Origin: Gloeocapsopsis sp. IPPAS B-1203
GTDB lineage: Bacteria > Cyanobacteriota > Cyanobacteriia > Cyanobacteriales > Chroococcidiopsidaceae
Reading direction: 5' to 3'
Length of the DNA stretch: 64,000 nt
NCBI RefSeq assembly: GCF_002749975.1
Contig: NZ_PEIG01000004.1
Coordinates: 1 to 64,000 of the forward strand
Shown here: one piece after another, positions 1 through 64,000 of the stretch
Position numbering within the stretch: position 1 is the first letter of the stretch
Layout: every line of letters begins with the position of its first letter
Notes under the pieces: generated by a model
Database searches by the model: none
What the model was told of the DNA's origin: nothing
What the model saw: only the letters and a program-made list of their open reading frames with translations
Program-made: the position numbers and the translations under genes

Positions 1-252
1 CTGATGATGACGTGCTTGATATCGCGAGCAAAGAAGGTTGTCTACTCATTACTTCAGATAAAGATTTTGGTGAATTGGTTTTCCGATTGCAACGGATAAC
101 AGCAGGCGTGATTCTAGTCAGGTTAGCGGGGACTTTACTTGATGTGAAAGTAGAATATTATTTCACGCGCGATCGCCACCTATGCTGAACAACTTTCTTG
201 TGCTTTTACAGTCATCTCTCGAAGTTCTATTCGCATTCGCAAACTCCTTTGA
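1..252 (+). pseudogene. DUF5615 PIN-like protein, 5' cut by window, frameshifted
   Basis: The first frame (from base 3) reads DDDVLDIASKEGCLLITSDKDFG and on through an AGVILVRL segment, the core of DUF5615 PIN-like proteins, usually the toxin-like partner of a DUF433 antitoxin. This frame stops at 186-188. The expected family C-terminus (YAEQLSCAFTVISRSSIRIR) continues in another frame from about base 160 to a stop at 250-252. Removing one T in the run near 150-160 would rejoin them as ...VEIISRAIATYAEQ..., so a single-base insertion has probably broken the gene. The N-terminal half and any antitoxin lie outside the window. The family call is from motif memory; the frameshift is read directly. 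Confidence 0.6.
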
Positions 253-286
253 TCTGATGAGCCATTTCCCGAGCACAATGCCGTAG

Positions 287-688
287 CGCTACTGGTGTGA
301 GGATGAAAGTCGCTTTGGACTCAAAACAATTGAACGTCGTCGCATCACTGCCCGAGCCATACAGCCTATAAGCATCCATCAGTGGGTGTTTGAGACCTTC
401 TGGCTCTATAGAGCCGTTGAACCCAAAACGGGAGAGTCGTTTTTCTGGGAGTTCTCCCACCTCGATTCGCTCTGCTCTGAGCGCTACCTGCAGTATCTGA
501 GTGAGGCGTATCCAAACCAGATGCATCTGATGCAGGTGGATCGCTCTGGAGCACATACAGCCGTTGAGCTTCACGCTCCAGACAACATTATTCTGCTGTT
601 TCAACTCCCTTATGCACCGCAACTCAACTCCATTGAGCGGTTCTGGCGATGGCTCAAAGACCGATTGGTATGGCAGTTATGGTTCTAA
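287..688 (+). pseudogene. IS630-family transposase remnant (C-terminal DDE half)
   Basis: The frame reads WCEDESRFGLKT, then FWLYRAVEPKTGESFFWEFSHL, QVDRSGAHTA and PYAPQLNSIERFWRWLKD. These are the DDE catalytic half of IS630/Tc1-type transposases: D in EDESRFG, D in QVDRSGAH and E in NSIERFW are the expected metal ligands. The frame is opened by a stop at 284-286, so the N-terminal helix-turn-helix half is missing, and the C-terminus stops early at 686. The residue after VDR would normally be N in many homologues. It is an inactive fragment lying between a broken PIN-like gene and a broken helicase. Confidence 0.8.
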
Positions 689-744
689 TCGAGCGGAATT
701 GATTTGAGAGTTGGAATTTTACCTGCGTCAGTTGAGTTGTTCCA

Positions 745-1924
745 TTGTTTCTTCATGCTGCTGAACAAATTGATTCGCTAGCTTTAGCTATCTTTAACCA
801 TGAGTTTAAAAATAAAGCTACTCTGATCGGGCATGACACAGGAATTGGTAAAACTCGAATTGTTTGTGGTCTAGCACGATATGCACAGCAGCCAGGACTG
901 ACACCAGTTATTGTTACAGCAGATCCCGTACTCTACACAGACATTCTGACAGGGGATGGTGTAGATACAGGCAACAACTTCAACTCGTTGATCGCAAATA
1001 ACGGAATGAGAGTGAAACTGACCTCGCCAGATGGCACTTTGACCGGATCAAAGAAGATGTCGTTAAGCAAATTAGTGCAGACTTTGCTTTATCTGGAGAA
1101 GCTGCACAATCAAACAATCCGGCGTTGGGAGACGCCGACGCAACTAGTACAATTTTTACGAGCGTTTTGCACAACCTTACCGCCGTTACTGCTTTGGGTT
1201 TAAAAGCTGAAGAAACGGCAAATGCAGCGATCGCTGACATCGAACAGGGGCGCAAGCCAATTATCATGCTGTTCAACACAATGGAATCGACCATCAAGAA
1301 CTTCATTGATACGCATAACGAGTTGGCAGATGCACATAATGCTCAATTCCCCGACTCCTTAATGAAGCGGAAAGCGGATCGAAGTTGGCGATGCAATTAA
1401 TATTAACGCTGGAGAGTTATTCGCGCGCTACCTCGAAAAGTCGCGCACAATCAAGATTACTGAACCCTATCTTGATAAATTAACTGGAAAACAGGTGACA
1501 CGTTCGCATCGCTTAACTGATGCAGAATTAGGTGAAGCGGGAGTTGCCGCCTTTAATCAGGCTGAAGCCGCGATCGCCTCCGACAGTGCGCTTAGCGCGA
1601 TCGCCACTGCTGATTGGAGCCAACTACCTATATCGCCGATTGATTATATTAAGCAAAAAATTGAAGCTGCAGGGCATTCAATTGGAGAAATTACCGCACG
1701 CACTCACGTCCTTAAATAAGAATCAGCCGCAGAACTCGCGTCTGGGGTTATTACCTATGCCACTAGAGAACATGGCACTGCTCAAAAAAAGTAGGTAATG
1801 GACGATTTTCAGAACGGCAGGATAGATGCTGTTATCACTTCTACAACCGGCTATTCTTTGCACGCAGCACGCAACTGTTGCCGATCAGCGGCAGCGAGTT
1901 ATGTACATGGAAGCATCAGATTGA
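745..1924 (+). pseudogene. strawberry-notch-like helicase/ATPase, degraded
   Basis: Several frames together resemble a large SNO-type (strawberry notch, AAA_34 plus C-terminal domain) plasmid or phage helicase. From 745: GHDTGIGKTR is a Walker A motif and TADPVLYTDIL fits the following strand. From about 1038 in another frame: TAVTALGLKAEE and KPIIMLFNTMESTIKNF. From about 1378 in a third: AGELFARYLEKSRTIKI and LPISPIDYIKQKIEAAGH, followed by IGEITART. The reading is broken by a frame switch and apparent deletion near 1035 (the DExx segment is missing), a frameshift near 1380, stops at 1717 and 1792, and another shift near 1865 before ADQRQRVMYM. The 5' end adjoins the IS630 remnant. The family assignment is moderately sure; its broken state is certain. 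Confidence 0.55.
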
Positions 1925-2143
1925 TTTTTTTTGAATATTGAATTTATGAGAGTAACTACCTTGTTGAAGTGCGACAACTTAAGATTCAAGCGGTCTTTAC
2001 TCTGTCTTGCCTAGGTTTATATAGTGTACTTTTGCTCTTTACACGTCTAATCTAAAGTACAAGTTATATTTGATACTTTCCAGACGTTCTCTTAGCCGTT
2101 GTTGCTTTTTATCAAATACTTGTAATATTACTACTGAAAAGTA

Positions 2144-2157
2144 GAAGATCGATCTTC
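2144..2157. promoter_or_regulatory. palindrome before parA, candidate ParB/ParA site
   Basis: GAAGATCGATCTTC is a perfect 14-bp palindrome ending 5 bp before the parA ATG. It lies where a ribosome-binding site would be. The 16-bp string TAGAAGATCGATCTTC (2142-2157) recurs before parB. A repeated palindrome beside both partition genes suggests a parS-like centromere or an autoregulatory operator. The repetition is observed; the function is inferred. Confidence 0.5.
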
Positions 2158-2162
2158 CTAAA

Positions 2163-2996
2163 ATGCCCAAAGCCAAGAAAAGTAAAGATTTAAAGGCAGT
2201 TCGGCAAATTATCTTGTGGATTGTTGCAAATGCAGGTGGAATTGGTAAGACAACGCTGGGCGTTCATTTAGGATATCGACTTGCCCAGTTGGGGTTTAAC
2301 ACATTATTTGTTGACTTAGACACAAATGGTTCATTGGCTCGCTTTTGTGGATTAGAACCAGAACTTGATCCCAGCCTGACAACAGCAGCCTTATTTGATC
2401 GAACCTTTGCAGGAGATTATCCAATCCAGACACCAATATGGGGAACTCCACAAGGGAAATTTCAAATTTGCCAAGGTGGTCCAGTAATGATGCAGGTAGG
2501 AGTAGATTTACCAACTCGGACTGGACGTGAGTTTGTGTTGAGAAAAACATTGAAAAAATACCCTATTGTTTACGATGTAATCATTCTAGATTCACCAGCA
2601 TCTTTAGATGTACTAAGTTCCTGTGCCTTAGCTACAGCAACTCACATTTTGATTCCTCTACCAATGTCAGTCAAGTTATCTGGAGTTGATTGGCTGTTGC
2701 AGTGGATTCGGGATGAGGCGGAAGCTCTTGATCTCGATCCAGTACCAAAATTGTTAGGTGGTGTTCCCGTACGTGTTGCGAGCAATGCTGACCAGCAGGT
2801 GTTTTATAGCGAGATTGGACAAGTGTTAGCCGCACAAGGTATCCCTTGCTTTCCTGGAATTCGATATAGTGCTGAGTTTGAGAATGCATCAAATCGTGGA
2901 GTAGCTCCCCTCTATCTTCACCGCCCTAGTCATAATGCGTGCAAGGATTTTGAGCCAGTCATCAACGTATTAACTAAAGAGTTGACACAAACGTAA
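2163..2996 (+). CDS. parA: ParA-like partition ATPase
   Basis: 277 aa P-loop ATPase of the ParA/Soj/MinD group, which moves plasmids or chromosome origins by ATP-driven binding to DNA and to ParB. Visible motifs: Walker A at residues 23-31 (NAGGIGKTT), A' strand with Asp at 51 and 53 (VDLDTNGS), and Walker B at 138-144 (DVIILDS). The signature lysine of the usual deviant Walker A (KGGxGKT) is replaced by Ala24, which is unusual for a classical ParA. There is no N-terminal HTH domain, so this is the short (type Ib or chromosomal) size. parB follows 42 bp downstream on the same strand, so the two form an operon. A repeated palindrome precedes each. The ATG at 2163 is preceded by the palindrome rather than a clear Shine-Dalgarno. 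Confidence 0.88.
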   Translation: MPKAKKSKDLKAVRQIILWIVANAGGIGKTTLGVHLGYRLAQLGFNTLFVDLDTNGSLARFCGLEPELDPSLTTAALFDRTFAGDYPIQTPIWGTPQGKFQICQGGPVMMQVGVDLPTRTGREFVLRKTLKKYPIVYDVIILDSPASLDVLSSCALATATHILIPLPMSVKLSGVDWLLQWIRDEAEALDLDPVPKLLGGVPVRVASNADQQVFYSEIGQVLAAQGIPCFPGIRYSAEFENASNRGVAPLYLHRPSHNACKDFEPVINVLTKELTQT

Positions 2997-3002
2997 TCTA
3001 GA

Positions 3003-3020
3003 TAGAAGATCGATCTTCTA
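3003..3020. promoter_or_regulatory. palindrome before parB, candidate ParB/ParA site
   Basis: TAGAAGATCGATCTTCTA is a perfect 18-bp palindrome in the 42-bp gap between parA and parB. It shares 16 identical bases with the copy before parA. It is a candidate parS or operator; see the findings. Confidence 0.5.
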
Positions 3021-3038
3021 AAAATCAGGAAGAGTTCA

Positions 3039-4076
3039 ATGAGTAAAACACGTCCCAATGTTTCAACTTTTTTATCAGGTAGCAATCGAGCACTGCAGAC
3101 ACAACGGGAATTAGCAGATGCGAAAGAGCAAATTGCTCAATTAGAAAAAGAAATAGAAACAGAACGTCAAGAAATTCAGTCAATTTTGTCAGAACATAAA
3201 GTTAGCCAAGCAACTGTCCCTATTGCTCAGATTCTGCATCGTCCCTACCAATCGCGGCGTGAGAAAGAGCCTCAAGCATTTGAAGCACTGATTCAAAGTA
3301 TTAAACTGTATGGTTTTCGGGGTGCTATATGGGTACAACGTTTAGCGAATGGTCAATTACGACTCATTGCTGGTGAAACACGGTTAGATGCTGCAATTGA
3401 AGTTGGGTTAACTGAGATTACTGTAGATATTGTTGAAACTGATGATATTACGGCAGTTAAGCTGTCTCGCATGGAGAACTCTAGACGCAGAAATCTAAAT
3501 GCGTTAGATGATACTGAAGAAATTTTATATTTGTTGACCTTGGTCTTGGATCAACCACGAGACAAAGTAATATCGCTACTATATAGGTTTAAAAATGCAA
3601 CAGAAGGAAAATCTTCATTAGATCCAGAGATTCGAGACAAGATTGAATCTGTGTTTCAAGAAGTTGCACCAGAGTTAGGAGTAATGACATATGTAACTTC
3701 TCGATTACCGTTACTCAATCTACCTAGCGATATATTGGAAGCTTACAACATGGGAATGTTACAGTACACAAAAGCTGTTGAGTTAGGACGAATTGAGGAT
3801 AAAATACTCCGCCAAGAATTATTAAGCGAGACAATTGAGCAGGGGTTATCCCTAGCAGAGCTTAAAGCTCGAATTCGTCCTACAAAATCTCCACGCACAG
3901 TTGCTGACCGAATAGAAAAGATACGGGAGCAGATTAACAGCATTAACCAGAAGTCTGTTAGCAAGTTATCTAAGCAACAACGACAGCAATTGAAGAAAAC
4001 AATTGAAGAACTAGAAATATTGCTTCAGGAAAAGCGTAAAGAGCTAGATTGGGACAATCGATTAACTGACAACTAG
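3039..4076 (+). CDS. parB: ParB-family partition protein
   Basis: 345 aa. An N-terminal coiled coil (about 21-55, rich in Glu, Gln and Lys) leads into a ParB/sulfiredoxin-fold domain. Box II is seen at 112-123 (GETRLDAAIEVG) and box III at 146-160 (ENSRRRNLNALDDTE). In studied ParB proteins these build the CTP-binding clamp. A helical HTH region follows at about 160-285 and a second coiled coil at 300-340. The protein should bind the centromere-like site and stimulate ParA. The order parA-parB, the matching palindromes and the decayed mobile DNA around it suggest a plasmid-derived partition cassette. GETRLDA deviates from the chromosomal GERR form, as many plasmid ParBs do. Confidence 0.85.
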   Translation: MSKTRPNVSTFLSGSNRALQTQRELADAKEQIAQLEKEIETERQEIQSILSEHKVSQATVPIAQILHRPYQSRREKEPQAFEALIQSIKLYGFRGAIWVQRLANGQLRLIAGETRLDAAIEVGLTEITVDIVETDDITAVKLSRMENSRRRNLNALDDTEEILYLLTLVLDQPRDKVISLLYRFKNATEGKSSLDPEIRDKIESVFQEVAPELGVMTYVTSRLPLLNLPSDILEAYNMGMLQYTKAVELGRIEDKILRQELLSETIEQGLSLAELKARIRPTKSPRTVADRIEKIREQINSINQKSVSKLSKQQRQQLKKTIEELEILLQEKRKELDWDNRLTDN

Positions 4077-4199
4077 GCTACTAGAAAAAGACAAAGGAAT
4101 TGCTAGCGCTTTGTTGTTGAGCAAGACTTTTCTGTACTTGTACTCTTTACCATCTCTTTACATAATAGGCTTACAGAAGCTAATTTATGGAAAACTATA

Positions 4200-5489
4200 T
4201 TATTTGTCTTTCAATATCAGTGTATATGCACCTAACTGACCAGGTACGCTTTTCCAGCGCCCTTGTTTAGCACCATTCCAGAGGATTTTGCCAACTTGCG
4301 CTTTAGCTTTAGTCAAAGCCTTACCTTCAATTTCCCCATATAATGCTCGTGCCACTTTTTCAGGAGTCAAAACCTCGCTATGCTGTTCTTCTACTATCAT
4401 TGTCACTGCTGCTGTGAAACTCATGTTTTGATAGCGCGCTAAGAGTTGCTCGTTCGATTTGGTTATTTGCTTTTGTTGGCGAGATTTAGTATCCTGAGCC
4501 GGCGAGTTTGATGCAATCAGTTTGAGGTCAATCGTATAGCAACCAGGAGAATCTGGGACTTTCTCCCAAAGTCCTTTTTCTACTCCCTTGCGCAGAGTAT
4601 CATTCATCCTCAACCTTTCTGCTTTGAGGTCTTGTGGCTCAACTTCTCCATGTACAGCACGAACAATGTAATCTAAGTGCAAAATACTGCCTTCATTTTC
4701 CTGCAATAACTGTTCAACAGCTTCAGATTTACTCAAGTGCTGATACTGTGGCAAAAGTGGTGTTTTGAGAAATTGCGATTGTGCTTTGTGCAACTTTGGA
4801 GAAGGCAATTGCTGGGGATGCTCCAAGAAAGTAGAATGCTCTGGATCTGGGAATTGAATGGGTGAGTCAGATTCTGAGTGCTGTTGTTCGTCTTGCTGGC
4901 GATTGAAAGCCGAGTTAACCACCTCTTTTTGGAGAAAATTTGTAGCAACAGATTGTTCTGAGTGTTCCGGTACTTGCTGTGACGGTTGCTGTTCGCTTTC
5001 ATGGAGCAATTGGGTTAATACTTCATCAACTAACGTCGGCGAAGAAACCTCGCTATCTCTTGAAATATCAAGATGCTTCGGCTCGACAGTTGAGGATACC
5101 TCTGTGCGGGAGGTTTCTCCACGAATAGGAGTGTCCGGTGCTGATTGGATAATCTGAAGCTCGTTGTGCTGTAAGATGAGCTGGTCTGCTAAGAGTGCGT
5201 TAATATGCGCAATTTGCTCTTTAGCACTTTGGGCTTTTGAGTGTTGTTGTGCGTGTTGTGTTTGGTAGTGCGCTCGGAGTTGAAGTAGACTTTCCGTCAG
5301 TTGCTGTTGTTCGACTAACTGATCCACTAACAAAGCATGAATACGATTAAGTTGTTCAGTTGCATGCGAAATCGCACTGGCGCATTCTTGCACAATTCCT
5401 TGATAGCGATCGCGCAGTTCAATGAGGCTATGAATGAAGTGTTGGTTTTGAAGCATTTTTCGCTCTTGAGCGTGGAGTGTCGCTAGCAT
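4200..5489 (-). CDS. coiled-coil protein with tandem winged-helix-like repeats
   Basis: 429 aa, no named family recognised. Residues 1-115 are heptad-rich, with two similar copies of H/NALLxDQL (51-58 and 97-104), suggesting a duplicated coiled coil. Residues 115-245 are acidic, Ser/Gln/Pro-rich and probably disordered. Two related segments of about 72 residues follow: 249-320 and 353-424. Each starts with YQ(H/N)(L/M)S, contains (A/L)(V/L)xGE(V/I)E, then a basic W at GLWEKVP or GRWKSVP, and ends PGxYT or LGAYT. This layout resembles HARE-HTH-like winged-helix domains, but that is inference. It is convergent with parAB and may be a DNA-binding partner of the cassette. The start could also be Met12, which has a purine-rich leader. 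Confidence 0.75.
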   Translation of the reverse strand: MLATLHAQERKMLQNQHFIHSLIELRDRYQGIVQECASAISHATEQLNRIHALLVDQLVEQQQLTESLLQLRAHYQTQHAQQHSKAQSAKEQIAHINALLADQLILQHNELQIIQSAPDTPIRGETSRTEVSSTVEPKHLDISRDSEVSSPTLVDEVLTQLLHESEQQPSQQVPEHSEQSVATNFLQKEVVNSAFNRQQDEQQHSESDSPIQFPDPEHSTFLEHPQQLPSPKLHKAQSQFLKTPLLPQYQHLSKSEAVEQLLQENEGSILHLDYIVRAVHGEVEPQDLKAERLRMNDTLRKGVEKGLWEKVPDSPGCYTIDLKLIASNSPAQDTKSRQQKQITKSNEQLLARYQNMSFTAAVTMIVEEQHSEVLTPEKVARALYGEIEGKALTKAKAQVGKILWNGAKQGRWKSVPGQLGAYTLILKDK

Positions 5490-5650
5490 AATATGGACAG
5501 CAGTGTGATACTTCTAACCTATGCCATCTAAGAGAGTTCATGTTAGAGAATACACCGTCAGAGCGCACGAGCGAGTGATTCATACACGAGTGTAACAGAT
5601 CAGGCACAAACAAGACGGGAACTGGCTTTCCTATTAGGTTGTAATGAATT

Positions 5651-5664
5651 AACGATATATCGTT
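5651..5664. repeat. 14-bp perfect palindrome
   Basis: AACGATATATCGTT lies in DNA without an intact gene, immediately before an IS630 fragment. Sites of this form serve as operators for some small repressors, but no regulator is adjacent. It could also be an IS end remnant. Confidence 0.4.
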
Positions 5665-5665
5665 T

Positions 5666-5758
5666 TATGAGTTTTCGCATCTTGATTATGCCTGTTTTCA
5701 ACGGTTTATTGACCTATTTGCGGCTGAAGAACCAGATAGTCTGAATTTGTTCACTTAG
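5666..5758 (+). pseudogene. IS630-family transposase fragment
   Basis: The 30-codon stretch reads YEFSHLDYACFQRFIDL then FAAEEPDSLN before a stop. It matches the same part of the IS630 transposase core (EFSHLD...) seen in the remnant at 287-688, but with different downstream residues, so it comes from a different element. Only this internal slice survives. Confidence 0.55.
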
Positions 5759-5824
5759 ACCAAGCTATTTGTCACATTGCTACGATGTACTAGCACAAAA
5801 GGTTAGTATAGAAGGGGAGGAAGA

Positions 5825-6279
5825 CTGAATCGGGAAATATACAGGCAGATCCGTCTCCATGCTAATGCGGCTCTAACTGTAAACAAAAGACGTGAAGTCA
5901 AATGACTGCACGAGGAAGAAGCAATGAAGATCAAAGCAATGGCGGAACGATTTCGAGTTCATAGCAGAACAATTCGACGCTGGATAGAGTGCTCAATTCC
6001 CGAAGAAAAAGCAGTGCACCATTGCAACCAAAACAAGTAGTGACAGAGGCTGACAAAGAAGCAGTGTTGGCATATCGAGCGCAACATCTGACTGAAGGAG
6101 CAAACCGAATTGCACAAGCACTCAAAGCCGAACTCAAGCTGTGGCAGTATCATTATAACTAGACTCGTCCGCATCAAGAGATTGGCAATCAGACTTCAAT
6201 GCAGGTCTATCGACAAAACTCTGCTTTGCATGCTGCCACTCGCATGCTAACCTCATGTGTCATTACAACTAGTGGCTAG
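5825..6279 (+). pseudogene. IS481/IS3-like transposase, internally deleted
   Basis: The upstream part reads LTVNKRREVK, a stop, then MKIKAMAERFRVHSRTIRRWI, an N-terminal helix-turn-helix of an integrase-type transposase. A frameshift near 6005 continues as ANRIAQALKAELK, which then jumps to WQYHYN, a stop, and TRPHQEIGNQTSMQVYRQ. The latter is the conserved end of the rve catalytic core (YNxxRPHQ). The central DDE core is missing, so the copy is a deletion derivative that cannot encode an active enzyme. The exact IS family is uncertain. Confidence 0.6.
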
Positions 6280-6330
6280 TTCTGTGTCACATCTATAGAA
6301 CTTAAAGAATTCACGCTTGTTCTAGAAAGT

Positions 6331-7344
6331 ATGTGTAACAAATTGATTGATGTACTCATTCTTGGTGCAGGACCCGCAGGCACTGCGACAGCGATACAAT
6401 GTGCTCAAGCTGGACTTGATGTCACAATTGTTGAACGCGAACAATTTCCGCGCGATCGCCCTGGAGAAACACTGCACCCAGGAATTGAACCTTTACTACA
6501 ACAATTAGGTGTTGCTGAAACTTTAACTTCTGACTTATTACGTCACACAGGAATATACGTGCAATGGAATCAATCGCAATTTATCCCCTACGGGAAAGAT
6601 GATGCAGGCGTATGGCGTGGCTTTCAGATCTGGCGGGCAGATTTTGACGCTGCTTTACTCAACCACGCTAAAAAGTTAGGAGTCAAAGTGCTACAACCGT
6701 GCCACGCTAAAGCAATACTATTGAATCATAATCGAGTTGTCGGTGTAGAAACATCACAAGGCGCTTTACATTCAACCTTTGTTGTGGATGCAACCGGAAG
6801 TCACCACTGGCTAGCGCGTCAATTAAAATTATCGATTACACATTACACCCCACGCCTGATTGCCCGCTACGGTTACGCTATGGGAGAATGTTCCCAACAG
6901 ACACCAGCGATCGCCGCAGATAACCAAGGTTGGACATGGACAGCCCAAGTACGTCCCCAACTGTATCAATGGACGCGATTATCCTTCAACCAACCCATCG
7001 ATAAACACTGGATTCCCCCACAATATACCCAACTGCAACCCTTTTGTCAGCCCAACTCCGCCGATGTCACCTGGCGCATTGTTGAACATCTAGCAGGTAA
7101 TGGTTACTTCCTCGTCGGTGATGCAGCATCCGTACTCGATCCAGCCGCCTCCCACGGCGTACTCAAAGCAATTATGTCTGGTATGATGGCAGGACACGCG
7201 ATCGCCCAAATTCTCAATCACACCCAACCCGAACAAACCGCAACTCAAGCCTACAATCACTGGCTACACACCTGGTTCCACCACGACATCCAAAAACTCA
7301 AACAACTCTACACTACTCTACCAACCCCTCCTCAGTGGCTCTAA
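6331..7344 (+). CDS. FAD-dependent oxidoreductase (halogenase/LodB-like)
   Basis: 337 aa flavoprotein. The dinucleotide-binding motif GAGPAGTATA is at residues 12-21, ending in Glu (VER) as is usual for FAD. FPRDRPGETLHPG is like the PGE segment of flavin halogenases and of LodB-type quinone-cofactor maturation enzymes. VVDATGS and FLVGDAASVLDPAASHGV give the second FAD-binding motif (GD). The halogenase WxWxIP motif is not seen, so halogenation is doubtful. The substrate is unknown. It is transcribed toward the cysteine desulfurase gene (convergent, 28 bp gap). No lysine oxidase gene is adjacent, so the LodB comparison concerns fold only. Confidence 0.75.
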   Translation: MCNKLIDVLILGAGPAGTATAIQCAQAGLDVTIVEREQFPRDRPGETLHPGIEPLLQQLGVAETLTSDLLRHTGIYVQWNQSQFIPYGKDDAGVWRGFQIWRADFDAALLNHAKKLGVKVLQPCHAKAILLNHNRVVGVETSQGALHSTFVVDATGSHHWLARQLKLSITHYTPRLIARYGYAMGECSQQTPAIAADNQGWTWTAQVRPQLYQWTRLSFNQPIDKHWIPPQYTQLQPFCQPNSADVTWRIVEHLAGNGYFLVGDAASVLDPAASHGVLKAIMSGMMAGHAIAQILNHTQPEQTATQAYNHWLHTWFHHDIQKLKQLYTTLPTPPQWL

Positions 7345-7372
7345 TCCTCTGCGTTACGCCTAATAAGGTTCG

Positions 7373-8536
7373 TTACACAATCATCGCCTGCTGACGCAGA
7401 CTAGCAATCGTTGCGATCGCATATTCTCCCACGCGATCAATCTCCTCATCTGTATTAAACCGCCCAATTCCAAACCGAACCGACGCATAAGCGAGTTTCT
7501 CAGTACGCCCCAACGCCATCAGAACGTGAGAAGGTGCTGTTTTTGCCGAAGAACACGCTGCACCAGAAGAAACCGCCATCACAGGCTGCAATCCGAGTAA
7601 CAACGCCGCACCATCTACACCCTCTACAGAAATATTCAAATTTCCTGGTAATCTTTGCGTAGGATGTCCATTCAGATGAATTCCAGATTGACTCAAGTGT
7701 TGCCACAACTTATCTCTTAACGCAACCAAGCGTCTAGCTTCAGTTTCTTGTTCTGCTAACGCAATTTCTACCGCTTTCGCAAATCCGACAATTTGTGGTG
7801 GATACAGCGTTCCCGATCGCATTCCGCGTTCGTGCCCTCCACCATGTAACTGTGGCGCAATTTGTACCCTAGGATTGCGCCGCCGCACGTATAATGCACC
7901 AATACCTTTAGGACCATAAACTTTGTGTGCAGTCATTGATAATAAATCAATTTTCATCGCTTGCACGTCTAGCGGAATTTTACCAATTGCTTGCGCGGCA
8001 TCAGTATGAAATAGAACATTGCGATCGCGACACATTTGCCCAATGTTTGCCAAAGGCTGCAACACGCCAATCTCATTATTAGCCGCCATCACGGAAACTA
8101 AAACGGTATCAGGGCGAAAAGCCTTTTCCAACTCAACTAAGTCGATTAATCCATCTTCTTGTACAGGTAAAAATGCAACTTCAAAGCCAAGCGATCGCAA
8201 ATACTCACACGGGTCAAGCACTGCATTATGCTCAGTTTGGACAGTAATAATATGCCGTCCTTTTTGGAAGTATGCTTCTGCAGCTCCTTTAATTGCTAAA
8301 TTATTTGCTTCTGTCGCCCCACTTGTAAAGATAATTTCTTCTGGTGTCGCACCAATTGCCTCTGCTAATATATTGCGTGCTTGTTTAACCGCCGCTTCTA
8401 CTTCCCAACCATAAAGATGACTTGTACTTGATGGATTACCAAAGTGTTCGGTAAAGTACGGTAGCATTGCTGCTAACACGCGCTCATCTACAGGTGTGGT
8501 TGCATGGTTATCTAAATAAATTGGGCGATTAGCCAT
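7373..8536 (-). CDS. iscS: cysteine desulfurase (IscS/NifS family)
   Basis: 387 aa PLP enzyme that removes sulfur from L-cysteine to give alanine and an enzyme persulfide for iron-sulfur cluster and other thio-cofactor assembly. N-terminal IYLDNHATTPVD is the family signature. HTDAAQ (177-182) binds the cofactor, and the Schiff-base lysine is K205 in TAHKVYGPKG. The persulfide-forming cysteine is C328 in SSGAACSSAK, on a loop of the IscS/NifS (group I) type rather than the SufS type. Length is normal. The ATG at 8536 is followed at once by MANRPIYLDN, so the start is firm. No nif or isc partner genes are adjacent. Downstream on the same strand is the FAD gene's convergent end. Confidence 0.93.
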   Translation of the reverse strand: MANRPIYLDNHATTPVDERVLAAMLPYFTEHFGNPSSTSHLYGWEVEAAVKQARNILAEAIGATPEEIIFTSGATEANNLAIKGAAEAYFQKGRHIITVQTEHNAVLDPCEYLRSLGFEVAFLPVQEDGLIDLVELEKAFRPDTVLVSVMAANNEIGVLQPLANIGQMCRDRNVLFHTDAAQAIGKIPLDVQAMKIDLLSMTAHKVYGPKGIGALYVRRRNPRVQIAPQLHGGGHERGMRSGTLYPPQIVGFAKAVEIALAEQETEARRLVALRDKLWQHLSQSGIHLNGHPTQRLPGNLNISVEGVDGAALLLGLQPVMAVSSGAACSSAKTAPSHVLMALGRTEKLAYASVRFGIGRFNTDEEIDRVGEYAIATIASLRQQAMIV

Positions 8537-8541
8537 ATTCC

Positions 8542-9168
8542 CTAACTTAATACTTGTCCTATATTTTTTAATATACCGAGAACTTTATATAACTCATTTT
8601 CGCGCTTGAGCAGTGTAAACTGCTCGGACAATGCATATTGAGGAATATCTTGTTTCAGTAGCTTGAGAAATATAAATTCGCTACCATTCGTAACTAATCC
8701 AAATACTAGGTTTTCTGGATAAGGGTTGCTTAGCATATAAGCTAGAGCTTGCGGTATTGCTGTATACAAAGAAAATACAGTACTTTTTGATTCGATAACA
8801 AGTAGCCAAAACTGATGCTTTAAGACTAATACATCAATCCTACCTTTTACGACTTCTCCTTCATCTTCTTGTCTAATTTCTATAGACTCCTCAGTCTCTA
8901 CATAAAAAGGAGGACGATAAAAGCTTGCTAAATCAAGTAATGGTGATAACACTACCATTTTTACTAATTCTTCAGAAACAGCATGACGCTCAATTAAACT
9001 GAAATAGTTTGTTTTTACTCTATCTAGTTGCTGTCTCTCTGGATCAGAAATATTTGGTAAATTTTCAAACCACTCGTTAAAGAAGTTCTCATCAACAGCA
9101 AGATGCAAGTTAAACTTTTCTTTTAAGTAATAAAGGCTGATGTTTTGTGCTGAAATGACTTGAACCAT
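8542..9168 (-). CDS. PD-(D/E)XK nuclease-like protein (HsdR N-terminal type)
   Basis: About 208 aa from the chosen start MVQVISAQNISL; a 17-residue Lys-rich extension to 9219 looks non-coding. The centre reads GRIDVLVLKHQFWLLVIESKS: D in GRIDV and E-x-K in VIESK fit a restriction-endonuclease-like (PD-(D/E)XK) core, as in the type I HsdR N-terminal family. Cyanobacteria carry many stand-alone copies of this fold with no methylase partner, and none is seen here. It starts just upstream of the cysteine desulfurase gene on the same strand with a 5 bp gap, so they may be co-transcribed. Function unknown. Confidence 0.7.
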   Translation of the reverse strand: MVQVISAQNISLYYLKEKFNLHLAVDENFFNEWFENLPNISDPERQQLDRVKTNYFSLIERHAVSEELVKMVVLSPLLDLASFYRPPFYVETEESIEIRQEDEGEVVKGRIDVLVLKHQFWLLVIESKSTVFSLYTAIPQALAYMLSNPYPENLVFGLVTNGSEFIFLKLLKQDIPQYALSEQFTLLKRENELYKVLGILKNIGQVLS

Positions 9169-9436
9169 AGTTTTTTTAATTTTTATGGTATTTTTCTTAA
9201 ACAAATGACAGACAAACAAAAAAAGATTTTAGATTATTCATAATAATTAAGCGTTTAAAAATAATTATAATGTTATTTCTCAATGTATTCCAATGTATTC
9301 CTTATTTTTCTAACTTAGGCTTTTAAGGATATAATTATTATAGGTTATAAACACTTCAAGCATAAATAGCCTTCTCAAATAATTATATAATCTTTAATCT
9401 AAATTATAATTTAAAATATAGAAAAGAGCAGTACCA

Positions 9437-10297
9437 ATGAGTAAAAACCTACGACGTGAATTTGGTAGCCGTGATGAATTAGCTGCCTACTTACGCGAAC
9501 AATTTCCGGATGCAGCAAAACGCGACAATCATATTTCTCAAATAGTAGGAGGACGAGCATCTGCAGAAGCAGCGTTAGCAAAAATCGATGCAGCACAATA
9601 CGCTAAGTCACGAAATTTCTTAACAGGTGCAGTAACAAAGCTTTCACCATATATTCGTTATGGAGTTTTGAGTTTAGCTGAAATTCGAGATTATGTTTTG
9701 CAAATCCAACATCAAGATGAAGCCACTAAACTCATTAACGAACTCGGTTGGCGTGACTATTGGCAGCGATTGTATGTCAAATTAGGCAATGGTATTTGGG
9801 AAGATCAAGAACCTTATAAAACTGGCTATAAAGTTCAAGAATATCAACAAGAATTACCAGATGATATTGCTAATGGAACAAGTGAACGAGTCTGCATTGA
9901 TAGCTTTAGCCGCGATTTAAGAAAAATTGGCTATTTACACAATCATATGCGAATGTGGCTAGCAGCATATATTGTCCATTGGCGGCGCGTTCGTTGGCAA
10001 ACAGGAGCAAAGTGGTTTTTAGAGCATCTTTTAGATGGCGATCCAGCAAGTAATAATATGTCATGGCAATGGGTTGCGAGTACATTTAGCCATAAGCCCT
10101 ATTATTTCAACCGCGAGAATTTAGAAAGATACACTGCAGGAGTTTATTGTCGGGAATGTCCTTTATATGGGAACTGCGATTTTGAAGGTAGTTATGAGGA
10201 GTTAGAACAAAAACTATTTCCTCAAGGAGAGTTTAGCAACAATCGTGGTAGTCAAAGTTGGCAACGGGGAAGAAAGGGGCGAAAAGCGCGGGGTTAG
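9437..10297 (+). CDS. photolyase-like FAD-binding domain protein, no antenna domain
   Basis: 286 aa consisting only of the helical FAD-binding domain of the DNA photolyase/cryptochrome family (PF03441 type). Visible: LTGAVTKLSPYIRYGVLS (start of the domain), ELGWRDYWQRL, RKIGYLHNHMRMWLA and LLDGDPASNNMSWQWVAS, the last being the conserved FAD-contacting segment. Photolyases normally have about 150-200 further N-terminal residues with an alpha/beta antenna fold; here the protein begins almost at the FAD domain. A Cys cluster near the end (YCRECPLYGNC, about 239-249) is not typical of classical enzymes. A separate antenna-like gene lies at 11589-12014. DNA repair or photosensing is inferred, not shown. 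Confidence 0.85.
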   Translation: MSKNLRREFGSRDELAAYLREQFPDAAKRDNHISQIVGGRASAEAALAKIDAAQYAKSRNFLTGAVTKLSPYIRYGVLSLAEIRDYVLQIQHQDEATKLINELGWRDYWQRLYVKLGNGIWEDQEPYKTGYKVQEYQQELPDDIANGTSERVCIDSFSRDLRKIGYLHNHMRMWLAAYIVHWRRVRWQTGAKWFLEHLLDGDPASNNMSWQWVASTFSHKPYYFNRENLERYTAGVYCRECPLYGNCDFEGSYEELEQKLFPQGEFSNNRGSQSWQRGRKGRKARG

Positions 10298-10329
10298 GAG
10301 TGTGGGAGAGATTTAATTATTGTTCTTTA

Positions 10330-10403
10330 CTACCCGCCTACCCTACTACTCTACTACCCAACTACCCCCCTACTCTCTTACCCAACTACCCGCCTACTCT
10401 CTT
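10330..10403. repeat. tandem 24-nt CT-rich repeat between convergent genes
   Basis: Two adjacent 24-nt copies (10356-10379 and 10380-10403) of ACCCAACTACCC then C or G, then CCTACTCTCTT, differ at one base. Degenerate copies extend upstream to about 10330. The array ends 1 bp before the stop codon of the potassium channel gene. Low-complexity repeats of this sort are common between cyanobacterial genes. Only two good copies and no spacers, so it is not CRISPR. Confidence 0.75.
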
Positions 10404-10404
10404 C

Positions 10405-11460
10405 CTATCTTTGGGAACCTCGATATCTCATATCGCGTTTTAACACGTAATTTTTGGCAAATTGAGGGATGTCCCCACGATGTCCCATGACAATGACTGT
10501 ATCGCCGACTTCGAGTAACATCTCGTGTTTGGGGTGAATGACCATTGTACCGTCAGTTTTTCGTAATGCAACAACAATAAAGGCTCCTTTACCTCGAATC
10601 TCAATATCACTTACAGTTTGATTTGCTAAGGGAGAATCAGCAGGAATTGCTAACTCATCCACTCGTACATCTATTTCTGCTAAAAGTTCATTTAAAGTGT
10701 TGCGTCCGTCATCTTGCTGTAAAAAGTCCATTGCAGCAGGATGCGTAATCATATGTGCCATTCTCTCAGCACCGATCGCCGCTGGTAAAACAACTTGATC
10801 TGCACCTGCTAGGCGGAGTTTCTTTTCGGTTGAAGGTAATTCTCCACGGGCAATAATTTGCAAATCGGGGTTAAGTTCGCGGGCGGTTAGTGTGATAAAA
10901 ACATTAACAGCATCATCAGGAAGTACGGTCGCTAGAGCTTTCGCTCGTTGAATTCCAGCAGCGTGTAATATTGTTTCATCTGCTGCATTACCTTGTTTGA
11001 CTAAATAGCCTTTTGCTTCAGCTTTAGCAATGCGATCGCCACTGCCATCAATCACAATAAACGGTTGATTAACTCGTGCTAAGCGTCGTGCCAGAATTTC
11101 TCCAATGCGCCCAAAACCACAAATAATGACGTGCTGCTGTAGCTTGTCCATTTCGCGTTCCCTGCGTCTAGAATGTAGCGCTTTATTGATTTCACCTTCT
11201 GTCACCATCTGCACAACACCACCGACGATAAAAACCACCGATGTATAGCCTGCAACAATGACTAAAATTGTAAATACTCGCAGCGCAGGTGAGGTAATCG
11301 GTCGTACTTCGCCATAACCTACACCAAAAATGGTGATAGCTGACATATAAACGGCATCTAGTAAACTCCAGCCCGCAAGAACATACCCCATCACCGCAAT
11401 TATGATGGTAGAGACAAACGCAATCGCTCCCAGAACAATATTTCTAAACGAGCTTTTCAT
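10405..11460 (-). CDS. RCK-domain potassium channel
   Basis: 351 aa. Two membrane helices (about 7-30 and 60-85) surround a pore loop. The selectivity filter at 43-51 reads TIFGVGYGE, a GYGE variant of the usual TVGYGD. A RCK N-terminal Rossmann domain follows, with GFGRIGE at 115-121, then the NAADETILHAAGI segment, and a TrkA-C/RCK-C domain (about 265-340, PLANQTVSDIEIRGKGAFI). This is the MthK-like layout of a 2TM channel gated by ligand binding to a cytoplasmic RCK ring. It acts in the plasma membrane. Divergent from the antenna-like gene at 11589 and convergent with the photolyase-like gene. Confidence 0.88.
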   Translation of the reverse strand: MKSSFRNIVLGAIAFVSTIIIAVMGYVLAGWSLLDAVYMSAITIFGVGYGEVRPITSPALRVFTILVIVAGYTSVVFIVGGVVQMVTEGEINKALHSRRREREMDKLQQHVIICGFGRIGEILARRLARVNQPFIVIDGSGDRIAKAEAKGYLVKQGNAADETILHAAGIQRAKALATVLPDDAVNVFITLTARELNPDLQIIARGELPSTEKKLRLAGADQVVLPAAIGAERMAHMITHPAAMDFLQQDDGRNTLNELLAEIDVRVDELAIPADSPLANQTVSDIEIRGKGAFIVVALRKTDGTMVIHPKHEMLLEVGDTVIVMGHRGDIPQFAKNYVLKRDMRYRGSQR

Positions 11461-11588
11461 TCAAATTGAAGTAAATGTAGCGTAATTCTCGTCTACCAGA
11501 GCAAAAAAATGTGATTTCAAGCACCATCTAATCAATAACAGCTAATGGCATAATTTTCTAGCTACTGCAAATACTCTTCCAGAATTTA

Positions 11589-12014
11589 ATGAATCAACCG
11601 ATTATTTGGGTACATGGTGATTGTCTCAGCCCATACAATCCTGCACTAAAAGCTTACCCAGGTGCTCCCGCAATTTGGGTGTGGGACGATGTACTGATCG
11701 CAGAATGGCAATTAAGCCTCAAACGCCTAACTTTTATTTACGAATGCTTACTCGAATTACCTGTAACAATCCGACGCGGAGATGTCGCCACCGAAGTGGT
11801 TGCTTTTGCTCAAGAACACAATACTAACCTTGTTGTCACCGCAGAAAGTCCTAGCCCGCGCTTCGATACGATTTGTGATGAAATTGAAAACTCGATGTCA
11901 TTAGAAGTGCTAGCTATCGAACCATTTTTAGATTATGACGGCTATATTGACCTCAAGCGTTTCTCTCGTTACTGGAAAATAGCACAGAAGTATGTATTTG
12001 GTAAGAAATGGTAA
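11589..12014 (+). CDS. photolyase antenna-domain-like protein
   Basis: 141 aa, resembling the N-terminal alpha/beta domain of DNA photolyases (PF00875 type) without the FAD domain. IIWVHGDCLSPYNPAL parallels LVWFRxDLRxxDNPAL, APAIWVWDD parallels the second strand, and TIRRGDVATEVVAFAQEH followed by NTNLVV parallels the REGD and antenna-helix segment. The Arg-Asp of the classical first motif (DLR) is replaced by GDCLSP. The C-terminal RYWKIAQKYVFGKKW is basic. Its natural partner may be the stand-alone FAD domain at 9437-10297, from which it is separated by the divergent potassium channel gene. Assignment is by alignment from memory. Confidence 0.65.
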   Translation: MNQPIIWVHGDCLSPYNPALKAYPGAPAIWVWDDVLIAEWQLSLKRLTFIYECLLELPVTIRRGDVATEVVAFAQEHNTNLVVTAESPSPRFDTICDEIENSMSLEVLAIEPFLDYDGYIDLKRFSRYWKIAQKYVFGKKW

Positions 12015-12028
12015 TTGGTAATGGGTGA
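12008..12028 (+). repeat. STRR heptamer repeat
   Basis: GGTAATTGGTAATGGG just inside and after the stop of the antenna-like gene is a short heptameric TAATTGG repeat (STRR) of the kind common in cyanobacterial intergenic DNA. An opposite-orientation copy lies at 12200-12230, so the 250-bp gap could fold on itself. Confidence 0.7.
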
Positions 12029-12199
12029 TAGTTGAAATTATATTATTTAATTAAAGCTTATGTCATCTTAAATTGATGATTTTTTCTATACAGATTATTG
12101 TGTAATACAAATTCTCCAAACTGAAAGTTTTATTAAGTTAAAACTTACCCATAATAAGCCGATAAATTACGTCATCATGCCAAAAAAATCTGCTTATAT

Positions 12200-12230
12200 T
12201 ATTACCAATTACCGATTACCATTTACCACC
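12200..12230 (-). repeat. STRR heptamer repeat, inverted copy
   Basis: ATTACCAATTACCGATTACC and the following ATTTACCACC form the reverse complement of the TAATTGG heptamer. It lies 35 bp upstream of the ABC exporter start, so it sits in that gene's promoter region. Confidence 0.7.
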
Positions 12231-12264
12231 AAAATTATTCGTAATTATTGGCTTCTCACCTACT

Positions 12265-14046
12265 ATGAATGTTCCTCTTAAACAGTATACTAAACTACTA
12301 AGTAGCTACTTGAAACCGCAGCAAGGTCGTGTTGCGTTGTTTGCTGTTGCGTTGCTTACAAGCATTGGTTTACAAGTACTTAGCCCGCAAATTTTAGGCT
12401 ATTTTATTGATACTTCAATTGCTGGTGGATCAGGGCAAGTTTTATTTGGTGCAGCATTACTTTTTATTGGTGCTGCTTTCCTAACACAGTTATTGTCGGT
12501 TGTCGCAACCTATTTAGGTGAAAACGTTGCGTGGACTGCGACTAATGCACTCAGAGCAGATATTGTAGAACACTGTATCCAATTAGATTTATCGTTCTAT
12601 AAATCACGCACATCTGGCGAGTTATTGGAAAGAGTAGATGGTGATGTTAATGTTCTATCGCGTTTCTTTTCGCAGTTGGCAATTCATACATTAGGTAATG
12701 CTATCTTGCTACTAGGTATTCTAGTAGCGTTATTTTTCGAGAATTGGTTAGCAGGAGTCAGCTTAACGCTATTTGCGCTCTTTGCCTTGACGATATTATT
12801 GGGTTTACATTCTTTTGCAGTAGCACCTTGGACAACTTATTTACAAGTCAGTGCAGAATTTTTTGGCTTTATCGGAGAACACTTAGTCGGAAGAGAAGAT
12901 ATTCGCGCGAATGGTGCGGTTAGCTATGTGATGCGGCGTTTTCATCAAATTTTACAACGCTGGCTGCGAGTTTACCAAAAGGCTCGTTTTACAAGTACAA
13001 TTCTCTGGTCTACATCAGTTGGTTTATTCACGATTGGCAATGCGATCGCCCTTGGGGTGAGTGCCTATCTCTGGAATCAAAATGCAATTACTCTCGGCAG
13101 TGCTTACCTGATTTTTCACTACACTAACTTACTAAACCAACCTATCGAGCGCATCCGCGAAGAACTCGAAGATCTGCAACAAGTCGAAGCAAGTATTCAC
13201 CGCATCCGCGAAATCTTACAAGTACAGTCGCGTTTAGGTACAGGAGGCGATCGCCCTCTTTCTCAAGGTGCGCTGTCAGTATCTTGCGAACAAGTTTGGT
13301 TTGCTTACGAATTAGCACAGCAAACAGCCTCAAACTCCTATCTCACGCCTCAAGAGTGGACACTTCAAGACATCTCGTTTTACCTTCCTGCGGGTCAAGT
13401 TTTGGGTATATTAGGGCGTACAGGTAGTGGTAAAACAACATTAGCTCGACTGTTGCTCCGGTTTTATGACGCGCAATTGGGTTGCATTCGTTTAGGGGAT
13501 GTGGCGATCGCGCAAACACCATTAACAACACTCCGACAACGTGTTGGTTTAGTCACGCAAGATGTGCAACTATTTCAAGCAAGTGTGCGCGATAATCTGA
13601 CCTTTTTTGATTCCACAATTCCCGACGCCCAAATTTGGCAGACACTAGAACTGTTAGGACTTGCACCCTGGCTGCGATCGCTTCCTGAACACCTCGACAC
13701 TCAGCTTGATTCTAACGCTGGTGGACTTTCTGCTGGACAAGCACAACTTTTAACTTTTGCGCGTGTTTTTCTCAAAAATCCTGGTTTAGTCATTCTTGAT
13801 GAAGCATCTTCTCGTCTCGATCCGCTCACCGAAGATTTAATTGAACAAGCAGTAGACAAATTACTCAACCGCTGTACAGGAATTATTATTGCCCATCGCT
13901 TACAGACTGTACAACGCGCCGATCAAATCTTAATTTTGGATCAAGGACGCATACTAGAGTACGGCGATCGCCACAGCTTGCTCAATAACCCTCATTCTCG
14001 TTTCTCTCAATTATTAAAAGCAGGAACAACAGATTTTTTGGTGTAG
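12265..14046 (+). CDS. ABC exporter half-transporter (permease + ATPase)
   Basis: 593 aa: six membrane helices (about 20-310) followed by an ATPase domain (about 350-580). Walker A is GRTGSGKTT, Walker B LVILDEASS with the catalytic Glu intact, and the H-loop is IIIAHRLQ. The signature is LSAGQ instead of LSGGQ. This MdlB/MsbA-like exporter probably pairs with the half-exporter at 21402-23231, whose defect lies on the matching face of the dimer. It precedes the PchR-like regulator and siderophore receptor genes, so a role in siderophore movement across the inner membrane is likely but unproven. The ATG at 12265 is followed by MNVPLKQYTKLL. Confidence 0.85.
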   Translation: MNVPLKQYTKLLSSYLKPQQGRVALFAVALLTSIGLQVLSPQILGYFIDTSIAGGSGQVLFGAALLFIGAAFLTQLLSVVATYLGENVAWTATNALRADIVEHCIQLDLSFYKSRTSGELLERVDGDVNVLSRFFSQLAIHTLGNAILLLGILVALFFENWLAGVSLTLFALFALTILLGLHSFAVAPWTTYLQVSAEFFGFIGEHLVGREDIRANGAVSYVMRRFHQILQRWLRVYQKARFTSTILWSTSVGLFTIGNAIALGVSAYLWNQNAITLGSAYLIFHYTNLLNQPIERIREELEDLQQVEASIHRIREILQVQSRLGTGGDRPLSQGALSVSCEQVWFAYELAQQTASNSYLTPQEWTLQDISFYLPAGQVLGILGRTGSGKTTLARLLLRFYDAQLGCIRLGDVAIAQTPLTTLRQRVGLVTQDVQLFQASVRDNLTFFDSTIPDAQIWQTLELLGLAPWLRSLPEHLDTQLDSNAGGLSAGQAQLLTFARVFLKNPGLVILDEASSRLDPLTEDLIEQAVDKLLNRCTGIIIAHRLQTVQRADQILILDQGRILEYGDRHSLLNNPHSRFSQLLKAGTTDFLV

Positions 14047-14050
14047 TCTG

Positions 14051-14095
14051 GTGACTAAAGTCACGGCTGAAAAACTAAGTCCACCTGCGCGGACT
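14051..14095. repeat. extragenic double-hairpin repeat
   Basis: Two small inverted repeats lie just after the ABC exporter stop: GTGACTAAAGTCAC (14051-14064) and AGTCC-acctgcgc-GGACT near 14079-14095. Together they match a dispersed extragenic repeat type of cyanobacteria. They could also act as a transcription end, but no T-run follows. Confidence 0.6.
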
Positions 14096-14197
14096 TATAC
14101 AAAATAAGCGCTCTATAAACCTTTACTCTCCCGCTGCTTCACTTCTTACATAGCTGCTCTTTCAACCACTAAGCTCTTTTCTGACGTATGATTAATT

Positions 14198-14216
14198 AAT
14201 GCAAAATATTAGCATT
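14198..14216. promoter_or_regulatory. Fur-box-like palindrome upstream of AraC regulator
   Basis: AATGCaaaatattaGCATT is a 19-bp AT-rich inverted repeat 38 bp before the regulator ATG. Fur boxes are 19-bp AT-rich palindromes, and the setting (PchR-like regulator of a siderophore locus) makes iron control plausible. Only the 5-bp arms match, so this is tentative. Confidence 0.3.
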
Positions 14217-14253
14217 TATTCTCCTGTGTTCTGATTGTGTTGGAGATTGCTCA

Positions 14254-15252
14254 ATGAGCTTAAAACTTTCAGATGCAGATTGGGGTGAATTGTGGCAAGA
14301 AGACACCACGATCACACAATCCGATTTTTCTGAACAAGTCTGCAAATTTTCTGGGCAAATCGGGAAGGGAAGCGATCGCTATATTGCGCTACGCAATGGA
14401 CTGTACTTGATTATTTGCGATTATCAACTGTGGGAAGATGTAACTTTAGATAACCTATCTTCTTATGATTACCCAAGCAGTCTTTGTATCAGCTTTGTCG
14501 TTTCTGGAACGGTAAGAACGATTCATCACGGGCTAACAGACTATGTTTTTGAAGTGCCTGGAAAAAACCACATAGAATTTGTGTCTGAAGGTAGAGAGAC
14601 TGAAGATTGGTCGGCGGGCGATCGCATTATTAAAATTCGAGTAGGCATCACAACAGAAGCACTACGGACAATGAGTCATGATTCCGTTACTACCTTGCCT
14701 AAAGAATTCAAACTACTCGTTGAAGAACAAGAATTACCGCCTTTCTATCGCCTAGAAACAACCACTCCTGAAATGCATATAGCGCTACAACAGATCTTAA
14801 ATTGCCCTTATCAGGGATGGACGCGTCAGTATTATTTAGAAAGTAAAGCATTAGAATTACTCATTTTGTGGTTAACCCAAGCATCTGAACTTGACAAAAC
14901 ACTGAGATTATGTAGCCTTTCTTCTAGTGATATTGATTGCCTTTATCGAGCAAAGGATCTTTTAACCTGTAACTTAAGGCAACCTCCTTCATTACTAGAA
15001 CTAGCGCGGCAAGTTGGTTTGAATGACCGCAAGCTAAAGCAGGGTTTTCGTCAAATGTTTGGTACAACAGTTTTTGGCTATTTGCACGATCGCCGAATGC
15101 AGCAAGCACAACAGTTGCTAATTGCAGGGCAGATGAATATTAAAGAAACAGCGCGATTAGTCGGTTACGCCAGTCAGAGTTCGTTTAATGCAGCATTTAA
15201 GAAAACATTTGGTATAAATCCTAAAGCATTACAACGAGGAGTGAAGCACTAA
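14254..15252 (+). CDS. AraC-family regulator, PchR-like
   Basis: 332 aa. The N-terminal two thirds is a sensor region of unknown ligand. The C-terminal about 100 residues (235-332) is a double helix-turn-helix: LLELARQVGLNDRKLKQGFR and IKETARLVGYASQSSFNAAF, then FKKTFGINPKAL. PchR and its relatives activate siderophore receptor genes when bound by the ferric siderophore, and cyanobacterial TonB receptor genes are often preceded by such a gene. Here the receptor gene follows after two unrelated small genes. A 20-bp direct repeat at 16410-16450 is a natural candidate binding site. The ATG at 14254 is preceded by GGAG at a suitable distance. Confidence 0.88.
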   Translation: MSLKLSDADWGELWQEDTTITQSDFSEQVCKFSGQIGKGSDRYIALRNGLYLIICDYQLWEDVTLDNLSSYDYPSSLCISFVVSGTVRTIHHGLTDYVFEVPGKNHIEFVSEGRETEDWSAGDRIIKIRVGITTEALRTMSHDSVTTLPKEFKLLVEEQELPPFYRLETTTPEMHIALQQILNCPYQGWTRQYYLESKALELLILWLTQASELDKTLRLCSLSSSDIDCLYRAKDLLTCNLRQPPSLLELARQVGLNDRKLKQGFRQMFGTTVFGYLHDRRMQQAQQLLIAGQMNIKETARLVGYASQSSFNAAFKKTFGINPKALQRGVKH

Positions 15253-15297
15253 CTGCATATACTGAAGCTAGATGATAACAGCATCAGGAGTAGCACG

Positions 15298-15867
15298 ATG
15301 AGTCAAACGGCAACTGGGCAAGTGCGGTGGACGATCGCTGATGTCGATCTGCTAGCAGCAGATGAGTGGAAGCGCTACGAAATCATCGATGGGGAACTAT
15401 TTGTGACGAGAGCACCGCATTGGGGACATCAGGATACAGCAGGCAATATTCATGCAGAATTACGTACATGGTCACAATCTACTAAACAAGGTAAAGCAGT
15501 GCCAACACCTGGAATTATTTTTACGGAGACAGATAGTGTGATTCCAGATGTGGTGTGGATTAGTAGCGATCGCCTTGCTGTGTTGCTTGATGAGGCAGGT
15601 CATTTGACAGGCGCACCTGAATTAGTTGTGGAGGTGCTGTCGCCAGGAGTAATAAATGAACGTCGAGATAGAGAAGCCAAACTGAAACTTTATTCGATTC
15701 AGGGAGTTCAGGAATATTGGATTGCCGATTGGCGTTTAAAGCAAGTAGAAGTTTATCGCCGAGATAATGCTCAGTTGACGTTGGTGATGACGCTATTGGT
15801 TGGCGATGAAATCACTTCGCCATTGTTACCTAATTTTTGTTGTGCGATCGCGCGATTTTTTGTATGA
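15298..15867 (+). CDS. Uma2-family (DUF820) nuclease-fold protein
   Basis: 189 aa, the usual length of the Uma2/DUF820 family, a PD-(D/E)XK-fold group greatly expanded in cyanobacteria with mostly unknown function. Visible motifs: YEIIDGELFV, IIFTETDSVIPDVVWIS (the Asp of the core), ELVVEVLSPG (Glu of the core) and EAKLKLYSIQGVQEYWIAD. It lies 46 bp after the AraC gene and 27 bp before the DUF29 gene, all on the plus strand, splitting the regulator from the receptor. Probably not part of iron uptake. Confidence 0.88.
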   Translation: MSQTATGQVRWTIADVDLLAADEWKRYEIIDGELFVTRAPHWGHQDTAGNIHAELRTWSQSTKQGKAVPTPGIIFTETDSVIPDVVWISSDRLAVLLDEAGHLTGAPELVVEVLSPGVINERRDREAKLKLYSIQGVQEYWIADWRLKQVEVYRRDNAQLTLVMTLLVGDEITSPLLPNFCCAIARFFV

Positions 15868-15893
15868 AAGTCTAACACTAAGAAGAGATTGCT

Positions 15894-16379
15894 ATGAGTG
15901 CACCTTTAGAAACGCAAATAGGCATGACTCAGTATGAAACAGATTTTGTGACCTGGGTTGAACAACAGGCGGCGCTGCTAAAGGAAGGACGCTTGAGTGA
16001 ACTAGATGTCACAAATCTCATGGATGAGGTGGAGGAGTTGGGACGATCTGAAAAACGGGCTTTGCGCAGTCAGCTTATCCGAGTGATTAAGCATTTATTG
16101 AAACTAAACTACCAACCCAATGCCTTTTACTACCTCAACAGTTGGCGCAGCTCGATAGCCGAAGGACGTACTCAACTCAAACTAATTCTACAAGATTCAC
16201 CTAGCCTCAAACCCTATCTTGCACAGGTGCTTGCCGATTGTTACCAAGATGCTGTTACTGAGGCAGTCACTGAAACCGGATTAACTAAAAGGACGTTTCC
16301 TCAGGAATGCCCCTATTCCCAGGAGCAAGTACTCGATCCGATGTTTTTACCGTCCGATGATACTGTTGAGGATCGCTAA
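15894..16379 (+). CDS. DUF29 family protein
   Basis: 161 aa. YETDFVTWVEQQAALLKEGR, DVTNLMDEVEELGRSEKRAL and LLKLNYQPN are typical of DUF29, a small helical family very common in cyanobacteria. Biochemical function is not known to me. It is often found beside Uma2-type or other accessory genes, as here. Translation starts at an ATG 27 bp after the Uma2 stop. Nothing links it to siderophores except position. Confidence 0.88.
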   Translation: MSAPLETQIGMTQYETDFVTWVEQQAALLKEGRLSELDVTNLMDEVEELGRSEKRALRSQLIRVIKHLLKLNYQPNAFYYLNSWRSSIAEGRTQLKLILQDSPSLKPYLAQVLADCYQDAVTEAVTETGLTKRTFPQECPYSQEQVLDPMFLPSDDTVEDR

Positions 16380-16409
16380 CCATGCTTTACCACTTGTTGC
16401 CTAAGATTT

Positions 16410-16450
16410 AAAAAGTCCGGTTGGAACAAAAAAAAGTCCCGTTGGAACAA
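16410..16450 (+). promoter_or_regulatory. 20-bp direct repeat upstream of TonB receptor, likely regulator site
   Basis: Two 20-bp copies, AAAAAGTCCGGTTGGAACAA (16410-16429) and the same with G10 changed to C (16431-16450), are spaced 21 bp start to start, two turns of the DNA helix. They lie 108-148 bp before the receptor start. AraC-type activators bind direct repeats with this phasing, and a PchR-like gene lies just upstream. No other copy was noticed in the window. Confidence 0.55.
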
Positions 16451-16557
16451 TTTGCGATCGCTCATTGTACGCCGATACCTTGTAAGATTTTTTGCAAAAG
16501 ATTATCAACTAAGGGATAGCGAAGAGGTATTCCTACTCCCTCAAGGTGTGTGGAGCA

Positions 16558-19149
16558 ATGCAAAGTCAACAGTATCGACTAATTTGGATCGCGAGTGCTT
16601 TTTCAATTCTCATCGTTTCTCCAAGCTGGGCAAGTGAAGCGGTGGAAACCCAGAACAGGCAAACATTAGGCAGACAAGCGGAAATTAAGCAATCAATGTC
16701 ATTCCAGGAGATTCCGGCACTCAATGAGATTGAACAACCTGCAAGAACATTGGACGAATGGCGCGATCAAATTGCTCAAACCATAATTGTGCCAATTACG
16801 GGAATTCGGCTGAGTATGACCGATGTAGGCGTTGAAATTATCTTAGAAACCGCAGATGGACAATTGTCTGAACCATCAACTTCTATTGTAGACAATACCT
16901 TGATTGCAGAAATTTCTAATGCCGTGATAGAACTGCCCGATGGTGATGAGTTTCAGCAAACAAATCCAGTAGAGGGGATTGCATTAATCAGTGTTACAGG
17001 TTTACCAGAAAACCGAATTCGAGTCGCTATTACAGGTACAAATACTGCTCCAACCGTAACTGTGAGAGAAGAGGTGCAAAGATTAGTACTGAGTGTAGTT
17101 CCAGGATCAGAAGTTGCTGAAGAATCTGAAGAGACGATTCAGGTCGTAGTGACAGCACAGCAAGAACAAGGCTATCAAGTTGATCGTGCGACTACTGCGA
17201 CGCGCAGCGAAACGCCACTCTTGGATGTTCCTCGATCGGTTCAGGTCGTACCGCAACAAGTGATTGAAGACCAGCGAGTTACAACAGTGGGAGATGCACT
17301 TCGCAATGTCAGCGGTATTGCCCAAGACTCTACTCCACTCAGTATCTTCAGTGATTTTATTCGGGTACGTGGATTTACGATTGGTCGCGATTACTTTACG
17401 AACGGTATCAGAAATGAATTTACTGGTTATAACCTTGGACAAGAAACTGCCAATATAGAACGCATCGAAGTCTTGAAAGGACCCTCTTCAGTCCTTTATG
17501 GTCAGGGTGCACCAGGTGGAGTCATCAATATCTTAACGAAACAACCATTAACTGAACCCTATTATGCATTTGATTTTACGGCAGGCAGTTTCAACTCCTA
17601 CCGCCCCACCATTGACTTTTCCAATTCCCTAAATGACGCTCGCACGATTCTTTATCGTTTAAATGTTGCCTATCAAAACTCTGGAACTTTTGTAGACGAC
17701 ATCGATCTTGAAAGATTTTTTATTGCACCTGTAGTGAGTTTTCAGTTGGGTAGCGCAACCAACTTAACAGTAGAAGGTCAGTATCTCGAGTTTTCAGGAT
17801 TACTCTTTTCAGGTTTACCCGCAGAAGGGACAGTCTTGTCTAATCCTCTCGGTGAGGTGTCGCGATCGCAGCCCTTAGATAACTATCCTGGATTAGACAA
17901 TCGCGATCGCAGTGTCGGTAACATTGGCTATCGCTTGGAACATGACTTCAGTGAAAATTGGTCAATTCGGAATGCGTTTCGATATGAGTTTCTTGATACC
18001 AACGAGGAGGAGGTGTTTCTTAATGATTTATTAGAAGACAACCGAACTGTGACTCGCGGTTCATTTAGGTCAGTAGGACATGATGAGAACTATGTGTTTC
18101 AAACTGATGTCACAGGTCGTTTTGCAACAGGATCGCTCGCTCACAATCTAGTGATTGGCACAGAATTTCGTCGAGTCACTACTGCTGGCGAGCTTTTTAA
18201 CGCGGATGTTCCGCCGATTGATATCTTTAATTCAAATGATGCGGACAGCCCGCCGCTAGACTTCATCCAAACAGGAGATGGTCAAACTTTTCAAAACATT
18301 TTTGGTTTCTATGCTCAAGATTTGATTTCTATTGGAAATCAATGGAAAATTCTCCTAGGCGGACGACTCGATGTGGTCGATCAAACTGTTAACAACTTTT
18401 TAACAGGAGAAGACTATAAACAGCAGGACACGGCTTTTAGTCCTCAAGTTGGAGTAGTCTATCGAGTGGCTGAACCAGTGTCTTTATTCACAAGCTATAG
18501 CCGTTCATTTGCTCCTTCGTCCGCAGATTTTAGAAATGCAGATGGCAGTACTTTTGAACCGACCCGTGGCGAACAATTTGAAGCAGGGATAAGAACAGAA
18601 TTCATCCAAAATCGCTTAATTGCGACTCTTACTGCTTACCATCTAACAAAGCAAAATGTGGTCACTGACGATCCTAACCGTCCTGGATTCAGTATTCAAA
18701 TTGGTGAAGAGCGTAGTCAAGGCATTGAACTAGATGTCATTGGCGAAGTTCTACCAGGGTTCAACATCATTGCTAGCTATGCCTACACAGATGCAGAAAT
18801 TACACGCGATAATAGCGGAATTGAAGGTAATCGTCCTTATAATATCCCCCTACATAGTGGTAGTTTGTGGTTAACCTATGAATTTCAACAAGGTGCGCTG
18901 GCAGGATTAGGCTTCGGCAGCGGTATATTTTTGATGGGCAATCGACAAGGAGATCTCGATAACAGCTTTGAGTTACCTAGCTATATGCGAACAGATGCTA
19001 CTATTTTTTATCGACGACCGAACTGGGAAGTAGCGTTAAATGTCAAGAACCTGTTTGATGTAGATTATTTTGAAAGCTCTTTCAGTCGAACATCTGTGAT
19101 TCCAGGTGCACCGTTCACGATATTAGGAACAGTTTCAGTTCGATTTTAA
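16558..19149 (+). CDS. TonB-dependent siderophore receptor with AMIN domain
   Basis: About 863 aa outer-membrane receptor. The chosen ATG (16558) has GGAG five bases upstream and gives a signal peptide ending near PSWASEA. An AMIN domain follows (about 70-180), as is common in cyanobacterial receptors, then a TonB-box-like IQVVVTAQQ. The plug contains DVPRSVQVVPQQVIEDQ, VRGFTIGRDYFTNGIR and ERIEVLKGPSSVLYG with QGAPGGVINI. A 22-strand-type barrel runs to the C-terminal GTVSVRF, with Phe at the end as required for barrel assembly. The plug type is that of ferric hydroxamate or mixed siderophore receptors (FhuA/FpvA/FoxA group). The binding lipoprotein gene follows after 61 bp from the chosen start. 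Confidence 0.93.
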   Translation: MQSQQYRLIWIASAFSILIVSPSWASEAVETQNRQTLGRQAEIKQSMSFQEIPALNEIEQPARTLDEWRDQIAQTIIVPITGIRLSMTDVGVEIILETADGQLSEPSTSIVDNTLIAEISNAVIELPDGDEFQQTNPVEGIALISVTGLPENRIRVAITGTNTAPTVTVREEVQRLVLSVVPGSEVAEESEETIQVVVTAQQEQGYQVDRATTATRSETPLLDVPRSVQVVPQQVIEDQRVTTVGDALRNVSGIAQDSTPLSIFSDFIRVRGFTIGRDYFTNGIRNEFTGYNLGQETANIERIEVLKGPSSVLYGQGAPGGVINILTKQPLTEPYYAFDFTAGSFNSYRPTIDFSNSLNDARTILYRLNVAYQNSGTFVDDIDLERFFIAPVVSFQLGSATNLTVEGQYLEFSGLLFSGLPAEGTVLSNPLGEVSRSQPLDNYPGLDNRDRSVGNIGYRLEHDFSENWSIRNAFRYEFLDTNEEEVFLNDLLEDNRTVTRGSFRSVGHDENYVFQTDVTGRFATGSLAHNLVIGTEFRRVTTAGELFNADVPPIDIFNSNDADSPPLDFIQTGDGQTFQNIFGFYAQDLISIGNQWKILLGGRLDVVDQTVNNFLTGEDYKQQDTAFSPQVGVVYRVAEPVSLFTSYSRSFAPSSADFRNADGSTFEPTRGEQFEAGIRTEFIQNRLIATLTAYHLTKQNVVTDDPNRPGFSIQIGEERSQGIELDVIGEVLPGFNIIASYAYTDAEITRDNSGIEGNRPYNIPLHSGSLWLTYEFQQGALAGLGFGSGIFLMGNRQGDLDNSFELPSYMRTDATIFYRRPNWEVALNVKNLFDVDYFESSFSRTSVIPGAPFTILGTVSVRF

Positions 19150-19210
19150 GATGCAAAAATTCATTATCTGGTTGGACATTTTGCGCTTACATAATCGAGG
19201 TAAGGGTCGT

Positions 19211-20179
19211 ATGGCAATTCAACAGCGTTATCAACGTGTCCTGAAATTTTTCGTTTTGTTAAACTTTGCCATTCTGACTATTTCTGCTTGCGGTATTTCT
19301 TCGTATCGGGAATTAGAAGCAGTTTCTAATAACTGCCGTATTATTGCACACGCGATGGGTGACACTTGTGTTCCCCTCAATCCTCAGCGAGTTGTCGTTT
19401 GGGGTGGTACAGAATTAGACCCTGTATTGGCGCTGGGAGTCAAACCGATCGCCGGAACGCCCAATGTTCTCACCTATGTAAAGGAAAAGTTACCATCTGA
19501 ACAATGGCAAGGAATTGAAGATATCAGCAATCCGCAAGGACCGAATCTAGAACGGCTCTTAAAACTGAAACCTGATTTAATTTTGGGGCATAAATCAAGA
19601 ATTGAACAAGTTTATCCCCAGTTGTCAAAAATTGCTCCGACGGTTCTGGATGGGGCAGACGACTGGAAGAGTACGTTAAGGTTATTTGCTGAGGCATTGG
19701 GTAAGACTGACAAAGCACAGCAAGTAATGGACACCTATGATGCGCGAATCAAGAGGTTTAAAGCTGAAATGAGCAATCAGTTGCCATTTACGATATCTGC
19801 CATTGAGGTACGTGCAGATGCGTTCGTTCTTAGCACAAAAGACTCTTTTGCAATGAGTGTCATTCAAGAAGCAGGATTATCCTTGCCTCCGGCTTTGACC
19901 CAATATACCTGGAGAACCTGGACATTAAGCAAAGAACGGCTTTATGAACTCGAAAGTGATGCACTGTTCTTAAGAAGTTGGGGTGAAGTTGGTAAAGAGC
20001 AGTACAAAGCACAATCTCAACTTGAAAAATTAAAAACTGATCCACTCTGGATGCAATTACAAGTTGTCCAGCAAAACAAAGTATATGAAGTAGGTGATTA
20101 TTTTCAAGGTGCTGGACCAATTACGGCAAACTTTGTTCTTGATGACTTATTTAAGCATCTCATTACAACACAATCATGA
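19211..20179 (+). CDS. iron-siderophore ABC substrate-binding lipoprotein
   Basis: About 322 aa, FecB/FhuD-type periplasmic binding protein. The upstream ATG at 19151 is possible, but Met at 19211 is preceded by TAAGGG and gives a clean lipoprotein signal ending LTISAC (lipobox Cys). Then CRIIAHAMGDTCVPLNPQRVVV, PVLALGVKPIAGTP and LLKLKPDLILGHKS are typical of siderophore-binding proteins. It would carry ferric siderophore from the TonB receptor to an inner-membrane permease, which is not encoded in the window. The stop overlaps the next gene's ATG by 4 bp, so the two are translationally coupled. Confidence 0.92.
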   Translation: MAIQQRYQRVLKFFVLLNFAILTISACGISSYRELEAVSNNCRIIAHAMGDTCVPLNPQRVVVWGGTELDPVLALGVKPIAGTPNVLTYVKEKLPSEQWQGIEDISNPQGPNLERLLKLKPDLILGHKSRIEQVYPQLSKIAPTVLDGADDWKSTLRLFAEALGKTDKAQQVMDTYDARIKRFKAEMSNQLPFTISAIEVRADAFVLSTKDSFAMSVIQEAGLSLPPALTQYTWRTWTLSKERLYELESDALFLRSWGEVGKEQYKAQSQLEKLKTDPLWMQLQVVQQNKVYEVGDYFQGAGPITANFVLDDLFKHLITTQS

Positions 20180-21192
20180 CTCAAATTGACATTATTAAAG
20201 AATGCCAAATCTGCTCTGAAGTTTCTCAAGCTAATGGTGAAGCTTTGATCGGTTCAGCTGGCAACTACAATCATTTCCTCTTTGTGGAAATGGCAGAACC
20301 CTGGGCGAGAAATTTTGTCTATGAACATCCCCAGCTTGGTGCAATCTATGCAATGGCGGAAGATTTAGAACAAGAGCAAGTAAATATCAGAGTCATGGCG
20401 ATCGCTCCTGATTACCATCATTCAAATTCCAATTTAACTCGTGTATTGCACTACCAACGCCCCACAGGGCAATTTGCCAGATTTGAGAAACAGGAATTTC
20501 TCATTCCTCATGAGAAGATAATGTCATTGGCGATCGCTCTTTTGAAACAACTCAGTGAGCTATCTCAGTTTGATGCTTATCGACAACAAACCAACCATAT
20601 TCGAGACATGATGCTCTGTACGCATGGCAGCTACGATCTTGCCTGCGGTCGATTTGGCTACCCACTTTATCGCCAGTTGCGCTCTGAATATGCCGCTAAT
20701 GCTGAGAGTAGATTTCGAGTCTGGCGATGCAGTCATCTTGGTCCACACAACTTTGCGCCTCTGCTCGTTGACTTTCCAGAAGGACGCTACTGGGGACATC
20801 TGAAACCTGAAATCTTACCGCTATTGGTACAGCGTAATGGTTCAGTTGCTAAACTTTATCCTTTCTACGTTGGCTGGGCTGGAATAAGTTGGGCTGAACA
20901 AATTGCTGAACGCGAGATCTGGATGCAAGAAGGCTGGGATTGGGTTAATGATCGCAAAAGTGGACAAACACTAGCGATCGACCCTTCAGACGAAGATTAT
21001 CCTGATTGGGCAGAGGTTCGTATCGATTTTACCTCAGTTAATGGTCATTCTGGTGCGTACGAAGCCCGAATTGAAGCGAAAGGCACGGTTAAAACGATGT
21101 GGACTTCAGGAAAAGACCAACCGCTGTGGGAAGTGAAGCAGTATCATGTTAGCCGCTTAGATAAAGTCGTTAAGTCACAAATTCTGAGTTGA
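20176..21192 (+). CDS. sucrase/ferredoxin-like family protein
   Basis: 338 aa of the sucrase/ferredoxin-like group (Suc_Fer-like), a thioredoxin-fold ferredoxin relative. CTHGSYDLACGRFGYPLY and WRCSHLGPHNFAPL carry the conserved Cys and His residues (C..C, then C-S-H-x-G-x-H) expected to hold a 2Fe-2S cluster. The segment DFPEGRYWGHL is also typical. It overlaps the binding-protein gene by 4 bp, so it belongs to the siderophore operon. A role in reducing and releasing iron from the imported siderophore is a reasonable inference, since no other ferric-siderophore reductase is nearby. No signal peptide is seen, so it is cytoplasmic. Confidence 0.82.
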   Translation: MTQIDIIKECQICSEVSQANGEALIGSAGNYNHFLFVEMAEPWARNFVYEHPQLGAIYAMAEDLEQEQVNIRVMAIAPDYHHSNSNLTRVLHYQRPTGQFARFEKQEFLIPHEKIMSLAIALLKQLSELSQFDAYRQQTNHIRDMMLCTHGSYDLACGRFGYPLYRQLRSEYAANAESRFRVWRCSHLGPHNFAPLLVDFPEGRYWGHLKPEILPLLVQRNGSVAKLYPFYVGWAGISWAEQIAEREIWMQEGWDWVNDRKSGQTLAIDPSDEDYPDWAEVRIDFTSVNGHSGAYEARIEAKGTVKTMWTSGKDQPLWEVKQYHVSRLDKVVKSQILS

Positions 21193-21401
21193 CGAGAATC
21201 AAAACTGTTTTCCTGACTTAGGGGCTTCTTCCCAACTTTAGACTAATTAACTGCCAAATTACTGACTGGGCAAGGTAAATGCTTGCGCAGAAAATATATC
21301 ATTTTATAGCTGTAAAAAGTATCAGTCCGCTAATGCCACAAAAATGACCTGTCACTAACACAAACATAAAGAAGTATGGCGATCGCCTTTCCCTTATCTG
21401 A

Positions 21402-23231
21402 ATGAAAAACTCTGTTTCTATTTGGCAACTTCTCTGGCGGATGATTCTTTATACGCCAAGACTTTATTCAGCAGACACGATACTGTGGCTGTTTATCATG
21501 GGATTACCTGCAATTCCAGGTCTACTTGTCCGCGAGTTCTTTAATACTCTCACTAATGACTCACAACTCAACGCATCTCCTCAAACACTTGTTGCATTAT
21601 TGTTAGCAACTGGGTTAGCAAGAATTCTCGCAATTTTTACAGGTCGCGTTACCAAAACTCAGCATCGGTTTACGATGAGTTCTCTGCTACGCCACAATCT
21701 TTTAGCACAGTTGCTGCAACGTCCTGGCGCACAACCTTTAAGTACCAATTACGAGGTTGCTACAGTATCTCCTGGAGAAGTATTGAGTTATTTCCGCGAA
21801 GATGCTGCCCAAGTTGAAGATAACGTCGTTGGGACTAATGAAATTTTAGGCGAAGGAGTTTTCGCACTGATCGCATTGGTGATTCTTTTAAGCGTCAATG
21901 TGTGGTTAACTTTGTTTGTGTTTTTGCCATTAGTCGCGATCGCCATTGTTATTCAACGCGCTGAAACCCGTATTAAACGCTATCGCCGTGCCAGTCGCCA
22001 AGCAACGCAAAACGTGACAGGATTAATTGGTGAAATCTTCAGTTCAGTGCAAGCAATTCAAGTTGCAGGTGCTGAACAACCTGTTCTAGCGCGGTTTCGG
22101 CAACTCAATCAACAACGGCAGCGCTTAATGGTGCAGGATCAAGTGTTTACTGCGATCCTGAATTCAATTTTACAGAATCTTGTCAGCCTCGGCATAGGGT
22201 TAATCTTGCTAGTGAGTGCGCTATCAAGGAGTGCCATAGAAATCAGTGTTGGAGACTTCGCGCTGTTTGTTTACTATCTGTCATTTGTCACTGAGTTTAT
22301 CAGTTCTTTAGGAAGTTTTCTGGCACTATCCAAACAAACTAAAGTATCTTTTGAGCGCATGGGTTCATTGGTACAACAAGATGGTGTCGTTACTGCAACT
22401 CATCTCGTTGCACCTCAAGCATTGTATTTAGACGATCTCTGGGGACAAAAACCTCAGTTACCGTTAGTCATGCAACCATCCCGCGATGAGCAGAGTTATC
22501 TTAATGAGTTGCAGGCAGTTAATTTAACATACTTCTACCCTGGTACAAATCGGGGAGTTGTTGATATTAATTTAACAATACAACGCGGTAGTATTACTGT
22601 AATTACAGGTCGCATTGGTGCTGGCAAAACGACACTGCTACGCGTACTACTTGGGTTATTACCCAAACAAGGCGGCAAAATTTATTGGAATGGAAAGCTC
22701 GTTACAGACCCTGCTAATTTTTTTGTACCCCCTCGAAGTGCTTATACCCCGCAAGTTCCGCAATTATTTAGTGGTACTCTCAAAGAAAATATCACGCTGG
22801 GATGGCAACAAGGAAACATCGAACAAGCGATCGCTCTAGCAGCTTTTGATCGCGATCTTGCTACCATGCCTGAAGGGGTAGAAACTGTCATTGGAACCAA
22901 AGGAATGCGTCTTTCTGGAGGACAGTTACAACGTGCAGCAGCAGCACGGATGTTTGTTCATCAACCAGAATTACTTGTCTTTGACGATCTTTCCAGTGCG
23001 CTTGATATAGAAACTGAACAACTTGTCTGGTCGCGTCTCTTTGCTGCAAGTACTCAAGATACAATAGCAGAATCTACATCTACATCGCAGTGGCAACCCA
23101 CTTGTCTTGCCGTTTCCCACCGTCATGCTGTCCTCCGCCGTGCTGATCGTGTTATTGTCCTTGCTGAAGGTAAAGTCACCGCCGAGGGAAGCTTTGATGA
23201 GATTAAGTCTTACGTTGGCAGTCCTGAATAA
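21402..23231 (+). CDS. ABC exporter half-transporter with Asp in place of the catalytic Glu
   Basis: 609 aa: membrane domain (about 20-330) then ATPase domain (about 375-600). Walker A is GRIGAGKTT, signature LSGGQLQRAA, Walker B LLVFDDLSSALD, and H-loop AVSHRH. The residue after the Walker B Asp is Asp, not Glu, a change seen in the degenerate site of heterodimeric exporters. Its likely partner is the gene at 12265, whose signature (LSAGQ) is altered and would sit on the same composite site. The gene lies 209 bp after the siderophore uptake operon, and an AT-rich stretch (AAAATATATCATTTTAT near 21290) in the gap could be a promoter or Fur target, but this is weak. Confidence 0.85.
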   Translation: MKNSVSIWQLLWRMILYTPRLYSADTILWLFIMGLPAIPGLLVREFFNTLTNDSQLNASPQTLVALLLATGLARILAIFTGRVTKTQHRFTMSSLLRHNLLAQLLQRPGAQPLSTNYEVATVSPGEVLSYFREDAAQVEDNVVGTNEILGEGVFALIALVILLSVNVWLTLFVFLPLVAIAIVIQRAETRIKRYRRASRQATQNVTGLIGEIFSSVQAIQVAGAEQPVLARFRQLNQQRQRLMVQDQVFTAILNSILQNLVSLGIGLILLVSALSRSAIEISVGDFALFVYYLSFVTEFISSLGSFLALSKQTKVSFERMGSLVQQDGVVTATHLVAPQALYLDDLWGQKPQLPLVMQPSRDEQSYLNELQAVNLTYFYPGTNRGVVDINLTIQRGSITVITGRIGAGKTTLLRVLLGLLPKQGGKIYWNGKLVTDPANFFVPPRSAYTPQVPQLFSGTLKENITLGWQQGNIEQAIALAAFDRDLATMPEGVETVIGTKGMRLSGGQLQRAAAARMFVHQPELLVFDDLSSALDIETEQLVWSRLFAASTQDTIAESTSTSQWQPTCLAVSHRHAVLRRADRVIVLAEGKVTAEGSFDEIKSYVGSPE

Positions 23232-23344
23232 GTGGGGATAGAGGTAGGTTGCTCTAGTTCTAACCATGCTAGATTACTACAGCTGAATATAGGATTTCGG
23301 CGGCATAGCAACTATGGTGCCCAAGCTGCTAGCGCGGGTATGGG

Positions 23345-24025
23345 TTATACCGAGTCGGGATCAATTCCCAGCTCTCGCAACTTGGCGGTTAACCGTTCTG
23401 CTTTATTTTGTGCGGCTTGTCGAGCGGCTTCTGCTTCTGCGTGACTCAGGAGTTTTTCACCCGTCACAGGATTGTAAAAACGAAGTTCCCCTTGTTCTAA
23501 ATGGAGTTCTAAACCCAAAACCTTACTGGTAATTGATAAGCCGTGATTGGGTAAGGTTGTTGCAGGTAGCAGGAAATAATTCCCATCAATGAGTTGGTAG
23601 CCCTGGAGAGGTGGCTCTAGATAGTCGGCACTGGGGTCATATTGAAAGTATTCAGACACACCCCAGAAGGCGTAGAGTCCTCGCTTAATGCCCTGATCTT
23701 CACTCACCGTAGAGCGAGACGTAATTTCCAAAATAAAGTCGGGATATTGGTTGTTTTCTTGCCAAACTTTATAGGATGAGCGTTTGCCTTTGGGACGATT
23801 CAGGACAACAAATACATCTGGAGAAACGCATGCTTTGGGGTTGCCCTCTTTGTAGAAAATTAGCAGATTGCCGGAGACGTAAACCTGGGGCTGATCGGCA
23901 AAGAAGATGTTCAAAATTTCAGTGCCATACGCCACATAGGGACATTGGTAGTCGCTTTCAGCCATTGGCTTCCCATCAGAATCGGGGTAGTCAATATCAG
24001 TATTTAGCGAGGTTGCGCTTGTCAT
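23345..24025 (-). CDS. Uma2-family (DUF820) protein with C-terminal coiled tail
   Basis: About 226 aa from the ATG at 24025, which has GGAGA nine bases upstream; an apparent extension to 24136 is out of character. Core residues: VSPDVFVVLNRPKG (Asp), FILEITSRST (Glu) and a GLYAFWGVSEYFQYD segment. This is the longer Uma2 type with a tail LSHAEAEAARQAAQNKAERL and LTAKLRELGIDPDSV, an Ala/Glu-rich coiled coil often seen in these proteins. Function is unknown. It is convergent with the ABC exporter and unrelated to it. Confidence 0.87.
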   Translation of the reverse strand: MTSATSLNTDIDYPDSDGKPMAESDYQCPYVAYGTEILNIFFADQPQVYVSGNLLIFYKEGNPKACVSPDVFVVLNRPKGKRSSYKVWQENNQYPDFILEITSRSTVSEDQGIKRGLYAFWGVSEYFQYDPSADYLEPPLQGYQLIDGNYFLLPATTLPNHGLSITSKVLGLELHLEQGELRFYNPVTGEKLLSHAEAEAARQAAQNKAERLTAKLRELGIDPDSV

Positions 24026-24220
24026 GATGGCTGTTCTCCAGCAGGGCAACAGATTCAATCTAGCACGGGAACTACGGCATCGCGGTAGTGGACTGTCGAG
24101 CAATCGCAATCGTATTTTTGTCTTTGAGAAATCCAAGAACCGATGACACTACGTATTTGGGTGAAATGATGCACAGACGAAATCCGCCCCAGACACTAAG
24201 GGCGATCGCTTTACCCTCCG

Positions 24221-26032
24221 CTAAGCTTGATCCAACCGTAGCACTGCCATAAATGCCTCTTGTGGTACATCTACAGTGCCGACAGCTTTCATGCGCTTTT
24301 TACCTTTAGCTTGCTTTTGTAGGAGCTTTTTCTTACGGCTGATGTCACCACCATAGCACTTCGCTAAAACGTCTTTACGCAAAGCTGGGATATGTTCGCT
24401 GGCAATTACTTTACTACCGATCGCCGCCTGAATCGGAACTTTAAATTGATGGCGAGGAATCAGTTCTTTGAGTTTTTCTGCCATTGCTCGTCCTACATTG
24501 TAGGCTTTATCGCGATGCACAATCATGGCGAGCGAATCTACAGGATCGCTGTTAATCATGATATCGAGTTTGACTAATGGGTTTTCGCGGTAGCCGATCA
24601 GTTGATACTCCATGCTGGCATAACCGCGCGATCGCGACTTCATCTGATCGAAAAAGTCGGTAACAACTTCTGCAAGTGGTAACTCGTACGTTAATGTCGT
24701 GCGCCCTTGTGTCAAGTACTTCATATCCTTAAAGATACCGCGCCGATTTTGACACAATTCCATCAAAGTCCCGACATAGGTTTCTGGTGTAATCATGTCC
24801 ACTTGGACATACGGTTCTTCAATTTTTTCGCGTTCGTTGGGTGCAGGTAACGTACTAGGGTTATCAATATACTGCACCTCGCCCTTGACAGTTGTGACGC
24901 GGTAAACAACAGAAGGGGCGGTAATAATCAGATCGAGATTATACTCGCGCTCTAAGCGTTCTTGCACAATTTCCATGTGCAGTAATCCCAAAAAGCCGCA
25001 ACGGAAGCCAAAACCCATTGCACTAGAAGTTTCCGGTTCAAAATTTAAAGCTGCGTCGTTGAGTTTCAGCTTATCTAACGCATCGCGCAAATCTTCAAAC
25101 TGATCGGCATCGATGGGAAACATCCCACAGAACACCATTGGCTTGGCTTCGGTGTAACCTGGTAATGGTTCTGCCGCTGGTTGCGGTGCTAAGGTAATTG
25201 TGTCGCCTACCCGTGCATCTGCGACTGCTTTAATTGCTGCGGCAAGATAGCCTACTTCCCCTGCATGAAGTTCGTCAACTTGCTTTTGAGTTGGAGAAAG
25301 AACGCCTAATTCGTCAATTTCGTATTCTTTTCGTGATGCCATTAAGCGAATGCGATCGCCTTTTTTGACCGTACCATCCATCACGCGGAAATAAACAATT
25401 ACACCTCGGTAACTGTCGTAGTAGCTATCAAAAATCAACGCGCGTAAAGGATCTTTAACAGTATCTCTTGGTGGTGGCACGCGCTGGACAATTGCCTCTA
25501 AAATGTCCTCAATACCAATGCCTTCTTTTGCAGAAGCCAAAATTGCCCCACTACAATCAAGCCCAATAATTTCTTCAATTTCCCCAGCAACACGGTTGGG
25601 TTCGGCTCCTGGTAAGTCTATTTTATTTAAAACAGGGATAATTTCTAGATTATGCTCTAGTGCTAGGTAAACATTGGCTAAAGTTTGCGCCTCTACCCCT
25701 TGAGAAGCATCTACTACAAGCAACGCACCTTCACACGCGGCTAAACTCCGAGATACTTCATAAGAAAAGTCAACGTGTCCTGGAGTGTCAATTAGATTTA
25801 AGACATAATTTTGACCATCGTGAGCTTTATAGTTCATTCGAGCCGCTTGCAACTTAATTGTAATGCCGCGCTCCCGTTCTAAGTCCATGTTGTCGAGAAA
25901 CTGCTCTTTCATTTGCCGGACTTCTACTGTACCAGTGGTTTGCAGTAAGCGATCGGCAAGGGTAGATTTCCCGTGGTCGATGTGAGCAATAATAGAGAAA
26001 TTACGAATGCGCTCTGCGGGGACGTCAGTCAT
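24221..26032 (-). CDS. lepA: elongation factor 4 (LepA)
   Basis: 603 aa, the usual LepA length, from ATG at 26032 ([20 protein letters not shown]). The longer frame to 26179 includes extragenic repeat sequence and is rejected. GTPase motifs: G1 [10 protein letters not shown]2 [10 protein letters not shown]3 DTPGHVDF, G4 NKIDLPGA. The C-terminal domain includes QAKGKKRMK and [10 protein letters not shown], specific to LepA. It is a ribosome-bound GTPase that remodels stalled or mis-set ribosomes in the cytoplasm. It stands alone here, followed on its 3' side by a short gap before the Uma2 gene. Confidence 0.98.
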
Positions 26033-26144
26033 ATTTTTTGATTTAGCGGCAAGTGATATTGTTAAGAAATAGGAATCTTTAACGCATTCTAAACTTTTTT
26101 GAGATACGACGCTGCTTTTGGACTGAAGTGGAGTGTGGGTAATA

Positions 26145-26191
26145 GAGTGTTGAGTTTTGAATTGAAGAAAATAACTCATAACTCAACACTC
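26145..26191. repeat. inverted repeat upstream of lepA
   Basis: GAGTGTTGAGTT (26145-26156) and its reverse complement AACTCAACACTC (26180-26191) can form a 12-bp stem with a 23-nt loop. Repeats of ACTCAACACTCAAC are dispersed in cyanobacterial intergenic DNA. It lies in the leader of lepA. Confidence 0.65.
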
Positions 26192-26406
26192 AACATTCAT
26201 AACTCTCTTAGTCCCCGTGTCCCCGTGTCCTCTTGCTGACTTATCAGCCTGAAGTATGAATCTGTATGTTTGCTTTTGAGTATTCTTCATTGAGGGGCGT
26301 ACAATGGACATTAGCGGGTGGATCTTCTTTTGACTCTGACATGTGATCGAACTAATCAACGCCATCGCCAGTAAAGTTCTTTGTTTTCAACTTTTGATCA
26401 ATGCTT

Positions 26407-26634
26407 ATGAATGAAAATGCTATCGAATCAGAAAGCTTAACCGACAAAGTAGAAATTGCCATCCATTTAGACCCAGAATTAGTTAAGCAAATTCAGCACT
26501 TAACAAACGATCCTAGTAAGGTAATTGAGGTGGCAATTCGACAATGGCTACGGGGCGAAACCCAACGTGATGATGAACTCAGCCGGACTTTCAGACGTAC
26601 CCCCGTGCCACCTCGAGGTGAATGGAACGATTAA
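26407..26634 (+). CDS. small ribbon-helix-helix-like protein
   Basis: 75 aa from ATG at 26407 (an ATG two codons upstream is also possible). The middle reads VEIAIHLDPELVKQIQHLT, then SKVIEVAIRQWLRG, the strand-helix-helix pattern of CopG/CcdA-type DNA-binding domains. The tail RDDELSRTFRRTPVPPRGEWND is Arg/Pro-rich. Such proteins are often antitoxins, but no toxin gene follows: the next 180 bp hold no convincing frame. It may be an orphan regulator. Short length and lack of a recognised family limit confidence. Confidence 0.55.
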   Translation: MNENAIESESLTDKVEIAIHLDPELVKQIQHLTNDPSKVIEVAIRQWLRGETQRDDELSRTFRRTPVPPRGEWND

Positions 26635-26815
26635 AGCTTCACAACAAACGAGTGAAACTGAATCAGCCCAGCATGGCAAGAGCGGATTAACGACTTTTGC
26701 CAAACATTTTTTTTGTTAAGCGTCAAACTGCCCTAATTTCCTCAAATCTGTGCCAAACTCAAAACAATTATTGACATAGCGATATTGCTTGCCACTTGTA
26801 TACTTAGCGCCTGTA

Positions 26816-28540
26816 ATGAGTGTTAACACCAATTATTCTCAACCGTCATCTGTGTCCAACAATCTAGGATCGCTCGACAGGAGCTTTTCGACTTCGCTAT
26901 CAGCACTAGGTGCAGAGTTAGCTTTTATACAAGATGTCGAGGGTCGTTATTTGTCTTTTTATTGGCAACAAGCAGAAAAGGAATTCGCCCAACAAACAGC
27001 AGAAACTCTTGAAGAATTTTTTACTCCGGTAGAGCAAAAGACTTATCAAGCTAAACTTCAGCAGGTCTTACAAAGTCAAGTTCCTGAGCAATGCCATTGG
27101 TTGTTTCGTTGTGGACAGAAGCTATTTTATTTAGATGTTATCATTGCTCCTGTATTTGCAGCTAATACTCAGGCGAAAACAGTTTTAGTCATGGGGCGAT
27201 CGCGGGAAACATTACAACAGGTAGAAACTGCGAATTCCTCCATGACGACATCTTCTGAATTCAAAAAACTGTTGACACAAATTGCCCGCAATATTCGTCG
27301 GACGCTAGATTTAGATATTATTTGGCAGCAAGCAGTTGATAGCTTAGGCAAAGCCCTGGGAGCAACTCAATGCACTATTTATTCTTATCTACCAGAACAA
27401 GGCTACTTACGTGCAGTTGCAGAATACGTTTCTGAACCAACTCCTTCAATGTTGGGATTAGAGGTTCTGACCGCGCAAGAACCAAGTTTTCGGCAAGCAC
27501 TGACAACCTTACAACCCATCGTTATTGAGAAGACGAATCAGTTTACCCGCACTCAACAGACACAATTAATTGTTGCTACCTGTTATCAAGATCAACCGAA
27601 TAGCTTAATTAGCTTACTGTACAACAATCAGCACGAGCAAGATTGTCCGCGACAGTGGAACGTCACTGAAATAGAACTTGTCGGAGAATTAGCAGATCAA
27701 ATCGGCACAGCGATCGCTCATGCTACTCTCTACAAAGAACTCGAACAAGCAAGACAGCAAGCCGAAGAAGCTTCCCGCCTTAAAAGCGAGTTTCTGGCTA
27801 ATACCTCTCACGAGATCCGCACGCCTCTCAACGGCATGATCGGCTTTTTAAAGCTAATTCTAGAGGGGATGGCAGACGATCCTCAAGAGCAGCAAGAATT
27901 TATCCAAGAGGCATATCGTTCGGCAATTCATTTACTCGATATCATCAACGATATCTTGGATATTGCCAAAATTGAAGCAGGTAAAATGGAGCTAGAATTA
28001 GGACCTGTCAAGCTTGATGAACTCTTTGTTGCTGTAGAAGATTTTACCAGAGCGCAAGCTGAACAGAAAAACTTGAGCTTCCATATTTATCAGCCCGACA
28101 CCTCAGATGAAATTATCTTGCACGGTAATTATCAACGATTGAAGCAAGTGCTACTCAACTTAGTTAGCAACGCACTGAAATTTACCCACGAAGGCGGAAT
28201 TACAATTAGTGCTGATATTGTCCGCAAAAAGTTTACTTTTCAAAATCAGGAATTTCCAGGAATAGTGAAAGTCCGCGTTGCTGATACAGGAATTGGTGTT
28301 TCACTAGACAAGCAAGACAAACTCTTCCAATCTTTTAGCCAAGTCGATGGTTCGCGCACAAGACAGTATGGTGGTACTGGTTTGGGACTAACGATTTCTC
28401 AGAAGCTAGTAGAAGCAATGGGAGGGACAGTCAACTTTTACAGTATGGGTGAAGGACTCGGTTCTACAGTGACATTCACTGTACCGCTGTATCAAGAACC
28501 AGTCATGGTATCGACGCCAGCAGAATCTTTTGAGGCGTAG
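26816..28540 (+). CDS. GAF-domain sensor histidine kinase
   Basis: About 574 aa from ATG at 26816; the preceding TTG-based extension is unlikely. No membrane helices. A PAS-like region (about 25-130) and a GAF domain (about 155-310) are followed by HisKA with the phospho-accepting His near residue 332 (NTSHEIRTPLNGMIG). HATPase motifs: N-box NLVSNALKF, G1 VADTGIGV, F-box LFQSFSQVD and G2 GGTGLGLTIS. There is no receiver domain and no adjacent response regulator gene, so it is an orphan cytoplasmic kinase. The input signal is unknown; no chromophore Cys motif was identified. Confidence 0.9.
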   Translation: MSVNTNYSQPSSVSNNLGSLDRSFSTSLSALGAELAFIQDVEGRYLSFYWQQAEKEFAQQTAETLEEFFTPVEQKTYQAKLQQVLQSQVPEQCHWLFRCGQKLFYLDVIIAPVFAANTQAKTVLVMGRSRETLQQVETANSSMTTSSEFKKLLTQIARNIRRTLDLDIIWQQAVDSLGKALGATQCTIYSYLPEQGYLRAVAEYVSEPTPSMLGLEVLTAQEPSFRQALTTLQPIVIEKTNQFTRTQQTQLIVATCYQDQPNSLISLLYNNQHEQDCPRQWNVTEIELVGELADQIGTAIAHATLYKELEQARQQAEEASRLKSEFLANTSHEIRTPLNGMIGFLKLILEGMADDPQEQQEFIQEAYRSAIHLLDIINDILDIAKIEAGKMELELGPVKLDELFVAVEDFTRAQAEQKNLSFHIYQPDTSDEIILHGNYQRLKQVLLNLVSNALKFTHEGGITISADIVRKKFTFQNQEFPGIVKVRVADTGIGVSLDKQDKLFQSFSQVDGSRTRQYGGTGLGLTISQKLVEAMGGTVNFYSMGEGLGSTVTFTVPLYQEPVMVSTPAESFEA

Positions 28541-28547
28541 TGGCAAA

Positions 28548-28844
28548 CTACTGACTATCTTGAGAACGAGACAAATGCATTGGTTGTTTAGAATTATGAG
28601 CAGCAAGTATCGAATTCAAAGGTTGTGCAGTTGAATCACTGATAAAAGGTTGATTTACAGGATTCATTAATGATTGATCGCGTGTTAGCCAGCGCAATCC
28701 GCCAAGTTTATCGTAGTTAGAAGCGATCGCCAAAAATGCTCCGCCTAAAATATAAATGGGTAAAGGAAAAGAAAATTGTTTTGCCCATTGGAACAATTCA
28801 GCAAGGGCAAATAGTAGGAAAAAACAAGCTAGCCAGACCTTCAT
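28548..28844 (-). CDS. small membrane protein, hypothetical
   Basis: 98 aa from ATG at 28844 (a GTG at 28853 is also possible). Two hydrophobic helices: VWLACFFLLFALAELFQWA (about 3-22) and LPIYILGGAFLAIAS (about 28-45). The soluble tail after LRWLTRD is Gln/Ser-rich. The form resembles small conserved membrane proteins of cyanobacteria with no known role. It is convergent with the histidine kinase gene (7 bp gap) and divergent from ligA, sharing the 112-bp gap to it. Confidence 0.65.
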   Translation of the reverse strand: MKVWLACFFLLFALAELFQWAKQFSFPLPIYILGGAFLAIASNYDKLGGLRWLTRDQSLMNPVNQPFISDSTAQPLNSILAAHNSKQPMHLSRSQDSQ

Positions 28845-28956
28845 AGTTCGCACTCGAACGCTTGAACAACTTTAATTTTGGTATCAATACATAGCAGGAT
28901 ACTTGATGTTTCACAAAAAAAACTATTGTTAAGTTATTTTGTGCTGGGAACCTTAG

Positions 28957-31005
<2,049 letters not shown>

Positions 31006-31046
31006 ATCAAGCCATTTTCTGTAATTTTTAGCAGGCAAATATAAGC

Positions 31047-32513
31047 ATGATTTCCTCAACAAAGTCTACTCAACTACCATTACTAGCAGAAACAATTGAT
31101 GGATTACCAAATATTTCTGGCTGGGAAAATGAAGTTGCAGCAGTAGTACAGCATCAAGAACCGATTTTTTTACCAACAACGAACATTCGACTAGAGGAAG
31201 TCCAAGCAGCTTTTGCGATCGCACTGCATATGCATCAACCAACAATTCCTGCTGGTGTGGATGGTACATTAATTAGTAACCTGCAATATATGTTTGAACA
31301 TCCTCAAGAAGGTGATAATCATAATGCAGGTCCTTTTAGCTACTGTTATAGCCGCATCGCTGATTTTATCCCTGAATTAGTCAGTCAAGGGCACAATCCG
31401 CGTGTCATGTTAGATTATTCTGGCAATTTGTTGTGGGGATTGCAACAAATGGGGCGCGGCGATATTTTGGAGAATCTCAAACGCATTACGTGCGATCGCG
31501 CTTATCAACCCTATGTCGAATGGTTAGGAACAATGTGGAGTCATAGCGTTGTTCCCTCAACTCCAATTCCTGATATTAAGTTGCATATTCAAGCTTGGCA
31601 ACATCATTTTGCTGCAATTTTTGGTTGGGAAGCTTTAGCACGAGTGAAAGGTTTTTCACCTCCAGAAATGCACTTGCCTAATCACCCTGATACATTGTAT
31701 CAATTTGTCAAAGCGCTTCTTGAATGCGGATATCGTTGGCTAATTGTACAAGAGCATACTGTAGAAACATTAACTGGAGAACCACTGCAATTTAAACATC
31801 TTCCACATCGCTTAATTGCGCGTAATTCTGCTGGGGAAACTCTAAGTATTACTGCATTAATTAAAACACAAGGCTCTGATACTAAGTTAGTCGGGCAAAT
31901 GCAACCTTACTACGAAGCAAAAACATTATCTCGGCAAAATCTAGGTTCAGTTTCTATCCCCCCCCTGGTGACGCAAATTGCAGATGGGGAGAATGGTGGC
32001 GTGATGATGAATGAATTTCCCCCAGCGTTTAAGAAAGTATGGTACGAGCAAGAAAGTAGCGTTGTTGGATTAACTGGTACAGAATATTTAGAACTACTTG
32101 CGGCTGCTGGTTGTCAGCCTGAAAATTATCCAACGTGTCAAGCTGCAGGTCAACATCAAATTTGGCAAAGGGTGCAAGATAGCTTAAATCCTGATAGCGT
32201 AACTGATGCTATTGAGGAAATTAAGCAGGCTAACCCAAACTTTCACATCGATGGAGCTTCTTGGACAAATCATATCAGTTGGGTAGCAGGATACGAAAAT
32301 GTTTTGAGTCCAATGAATCAATTGAGTGCTTTATTTCATGAAAAAGTTGATAGCACAGATGTAGATACAAAACAGCCACAATATCGTCAAGCTTTATTAC
32401 ATAACTTACTTTTGCAAACAAGCTGTTTCCGCTACTGGGGACAAGGAGTTTGGACAGATTATGCTCGAACAATTTACAACCAAGGAATATTAGTAATCAA
32501 TGCCAAATTTTAA
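31047..32513 (+). CDS. glycoside hydrolase family 57-like protein
   Basis: 488 aa. AFAIALHMHQPTIPAG starts the GH57 barrel (HxHQP motif), followed by SRIADFIPELVSQGHNPRVM, GFSPPEMHLPNHPDTL and IADGENGGVMMNEFP, which fit the conserved regions of this retaining alpha-glycan family. GH57 members include amylases, branching enzymes and 4-alpha-glucanotransferases; the exact activity cannot be told here. The catalytic Glu is probably in PEMHLP and the acid Asp in the DGENGG region, by position. It follows ligA by 41 bp and may be co-transcribed. A possible terminator hairpin lies 37 bp after the stop. Confidence 0.85.
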   Translation: MISSTKSTQLPLLAETIDGLPNISGWENEVAAVVQHQEPIFLPTTNIRLEEVQAAFAIALHMHQPTIPAGVDGTLISNLQYMFEHPQEGDNHNAGPFSYCYSRIADFIPELVSQGHNPRVMLDYSGNLLWGLQQMGRGDILENLKRITCDRAYQPYVEWLGTMWSHSVVPSTPIPDIKLHIQAWQHHFAAIFGWEALARVKGFSPPEMHLPNHPDTLYQFVKALLECGYRWLIVQEHTVETLTGEPLQFKHLPHRLIARNSAGETLSITALIKTQGSDTKLVGQMQPYYEAKTLSRQNLGSVSIPPLVTQIADGENGGVMMNEFPPAFKKVWYEQESSVVGLTGTEYLELLAAAGCQPENYPTCQAAGQHQIWQRVQDSLNPDSVTDAIEEIKQANPNFHIDGASWTNHISWVAGYENVLSPMNQLSALFHEKVDSTDVDTKQPQYRQALLHNLLLQTSCFRYWGQGVWTDYARTIYNQGILVINAKF

Positions 32514-32549
32514 GATGAAATTTTAAATGAGTATTGACTTTAAGATTAT

Positions 32550-32580
32550 GAGACTCAAAGTTCTTAATGAGTCTTTTATT
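32550..32580 (+). terminator. putative intrinsic terminator after GH57 gene
   Basis: AGACTC (32551-32556) pairs with GAGTCT (32569-32574) around a 12-nt loop, followed by TTTATT. It is a short stem with weak GC content but a proper T-rich tail, placed just after the GH57 stop. Confidence 0.45.
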
Positions 32581-32653
32581 TGTGTTTATTATTATTCACT
32601 TACATTGCTAATTACTTGTAGTTGAAATCGTTTATAAGTATTTACAGATAGAT

Positions 32654-34111
32654 ATGAATTGGCGTCAATTTTTAGTAAGTGCGAAAACACGCATTTTAGC
32701 TTGGCTAGCCGTCTTAATGATATTCTCTGTCATTGTTTCTGTATTAAGCATTCGCCACATTCTTTATACTTTATTAGAACAACGAATTGAAGCCTCGCTT
32801 TTACAAGAGGTGGAAGAAGTTAATCGATTAGTTGACGGAAGAAACCCAGTTACAGGAGATCTTTTTGGTGATGATGTAGCAGCGATTTTGCGAGTTTTTT
32901 TATCTCGTAATGTTCCAGACAATAATGAATACTTGATTGCTATCGTAGACAGAGAGATTTATCAGACAAGTCCTGTTACTATTCCAGATGTTTTGTACGA
33001 AGAATTAGAGTCAAATCGTTATTTTTTAAATCTAAATCGTCCTCAGCAAAATAGATTAGTTACTTCTTCAGGCACTTTTGTTTATCTAGCTCAACCAATC
33101 GTCACTAATGGAGGAAAACAGCAAGGTGTATTTGTTGTAGCTAACTTGATTACAAATGAGCAAAAAGAGGTCAATCAAGCTGTTTTTGTAGCAGCAATAG
33201 TGATTATTATTGTACTTTTTATTGCTTTGTTTTTGGCGTGGATGATTACCGGAAAAATTTTAGCTCCATTAAAAATACTAACTGAAACTGCTCGCTCAAT
33301 TACTGATTTCGATCAAAATTTAAGTAGACGAATTCCAGTTAAAGGAGCAGATGAAATTGCTGAATTAACGATGACTTTTAATGAAATGCTCGATCGGCTT
33401 GAGGCTTCTTTTACTAGCCAAAGGGATTTTATTAACGATGCTAGTCATGAGTTACAGACTCCTTTAACAATTATTCAAGGAAATTTAGAACTCTTAAGCG
33501 ATCGCCCGCAAGAACAGCACGAAACACTAGCATTAGTCAGTGATGAACTAAACCGCATGAGTCGGTTTGTTGGGGACTTACTCTTACTTGCAAGAGCAGA
33601 AAGACTTGATTTTTTGAATGTAGAGTTAGTAGATGTTCAAAAATTTGTAGAAGAAGTTTATGCAAAAGCAATTGCGTTAGCTAAACGAAATTGGCATTTA
33701 GAAGCAAAAACCTCGCTCCGCATTGTTGCAGATCGTCATCGGCTGACTCAAGTTATGATGAATTTAATCAGAAATGCTGTCGAACATACTACGAAGAACG
33801 ATTTAATTGAAATTGGAGCATCGCTAGTTGACGATCGCGTTCATTTCTGGGTTCGCGATACAGGAGTTGGTATTAATTTTGCCGATCAAGAACGTATTTT
33901 TAAGCGGTTCGCCCGTGCTTCTTATGGTAGAAGGTGTTCTGAGGGTGCTGGGTTAGGATTATCTATTGTAGAGGCGATCGCCAAAGCACATGGAGGTTAC
34001 GTAAAACTACACAGTTACCCAGGTGTTGGTTCCACCTTTACCGTTGTTATCCCACTCGAACCGCCCCAAGAAGTCGTATCAAATGAACCGTATTCTCATC
34101 GCCGAAGATGA
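32654..34111 (+). CDS. membrane sensor histidine kinase, HAMP type
   Basis: 485 aa. First membrane helix at about 12-33 (ILAWLAVLMIFSVIVSVLS), a periplasmic region of about 140 residues, and a second helix at about 178-198 (AIVIIIVLFIALFLAW). HAMP (about 199-250, GKILAPLKILTETA) leads to HisKA with the His at about 265 (NDASHELQTPL). Catalytic motifs NLIRNAVEH, VRDTGVGI, FKRFARA and GAGLGLSIVEA follow. The next gene, an OmpR-type regulator, overlaps by 29 bp, so they form a cognate pair. The system lies directly upstream of the glycosyltransferase operon, which it may control. The signal is unknown. Confidence 0.93.
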   Translation: MNWRQFLVSAKTRILAWLAVLMIFSVIVSVLSIRHILYTLLEQRIEASLLQEVEEVNRLVDGRNPVTGDLFGDDVAAILRVFLSRNVPDNNEYLIAIVDREIYQTSPVTIPDVLYEELESNRYFLNLNRPQQNRLVTSSGTFVYLAQPIVTNGGKQQGVFVVANLITNEQKEVNQAVFVAAIVIIIVLFIALFLAWMITGKILAPLKILTETARSITDFDQNLSRRIPVKGADEIAELTMTFNEMLDRLEASFTSQRDFINDASHELQTPLTIIQGNLELLSDRPQEQHETLALVSDELNRMSRFVGDLLLLARAERLDFLNVELVDVQKFVEEVYAKAIALAKRNWHLEAKTSLRIVADRHRLTQVMMNLIRNAVEHTTKNDLIEIGASLVDDRVHFWVRDTGVGINFADQERIFKRFARASYGRRCSEGAGLGLSIVEAIAKAHGGYVKLHSYPGVGSTFTVVIPLEPPQEVVSNEPYSHRRR

Positions 34112-34748
34112 ACCGCGAATTTCTGCCTTTCTTAAAAAAGGTTTAGAAGCTAACGGATTTGCAACCACTATTGTGGAAGATGGTAACGGAGCAGCGTATC
34201 TAGCTCGCAGCCAAGATTTTGATGTCATGCTACTCGATCTAGTGCTTCCTGGAAAACATGGCTTACAAGTGCTAGAAGAAATTCGCGATCGCGGCGAACA
34301 GCTACCTATTATAATTTTGACAGCTTTTGATGATGTCCAAGATAAAGTCGCCGGACTTGAAGCTGGTGCCGATGACTATATCACAAAGCCGTTTCGTCTC
34401 GAAGAACTGATCGCGCGGGTTAGGGTGCAGTTGCGTAAAACTCACTCGCCACAAAAAGAGGAAATGCTACTGCAAGTTGGCAATATTGTGCTTGACTTGC
34501 GCAAACGTCAGGTACAAGTTGCCAAGCGCCTCGTTGAGTTGCCCATCCGAGAGTTTACGTTGCTAGAGATGCTGATGCGTCATCCAGGAGAAGTTATCAG
34601 TCGCGAAGATTTACTCAATCATGTTTGGGGCTATGACTACGAGCCTAATTCAAATATTGTTGATGTTTATATCGGCTATCTCCGTAAAAAGCTCGGTAAT
34701 AAATTGATTGAAACCGTTAGAGGAATTGGGTATCGTTTACGAGAATGA
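34083..34748 (+). CDS. OmpR-family response regulator
   Basis: 221 aa from the ATG at 34083 (MNRILIAEDEPRIS), inside the last codons of the kinase gene; the frame extends upstream only by overlap. Receiver domain: acidic pair E8-D9, phospho-acceptor D52 (LLDLVLPGKHG), Thr in LTAFDD and Lys in ITKPFRLEE. The C-terminal winged helix (about 125-221) contains LPIREFTLLEMLMRHPGE and SREDLLNHVWGYD, ending VDVYIGYLRKKL. This is the standard OmpR/PhoB layout. It is partner to the upstream HAMP kinase. A stem-loop with a T-rich tail overlaps the stop codon. Confidence 0.94.
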   Translation: MNRILIAEDEPRISAFLKKGLEANGFATTIVEDGNGAAYLARSQDFDVMLLDLVLPGKHGLQVLEEIRDRGEQLPIIILTAFDDVQDKVAGLEAGADDYITKPFRLEELIARVRVQLRKTHSPQKEEMLLQVGNIVLDLRKRQVQVAKRLVELPIREFTLLEMLMRHPGEVISREDLLNHVWGYDYEPNSNIVDVYIGYLRKKLGNKLIETVRGIGYRLRE

Positions 34749-34768
34749 GAGCTTTCTCATCTTTTCTC
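34745..34768 (+). terminator. putative intrinsic terminator after response regulator
   Basis: ATGAGAgcttTCTCAT (34745-34760) is a perfect 6-bp stem with a 4-nt loop overlapping the regulator stop codon, followed by CTTTTCTC. It would separate the two-component genes from the operon that starts at 34961. Confidence 0.5.
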
Positions 34769-34960
34769 ATCAATATTTCATGCAAAATTAGATACATGAA
34801 AGTTATTCTTAATGTGATCTTAAACAGCAAATAATCTTTTTTTAAAGTTGATGACTCGACTCAGGATAAGTCTCACAAAACATCTTCCCTGACTTGGTTT
34901 CAGGTTGGTAGATGCATTTGACATAAACGCTTCAAGCTCTCATGTGGGGGAGGAACAGTT

Positions 34961-36328
34961 ATGAGAATGTCACCTAAGAATAACCGGAAGCGACAGTGGG
35001 ATAACTATACTATCGGTTCCATCAACAAAGGAATTACGATAAACACCAACACCGTAGCTACTATCAAGGAAGGTTGTCGGTTGATACCGCTGCAACGCCA
35101 AAATTACGACAATCAGCAGGACAATAGCACGAATACACGAAAGCTACACATTGCGCTTTATTCGCATGACACAATGGGTCTTGGTCACAAGCGCCGTAAC
35201 TTGCTTATTGCCCAAACTCTCGCAAAATCGTCATTGCAAGCGTCAATTTTGTTGATTACTGGAATGGGAGAAGCTAGTACCTTTGATATTCCCCCAGGAA
35301 TCGATTATTTATCACTTCCAGCCCTGCGCAAGCAGGTAGATGGCAAGTATCAGTCACGACGGATAGAATTGCCATTACAAGACATCATTGCATTGCGCTC
35401 TCAAACGATTCGGGCGGCACTCGCAGCATTTAAGCCGGATGTCTTTATTGTAGATAATGTCCCACGAGGTGCAGTTGGTGAACTAAATTCCGCCCTAGAG
35501 TATCTCAAAAGTAGGGAACAGACACACTGCGTGCTAGGATTGCGTGATGTTCTTGATGCACCAGCAATAGTAAGCCGTGAATGGCAGCGTGCTGCCAACG
35601 AAGAAGCTATTTGTAAATATTATGATGCAGTGTGGGTTTACGGAGATCCAACTGTTTACGATCCTGTACAGGAGTACAACTTTTCTCCTGAAGTTGCTGA
35701 AAAAGTTCGCTATACAGGTTATTTTGACCAACGTCAACGCCTTCAGTTTAATCAATCTCGGACTGATGAATTACTGGCAAGTCTAGAATTACCACCTGGT
35801 CGTTTGGCACTCTGTTTGGTAGGAGGTGGGCAAGATGGAGCTTATCTTGCCGAAGCCTTTGTCAATGCCATATTACCTCCCAACACAAATGGCATCATTG
35901 TCACGGGACCTTTTATGCCGCAACAAGTACGGCAACAACTACATCAGAAAGCACAAATGTGTCCGCGACTGCGAGTATTAGATGTCGCTGAACCAACTCA
36001 ACTACTACATTATGCAGATTGTGTCGTTGCGATGGGTGGATATAACACAACTTGTGAGTTGTTATCTTTTGGTAAGCGATCGCTCATCGTCCCGCGAGTG
36101 AAGCCGCGAACTGAACAACTGATTCGAGCACAGCGCCTTTACGAGCTAGGTTTGACCGACTTACTTCATCCTAACGATGTCAATCCTCAAGCGATCGCCG
36201 CATGGCTGGCACAACATCAGCAACCGCAGCCAAAACAATCGGTCGATCTCAATGGTCTAGAGCGCTTGCCATATTTATTAAGTGAGCTAGTGACGCAATC
36301 TTCAGAGGCACAAAGCCGAGCTTCGTAA
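34961..36328 (+). CDS. MurG-like glycosyltransferase (family 28 type)
   Basis: 455 aa. After a basic 60-residue N-terminal tail the core begins HIALYSHDTMGLGHKRRNL. It then shows VFIVDNVPRGAVGEL, and the C-terminal donor-binding half has LCLVGGGQDGAYLAEAF, GIIVTGPFMP and VVAMGGYNTTCELLSFGKRS, the last being a GT28/GTB-like sugar-nucleotide site. It is of the predicted glycosyltransferase group (COG4671-like), and no known substrate can be assigned. Translation starts after a strong GGGGGAGG leader. It is the first gene of a seven-gene plus-strand operon that ends at 44442 with only tiny gaps. Confidence 0.82.
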   Translation: MRMSPKNNRKRQWDNYTIGSINKGITINTNTVATIKEGCRLIPLQRQNYDNQQDNSTNTRKLHIALYSHDTMGLGHKRRNLLIAQTLAKSSLQASILLITGMGEASTFDIPPGIDYLSLPALRKQVDGKYQSRRIELPLQDIIALRSQTIRAALAAFKPDVFIVDNVPRGAVGELNSALEYLKSREQTHCVLGLRDVLDAPAIVSREWQRAANEEAICKYYDAVWVYGDPTVYDPVQEYNFSPEVAEKVRYTGYFDQRQRLQFNQSRTDELLASLELPPGRLALCLVGGGQDGAYLAEAFVNAILPPNTNGIIVTGPFMPQQVRQQLHQKAQMCPRLRVLDVAEPTQLLHYADCVVAMGGYNTTCELLSFGKRSLIVPRVKPRTEQLIRAQRLYELGLTDLLHPNDVNPQAIAAWLAQHQQPQPKQSVDLNGLERLPYLLSELVTQSSEAQSRAS

Positions 36329-36346
36329 CAGGAGAATCAATTTAAT

Positions 36347-37576
36347 ATGTCTTTAAATGATACTTTTAAGGTAGGGTACGTATTAAAGCGGTATCCTCGT
36401 TATTCTGAAACTTTTGTCGTCTCAGAAATCTTAGCGCATGAAGCTGCCGGACTAGCAATCGAAATTTTTGCTTTACGCCCTCCGGTAGATGCATATTTTC
36501 AAAACATTATATCTGAAGTAAGAGCACCTGTAAAGTATTTGTTATCGCACGATCTGCGGGGCAGTACTTTATGGGCAGTGTTAGAACAAGCAAGCGCCGT
36601 TTTACCAGATTTATGGAGCAAACTTGCGATCGCGCGGGGCGAAGATGTTCATGACGTACATCAGGCGATTATGCTTGCTTGTGAAGTGCGGACTAGAGGA
36701 ATTGCACATCTACACGCACATTTTGGCACTTCAGCAACAACAGTAGCGCGACTTGCTAGTCATTTTGCGGAAATTCCTTATACATTCACAGCACACGCCA
36801 AAGATATCTTTCATGAGAGCGTACAACCAGATGATGTGGAACGCAAGCTCAGCGATGCGGCAGCGGTTGTCACAATCAGCGATTATAATCTCAACTATTT
36901 AAACGAAACCTACGGACAAGCAGCAGCAAAAGTTCAACGGATATACAACGGTTTAGATTTAAATCAATTTACCTATGCATCGCCTCAAAATCGCCCACTG
37001 CGGATTATTGCCATTGGGAGATTGATTGAGAAAAAAGGATTTACCTATTTAATTGAAGCCTGCGATCTTCTGCGTAGTCGTGGTTATGAGTTTGAGTGTC
37101 ATATCGTTGGTGCAGGAGATTTAAGAGACAACTTATCCGCACAAATTGAAGCCTTAAATCTGCAATCTTATGTAGAATTAATCGGTCCTCGTCCGCAGAG
37201 TGAAATCATCGACATTGTGCAATCGGCTGCGGTGTTAGCTGCGCCTTGTGTTGTTGGTACAGACAGTAACCGTGACGGTATACCAACTGTATTACTTGAA
37301 GCGATGGCTTTAGGTACGCCTTGTGTTTCCACAGACGTTACAGGGATTCCCGAAATACTGCGGCATCAAGAAACAGGATTGATGGTACCGCAACATGATG
37401 CGATCGCACTCTCGAAGGCACTAGAAAAGTTACTCACTGACGCTCAATTACGCGTACAACTAGCCACCCAAGCACGGCAATTAATCGAGGCAAATTTTGA
37501 TATTCACTGCAATGCTGCACATTTACGCACAATTTTTCGGGCAGCACCCGTCGCAGCAGTACAGGAGGTAAGATAA
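36347..37576 (+). CDS. GT4-family glycosyltransferase (first)
   Basis: 409 aa GT-B glycosyltransferase. N-terminal VGYVLKRYPRYSETFVVSEI with HLHAHFGTSATTVARLA is like colanic acid and exopolysaccharide GT4 enzymes. The C-terminal half carries RIIAIGRLIEKKGFTYLIEA, VELIGPRPQSEI and the EX7E-type site DGIPTVLLEAMALGTPCVSTD. A retaining transfer of a nucleotide sugar at the cytoplasmic face is expected. RBS AGGAG precedes the ATG by 11 bases. Its stop shares one base with the next gene's ATG. Confidence 0.88.
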   Translation: MSLNDTFKVGYVLKRYPRYSETFVVSEILAHEAAGLAIEIFALRPPVDAYFQNIISEVRAPVKYLLSHDLRGSTLWAVLEQASAVLPDLWSKLAIARGEDVHDVHQAIMLACEVRTRGIAHLHAHFGTSATTVARLASHFAEIPYTFTAHAKDIFHESVQPDDVERKLSDAAAVVTISDYNLNYLNETYGQAAAKVQRIYNGLDLNQFTYASPQNRPLRIIAIGRLIEKKGFTYLIEACDLLRSRGYEFECHIVGAGDLRDNLSAQIEALNLQSYVELIGPRPQSEIIDIVQSAAVLAAPCVVGTDSNRDGIPTVLLEAMALGTPCVSTDVTGIPEILRHQETGLMVPQHDAIALSKALEKLLTDAQLRVQLATQARQLIEANFDIHCNAAHLRTIFRAAPVAAVQEVR

Positions 37577-38745
37577 TGCGAATTGCCTGTATTTGTGTTG
37601 ATCCAGGAGTTCCTGTATTCGGTTGCAAAGGTTGCTCAATTCACGTTCAAGAAGTGATGCGAGCATTACTTAAACAAGGACATCAAGTCGAGTTATTTAC
37701 AACGCGCTTAGGTGGAGAACCACCACAAGATTTAGCAACAGTTACCGTTCATCAATTACCCAAGTTACCCAAAGGCGATCGCGCGCAACGCGAAACAGCA
37801 GCACTCTCAATAAACCTTGACCTACGTTTAGCCTTAGAAAATAGCGGTGATTTTGACTTAGTTTACGAACGTTACTCGTTGTGGAGTTTCACAGCAATGG
37901 AGTACGCCAATACCGCAAAAATTCCAGGAATATTAGAAGTCAATGCGCCATTAATTGAAGAACACGCCCAGCATCGGGGACTAGTTAACCATGAAGCCGC
38001 CTATGAAGTCGCACAACGAGTTTTTGGCGCAGCCACCGCTTTGGTTGCAGTCTCGCAAGGAGTAGCAGATTATTTGGCAAGTTACCCTGTGGCACAAGGA
38101 CGAATTCATGTTATCCCCAATGGTGTAAATCCTGACCGCTTTGCAGTTAATCTCAATCCATCATTGCCTACACCTCATGATGTCTTTACAGTAGGTTTTG
38201 TCGGAACAATGAAGCCGTGGCATGGTTTAGAGACGTTGATCGCAGCATTTGAGATTCTGCATTGTGCTGATAATACAACTCGGCTGTTGATTGTTGGAGA
38301 TGGACCAACAAAAGACGAAGTACTACAAAACTTAGCAACTCGCCGTTTAACTCAAGCAGTCCAACTGACAGGCGCTGTTACCGCCGCACAAATTCCAGGA
38401 TTACTTGCCTCAATGGATGTTGCCGTTGCACCTTATGTCCACCAGTCGCACTTTTACTTTTCGCCGTTGAAAGTTTATGAATATATGGCAGCAGGACTGC
38501 CCATTGTTGCCAGTGATATTGGGCAAATCTCGCACTTGCTGCAAAATCGCGTCAATGGACTTTTGTGTGCGCCAGGTGATGTATTACAGTTAGCTGCACT
38601 CCTTTATCAACTACGACTGCAACCAGAACTGCGATCGCGCTTAGGTCAGGCGGCAAGAAAGACTGTATTGGAAAATCATACGTGGGATGTCGTCGTGCAA
38701 AAGACACTTCGTTTAGTCAGTTCTTCGGTTGTGGAGGTCAGTTAA
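37576..38745 (+). CDS. GT4-family glycosyltransferase (second)
   Basis: 389 aa. The N-terminus reads CVDPGVPVFGCKGCSIHVQE, with FDLVYERYSLWSF and AQHRGLVNHEAAYEVAQRVF in the acceptor half. The donor half has VGFVGTMKPWHGLETLIAAF, DGPTKDEVLQNLA and the EX7E-type site YFSPLKVYEYMAAGLPIVAS. It is a second, distinct GT4 enzyme, differing from its neighbour in the acceptor half, so the two probably add different sugars. It overlaps the upstream gene by 1 bp (TAATG) and has AGGAGG shortly upstream of its ATG, indicating coupled translation. Confidence 0.87.
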   Translation: MRIACICVDPGVPVFGCKGCSIHVQEVMRALLKQGHQVELFTTRLGGEPPQDLATVTVHQLPKLPKGDRAQRETAALSINLDLRLALENSGDFDLVYERYSLWSFTAMEYANTAKIPGILEVNAPLIEEHAQHRGLVNHEAAYEVAQRVFGAATALVAVSQGVADYLASYPVAQGRIHVIPNGVNPDRFAVNLNPSLPTPHDVFTVGFVGTMKPWHGLETLIAAFEILHCADNTTRLLIVGDGPTKDEVLQNLATRRLTQAVQLTGAVTAAQIPGLLASMDVAVAPYVHQSHFYFSPLKVYEYMAAGLPIVASDIGQISHLLQNRVNGLLCAPGDVLQLAALLYQLRLQPELRSRLGQAARKTVLENHTWDVVVQKTLRLVSSSVVEVS

Positions 38746-38748
38746 TCG

Positions 38749-40593
38749 ATGGGTCGTCCGCAGAAAATACAAGAAATTGTGCCAGGATTTTGGCAGATTT
38801 TACAGCGCTTTCAACCATATATTCAAAAACAGCAAGCGTTAGTCGTGGGATCGCTGTTGGCACTTCTTGCTGAAGTCGGGTTGCGACTTCTAGAACCTTG
38901 GCCCTTGAAGTTCGTATTTGACCGCGTGATTGATCCTACAGGCGAAGCATCAGGGATTGCTTGGATTGATAACCTGGCGCCAACGGCATTGTTATGGCTG
39001 TCGGCATTAGGGCTTGTGTTGGTAACAGGATTGCGATCGCTTGCGGCATACGGTAGTACCGTAGGTTTTGCCTTGACGGGAAACCGCGTTCTCACTGAGG
39101 TACGCAATGATTTATATCGCCATTTGCAGAGTTTATCACTGTCGTTTCACACCAAAGCTAAAGGTGGCGAACTAACGATTCGAGTTATTAGTGATATTGG
39201 CTTACTTAAAGATGTGATTGTCACAGCGTTTTTGCCACTACTCGGTAATGCGCTGATTTTAGTGGGAATGGTAGCATTGATGTTCTGGTTGCATCTTGAA
39301 TTGATGCTGCTGGCACTTCTGACTGTTCCATTGTTCTACATTGCTACAGCACGATTGACTAGCCGAATTCGCGATGTCTCGCGCAAACAACGTCAACGAG
39401 AAGGCGCAATGGCTGCAACTGCTGCCGAATCAATCAGCGCCATTAAAATTGTCAAAACGCTGTCGTTAGAAGAAACCTTTGCACAGACTTTTTCAGGTCA
39501 AAGTCACAAAAGCTTAAAAGATGGCGTGAAAGCCAAGCGGTTAGAAGCAAGTTTAGAACGAACTGTCGATTTGTTGATTGCGATCTCAACTGCAATTGTT
39601 TTAGGCCGTGGCGCGCAATTAGTTTTGAGTAATGCACTGACGCCTGGTGACTTGCTGGTTTTCTTATCTTACTTAAAAAACGCTTTTAAACCTGTCAAAG
39701 ACTTTGCCAAATATACGGGAAGACTCGCCAAAGGAACCGCCGCAGGCGAACGCATTATTGACTTACTCGACCAAAAACCCGAAGTTCAAGACTTGCCAGG
39801 CGCAAAACCTGCACCGCCATTCCAGGGTTATGTTCAGTTTGAAAACATCACGTTTGCCTATGAACCAGGACATCCCACACTCAAAGATATTGATTTTAGT
39901 GTCGCCCCTGGTCAGCAAGTTGCTTTAGTTGGGCATTCTGGAAGTGGCAAATCGACATTAACTAGCTTAATCCTGCGGCTTTACGATCCAGATCGCGGTC
40001 GCGTACTGATTGATGGACATGATATTCGCGAATACACAGCGACATCACTGCGATCGCAAGTTAGTGTGGTGTTGCAAGAGAGTTTGTTATTCGCCGGAAG
40101 TATTTGGGAGAACATCGCTTATGGTTCGCCTGATGCTACACCTGAGGAAATTATCACCGCTGCAAAAATCGCCAATGCGCATGATTTCATTCAGAATCTG
40201 CCGCAAGGCTACGATACTCTAGTAGGAGAACGCGGGGTTACGCTTTCGGGAGGACAGCGACAACGAATTGCGATCGCCCGCGCCGCTGTGCGTCAAGCAC
40301 CAATTCTGATTTTGGATGAACCGACAACAGGTTTAGATCAAGAAAATGAGCAAGTTGTTGTCGAAGCTTTAGAAAGACTGGCTTGGGGTAAAACGACTTT
40401 CACGATCGCTCACGATCTTTATCTAGCAGCGCGTGCTGATTTGATTCTTTATGTCGAAAACGGACGCATTTTAGAACGCGGTACGCATCAAGAACTGATG
40501 CAAGCAAACGGTCGCTATGCCGAATTATACAACTTACAAGCCGCACAACGAGATCTCAACAATCGTCAGGAGGCAACTCATGTTACCCGCTGA
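38749..40593 (+). CDS. ABC exporter (MsbA-like), export step of the glycosyltransferase operon
   Basis: 614 aa half-transporter, presumably a homodimer. Membrane domain about 25-330 (WPLKFVFDRV, GFALTGNRVLTEVRNDLY). ATPase: Walker A GHSGSGKST, signature LSGGQRQRIAIAR, Walker B PILILDEPTTGLD with the catalytic Glu, and H-loop FTIAHDL. All motifs are canonical, unlike the siderophore-region exporters. It starts 3 bp after the second GT4 gene and overlaps the following kinase gene. Export of a lipid-linked or glycosylated product of the operon is the natural inference; flippases of this type move lipid A-like or lipid-linked sugars. Confidence 0.92.
   Translation: MGRPQKIQEIVPGFWQILQRFQPYIQKQQALVVGSLLALLAEVGLRLLEPWPLKFVFDRVIDPTGEASGIAWIDNLAPTALLWLSALGLVLVTGLRSLAAYGSTVGFALTGNRVLTEVRNDLYRHLQSLSLSFHTKAKGGELTIRVISDIGLLKDVIVTAFLPLLGNALILVGMVALMFWLHLELMLLALLTVPLFYIATARLTSRIRDVSRKQRQREGAMAATAAESISAIKIVKTLSLEETFAQTFSGQSHKSLKDGVKAKRLEASLERTVDLLIAISTAIVLGRGAQLVLSNALTPGDLLVFLSYLKNAFKPVKDFAKYTGRLAKGTAAGERIIDLLDQKPEVQDLPGAKPAPPFQGYVQFENITFAYEPGHPTLKDIDFSVAPGQQVALVGHSGSGKSTLTSLILRLYDPDRGRVLIDGHDIREYTATSLRSQVSVVLQESLLFAGSIWENIAYGSPDATPEEIITAAKIANAHDFIQNLPQGYDTLVGERGVTLSGGQRQRIAIARAAVRQAPILILDEPTTGLDQENEQVVVEALERLAWGKTTFTIAHDLYLAARADLILYVENGRILERGTHQELMQANGRYAELYNLQAAQRDLNNRQEATHVTR
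40568..40573 (+). promoter_or_regulatory. Shine-Dalgarno deciding the first kinase start
   Basis: AGGAGG ends 6 bases before the ATG at 40580, inside the last codons of the ABC exporter. It selects 40580 over the longer open frame that begins at 40517. Confidence 0.8.
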
Positions 40594-41860
40594 TAGCAGC
40601 TTAATTCATCGCGATGCTGAATTACCAGGATTAGCAGTATTACTCGATGTTGATGCTTTTGCATCTGTACTACAAGCAGAACTACCTGAAATTAACATTC
40701 AATCAGTTCATAGCACTTATGTACGGTACAAGCGCGGAACTAACTGTTTAGTTGCTTATGAATTGAATGTCGCAGGAACCAAAGTGCCGATTTATGCTAA
40801 AGCCTTTGGTGCAAATAGCCGGAATAAATTGCAAAAGTTTAGAAATCGAACCAGCGTACCAGGATCGTTAGGTATTGGTCGGTTGATTTTAGCAGCTTAC
40901 GGAATTGCAGTGTGTTTTTTCCCCAATGATAAAAATCTCAAACAACTGCCGCAGCTTGTCGATCGGCAAACTCGCAAGCATCTGCTAGACAAAATATCTG
41001 CAAATGATTTGTGCGAAACACAACTGTTGAATTTGCGATACAAACCAGAAAGGCGATATGTAGGGCAACTGCGTAGTGATACTAACATTCAGGCAGTGCT
41101 AAAAGCATACACAAAAGAAGATTATCTGCAAGCTAAAACAAACGCCCAAGCATTTCATTCAGGTACAGTTTTAAATATCGCACCAACTTTAGGTTATTCA
41201 GATCGCGATCGCCTATTAGCATTTGAATGGATACCGCAATTACCGTTGAACAAGGCGATCGCCCAGCCACAATTTAACTATGATACGATTACGCTGACTG
41301 GTGCAGCGTTAGCCGAAATTCATGCCCAAAATCCCGCCAACTTAAACATTCTTAGCCGTAACGCCGAAGCACAAAGTTTATTATTACTTGCTGCGGATCT
41401 CAGCTTTATTTATCCCCCAGTTGCTGATTTGGCTCAGAATTTAGCACAGCAATTTGCAGAACAACTACTATCACTACCTCAACTAACATACCCAATTCAT
41501 GGCGACTTCAACGCTGAACAAGTGCTGTTAGGAGAAAATGTCACTATTCTCGACTTTGATCGGGCAGTACGTAGCGATCCAGCAGCCGATTTAGGCTCAT
41601 TTGTTGCCCGATTAGAACATGACAAATTACGCGGTGACTTGTCATCATACCGCTTAGAACGTATTAAGGCAGCATTGTTACAAAGCTATCAAGCACCATT
41701 CCTACTTAACCGCGTCGAGTTATACACAGCGATCGCTTTATTTCGTCTGGCGTGTGAACCATTTCGCTATCGCGAACCAAATTGGCATGAAAAAACTGTG
41801 ATGATTTTACAGCAGGTTGAGACAATTTTACAGCCATTAAGCACACCTCAATCAGCATAA
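40580..41860 (+). CDS. APH-like phosphotransferase (first), possible sugar kinase
   Basis: 426 aa from the ATG at 40580, which has AGGAGG six bases upstream; the frame from 40517 merely overlaps the exporter. The C-terminal half has HGDFNAEQVLLGENVTILDF: the APH catalytic loop, with Asp in HGD and Gln where choline and aminoglycoside kinases have Asn, then DFDRAVRSDPAADLG for metal and ATP binding. Gln in this loop also occurs in maltokinase-like sugar kinases, which is only a hint. A small-molecule or sugar kinase acting on the operon's intermediate is likely. A second, related kinase follows. Confidence 0.75.
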   Translation: MLPADSSLIHRDAELPGLAVLLDVDAFASVLQAELPEINIQSVHSTYVRYKRGTNCLVAYELNVAGTKVPIYAKAFGANSRNKLQKFRNRTSVPGSLGIGRLILAAYGIAVCFFPNDKNLKQLPQLVDRQTRKHLLDKISANDLCETQLLNLRYKPERRYVGQLRSDTNIQAVLKAYTKEDYLQAKTNAQAFHSGTVLNIAPTLGYSDRDRLLAFEWIPQLPLNKAIAQPQFNYDTITLTGAALAEIHAQNPANLNILSRNAEAQSLLLLAADLSFIYPPVADLAQNLAQQFAEQLLSLPQLTYPIHGDFNAEQVLLGENVTILDFDRAVRSDPAADLGSFVARLEHDKLRGDLSSYRLERIKAALLQSYQAPFLLNRVELYTAIALFRLACEPFRYREPNWHEKTVMILQQVETILQPLSTPQSA

Positions 41861-41870
41861 AAGGAGGTGT
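41861..41870 (+). promoter_or_regulatory. near-perfect Shine-Dalgarno before the second kinase
   Basis: AAGGAGGTGT directly precedes the ATG at 41871. It matches the anti-Shine-Dalgarno complement over nine bases, unusually strong for a cyanobacterial gene, and fixes the start. Confidence 0.8.
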
Positions 41871-42884
41871 ATGAGCACCATTTCAGTTATCGATCCCTTT
41901 GATGTTGTCCGTGATGCAAAAATGCCATTTTTAACACAAGCATTGCATCCTGAAGTTGTTCAACAACAGTTTGATCGGCTTTCACTGTGGCAAAACACGC
42001 ATCCAATAGAACTGCAAGCGATTCGCGTCATTCGCTATAAACCAGGACGTCGGTGTTTAATTGAATACGATGTTGTCGAAAATCAGTCAGCGATCACGTT
42101 AATTGGCAAAGTTCGTGCGAAGGGACTTGATCGTTGTACCTATCGTCTGCTGCAATTACTTTGGCACAATGGTTTTGATGCTGAGAGTGGCGATCGCATT
42201 TCGGTTCCTGAACCTATCGGGGTAATTCCTGAATTTCAAATGTGGCTACAGCGTAAAGTTGCCGGTACAGTTGCTACGAATTTACTACTACAACCTGACG
42301 GTATTGCCTTATCACAGCACATTGCCCAAGCCGCGCACAAGCTACATCAAGCAAATATTGTCCCTCGGCGTAGCCATACAATGGCAGATGAATTACGAAT
42401 CTTGGGCGATCGCCTATTGAAGGTAGTGCAATCATATCCACATTTGTCACAACGTATCGAGAGGTTACTTATAGCTTGCGATCGCCTCGGTACTACGACG
42501 CCAGAGTTAGAAAATAGTGGAATTCATCGCGATTTTTACCCCGATCAAGTTTTAGTTGCAGGCGATCGCATTTACTTACTTGATTTGGATCTTTATTGTC
42601 TTGGCGATCCTAGTTTGGATATTGGTAACTTTATTGCCCACGTAACAGAACAAAGCTTGCGTACTTTAGGCAATGCAGATGCTTTAATAGATCGAGAAGA
42701 AGCGGCGATCGCTGAATTTACTCGTCTATCTAGTACTGCAACTCATGTCGCCATCCAGGCGTATAAAACCCTGACGTTAGCGCGACATATTTACATTAGT
42801 ACGCTATTTCCTGAACGGCAAAAATTTACAGAGACACTCTTAGAACTTTGCGAACAAAGGTCTGTAGCCTCTCATTATGTGTGA
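41871..42884 (+). CDS. APH-like phosphotransferase (second)
   Basis: 337 aa. Related to the preceding kinase but clearly distinct: RVIRYKPGRRCLIEYDVV in the N-lobe, and HRDFYPDQVLVAGDRIYLLD with DLDLYCLGDPSLDIGNF in the C-lobe. The catalytic loop again has Gln for Asn, suggesting the two genes arose by duplication. Two kinases in one pathway could act on two substrates or form a heterodimer. The end overlaps the porin frame slightly. Substrate unknown. Confidence 0.75.
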   Translation: MSTISVIDPFDVVRDAKMPFLTQALHPEVVQQQFDRLSLWQNTHPIELQAIRVIRYKPGRRCLIEYDVVENQSAITLIGKVRAKGLDRCTYRLLQLLWHNGFDAESGDRISVPEPIGVIPEFQMWLQRKVAGTVATNLLLQPDGIALSQHIAQAAHKLHQANIVPRRSHTMADELRILGDRLLKVVQSYPHLSQRIERLLIACDRLGTTTPELENSGIHRDFYPDQVLVAGDRIYLLDLDLYCLGDPSLDIGNFIAHVTEQSLRTLGNADALIDREEAAIAEFTRLSSTATHVAIQAYKTLTLARHIYISTLFPERQKFTETLLELCEQRSVASHYV

Positions 42885-42894
42885 GAACGGATTA

Positions 42895-44442
42895 ATGACA
42901 ATAACATCAACCAAAATATTAACACAACTCACCGTATTAGGTGTTTTTTCAGTCTTGACAAATGCTCCTGTTAGTGCATTAGAAATTTCTAGCACTACCG
43001 AGCCACTTGCACAAGTGACATCGGTGTCTCAGTTATCTGATGTAGCACCTAATGATTGGGCATTTCAATCGCTGCGTGCGTTGGTAGAACGCTATGGTTG
43101 TATTGCAGGTTATCCCGATGGAACATATCGCGGCGATCGCGCTTTAACTCGATATGAGTTTGCAGCGGGGTTGAATGCTTGTTTAGAACAGATCAATTCT
43201 TTGATTACAGCAGCCACAACAGATGCAATTCGTCAAGCAGACCTTGATACTTTACAACGATTACAAGCTGAGTTTGCGCAAGAATTAGCGACAGTACAAG
43301 GAAGTGTCGATCAACTCGAAGCCCGTACTGCTGAACTTGAAGCACAACAATTTTCGACAACCACCCGACTTGAAGGCGAAGTTTTATTTGCGGTGAGTGG
43401 CGTTACTGGCGATCGCAAAGCTGATGGTAGCGATGAGGAGATTGATGATAGCATTACACTCAGCAATCGCGTCCGGCTCAACTTTATTACTAGTTTCTCT
43501 GGTTCCGATGCCTTCCGAGTGCGTTTGCAAGCGCGTAATATCCCTGAATTAGAAGATGCGGCAGGTACGCCAATGGCAAATTTGGGGTTTGATGGTAATA
43601 GCGAAAATCGCATAGAAGTAAGTCGGATGGATTATGCTTTTTCGCTAGGCGATCGCGCCCAAGGTTATTTGAGTTTTGTTGGTGGAGGCTTGGGAGATTT
43701 TGTCACTAACGTGAATCCGTTATATGGTAGTAGCGGTTCGGGTGCAGTTTCGCTGTTTGCGCGAGAAAATCCAGTGCGACGTCAAGGCGGTGCGCCTGGT
43801 GCCAGTTTTGCTTATAGTTTTAGTGATGCAGTTACCCTCGAACTTGGCATTGCAACGAGTGCAGCAACTGATCCAGAAGTAGGTATTTGGCAAAGTCCCT
43901 ATGCAGCGATCGCGCAGTTAACTGTACAACCGATCGACACTTTAAATCTTGGTTTAACTTATGTTCGCTCGTACAACAGCATTAGTACAGGTACAGGAAG
44001 CGAATTATCCAACGATCCGTTTGATGGTGATGCAGATGCGATTACGGGAAACTCGTATGGTGTCGAAGCCGCATTACAAGTGAGTCCGAATTTTACACTT
44101 GGGGGTAGAGTTGGTTTAATTCAAGCAACCGCAACCGATCTTGACAACAACCCTGCAGCAGATATTTTCACTTGGGCTGTGTCGCTTGCTTTCCCTGACT
44201 TAGCCGGAGAAGATAATTTAGCGGGTATCATTATTGGTTTACCGCCAAAAGTCGTGAGTAATCAACTTGATACAGATTTAGAAGAAGACAGTAGTTCTCT
44301 ACACCTCGAAGCTTTCTACCGCTTTCAAGTTAATGACAACTTAGCAATTACTCCTGGTGTTTTTATGATTACTAATCCCGAACACGATGCAGATAATGAC
44401 ACGATTTATGTAGGAACTGTCCGCACGACGTTTGAATTTTGA
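42895..44442 (+). CDS. SLH/OprB-type outer-membrane porin
   Basis: About 515 aa from ATG at 42895 (an upstream in-frame ATG at 42877 overlaps the kinase end). Signal peptide ending near NAPVSALE, then an SLH domain at about 50-110 (NDWAFQSLRALVERYGCIAG, YPDGTYRGDRALTRYEFAAG), a coiled-coil at about 115-170, and an OprB-like beta barrel ending TVRTTFEF (C-terminal Phe). SLH-porins are the main outer-membrane channels of cyanobacteria and some mediate inorganic ion uptake, including iron. Its place at the end of an ABC-exporter operon suggests it could be the outer-membrane exit or anchor, but it may be independent. Confidence 0.9.
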   Translation: MTITSTKILTQLTVLGVFSVLTNAPVSALEISSTTEPLAQVTSVSQLSDVAPNDWAFQSLRALVERYGCIAGYPDGTYRGDRALTRYEFAAGLNACLEQINSLITAATTDAIRQADLDTLQRLQAEFAQELATVQGSVDQLEARTAELEAQQFSTTTRLEGEVLFAVSGVTGDRKADGSDEEIDDSITLSNRVRLNFITSFSGSDAFRVRLQARNIPELEDAAGTPMANLGFDGNSENRIEVSRMDYAFSLGDRAQGYLSFVGGGLGDFVTNVNPLYGSSGSGAVSLFARENPVRRQGGAPGASFAYSFSDAVTLELGIATSAATDPEVGIWQSPYAAIAQLTVQPIDTLNLGLTYVRSYNSISTGTGSELSNDPFDGDADAITGNSYGVEAALQVSPNFTLGGRVGLIQATATDLDNNPAADIFTWAVSLAFPDLAGEDNLAGIIIGLPPKVVSNQLDTDLEEDSSSLHLEAFYRFQVNDNLAITPGVFMITNPEHDADNDTIYVGTVRTTFEF

Positions 44443-44444
44443 AG

Positions 44445-44478
44445 TGGTAATGGGTAATTGGTGATTGGTGATTGGTAA
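44445..44478 (+). repeat. STRR heptamer repeat
   Basis: GTGGTAATGGGTAATTGG followed by TGATTGG twice is a heptameric repeat right after the porin stop codon. It is the same repeat type as at 12008 and 47383. The rest of the 132-bp gap holds no gene. Confidence 0.75.
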
Positions 44479-44574
44479 GAGTGTTTCAGTCTATTGCTAG
44501 AAGCGTAACTACGGTGAGTTCAAGATATAAATAAATAAACACAAGCTGGTGTAGTTCAGTTTCATTAAATACAA

Positions 44575-45498
44575 ATGCGATCGCACTTCTGTTCAAGTCG
44601 ATGGCGCTTAGGTTTAGCCTTATCGCTATTGACAGTTTTCTTGTGGGGAATTTTACCCATTGCTTTATCAGTAACACTCCAAGCACTTGATGTTTATACA
44701 CTCACTTGGTTTCGATTTTTAATTTCTTTTGGGTTACTCGCAATTTATTTAGCTAGCCGCCAGCAGTTACCACAATGGCAAAAACTCCGCAATGCTGGGT
44801 TAGGGCTTATTGTAGTTGCAACAGTATTTTTAGGAATAAATTACTTACTCTTCGTACAAGGTTTAACGCTAACATCGCCTGCAAATGCCCAAGTCTTAAT
44901 TCAACTTGCACCAGTATTATTTGGTATAGGTGCGATCGCATTTTTTAAAGAACGCTTTAACCGCTATCAATCCATCGGGTTGAGTATCCTTGTGCTTGGT
45001 TTAGTGTTGTTCTTTAATGAGCAATTGCAGAGTTTACTCACAGCAAATTCTACCTATCTTGTTGGTAGTGGTATTCTTGTACTCGCAGCCGCAGCTTGGG
45101 CAGTTTATGCTTTAGCACAGAAACAATTACTGCGATCGCTTTCTTCCGCAAACGTAATGCTACTGATCTACGGTGGTTGTGCGCTGCTATTTACGCCTGT
45201 GGCGACACCGTCAACAATTCTGACGCTGAGTCTTTTACACTGGGGAACGCTACTATTTTGTGGATTAAATACTTTGATTGCCTATGGTGCATTTGCTGAA
45301 GCCCTCGAACATTGGGAAGCTTCGCGGGTGAGTGCAGTTCTTGCATTAACTCCAGTTGTAACTTTGGCATCCGTAGAGATAGTATCATCACTCCTTCCTA
45401 AGTGGATTGCCAGCGAACAATTAACATTGTTAGGCTTGATTGGAGCCATTTTAGTTGTGAGTGGTTCAATGGCGATCGCTTTAGGGAGATCGCATTAA
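44575..45498 (+). CDS. EamA/DMT-family transporter
   Basis: 307 aa with ten predicted membrane helices in two five-helix repeats, the DMT/EamA layout. First repeat: LTVFLWGILPIALSVTLQAL, TLTWFRFLISFGLLAIYLAS, FLGINYLLFVQGL, NAQVLIQLAPVLFGIGAIAF. Second repeat: GSGILVLAAAAWAVYALAQK, SRVSAVLALTPVVTLASVEI. Efflux of small metabolites across the plasma membrane is typical; the substrate is unknown. The ATG at 44575 begins MRSHFCSS. It follows the porin after an STRR repeat. Confidence 0.9.
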   Translation: MRSHFCSSRWRLGLALSLLTVFLWGILPIALSVTLQALDVYTLTWFRFLISFGLLAIYLASRQQLPQWQKLRNAGLGLIVVATVFLGINYLLFVQGLTLTSPANAQVLIQLAPVLFGIGAIAFFKERFNRYQSIGLSILVLGLVLFFNEQLQSLLTANSTYLVGSGILVLAAAAWAVYALAQKQLLRSLSSANVMLLIYGGCALLFTPVATPSTILTLSLLHWGTLLFCGLNTLIAYGAFAEALEHWEASRVSAVLALTPVVTLASVEIVSSLLPKWIASEQLTLLGLIGAILVVSGSMAIALGRSH

Positions 45499-45544
45499 AT
45501 GCAGTAGCTTGGTAGATATACTCTTATCTTTACCCTATCTACTT

Positions 45545-46003
45545 ATGAGTAAACAATTAGATGAAACTGTTTCTAGAGAAATCGCCAATAATATCAAAAG
45601 TAAAGCTAAAGACAGCTTTGATAACGCCTATAAAGCAGCCTTAGCTACTGAAGGCGCGCTGTATGTTCAAGGCTTTTTAGTTTTAGCAGCAAAACCTTAT
45701 CGCATCATCGAACATAGCTGGATTGAACTCGAAGAACAAATTATTGATCCGACACTGCCTTTTTTAAATCACAAAGCACAAGATCTTTACTACTATCCTG
45801 CACAGCAACTGACAGTAAAGCAACTCAAAGCCGCCATAGAAGAAGCACAAGAAGATTATCCTGAAGACAATCCCCTGCCAGTTTACGGTGCTGCACCTTA
45901 TGAATACTATGGTGATGTCATGTTGGGTGGTGCGGAATACTTAGCAGCATATCAAGCCGCCGAAGCAAAATGGAAAGAGTTAAGCGATCCGCAGTATAAC
46001 TGA
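45545..46003 (+). CDS. conserved hypothetical protein
   Basis: 152 aa from the ATG at 45545 (MSKQLDETVSREIANN); 12 further codons upstream are unlikely. No signal peptide or membrane helix. Hydrophilic, with SWIELEEQIIDPTLPFLNHK, a Tyr-rich YYYPAQQLTV segment and the end YEYYGDVMLGG. It looks like a cyanobacterial protein of unknown function; the SWIELEEQIIDP pattern resembles domains that handle a small ligand, but I cannot assign a family. It stands 46 bp after the EamA gene. Confidence 0.75.
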   Translation: MSKQLDETVSREIANNIKSKAKDSFDNAYKAALATEGALYVQGFLVLAAKPYRIIEHSWIELEEQIIDPTLPFLNHKAQDLYYYPAQQLTVKQLKAAIEEAQEDYPEDNPLPVYGAAPYEYYGDVMLGGAEYLAAYQAAEAKWKELSDPQYN

Positions 46004-46034
46004 GGGGCTAGGAGCTAGGAGCGAGGGGCGAGTG
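46004..46034. repeat. purine-rich short repeat between genes
   Basis: GGGGCTAGGAGCTAGGAGC then GAGGGGCGAG just after the hypothetical gene stop is a GGAGC-type degenerate repeat. It separates this gene from the convergent MFS gene. Confidence 0.5.
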
Positions 46035-46060
46035 AAAATGTTTAACCGGACGTTATATGA

Positions 46061-47371
46061 TTAGCCTGCATCCTGATCGAGTAGCAAATCCTCGACATTT
46101 CGCAGTGAGTGAAACTGATACCCGCATAAGCCTACTAAAGACATACACAAAGCACAGATGACGTATAGCACAGATATACCAGCGCCTGTACCCGTGCCAA
46201 ATAATCTGCCAAAAAATGGTGTTAGCATACCTCCTGGCTGCATTGCAGGTGCAAAAACATTGTCAGCTAGTAATCCAGCAACTAAGTAGGCGAACGCTGA
46301 AGTTAATTGCTCAACTAAAGAACGTGCAGCAAACACGCGCCCTTGAATGTTGGGGTGAACTTTTGCCATCCAAATCGCCGTAGTAGAACTGCCACTTAAA
46401 GGAGCATACAGCGAGGCGCTAAACTGAGCCAACATCCAAATCCAAGGTGTTTTACCTAACCCCAACACAGTTTTACTCAAACCAATTCCAGCCATACCAA
46501 TTAAGACTCCTTTAATCCGGCGCTTGAAACCACCCCAGCGGCTAATAACTAAAGCGCCAATCACACCACCAACACCGGCTGCTGATGCTAAGCTACCCAG
46601 AACGACAGTATCGTTGCTGCTACGTGACAAAATCATTGGGGTGTAAAGCAAATCACAGATATCATAGGGTAGCCAAAATAAGAATCCGGCAATAAGCAGT
46701 GCAAGCATCCCTCGGCGTGCGCGAATGTAACGCATCCCAAACACAAATTCTCGCCAAATATTCGGATTAATTTGACTTTCGGCTTCCTGTGGGGAAGGTT
46801 GAGGAACTTTGACAAGTAATATGCTACTGATAGCAATTAAAAAAGTCACAACATCAATCACACAAATGCCAGCTAAGCCAATTGAATAATAAAGATATCC
46901 TGCTAATGCTGGACCAACAATATTAGCACCATAACCCGATACAAAATCTAGACTACTGGCACGGGCATAATGCTTTGCTGGAACCATTAATGAAACTGAT
47001 GCCGAGTAGGCAAGCCACTGAATTTGATTAAAAGTTCCCGCGATCGCACCTGTAATATATAAATGCCATACTTGCAACTGATTATTGAGATACAACAAGA
47101 CGATCATTACGGTTAAAGTGACAGTAATCGTATCACCCAACACCATCAGTAATTTACGATTACATCGATCTACAATTACCCCAGCGATCGGACTAAATAA
47201 GATACTAGGTAGCAGTGTAAAGATATCTACTAACGCTAAAGAAGTCACTTGACCGCTAAATTCCCATGCCCAAATATTAAAGGCAAAGGTACTCATTGTA
47301 CTGCCAATTGTAGAAACTAGCTGACCGCTCCAGACAATAATAAAGTTACGCAGGCTGGGAGAAGGTGACAT
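46061..47371 (-). CDS. MFS transporter, likely siderophore exporter
   Basis: About 436 aa from ATG at 47371 (MSPSPSLRNFIIVW). A longer frame to 47485 reads an STRR repeat as PITNYQLPITHYP and is rejected. Twelve membrane helices of the MFS_3/EntS group: IIVWSGQLVSTIGSTMSTFA, VIVDRCNRKLLMVLGD (the intracellular loop motif), YARASSLDFVSGYGANIVGP and GRVFAARSLVEQLTSAFAYL. EntS-like carriers export catecholate siderophores. It is the last gene of a minus-strand set with a binding lipoprotein and TonB receptor, divergent from the FAAL/NRPS genes, which supports export of that product. Confidence 0.82.
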   Translation of the reverse strand: MSPSPSLRNFIIVWSGQLVSTIGSTMSTFAFNIWAWEFSGQVTSLALVDIFTLLPSILFSPIAGVIVDRCNRKLLMVLGDTITVTLTVMIVLLYLNNQLQVWHLYITGAIAGTFNQIQWLAYSASVSLMVPAKHYARASSLDFVSGYGANIVGPALAGYLYYSIGLAGICVIDVVTFLIAISSILLVKVPQPSPQEAESQINPNIWREFVFGMRYIRARRGMLALLIAGFLFWLPYDICDLLYTPMILSRSSNDTVVLGSLASAAGVGGVIGALVISRWGGFKRRIKGVLIGMAGIGLSKTVLGLGKTPWIWMLAQFSASLYAPLSGSSTTAIWMAKVHPNIQGRVFAARSLVEQLTSAFAYLVAGLLADNVFAPAMQPGGMLTPFFGRLFGTGTGAGISVLYVICALCMSLVGLCGYQFHSLRNVEDLLLDQDAG

Positions 47372-47382
47372 TTTGTATTTTG

Positions 47383-47427
47383 GATAATGGGTAATTGGTA
47401 ATTGGTAATTGGTAATTGGTAATGGGG
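47383..47427 (-). repeat. STRR heptamer array upstream of MFS gene
   Basis: At least five tandem TAATTGG heptamers flanked by GGATAATGGG and GGGGAG. The array sits between the binding-protein stop and the MFS start and can be misread as coding. Confidence 0.85.
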
Positions 47428-47562
47428 AGTTATGAGTTAAAAAAATCTTGTAATAAATACCTCCGGCACCTTTCTTCGCTAACACGCATTCAAAACTTTT
47501 CTAACCCAATTACCAATGAATAACCTTTAAGCTATGTTTATCTTCACTTACTTATTGATTAT

Positions 47563-48546
47563 CTAATATTGTGATTCTGCACTCAGTAGGTATTTATAAA
47601 TATCATCTAAAATAGCATTCGCACATAAGATATTACCAACAATCCAATACCCTGAATCAACTGTATAAATACGGTCATTTTTAACAACATTAAGTAATTG
47701 CCAAATTTGATTATCGCGATATCTTTTAAAATTCTTTTCCGAACCTGGATCAAGTGCTACAAACATGACATCAGCATCAAGTAATTCTATACTTTCTAAA
47801 CCTACTGATACATAACTTTGAGCAGGATTGCTGACTTTTTTTTGTGCTTCTGGTATAGAAAGCCCAACTTCTTCTAAAATTTTGACAGGAAATGAAAATT
47901 GATTTTGAAACTGCGTTAGAGGCGACCCTCCATAGAAACGAATAATAGAAACTTCAGTATTTTGATGCTTTTGTGCAATTTCTATTCGCAAGTTTTCTAC
48001 GCGCTGTTGATACAAGTTTAATGCTTGCGAAGCTTGCGCTTCTCTATTTAGCATTTTGCCGAGTAGTTGCAAGGTTTCTTTCCAAGCTGTTTCATCAAAT
48101 TGTATCGATACTGTTGGAGCTATTTTTGAAAGAATTCCGTAATTTTCTGCACCAATTTCTAGCCCTAAGATTAAATCTGGTTGTAATTCCACAATTTTTT
48201 CTAGATTAAGTAGGCTTTCTTTACCAATAGAAATTATCCCCTCAATTTTGTTACCAAACTGACGACCTCTACTACCTAAAGCATTCGATTCAGCAGCAGC
48301 AATTGGTTTGAATCCTAAGCCAACTACAGCATCTAAAATGGTTTCATCTGTCACTATAATTCGTTGGGGATTTGTAGGAATACAACTTTCTCCCAACTGA
48401 TGTTTTGTAACTTGACATTCTGATGTTGTAAATTGTCCCCTTGGGTTGCCTTTAGTAGCAATTTGGTTTGAGCAAGCTATCACTAAAAGATAAGTGAAAG
48501 TCACAAGTAAAACAAACTGAAAAAAATGATGTATATTTCTCTTCAT
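47563..48546 (-). CDS. siderophore-binding lipoprotein (FecB-like)
   Basis: 327 aa with a lipoprotein signal ending LLVIACSNQ (lipobox Cys). Mature part: TKHQLGESCIPTNPQRIIVT, AVVGLGFKPIAA, KIVELQPDLILGLEIG, SVGLESIELLDADVMFVALD. It is a periplasmic ferric siderophore binding protein of the FecB/FhuD type, distinct in sequence from the copy at 19211. It lies 31 bp after the TonB receptor gene in the same operon. The minus-strand unit holds receptor, binding protein and exporter but no inner-membrane importer, so import must use a permease elsewhere. Confidence 0.92.
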   Translation of the reverse strand: MKRNIHHFFQFVLLVTFTYLLVIACSNQIATKGNPRGQFTTSECQVTKHQLGESCIPTNPQRIIVTDETILDAVVGLGFKPIAAAESNALGSRGRQFGNKIEGIISIGKESLLNLEKIVELQPDLILGLEIGAENYGILSKIAPTVSIQFDETAWKETLQLLGKMLNREAQASQALNLYQQRVENLRIEIAQKHQNTEVSIIRFYGGSPLTQFQNQFSFPVKILEEVGLSIPEAQKKVSNPAQSYVSVGLESIELLDADVMFVALDPGSEKNFKRYRDNQIWQLLNVVKNDRIYTVDSGYWIVGNILCANAILDDIYKYLLSAESQY

Positions 48547-48577
48547 CCTGACTACCCAAGGGTTAAATTATGATGAA

Positions 48578-51196
48578 TTACCAAGTTATGCGGTAATTAA
48601 CACTAAGAGTTCTCCCTCGTGCTGGAAACCGATAAGAATTACCGAGAAAATCACCTTGGAATTGATTGAAAACAGGAGTGTATTGGGTATCGAGTAAATT
48701 TTCAATGCCAATATCAATTGTGCCTGCACCAAGTTGAATACTACTGATGTAGTCCAAGACGAAATAGCCATCGATTGATCCATTATCTGAACCAGCTTCA
48801 AAACCGCGATCGCGATCGCCAATATATAACGCTTGCAAACGGTTGCGCCAGCCAGGGGTTGTTTGATGTTGTAGATAAGCCGTGAGTTTAATCGGCGAGA
48901 CTTCTGCAGAATTGAGTGCTTGATAATTGCCATCACCCTCAAGATCGTTCTCACCTTCTTGCCATGTCAAAGAACCTCCCAGTGCAAGTGCGGTTGTTGC
49001 TTGCCAGTCAATCGCTGCTTCAATACCATAATTTCTTTGGGGTGCGCGTGCTAGAAGCAAAGTCCCAGGTAACTCAGGATTTTCAACTAAAGTTGTTCCT
49101 AAGTCAGATTGACTGTAGAATCCAGCTAGCGATGCTTGCACTGTGTTCCAGTTTCCCCGAATACCAATTTCGTAGTTATTTACTTTCTGCGGTTCGGAAA
49201 TATCAACATCGCGATCAAACCGAAACCCTGTAGTTGCATTAGAAAAAAGAATTCGGGCAATTGGTGCTAGCGAAAAACCTTGCGCAAAGTTAGCATAAAG
49301 ACTGATCGTATCACTCGGTTTGAAGACAACTCCGCTATTGAAAACCACATCGTCCAAGGTACGATTACCACCCTCGATTGGTTCGAGAAATTGATTAGTA
49401 AAGTCGGGGACATCAATTCCAAAGCGTTCGTAGCGCAAGCCACCACTTAACAACCATTGTTCGCTGACGTCCCATTGAAGTTGTCCAAATAAACCAAGGT
49501 TTTCAATACTAAAACGGGGATAGAATGTACGAGTTTCAGCAACACGTAAAACTCGACCGCCAGTTGCATCAAATTCATCGGCGTCGAAGATCGATAATTC
49601 ATCTTCTAAATTGGCATTTGAATAGTCAACTCCCCACAGCAAGTTTGCCGTGTTAAAGACAGGAGTTTCAACTTGAAATCTTGCACCCCACTTGTCATCA
49701 ATTGCGTTGCGGGTTGTAATTCCTAAGGGGTCATCAAAGGGTCTACCATCAAAGAATGTTGGGACAATGCGCGTGTAGCGGTAGTAAACTTGAGCATTTA
49801 ATTCACTCCCAAATAAGTCGGCGTGATTGTAGTCAAGCGTTAGGGCATAGTTTAAAGTTCGTGGTGGGTCAACTCCGATATATATCGGGTCAAAAGGAAT
49901 CGCACGGGCTTTACGCTCAAAAGGTAACAAGTCTACGCTGAGGTCAGAGGTGATACTGGGGTCATTGCGATCGCGTGTTAAATTTGCCGTCAGTTGTAAG
50001 CGTTGGTTTTCGTCAAAGCGTACCCCGACTTTACCCAATGCTTGCGTTGTGGCAGTTTCTGCCGTATTTTCATCGAAAGGAATGCGCGAACCTTCAGCAT
50101 CATAATTAATCCCCGTCGTTCGGCGCGACAACAGCGCAAAAACATCAAAGTTACCTTCAGCAATTGAAATTGAATGACTGAAGAAATTGCCAAAACTGTC
50201 AGATGCTAAATTGTCCGCCGCCTCAATACCTACCTGAGTTTCGGAAACTAATCTGTCTTCAGTTGGTCTGCGGGTAATAATATTAATCACCCCTCCTGTT
50301 CCACCATCTCCATACACCGCAGAAGGACCACGCACAACTTCAATTCGTTCTACTGCACTCGGTGCAATACTTCTCAGGTCGCGTTGATAGCCGACATTAC
50401 TATCATTTGAGGTGACGGGAACACCATCGATTAAGACTTGGGGTGGACGACCGCGTATCGTTGAATTTCTGATAGTTCCTGTTGGTGGAGCTGCGCCAGG
50501 AGTCAATTTACCGATAATATCGTCTAAGCCTCTCGATACTGGAGCTAATTGCTCAATCTGTTCTCGTTCAATAATTGTTACAGTACGCGGAACATTTTGT
50601 AATTCTTCTTCGGTGCGCGTTGCTGTCACGACGAGTTCAATTGCTTCGTCATCAGGTAATTGTTCGGATTGAGTTGTATCTGGCTGGGGTGGCGTTGGTG
50701 CGGTTGATGTTGTTGTACTTGGTGTTACACCTAAAATCAAACCTTCATCGCTGTCAAATAAATCTAGTGTAGGAACACCTTGCGTACCTGTGACTACCAG
50801 TCGAATTGTTTGGTTATCAAGGTTTATCAGTGCGATCTCCGCAATTCCTGAAACTGGATTACTTTGACGAAATTCTCCTGATGATAAACGCAGTTGTGCT
50901 GATTGAATGTCAGCAGTTAATACATTACCCTCACTTAGAGGTGTCACTTGCAACTGTTCGCCTTGGGTTGTTTCGAGAATAACTTCCAAACCTTGGTCGG
51001 TTTGTTCCACTCTGACGTTGCTAATCTCCACAATTGGCGATCGCATCAGCTGTGCTGTCTTAAGTGGCTTAGCTAACGTTGATACATCTCTAGAACTTTG
51101 TGCTAAAACCTGCGCCTCTGCACAATTTGCACTAGTCGATAAGACAGCAATAATTGAACCTGCTAAAAACAAACTTGGCAATAATTTGACATTCAT
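48578..51196 (-). CDS. TonB-dependent receptor with AMIN domain, siderophore cluster
   Basis: 872 aa. Signal peptide (LLPSLFLAGSIIAVLSTS, cleavage near CAEAQ), AMIN domain at about 55-150, then TonB-box-like IELVVTATRTEEELQNVPRT and the plug: RGLDDIIGKLTPGAAPPTG, IRGRPPQVLIDGVPV, ERIEVVRGPSAVYGDGGTGG followed by VINIITRRP. The barrel ends LSVNYRITW with aromatic Trp. The plug resembles the catecholate/BtuB-FepA type rather than the FhuA type of the other receptor here. First gene of the minus-strand set, transcribed away from the NRPS genes across a 556-bp shared promoter region. Confidence 0.93.
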   Translation of the reverse strand: MNVKLLPSLFLAGSIIAVLSTSANCAEAQVLAQSSRDVSTLAKPLKTAQLMRSPIVEISNVRVEQTDQGLEVILETTQGEQLQVTPLSEGNVLTADIQSAQLRLSSGEFRQSNPVSGIAEIALINLDNQTIRLVVTGTQGVPTLDLFDSDEGLILGVTPSTTTSTAPTPPQPDTTQSEQLPDDEAIELVVTATRTEEELQNVPRTVTIIEREQIEQLAPVSRGLDDIIGKLTPGAAPPTGTIRNSTIRGRPPQVLIDGVPVTSNDSNVGYQRDLRSIAPSAVERIEVVRGPSAVYGDGGTGGVINIITRRPTEDRLVSETQVGIEAADNLASDSFGNFFSHSISIAEGNFDVFALLSRRTTGINYDAEGSRIPFDENTAETATTQALGKVGVRFDENQRLQLTANLTRDRNDPSITSDLSVDLLPFERKARAIPFDPIYIGVDPPRTLNYALTLDYNHADLFGSELNAQVYYRYTRIVPTFFDGRPFDDPLGITTRNAIDDKWGARFQVETPVFNTANLLWGVDYSNANLEDELSIFDADEFDATGGRVLRVAETRTFYPRFSIENLGLFGQLQWDVSEQWLLSGGLRYERFGIDVPDFTNQFLEPIEGGNRTLDDVVFNSGVVFKPSDTISLYANFAQGFSLAPIARILFSNATTGFRFDRDVDISEPQKVNNYEIGIRGNWNTVQASLAGFYSQSDLGTTLVENPELPGTLLLARAPQRNYGIEAAIDWQATTALALGGSLTWQEGENDLEGDGNYQALNSAEVSPIKLTAYLQHQTTPGWRNRLQALYIGDRDRGFEAGSDNGSIDGYFVLDYISSIQLGAGTIDIGIENLLDTQYTPVFNQFQGDFLGNSYRFPARGRTLSVNYRITW

Positions 51197-51752
51197 TATT
51201 TTTCTTGCACCGAATCGCTACCTTCACACCGCAGTTAACAACGCCAAAACTTATCGCTATAAACAGCTAACCTTAGATGCAAATAAATTTATACTCTATC
51301 TTGGGTTTGTTGAAAATACTTGTCATATATTTCTTAGTGTGAGCATGCACGGCTTCCACGTACAGCTTGTGAAGTTCGCTGACATACCTTACTTAACAAT
51401 TTTTGTTCTTGACCTTTAAATTTTATACCTCTATCTTAGGTAGTAAACAGCTATTGATAATAGCAGGCAATTAATTTTGTAGCAAATATAACAAATTTTT
51501 ATTCTTTGGGGATTGTAAAAAGTAAGAAATTGCATTAAGTGTATAAGAGCAGTTGAAATAAATTCTCATCTATTGGCGTAAGGATTCAAGCGACGATAGC
51601 TCTACAGTATTTTTGACAACAGCAATTTATTCCTTTGTCTTGGATTCCTCGTGGTTCCATTTTATTTGTAATGAAGTTTTAATTCTTGCTTTCCCGTCCT
51701 GCAAAAGTGCTGTCAACTGTGTAATTTTCTGCATCAAGGTTTTAAAAGTGCA
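51197..51752. promoter_or_regulatory. bidirectional promoter region of siderophore cluster
   Basis: 556 bp without a gene between the TonB receptor (minus) and the FAAL/NRPS gene (plus). It is AT-rich and should hold promoters for both units. The only clear structured site seen is a Fur-like palindrome at 51450-51464. The leader near 51720-51752 has no strong ribosome-binding site. No small gene is convincing. Confidence 0.6.
51450..51464. promoter_or_regulatory. Fur-like palindrome in divergent promoter
   Basis: GCTATTgatAATAGC has perfect 6-bp arms and an AT-rich core with ATTGATAAT, resembling half of the Fur consensus. It lies about 290 bp from the NRPS start and 254 bp from the receptor start. 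Iron control of both units is expected for a siderophore cluster; the site itself is tentative. Confidence 0.35.
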
Positions 51753-54700
51753 ATGATTCAGCCTGTGAGTGGTTTGGAATGTCTTTTTGGTCAGTATTCT
51801 AGTGTCGTAGAAATATTACGGTATCAAAGTGCTACACAACCGGATGCAGCAGCGTTTACCTTTTTGGTAGATGGGGAGCAGCAAGCAGTAACATGGACAT
51901 ACCGAGAATTAGAGTGGCGATCGCATGCGATCGCAGTACAACTCCAAGCTTTAGGTTTAACTGGGGAACGCGCCTTATTGCTGTATCCACCAGGGTTAGA
52001 TTATTTAGCGGCTTTCTTCGGATGCTTATCTGCTGGAGTGGTAGCCGTTCCAGCTTATCCACCACGAAATCAACGCAATACCCCCCGAATCTTATCAATA
52101 CTGCAAGATGCACAAGCGGCAATTGTTCTGAGTACATCTCAGGCGTTAGGGCAAATACAATCGTTATTCGGAACTGTAAATGATACGTCGCTAAAATGGC
52201 TTGCGACTGATAATCTGACACTCGACATTACCCAAGCATGGCAAGAACCATCGATTAATCAAGACACTCTTGCCTTTTTACAATACACTTCCGGCTCAAC
52301 GGGTACGCCTAAGGGTGTGATGCTGACACATGGCAATTTGCTCCACAATGCAGCTGCTACCTACTTATATATGGAGCATTCAGCGAGTAGTAAATTCGTG
52401 ACTTGGCTGCCAATTTATCATGACATGGGCTTGATTGGGGGCGTACTCCAGCCCTTATACGGTGGTTTTCCTTGTATTATGATGTCGCCTGCGTTGTTTC
52501 TGCAACGACCGTATCGTTGGTTACACGCAATTTCTCAGTATGGCGGAACAACTAGCGGTGCGCCTAATTTTGCCTACGAGTTGTGTACTCAAAAAATTAC
52601 TCCCGAACAGCGCTCAACACTCGATTTGAGTAGCTGGAGTGTCGCTTTTAACGGTGCGGAACCAATTCGCCACGAAACTCTAGAACGCTTTGCACAAACT
52701 TTTGCAGAATGTGGTTTTCGTTCCGAAGCTTTCTATCCCTGCTATGGAATGGCGGAAGCAACTTTGATGGTGTCGGGTAGTGTCAAAACTACCTTACCAA
52801 AGGTAAAAACTATCGAAAAATCTTCATTAGAAAGCAACCACATTGTTGATGCAACTCTTGGTGTAGAGAATTCAGTATCTTTAGTCAGTTGCGGTCGTAG
52901 TTTACCACAGCAGCAAATCATCATTGCCAACTCCGATTTAACTCGTTGTGCTGCAAATCAAGTTGGTGAAGTTTGGGTATCTAGCCCTAGTATCGGAAAA
53001 GGTTATTGGAATCGTTTAGAGGAAACAGCGCAAACCTTCCAGGCTTACCTGCAAGATACAGCGGAAGGACCATTTTTACGGACTGGCGATTTAGGATTTT
53101 TGCATGAGGGTGAACTTTTCATCACAGGTAGAGCAAAAGATTTAATTATCATTCGAGGACGCAACCTCTATCCACAAGATATTGAATTAACCAGTGAAGG
53201 TAGTCACTCTGTACTTCGTCAAGGGAGTTCTGCAGCTTTTACGATTGAGATCGCTGGTGAAGAACGGCTTGTTATTGTGCAAGAAGTCGAATTTCGTGCC
53301 AAACCTAATGTAGAGGAAGTTGCTGCTGCGATTCGTCAAGCAGTCACAGAAGAACACGAAGTTCAGGTTTATGGAGTAGTTTTGATCAAAGCTGGTACTA
53401 TTCCTAAGACTTCTAGCGGTAAGATTCAGCGCCGTGCGACTAAAGCGCAATTTTTGGCGGGGGGTTTGGAGGTTATTGGCAGTAGTATTTTTGATAGCCC
53501 CCTAAATCCCCCACCAATGGGGGACTTTAACAGATTTGGTTCCCTCCTTCCTCTCTCACTTGAACAACGCCGTACTCTTGATAATTTGCCAGCATTAGGT
53601 ACAAAGAATTTGACGCGAGAAGAATTGCTGGCTGTCGATTCTCCACAAAGGCTAGAACTCGTTGAATCATATTTACAAAGTTTAGTAGCGCGGATACTGC
53701 ATACACCTCAGCAGTTAAATCTACAGCAGCCACTAACTTGTTTTGGGTTAGATTCCTTAAAGGTTTTTGAGTTAAAAAATCGAGTTGAGGAATTAGGGGT
53801 TGTTGTCGCGATCGCTGATTTGTTTGAAGGTATCACGATAACTCAGTTAGCACAGCAGATTCTTGAGCAAATTACTTCCGGCAATTCGGTTGTATCAACT
53901 ATCTCCACAGTTGAAAGGAATCAGCCTCACTATCCCCTTTCTTATGCGCAACAACGGTTGTGGTTTATCAATCAACTGCAACCAGATAATGCTGCTTATC
54001 ATATTGCGATCGCAGTTGAAATTGAGGGGTGTTTAGATGCTTCTATATTAATTAGCTGTCTTCAGGAAATTATTCATCGTCACGAAATTTTACGCACCAG
54101 CTTTGAGGTGGTTAATAGTGAACCTGCTCAAATTATCTCTTCTCATGCCACGATTACTGTACCTCAATTAGATTTGCGTCATCTGTCTGACGGGGAACAA
54201 CAAGCTGAAATACAAAAGTTATCACAAGAAGAAATCCAGTCACCTTTTAACTTAGGAAAAGCTCCATTATTACGGGCAAAAATATTACACCTGGCTCCAG
54301 ATAATTCAATACTATTACTAACGTTGCATCATATCGTTGCTGATGGTTGGTCAATTAAGGTTTTGGTTCAAGAGTTATCAATACTCTATCAAGCTTCTAT
54401 CGGAAAATCCTCTTCACTTCCAGAACTACAAATTCAATATTTAGATTTTACTGCTTGGCAAAGACAATGGTTGCAAGGTGAAGTTGTCGAAACTCATCTA
54501 GCTTATTGGAAACAACAGTTAAGCGGACTTTCGGTTTTAAAATTACCTACAGATTATTCGCGGCAACCTATCCAAACTTATCGAGGAGCGCAGCAAAAGT
54601 TTAGATTATCTCTAGCTTTAACTAATAATCTCAAGCAGTTCAACGGAACTTTATTTATGACTTTGTTAGCGGCGTTTAACGTTTTACTTTACCGCTATAC

Positions 54701-57119
54701 AGGTCAAGAAGATATTGTTATTGGTTCGCCAATTGCAAATCGTAATAGTACGCAAATAGAAAGCTTGATTGGCTGTTTTATTAATACTTTAGTTTTACGA
54801 ACTGAGTTAGATAGTAATCTCAGCTTTCAAGAATTAATCGAACGAGTACGTAAGGTAGCAGTTGATGCTTATATTCACCAAGATTTACCGTTTGAGAAAT
54901 TAGTAGAAGAATTACAGCCAAGTCGAGATTTGAGTTATCACCCGTTATTTCAGGTAATGTTTGTTTTGCAAAATCCTGATTTAACAAATATTGTGCTACC
55001 AGAGTTAAGTTGGAAAACTAGAGAACTGGATACTGGTACAGCTAAGTTTGATCTTTTTCTATCAATGATAGATGGTGAAGCAGGATTGATAGGAACACTG
55101 GAATATAATACTGATTTGTTCAAAGCTGATACTATCAGTCGGATGATAGGGCATTTTCAAACTTTACTAGAAGCCATAGTTCTTCATCCAAACGAGTGTG
55201 TTTCTCGACTACCATTGTTAACACCTACTGAACGCCAGACTTTATTACATGACTGGAATAATACTCAGATAAATTATCCTCAAAATACCTGCATTCATCA
55301 TTTATTTGAACAGCAAGTAGCTAAAACTCCAGAGAATATTGCTCTAATATTTGAAGATCGACAACTTACCTATCGTGAGTTAAATCAACGTGCTAATAAA
55401 CTTGCACATGATCTCATCAAACTAGGCATTAAACCAGATGTCATGGTTGGTATTTGCATGGAACGTTCCATCGAGATGGTAGTAGGAATATTAGGCATCT
55501 TGAAAGCTGGTGGTGCTTATGTTCCTTTAGATCCTACTTATCCAAAAGAACGTTTAGCGTTTATGTTGGCAGATTCCCAAGTATCACTATTATTAACAAA
55601 ACCCAGCTTGAAGCAATTGCTAGAAGATCGAGCGCAAGTCGTGTGTATTGATACTGAAGATACAGTATTTGAGAATTGTAGTTCAAACCCAGTTGTTGAC
55701 GTAAAATCAGAAAATTTAGCTTATGTCATTTATACTTCTGGTTCTACAGGTAAACCCAAAGGCGCAATGAATGTGCATCAAGGATTGTGTAATCGCTTGC
55801 TATGGATGCAAGAAACTTATCAATTAACTTCATGCGATCGCGTTCTGCAAAAAACGCCATTCAGCTTTGATGTTTCTGTTTGGGAATTTTTCTTACCTTT
55901 AATCACAGGTGCAAGCTTGGTAGTTGCTAAACCAGGTGGACATAAAGATGCTAGCTATCTTGTCGAACTCATTGCACAGCAAAAGATAACGATACTTCAC
56001 TTTGTCCCCTCAATGCTGCAAGCTTTTCTAGAGGAACCAGCATTAGAAAAATGTCAGAGTATTGCAAAAGTTATTTGTAGCGGTGAAGCATTACCTTTTA
56101 ATTTACAAAAGCATTTTTTTGAACGTTTAAATGCTGAATTACACAATCTTTATGGACCTACAGAAGCATCAATTGATGTTACAGCATGGCAATGTCAAAA
56201 AGATATTTATGATAAAATAGTTCCAATTGGTCGTCCTATTGCTAATACTCAAATATATATTTTAGATAAACATTTGCAACCTGTTCCCATTGGAATTACA
56301 GGAGAGTTGTATATTGGTGGTATTGGGCTAGCACGAGGTTATTGGAATCGACCTGATTTAACCAAAGAAAAGTTTATTTCTAATCCTTTTGTAGCAGGTG
56401 AACGACTTTATAGAACAGGAGATTTAGCGCGGTTTCGTTCTGATGGAAATATTGAATTTTTAGGTAGAATTGACTATCAAGTAAAGATTCGCGGTTTTCG
56501 GATAGAAATTGGAGAAATTGAAGCCGTACTGCAACAGCATCCCCAAGTACGAGAAACTATTGTTGTTGCTAAAGACAAATTAAACCAAGATCAAACTTGC
56601 TTAGTCGCCTATATAGTTTTGACACAAAAAGCAAACATTTTTGTGAATGAATTGCGAGACTTTCTCAAAGAAAAGCTTCCAGAATATATGGTGCCTTCGG
56701 CTTTTGTCGTATTAGATGAATTTCCCTTAACAACTAATGGTAAAATTGACCGTCGTGCTTTACCTTTACCTCAAATAGGATTGGAAATAAGGACAAACTA
56801 CCAACCACCACAGTCTGAAATTGAAAAGGCGATCGCTCAAGTTTGGCAACAAGTATTGCAGCTAGAGAAAGTGGGTATTCATGATAACTTTTTTGACTTA
56901 GGTGGACACTCAATCATGATGCTTCAGGTAAATAACAAACTGCGTCATATCTTGCAGCGAGATATATCTGTAGTGTCAATGTTTCAACATCCAACAATTC
57001 ACTCGCTAGCGCAGTCTTTGAATCAACAACTATCGCCACCTATGTTTGGCAAAACTCAAAACCGCGCCCAAAAACAAATTGCATCAATGCGTCGGCAATC
57101 ATTGCGACAAGGTAGATAA
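51753..57119 (+). CDS. FAAL-ACP-C-A(Ser)-PCP hybrid synthetase, lipo-initiation module
   Basis: 1788 aa. A fatty acyl-AMP ligase domain (about 1-560; LQYTSGSTGTPKG at about 178, WLPIYHDMGLIGGVLQP) loads a fatty acid on the ACP (Ser in CFGLDSLK at about 667). A condensation domain (about 726-1150; HHIVADG at 859) acylates the next amino acid. The adenylation domain (about 1190-1690; YTSGSTGKPKG near 1327) has pocket residues D-V-W-H-I-S-L-I-D-K, the serine code as I read FSFDVSVWEF, LHFVPSML, VICSGEA and NLYGPTEASID. A PCP with GGHSIM (Ser near 1719) ends it. The extragenic repeat at 53493-53530 is read in frame within the FAAL-ACP linker. It begins a lipopeptide siderophore-like assembly line. 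Confidence 0.92.
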   Translation: MIQPVSGLECLFGQYSSVVEILRYQSATQPDAAAFTFLVDGEQQAVTWTYRELEWRSHAIAVQLQALGLTGERALLLYPPGLDYLAAFFGCLSAGVVAVPAYPPRNQRNTPRILSILQDAQAAIVLSTSQALGQIQSLFGTVNDTSLKWLATDNLTLDITQAWQEPSINQDTLAFLQYTSGSTGTPKGVMLTHGNLLHNAAATYLYMEHSASSKFVTWLPIYHDMGLIGGVLQPLYGGFPCIMMSPALFLQRPYRWLHAISQYGGTTSGAPNFAYELCTQKITPEQRSTLDLSSWSVAFNGAEPIRHETLERFAQTFAECGFRSEAFYPCYGMAEATLMVSGSVKTTLPKVKTIEKSSLESNHIVDATLGVENSVSLVSCGRSLPQQQIIIANSDLTRCAANQVGEVWVSSPSIGKGYWNRLEETAQTFQAYLQDTAEGPFLRTGDLGFLHEGELFITGRAKDLIIIRGRNLYPQDIELTSEGSHSVLRQGSSAAFTIEIAGEERLVIVQEVEFRAKPNVEEVAAAIRQAVTEEHEVQVYGVVLIKAGTIPKTSSGKIQRRATKAQFLAGGLEVIGSSIFDSPLNPPPMGDFNRFGSLLPLSLEQRRTLDNLPALGTKNLTREELLAVDSPQRLELVESYLQSLVARILHTPQQLNLQQPLTCFGLDSLKVFELKNRVEELGVVVAIADLFEGITITQLAQQILEQITSGNSVVSTISTVERNQPHYPLSYAQQRLWFINQLQPDNAAYHIAIAVEIEGCLDASILISCLQEIIHRHEILRTSFEVVNSEPAQIISSHATITVPQLDLRHLSDGEQQAEIQKLSQEEIQSPFNLGKAPLLRAKILHLAPDNSILLLTLHHIVADGWSIKVLVQELSILYQASIGKSSSLPELQIQYLDFTAWQRQWLQGEVVETHLAYWKQQLSGLSVLKLPTDYSRQPIQTYRGAQQKFRLSLALTNNLKQFNGTLFMTLLAAFNVLLYRYTGQEDIVIGSPIANRNSTQIESLIGCFINTLVLRTELDSNLSFQELIERVRKVAVDAYIHQDLPFEKLVEELQPSRDLSYHPLFQVMFVLQNPDLTNIVLPELSWKTRELDTGTAKFDLFLSMIDGEAGLIGTLEYNTDLFKADTISRMIGHFQTLLEAIVLHPNECVSRLPLLTPTERQTLLHDWNNTQINYPQNTCIHHLFEQQVAKTPENIALIFEDRQLTYRELNQRANKLAHDLIKLGIKPDVMVGICMERSIEMVVGILGILKAGGAYVPLDPTYPKERLAFMLADSQVSLLLTKPSLKQLLEDRAQVVCIDTEDTVFENCSSNPVVDVKSENLAYVIYTSGSTGKPKGAMNVHQGLCNRLLWMQETYQLTSCDRVLQKTPFSFDVSVWEFFLPLITGASLVVAKPGGHKDASYLVELIAQQKITILHFVPSMLQAFLEEPALEKCQSIAKVICSGEALPFNLQKHFFERLNAELHNLYGPTEASIDVTAWQCQKDIYDKIVPIGRPIANTQIYILDKHLQPVPIGITGELYIGGIGLARGYWNRPDLTKEKFISNPFVAGERLYRTGDLARFRSDGNIEFLGRIDYQVKIRGFRIEIGEIEAVLQQHPQVRETIVVAKDKLNQDQTCLVAYIVLTQKANIFVNELRDFLKEKLPEYMVPSAFVVLDEFPLTTNGKIDRRALPLPQIGLEIRTNYQPPQSEIEKAIAQVWQQVLQLEKVGIHDNFFDLGGHSIMMLQVNNKLRHILQRDISVVSMFQHPTIHSLAQSLNQQLSPPMFGKTQNRAQKQIASMRRQSLRQGR
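53493..53530 (+). repeat. extragenic-type repeat read in frame inside the NRPS
   Basis: GATAGCCCCCTAAATCCCCC, then ACCAAT, GGGGGA and CTTTAA is a CCCCCTAAATCCCCC-type palindromic repeat, common between cyanobacterial genes. The TCCCCC/GGGGGA stem (53507-53512 with 53519-53524) is intact. It is translated as SPLNPPPMGDFN in the FAAL-to-ACP linker without breaking the frame. Confidence 0.7.
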
Positions 57120-57122
57120 ATA

Positions 57123-60100
57123 ATGAGCGCTACAGATCATGATAGTTTAGAAGGTATTGCCATCGTTGGTATGGCTGGGCGATTTCCTGGCGCGAAAAAT
57201 ATCACCGAATTTTGGCAAAATTTATGCACTGGCGTAGAATCTATCTCTCACTTGAGTGATGAGGAATTGATAGCTACTGGGATATCTCCAACGTTAATTA
57301 ATCATCCTAATTTTGTAAAAGTTGGTGCTGTATTAGAAGATATTGATTTATTTGATGCAGCATTTTTTGGCTTTAACCCTAAAGAAGCAGAAATTACCGA
57401 TCCGCAACACCGATTATTCTTAGAATGTGCTTGGGAAGCTTTAGAAGATGCTGGCTATGATTCACTCCGCACTGAAAGTCGAATTGGCGTTTATGCTGGT
57501 GCAAGTTTAAGTAACTATTTATCATTTAATTTTAATGACGATCAAATCGGCTCAGCTCATAGTTTCCAAAAATTACTAGGGAACGATAAAGATTTTCTGG
57601 CTACGCGTGTTTCTTATAAACTAAATCTAACTGGACCAAGCCTCACAGTACAAACTGCTTGCTCAACATCGTTAGTCGCAACATCATTAGCTTGTCAAAG
57701 CTTACTCAACTATCAATGCGATATGGCTTTGGCGGGTGGAATTTCGATTCGAGTGCCTCAAAAAACCGGATATTTGCATCAAGAAGGGGGAATTTTATCT
57801 CCTGATGGTCATTGTCGCGCTTTTGATGCCAATGCACAAGGAACGATTATTGGTAATGGTGTGGGAGTCGTTGTTTTAAAACGGTTATCGGATGCGATCT
57901 CTGATGGAGACAACATCTATGCCACAATCCGCAGTACTGCAATTAATAACGATGGTGCTGGTAAAGTTGGTTATACGGCTCCGAGTGTAAACGGTCAAGC
58001 AGAAGCGATTATCGAGGCATTAGCTTTAGCGGGTGTGGAACCTGAGACAATAGATTATATTGAAGCGCACGGTACAGGAACAGCTTTAGGCGATCCGATT
58101 GAAATTTCTGCCTTGACGAATGCTTTTCGTACTAGCACCCAAAAAAATAACTTTTGTGCGATCGCTTCGGTGAAAACAAATATTGGGCATTTAGACGCCG
58201 CCGCCGGAATTGCTGGTTTAATCAAAACTGCTTTAGCTTTAAAACATCAACTAATACCGCCTAGTTTAAATTTTGCCCAACCCAATCCTAAAATTGACTT
58301 TGCCAATACTCCCTTTTATGTCAATACAGAATTGAGACAATGGCAAGCAAATGGACCACCACGTCGTGCAGGTGTTAGTTCTCTCGGTATTGGTGGAACG
58401 AATGCCCATGCAATTTTGGAAGAAGCACCAGTTGTTGAAGCATCAAGCCCTGCTCATCCTTGGCATTTACTCGTTCTTTCTGCTAAGAGTGAAACAGCTT
58501 TAGAATCTGCTACAGCCAATTTAGCGGCATATCTCACAAAAAATCCTCATTTAAATCTTGCTGATGTTGCTTATACCCTGCAAATAGGGCGCAGAGAGTT
58601 TAACCATCGTCGGATGGTAGTGTGTCAAAATATCAGCGATGCAGTGTCTGCTTTAAAGGCAAAAGAACCACAAAGGGTATTACCACCTACAGAAGCAAAC
58701 TCGATTACTTTTATGTTTCCTGGGCAGGGTTCTCAATATATAAATATGGCACGAGAACTCTACGAATATAATAAGCAATTTCAGGAAGAAGTCGATCGAT
58801 GTTGTCTTATACTAAAACCACATTTAGGTTTAGATTTGCGTTCAATTATTTATCCTCGTGAATCTGAGAAAGCAGCGCTACAACTCAAACAAACATCTTT
58901 AGCGCAACCAGCGTTATTCGTCATTGAGTATGCTTTGGCTAAATTATGGATGTCTTGGGGCATTGTTCCGCAAGCGATGATTGGTCATAGCATTGGGGAA
59001 TATGTTGCGGCTTGTCTTGCTGGCGTTATATCAATTGAAGACGCCCTTGCTTTGGTTGCTTGGCGTGGAAAACTTATGCAACAAATGCCAGCAGGCGCGA
59101 TGGTTTCTATTGCTTTATCAGAAGCAGAACTAAAACCATTACTTCATGAAAACTTATCTTTAGCTGCTAGTAATGCGCCAAATTTATGTGTTGTTTCAGG
59201 TAGTTTTGAAATAATAGACGCTTTTGAGGAAAAACTCATTAGTTTGGGGGTAAACTACCGTCGCTTACATACTTCCCATGCTTTTCATTCTCAAATGATG
59301 GAACCTGTGTTGGAACCATTTATCGAGCAATTGAAAAACATTAAATTAAATTCTCCACAAATTCCTTTTATTTCAAATCTTACGGGAACCTGGATTACAG
59401 CAGATCAAGCAACAGATGTTAACTACTGGGCAAAGCATCTACGGCATACAGTGCTATTTAATACAGGCATTTTGACACTATTGCAAGAAGAAAACCGAAT
59501 TTTCTTAGAAGTAGGTGCAGGGCGAACACTATCTACTTTAATAAAGCAACATCAATCTCCACAACAATTAGTATTACCTTCACTCCGCCATCCCCAGGAA
59601 GAGAAATCTGATATCGCTTGCTTGCTTCATACCTTAGGGCAACTTTGGTTAGCAGGAGTTGAAATTAATTGGTTTGGATTTTATTCTGATGAAAAACGTC
59701 ATCGTGTTCCTTTGCCAACTTATCCATTTGAGCGTCAGCGTTATTGGATACAAGCTCAAATAGAGGGCAACAAACACAATCAAAAACTAGATTTCAAAGA
59801 TTGGTTTTATGTACCTTCCTGGAAGCGAACGATATCGTCTGTATATTTAAATCAGAGTAGTATAAAGACAAAAGAATCTTGGTTAATATTCCTTGATGAT
59901 CGTGGTGTGGGTTGCCAAGTTGTAGAAAGACTCAAGCAAGCAAATCAAGAAGTAGTTATTGTTAAGCAAGGAGAAAAATTTGCTAAATGCAATCAACAAG
60001 AATATATAATTAATCCTGAAATCAGAGACGATTACGATATTTTGCTCAAAGAGGTTTATAGTCGCAATCAATCCCAACATATTGTTCATTTTTGGAGCGT

Positions 60101-61673
60101 TACATCTAATGAATATTTAGAATGGGAAGATCAAAAATGTTTCTGGAGTCTATTATTTTTAGCACAATCATTAGGAGAACAAAAAACTAATATCAGTATC
60201 GACATTATCTCCAATCACTTACAATACATAAACGATGACGACAAGTTGTGTCCAGGTAAAGCAACAATTCTTGGACTCTGCAAAGTTATTTCTCAAGAAT
60301 ATCCAATTACTTGTCGCAGTATTGATATTGCGCTGGATACTGAGCGATCGCCTCTGGCGCTGCGCTACGCGCAATCGCACCAACTAACTGATAGCTTGTT
60401 TGTAGAAATTACTAGCCAATCTTCTGACTCTATCATTGCCTATCGAGGAACTCAAAGGTGGGTGCAATATTTTGAAAAGTTACCAGTTAAAGACGCAACA
60501 AATACTCCTAAGTTACGTCAAGAAGGGGTTTATCTGATTACAGGTGGATTGGGCGGAATTGGGTTAGAAATTGCGCAGTATTTAGCAAATACAGTAAAAG
60601 CTAAATTAGTGTTAATTAATCGTTCGGGTTTACCTATAAAAACCGAATGGCAAGATTGGTTATCTCATTATGGTAAAGAAGATCTTATTAGCAGCAAAAT
60701 CCAGACAATTCAAAGCCTTGAAGAATTAGGGGCTGAAGTTTTAGTGATGCAAGCTGATGTTGCCAACTACGAACAAATGCAAGCAGTAGTTAATCAAACC
60801 TGTCAGCGATTTGGGAAAATTCATGGTGTCATTCATGCTGCGGGAGTTCCTGGGGCGGGCTTAATTCAATTAAAAAGTCCAGAAATGGCAGAAAAAGTTT
60901 TTCTACCAAAGATAAAAGGGACACTTGTATTAGATAATGTTTTACAGGACATTAATTTAGATTTCTTTGTTTTATTTTCTTCAATTACTTCGATTTGTGG
61001 TGGTTTAGGGCAAATAGATTATTGTGCTGCGAATGCATTTCTTGATGCTTTTGCCCAAGCTAATTTTTACAATCGTGGTAAATTTACTGTTGCAATTAAT
61101 TGGGATACGTGGGAAGCAAATAACTGGCAAGATTCACTCCTAGCATTTGCTCCAGATATTCAAGCTTGGTTTCAGCAAATGCGTACCCAATATGGTATAA
61201 AATCTTTAGAGGGAGTCAAGGCTTTTGAAAAAGTTCTCTCTTGGCAATTACCACAAGTCATTGTCGCGACACGCAGCATTCAAGATGTTATTGCTCAGTA
61301 CAATGGTTTTAGGCTATCAAGTGTATTAGAGCAATTAGATAATTCCAGTAAAATTACCTCAACACAACACAATCAACATAAGGTTGCGCCACGGAATTCT
61401 ATTGAAGCTAAAATTGCAAAACTTTATCAAGAAACATTGGGAATTGATAAAGTAGGAATTCATGATGATTTCTTTGATTTAGGTGGTAATTCATTAATAG
61501 GGACTCAACTTGTTTTTCAGTTGCAGCAAGAGTTTCAAACTAACATCTCTATTAAACTCCTATTTACTGCTCCTTCTGTAGCAGAACTAGCCTTAGCAAT
61601 TGAAGATCAAATGATTGAAGATTTAAATCAACTAACTGATGAAGAAGCTGCGGCAATTTTATCAAGTATTTAA
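57123..61673 (+). CDS. type I polyketide synthase module KS-AT-KR-ACP
   Basis: 1516 aa. Ketosynthase (about 5-430): VQTACSTSLVA with the active Cys near 180, EAHGTGTALGDP and NIGHLDAAAG. Acyltransferase (about 530-850): GHSIGEYVAAC with Ser near 623 and HAFHS, the malonyl-CoA signature. Ketoreductase (about 1135-1320): YLITGGLGGIGLEIA, then SSITSICGGLGQIDYCAANA with the catalytic Tyr and Asn. ACP at about 1425-1490 (DLGGNSLIG, Ser near 1455). No dehydratase, enoylreductase or methyltransferase is seen, so it should add one reduced two-carbon unit with a hydroxyl, extending the seryl intermediate to a statine-like residue. It starts 3 bp after the first synthetase. Confidence 0.95.
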   Translation: MSATDHDSLEGIAIVGMAGRFPGAKNITEFWQNLCTGVESISHLSDEELIATGISPTLINHPNFVKVGAVLEDIDLFDAAFFGFNPKEAEITDPQHRLFLECAWEALEDAGYDSLRTESRIGVYAGASLSNYLSFNFNDDQIGSAHSFQKLLGNDKDFLATRVSYKLNLTGPSLTVQTACSTSLVATSLACQSLLNYQCDMALAGGISIRVPQKTGYLHQEGGILSPDGHCRAFDANAQGTIIGNGVGVVVLKRLSDAISDGDNIYATIRSTAINNDGAGKVGYTAPSVNGQAEAIIEALALAGVEPETIDYIEAHGTGTALGDPIEISALTNAFRTSTQKNNFCAIASVKTNIGHLDAAAGIAGLIKTALALKHQLIPPSLNFAQPNPKIDFANTPFYVNTELRQWQANGPPRRAGVSSLGIGGTNAHAILEEAPVVEASSPAHPWHLLVLSAKSETALESATANLAAYLTKNPHLNLADVAYTLQIGRREFNHRRMVVCQNISDAVSALKAKEPQRVLPPTEANSITFMFPGQGSQYINMARELYEYNKQFQEEVDRCCLILKPHLGLDLRSIIYPRESEKAALQLKQTSLAQPALFVIEYALAKLWMSWGIVPQAMIGHSIGEYVAACLAGVISIEDALALVAWRGKLMQQMPAGAMVSIALSEAELKPLLHENLSLAASNAPNLCVVSGSFEIIDAFEEKLISLGVNYRRLHTSHAFHSQMMEPVLEPFIEQLKNIKLNSPQIPFISNLTGTWITADQATDVNYWAKHLRHTVLFNTGILTLLQEENRIFLEVGAGRTLSTLIKQHQSPQQLVLPSLRHPQEEKSDIACLLHTLGQLWLAGVEINWFGFYSDEKRHRVPLPTYPFERQRYWIQAQIEGNKHNQKLDFKDWFYVPSWKRTISSVYLNQSSIKTKESWLIFLDDRGVGCQVVERLKQANQEVVIVKQGEKFAKCNQQEYIINPEIRDDYDILLKEVYSRNQSQHIVHFWSVTSNEYLEWEDQKCFWSLLFLAQSLGEQKTNISIDIISNHLQYINDDDKLCPGKATILGLCKVISQEYPITCRSIDIALDTERSPLALRYAQSHQLTDSLFVEITSQSSDSIIAYRGTQRWVQYFEKLPVKDATNTPKLRQEGVYLITGGLGGIGLEIAQYLANTVKAKLVLINRSGLPIKTEWQDWLSHYGKEDLISSKIQTIQSLEELGAEVLVMQADVANYEQMQAVVNQTCQRFGKIHGVIHAAGVPGAGLIQLKSPEMAEKVFLPKIKGTLVLDNVLQDINLDFFVLFSSITSICGGLGQIDYCAANAFLDAFAQANFYNRGKFTVAINWDTWEANNWQDSLLAFAPDIQAWFQQMRTQYGIKSLEGVKAFEKVLSWQLPQVIVATRSIQDVIAQYNGFRLSSVLEQLDNSSKITSTQHNQHKVAPRNSIEAKIAKLYQETLGIDKVGIHDDFFDLGGNSLIGTQLVFQLQQEFQTNISIKLLFTAPSVAELALAIEDQMIEDLNQLTDEEAAAILSSI
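60344..60378. repeat. GC-rich palindromic repeat read in frame inside the PKS
   Basis: GCGATCGCCTCTGGCGCTGC, GCTACGCGC and AATCGC form an imperfect inverted repeat (GCGAT/ATCGC outside, TGCGC/GCGCA inside) beginning with a HIP1 octamer. It is translated as ERSPLALRYAQSHQ just before the ketoreductase. Likely a mobile-repeat insertion in the interdomain linker. Confidence 0.55.
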
Positions 61674-61731
61674 TCAGAATTTTACTAAATAAGTCGATCA
61701 AGTATTAAGTGATGACTGGCGGTAATCGAGT

Positions 61732-64000
61732 ATGGATAGTAATGAAACAGAATTACAACGGCGATCGCAGCTTTCTCCTGTCAAACAGGCTTTGCTGAAA
61801 AAACGCTTACAAAACGAAACTCATTCAAATTCACAACTCAATCAAATTCCTCGACGCCCACAAAATTGTGCGATTCCGCTATCTTATGCTCAAGAACGGT
61901 TATGGTTAGCTGAAGGGTTATCTGGTGCTGCTATATACAATATGTTTAGTAGCATTCTAATTAAAGGAAAACTTGATATCTCTGCATTAGAACGCAGTAT
62001 TCAAGAAATCGTTCAACGCCACGAAATCTTAAGGACATCATTCTCAGATGTAGAAGGGAAACCAATTCAGGTCATTGGTTCTACGTCGTTGACATTACCG
62101 CTAGTTGATTTGCGACATCTAGCAATTGACAAGCAGCAACAAGAAGTTCAACGCTTAACGATATCTGAACAAACGCAAGCTTTTGACTTAGCAAAAGATC
62201 CACTATTACGAGTTCAGCTACTTCATTTAAGTGAAGCAGAATACTTGATGCTATTGACTATTCATCATATTGTTGCTGATGCTTGGTCGCGGGGAATTTT
62301 CTTGCAAGAATTAGCAACGCTTTATACCGCCTTCAGCCAAGGAAAATCTTCTCCTTTATTGGAATTACCCATTCAATACGCAGATTATGCAATTTGGCAA
62401 CGACAGCAACTTCAGGGTGAATTACTAGAAACGCAACTGGCTTATTGGCAAGAGAAATTACAGGGTGAATTACCAATTCTGAATTTACCAACCGATTGCC
62501 CTCGACCGCGATCGCAGTCATACAAAGGTGCAAGTTTATCCTTTACATTACCTCAAACACTCGCGAATTCACTGCAAGCTTTGAGCCATCAAGAGAGTGT
62601 GACCTTATTTGTCACATTGTTAGCTGCATTCAAGGTGCTATTACATCGCTATACCGGACAGGATGATATTTTAGTTGGTTCTCCGTTTGCTAACCGTAAT
62701 CGCCCAGAAATAGAAAAATTGATTGGATTTTTCGTTAATACTTTGGTATTGCGTAGCGACTTATCGGGTAACGTGAGTTTTCGAGAATTAGTAAGTCGAG
62801 TCCGCGAGGTGGTATTAGGTGCGATCGCCCATCAAGATTTGCCATTTGAAAAGCTATTGGAATCGTTATCGCAGCGTCATCCTAGTAGTAATCCTCCGTT
62901 TCAAGTGATGTTCTCGTTGCAAAATCTACCAGATGTCACGCTGGAATTACCAGGAGTTACGTTACGTTTTCCTGAAGTGGAAAATCAAACAGCGTTTTTT
63001 GATTTGGTTTTGTCGATAACACAAACCAAGCAAGGATTAACTGGTGTGATGGAATACAACACCGATTTATTCAATCGAGATGCGATCGCGCGGATGCTAG
63101 GGCATTATCAGGTATTACTCGCAGGTATCATTGCCAACCCAGACCAGGCAATATCCAAGTTACCATTACTTACCGCGAAAGAACAGGCAACTTTAGCAAC
63201 ATGGCAACAAATTGAGTGTCATTATCCTTCAGATAAGTGCTTGCATCAGTTATTTGAAGCCCAAGTGGAGCAAACACCAAATGCTGTAGCCATCGTATTT
63301 GAAAATGAGCAACTAACATACCGCGAACTCAATCAAAAAGCAAATCAACTCGCGCATCATCTCCATAGCTTGGGAATTAAAACTCAAGCCAAAGTTGGGC
63401 TATGCGTCGAACGTTCGATCGAAATGGTTGTAGGGATATTAGGAATTCTCAAAGCAGGTGCAGCTTACGTACCCATCGATCCAAATTACCCACAGCAGAG
63501 GTTGGAGTTTATCTTAGCAGATGCACAAGTAGAATTACTTCTGACGCAGAGTCAATTCAATATTGAATATCCCACGCAATTAGCATTAGACACATTTTTT
63601 AGCAATACCCAATCAGTTGAAAATCTTAACTTAGAAATTACTCCAGATAACATTGCCTACGTCATTTATACTTCGGGTTCTACAGGGACACCCAAAGGAG
63701 TTTTGTGTACACACTACAATGTCGTTCGTCTGTTTCAAGCGACGCAAGCGTGGTTCAACTTTAATTCTCACGATGTCTGGACGCTGTTTCACTCGATCGC
63801 CTTTGACTTTTCAGTTTGGGAATTATGGGGCGCATTACTTCACGGTGGAAAACTCGCGATCGTTCCTTATTGGGTGAGTCGTTCTCCAGAAGAATTTTAT
63901 GCGATGTTATCGCAACAAAAGGTGACAGTTCTCAACCAAACACCTTCAGCATTTCGTCAGTTAATGCGAGTCGATGCTGAACGCGATCGCCACGATTTAA
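61732..64000 (+). CDS. NRPS C-A(Thr-like), 3' end outside window
   Basis: About 756 aa seen; the frame is open to the window end. A condensation domain (about 45-470; PLSYAQERLWLAEGL and HHIVADA at 178-184) and an adenylation domain from about 528 (LTYRELNQ). A3 is YTSGSTGTPKG near 646. The first four pocket residues, D-F-W-N, from IAFDFSVWEL and VLNQTPSA, match the start of the threonine code (DFWNIGMVHK), so Thr is the likely substrate; the rest of the code is beyond the window. The second His motif ends in DA instead of DG. It starts 58 bp after the PKS and accepts its reduced polyketide intermediate. Confidence 0.9.
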   Translation, partial: MDSNETELQRRSQLSPVKQALLKKRLQNETHSNSQLNQIPRRPQNCAIPLSYAQERLWLAEGLSGAAIYNMFSSILIKGKLDISALERSIQEIVQRHEILRTSFSDVEGKPIQVIGSTSLTLPLVDLRHLAIDKQQQEVQRLTISEQTQAFDLAKDPLLRVQLLHLSEAEYLMLLTIHHIVADAWSRGIFLQELATLYTAFSQGKSSPLLELPIQYADYAIWQRQQLQGELLETQLAYWQEKLQGELPILNLPTDCPRPRSQSYKGASLSFTLPQTLANSLQALSHQESVTLFVTLLAAFKVLLHRYTGQDDILVGSPFANRNRPEIEKLIGFFVNTLVLRSDLSGNVSFRELVSRVREVVLGAIAHQDLPFEKLLESLSQRHPSSNPPFQVMFSLQNLPDVTLELPGVTLRFPEVENQTAFFDLVLSITQTKQGLTGVMEYNTDLFNRDAIARMLGHYQVLLAGIIANPDQAISKLPLLTAKEQATLATWQQIECHYPSDKCLHQLFEAQVEQTPNAVAIVFENEQLTYRELNQKANQLAHHLHSLGIKTQAKVGLCVERSIEMVVGILGILKAGAAYVPIDPNYPQQRLEFILADAQVELLLTQSQFNIEYPTQLALDTFFSNTQSVENLNLEITPDNIAYVIYTSGSTGTPKGVLCTHYNVVRLFQATQAWFNFNSHDVWTLFHSIAFDFSVWELWGALLHGGKLAIVPYWVSRSPEEFYAMLSQQKVTVLNQTPSAFRQLMRVDAERDRHDL

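Follow-up and report, generated by a model that had tools for sequence, protein, structure and literature searches.

The window analysed here covers the opening 64 kb of a 403-kb contig, C4, in a 5.9-Mb cyanobacterial genome, and close to its start it carries a parA gene directly followed by parB, each preceded by the same palindrome. The features concerned, followed by two loci outside the window that are used for comparison, are:

2163 to 2996, forward strand: parA, encoding a 277-aa ParA-type ATPase (AAA_31, 5e-22; CbiA, 1e-14)
3039 to 4076, forward strand: parB, encoding a 345-aa protein (ParB_N, 4e-10; HTH_ParB, 5e-5)
2142 to 2157, no strand: candidate parS/operator site 1, GAAGATCGATCTTC (2144-2157) plus TA
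3003 to 3020, no strand: candidate parS/operator site 2, TAGAAGATCGATCTTCTA, perfectly palindromic over 18 bp and placed between parA and parB
4200 to 5489, reverse strand: gene for a 429-aa protein, a frequent neighbour of parAB, which served as the negative control for ownership of the palindrome
386 to 688: transposase remnant to the left of parAB (DDE_3 match)
5779 to 6290: transposase-like debris to the right of parAB, recognised by reading
Contig C13 of the same genome (locus L079), 3091 to 4790: a second, distant parAB with a palindrome, CTGTGGATAACGTTATCCACAG, inside parB
Nostoc sp. UHCC 0926 plasmid pn1 (locus L076), 2374 to 3497: a parB relative split into two ORFs

The AAA_31 and CbiA matches of ParA exceed the curated cut-offs, and ParA structures are found among its phmmer matches. 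Only about 23 residues lie N-terminal to the Walker A motif, too few to accommodate a DNA-binding domain there, and no domain match to a DNA-binding domain was obtained for this ParA. The Walker A motif reads ANAGGIGKT, without the usual signature lysine. This residue is also missing from the ParA of L008, L009, L034, L035, L060, L061, L076 and many related loci; many relatives have NQSGGVGKS or NQAGGVGKT, and others retain KGG. McdA structures are likewise among the phmmer matches, and McdA presumably lacks the signature lysine too. ParB consists of a long N-terminal helix, the ParB_N domain, the helix-turn-helix domain and C-terminal helices; ParB_N lies above its Pfam cut-off and HTH_ParB barely so, and the NCBIfam partition models match both proteins, all under their curated cut-offs (parB_part on ParB, 49.6 bits against 58.45). 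The structural model of ParB, built on a shallow alignment of 3 rows, has a mean pLDDT of 78.9 and finds its best fold matches in Noc, ParB and KorB with modest TM-scores, while sequence matches to ParBs of solved structure are weak (best 3e-10). Five residues that contribute to CTP binding in other ParBs, G112, E113, R115, E146 and N147, do not vary across 11 aligned ParBs; where relatives have a GERRYRA-type motif, the clade of the window has GETRLDA. Judged by its sequence, the cassette is a putative type I ParABS system, with a CTPase-type domain in its ParB: a ParA-type ATPase, a parB directly downstream with ParB_N and helix-turn-helix domains, and close to both a palindromic candidate parS that is specific to its own ParB type.

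The cassette lies beside transposase remnants, and today it may serve to segregate the chromosome, an integrated element or nothing at all. From 6346 onward the window is collinear with a 5.3-Mb contig of genome G015, which argues that C4 is chromosomal, and the first 6.3 kb, which hold parAB, find no match at the equivalent position of either G015 or G014. Within the debris on the right, positions 5779-6027 are 95% identical to contig C9, and C4 itself breaks at its start in a 252-bp repeat common to contig C25. Taken together with a 6.28-Mb contig that carries the cassette in genome G104, the chromosomal nature of C4 indicates that the cassette is at least sometimes chromosomal, perhaps deriving from an integrated plasmid.

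An earlier note, made from the letters of this DNA, had pointed to a repeated 16-mer next to parA and parB, and the repeat is confirmed. The 16-mer, TAGAAGATCGATCTTC, occurs at exactly two positions of the window, 2142-2157 and 3003-3018, and includes the 14-bp palindrome GAAGATCGATCTTC at 2144-2157 and 3005-3018; perfect symmetry spans 14 bp in the first copy and 18 bp in the second (3003-3020). Both copies lie immediately upstream of a start codon, as had been claimed, the first ending 5 nt before the parA ATG (2163) and the second following the parA stop (2996) and ending 18 nt before the parB ATG (3039). The statement that the window holds no other copy is equally borne out: with up to 3 mismatches allowed to the 14-mer, the single additional match, at 49586, has all three, and the resulting total of 3 is at the level of shuffled sequence (mean 2.63), so that weight can be placed only on the exact copies. 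GAAGATCGATCTTC is the sole 14-bp perfect palindrome that is repeated in the window. Neither site has a conspicuous promoter nearby (5 promoter-like sites against 5.8 expected).

The same arrangement is found wherever a ParB of this type was encountered, namely in the window and in loci L008, L034, L035 and L060, whose ParBs are 57-63% identical to that of the window; L060 (62%) was added from the species collection, as was the more distant L061 (48%). In all five loci, variants of a 20-bp palindrome, TTAGAAGATCGATCTTCTAA, are found upstream of parA as well as between parA and parB, at 2-4 sites per locus, which was the comparison of orthologous intergenic regions that the earlier note had asked for. 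Exact copies number two in L008, three each in L034 and L035 and one in L060; the last has two further copies with one mismatch before parA, and its gap copy is short of two bases. Apart from this 2-bp loss, the copies deviate from the clade 20-mer by 0-3 mismatches (3 at site 1, 1 at site 2 of the window). L034 and L035 have two gap sites, one of which overlaps the parA stop. The distance from a site to the next start codon ranges from 2 to about 185 nt among the loci (with an inferred parA start in L060) and the parA-parB gap from 42 to 202 bp. Outside the sites the intergenic DNA is not conserved, no word of more than 9 bases being common to different loci once the sites are masked; the exception, a 16-base word common to L034 and L035, is itself a site that was cut by the edge of the slice and so left unmasked. 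In a phylum-wide sample of 386 genomes, the clade profile found at E<=1e-60 only the genome of the window itself, and no new locus was added. Since ParB of this type is rare, the association is based on five loci, two of which (L034 and L035) are close relatives.

The association holds at the scale of whole genomes. Scatter of the palindrome through the genome had been named as a point to check, and in the 57 contigs (5,911,141 bp) the exact 14-mer occurs at two places, both at parAB, and its reversed control at none; the expected count is 0.00023 in the window and 0.021 in the genome under a first-order Markov model estimated from the window. The 18-mer at up to 3 mismatches has 5 places in the genome, the same number as its reversed control, so these loose matches are noise. 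A scan of 388 genomes of the order found the exact 18-mer in four, at 9 places, every one of them at parAB, and the reversed 18-mer in none; beside the genome of the window the carriers are G003, G104 and G196. These are exactly the four genomes, the window's own counted, that encode a ParB of at least 57% identity when up to five candidates per genome are scored, the next-best identity among the matches listed being 41%. The exact 14-mer is confined to parAB in G000 (the genome of the window), G003, G196 and G388, and has one additional place in G104. Even with one mismatch allowed, the 14-mer is absent from the genome of L061 (ParB identity 48-50%). The motif and the window type of ParB therefore go together. 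In the plasmid collection the 20-mer is absent, the best match being one of 17 bases in Rhizobium, and no ParB of at least 60% identity is among the matches listed, although plasmids very near the genome of the window may be excluded from that collection; no ParB relative was found in the viral collection. The 16-mer does occur in three viral contigs, within ORFs that, from ORF lists inspected by eye, are unlike ParA and ParB, and these occurrences were taken as chance.

More distant relatives place a palindrome elsewhere. A ParB of the broad family is carried by 169 of the 388 genomes (up to five candidates each), and in distant parB genes of Cyanobacteria and Thermus (28-41% identity) an AACGTT-centred palindrome lies inside parB in 41 of the 43 scored, a set that is not independent since several rows are near-identical. 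Of these 41, 40 have 9 or more of the 11 arm pairs matched. The centre coincides with an Asn|Val codon boundary, mostly 41-44 codons after the EN..R..L motif (53 codons in L032 and 74 in L029). When the palindrome was scored at this fixed place, at most 5 of 500 synonymous resamplings were equally good in 33 of 43 genes (32 of the 41 with AACGTT, plus L009), and the excess was weaker, with more than 5 of 500 equally good, in the other 10. When the longest perfect palindrome of the whole gene was compared with synonymous shuffles, at most 2 of 200 were as long in 31 of 46 distant rows; the 15 that do not pass reflect the poor score of imperfect or short palindromes in this test. These counts follow the removal, before tree and count, of L015 (ORF mis-called) and of L031 and L033 (which show L029 and L032 a second time), leaving 48 distant rows: the 43 scored and five without the EN..R..L motif (L019, L024, L026, L027, L030). 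Four of these five show AACGTT palindromes of 20-24 bp in the whole-gene test and L024 none; L073 and L074 were included in the fixed-place test and absent from the whole-gene test. L009 has a palindrome of another core at the same place in parB. L036 is without an intragenic AACGTT palindrome, and on its plasmid (L075, Gloeothece) two copies lie 3' of the gene instead. L042, L048 and the Nostoc locus L076 each have a second near-copy outside parB. Two Thermus plasmids have an AACGTT palindrome at the same place in parB, and Thermus plasmid ParBs are among the tblastn matches of the window ParB.

No such palindrome is the longest one in the parB of the window, L008, L034, L035, L060 or L061; near the old place, the parB of L034 has a 14-bp HIP-like palindrome, CCGATCGCGATCGG, which 38 of 200 shuffles equal. 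As to the split parB of Nostoc, its ParA partner is 45% identical to that of the window, and in addition to an AACGTT palindrome before parA there is a copy inside parB that keeps the arms but is imperfect. The fixed place of AACGTT, together with the gel shift by a Thermus thermophilus HB27 ParB on an intragenic palindrome of another sequence (PMC4409726), suggests that the intragenic palindromes are probably parS and that the sites of the window are their counterparts. Among the open-licence papers listed by our searches, which are weak evidence, there is no report of a fixed AACGTT palindrome inside parB.

We propose, with a probability of roughly 0.86, that the palindromes of the window are the binding sites of the adjacent ParB, that is parS, so placed that they would also mediate repression of parAB; in other words, they would probably be centromere and autoregulatory operator at once. 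This reading, which sustains the parS/operator suggestion of the earlier note, draws on the exclusive link of the motif to one ParB type, the conservation of both positions amid unconserved surroundings, and the domains of ParB. In such a scheme, the helix-turn-helix domains of a ParB dimer would each contact one half of a palindrome; the bound ParB would then load as a CTP-dependent clamp and spread, and the ParA ATPase would move the ParB-DNA complex. ParB seated on site 1, so close to the parA start codon (5 nt), and on site 2, in the parA-parB gap, would repress the operon. It could be argued instead that the sites are solely the autoregulatory operator of parAB, with the true centromere elsewhere, a view that accords with their position just 5' of two start codons and with the AACGTT palindromes found 114 nt before parA in L061 (TAGAAAAACGTTTTTCTA) and 102 nt before it in L076. 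We consider this unlikely: the presence of 2-4 copies per locus at such variable distances from the start codons, the paired gap sites of L034 and L035 with one overlapping the parA stop, and the residence of the distant palindromes mostly inside parB, or downstream of it on one plasmid, where they are no simple operator, speak against it, and the window offers no other repeated 14-bp perfect palindrome.

The 429-aa gene raises the question of whether the palindrome belongs to another DNA-binding protein, its position at parAB being fortuitous. The 429-aa protein, which has no Pfam or NCBIfam match, appears by eye to contain a coiled coil and two similar C-terminal segments. Homologues exist in 17 of 19 family genomes, and in a comparison by eye one lies within about 2 kb of a parB at nine places: C4 and C13 of G000, and in G013, G012, G014, G017, G001, G006 and C147 of G003. 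A fragment of the gene near a parB on C113 of G003 makes a tenth place, and the remaining homologues are on contigs or at positions without a parB match. Since the gene so often adjoins parAB, it is a candidate for a third member of such cassettes; it is also present on the contig of L008, and its product might be thought to own the palindrome. Against this, the 91%-identical copy on C13 adjoins a different parAB that is without GAAGATCGATCTTC and carries a 22-bp palindrome of its own, whose 18-bp core is unique in the whole genome when exact and has one place at 2 mismatches; the palindrome thus follows ParB. Moreover, the motif is present in L034, L035 and L060, in whose stretches no similar ORF was seen by reading rather than by alignment. 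That the palindrome serves the 429-aa protein or another regulator of this kind is accordingly very improbable.

Action of the palindromes in RNA, as hairpins in the parA and parB leaders, can hardly be credited: a hairpin at site 1 would occupy the ribosome-binding position of parA, but the predicted folds are unremarkable (z of -1.5 and +0.5), the sites lie anywhere between 2 and about 185 nt from the start codon, and the loci present near-exact repeats with no compensatory changes. The notion of a chance or over-represented word, such as a GATC-rich cyanobacterial repeat, has a negligible probability, since the GATCGATC core and the ten one-mismatch 14-mers away from parAB in each of G104 and G196 (reversed control 2 and 0) are set against an exact 14-mer that is restricted to parAB in four genomes with one stray place in a fifth and, above all, an 18-mer exclusive to parAB across 388 genomes.

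If the palindromes are indeed the parS of this ParB, their history can be considered. In the ParB tree, from which L075 and L076 (with its split parB) were left out, the five proteins of the window type form a clade (98/89) with L061 as its sister (100/100); L009 joins next (94/83), on long branches and thus unsurely. The parB of L061 was found to contain no AACGTT palindrome of the kind described, and the palindrome before its parA has the outer arms TAGAA...TTCTA that recur in the window clade around a GATC|GATC core. At the old place the ParBs of the window clade read Lys-Asn-Ala, with no Asn-Val. The intragenic AACGTT of distant parB genes and the AACGTT before parA in L061 suggest that the window clade has probably moved, multiplied and re-cored its parS. 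We would give even odds to a stepwise course, whereby parS left parB, came to lie before parA with its AACGTT core (L061), and then became multiple intergenic copies with GATC|GATC. The tree being unrooted, the direction of the move is our inference from single representatives. If true, it would make a stepwise co-evolution of ParB and parS testable with existing proteins, and would imply that the ParB linker was freed of its DNA duty. It may be speculated that the two GATC words of the new core render the site sensitive to GATC methylation.

The outcome is a short, testable candidate parS for one clade, and from the comparison parS sites can be predicted for some forty other par loci, mostly within the parB gene. 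If the proposal is right, these loci would provide natural sites and proteins with which to study the joint change of ParB specificity and centromere position, as well as a ready-made centromere with which cyanobacterial vectors could be stabilised.

Among known systems, the chromosomal ParB and Noc proteins resemble the window ParB in having ParB_N and helix-turn-helix domains and the residues presumed to bind CTP, and a difference is that the GERRYRA-type motif of relatives is GETRLDA here. The chromosomal (Spo0J-type) parS has the 16-mer consensus TGTTTCACGTGAAACA, to which the window site, with its GATCGATC core, bears no resemblance. KorB of plasmid RK2 is a ParB-fold protein that acts both as a centromere-binding protein and as a repressor from operators near promoters, its many sites being dispersed over the plasmid; its likeness to the window ParB (8qa8, 8qa9; 16-17% identity) is one of fold only. 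Among the open-licence papers listed by the searches, weak evidence in itself, we found no mapped parS for a cyanobacterial plasmid-type ParABS. On a plasmid of T. thermophilus HB27, ParB gives a specific gel shift with a 14-bp palindrome of its own par locus, the megaplasmid parSm being AAGGACGCGTCCTT, which is not centred on AACGTT and lies inside parBm (PMC4409726). The window shares with parABm-parSm a replicon-specific 14-bp palindrome at the par locus; unlike parSm, its sites are outside parB, duplicated and of another sequence. In the repABC replicons of Rhizobiales, parS is usually situated immediately 5' of repA and in the repA-repB gap (PMC9040568). The candidate sites of the window resemble those of repABC in being palindromes before the A gene and in the A-B gap, in a position that drifts between lineages. 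They differ in that no repC was seen adjacent to the window parAB, its ParA is short and its core is GATCGATC. Because this layout is known from repABC (PMC9040568), the window system is ordinary as a system; what is new here, as far as the literature listings could tell, is the sequence of the site and its history.
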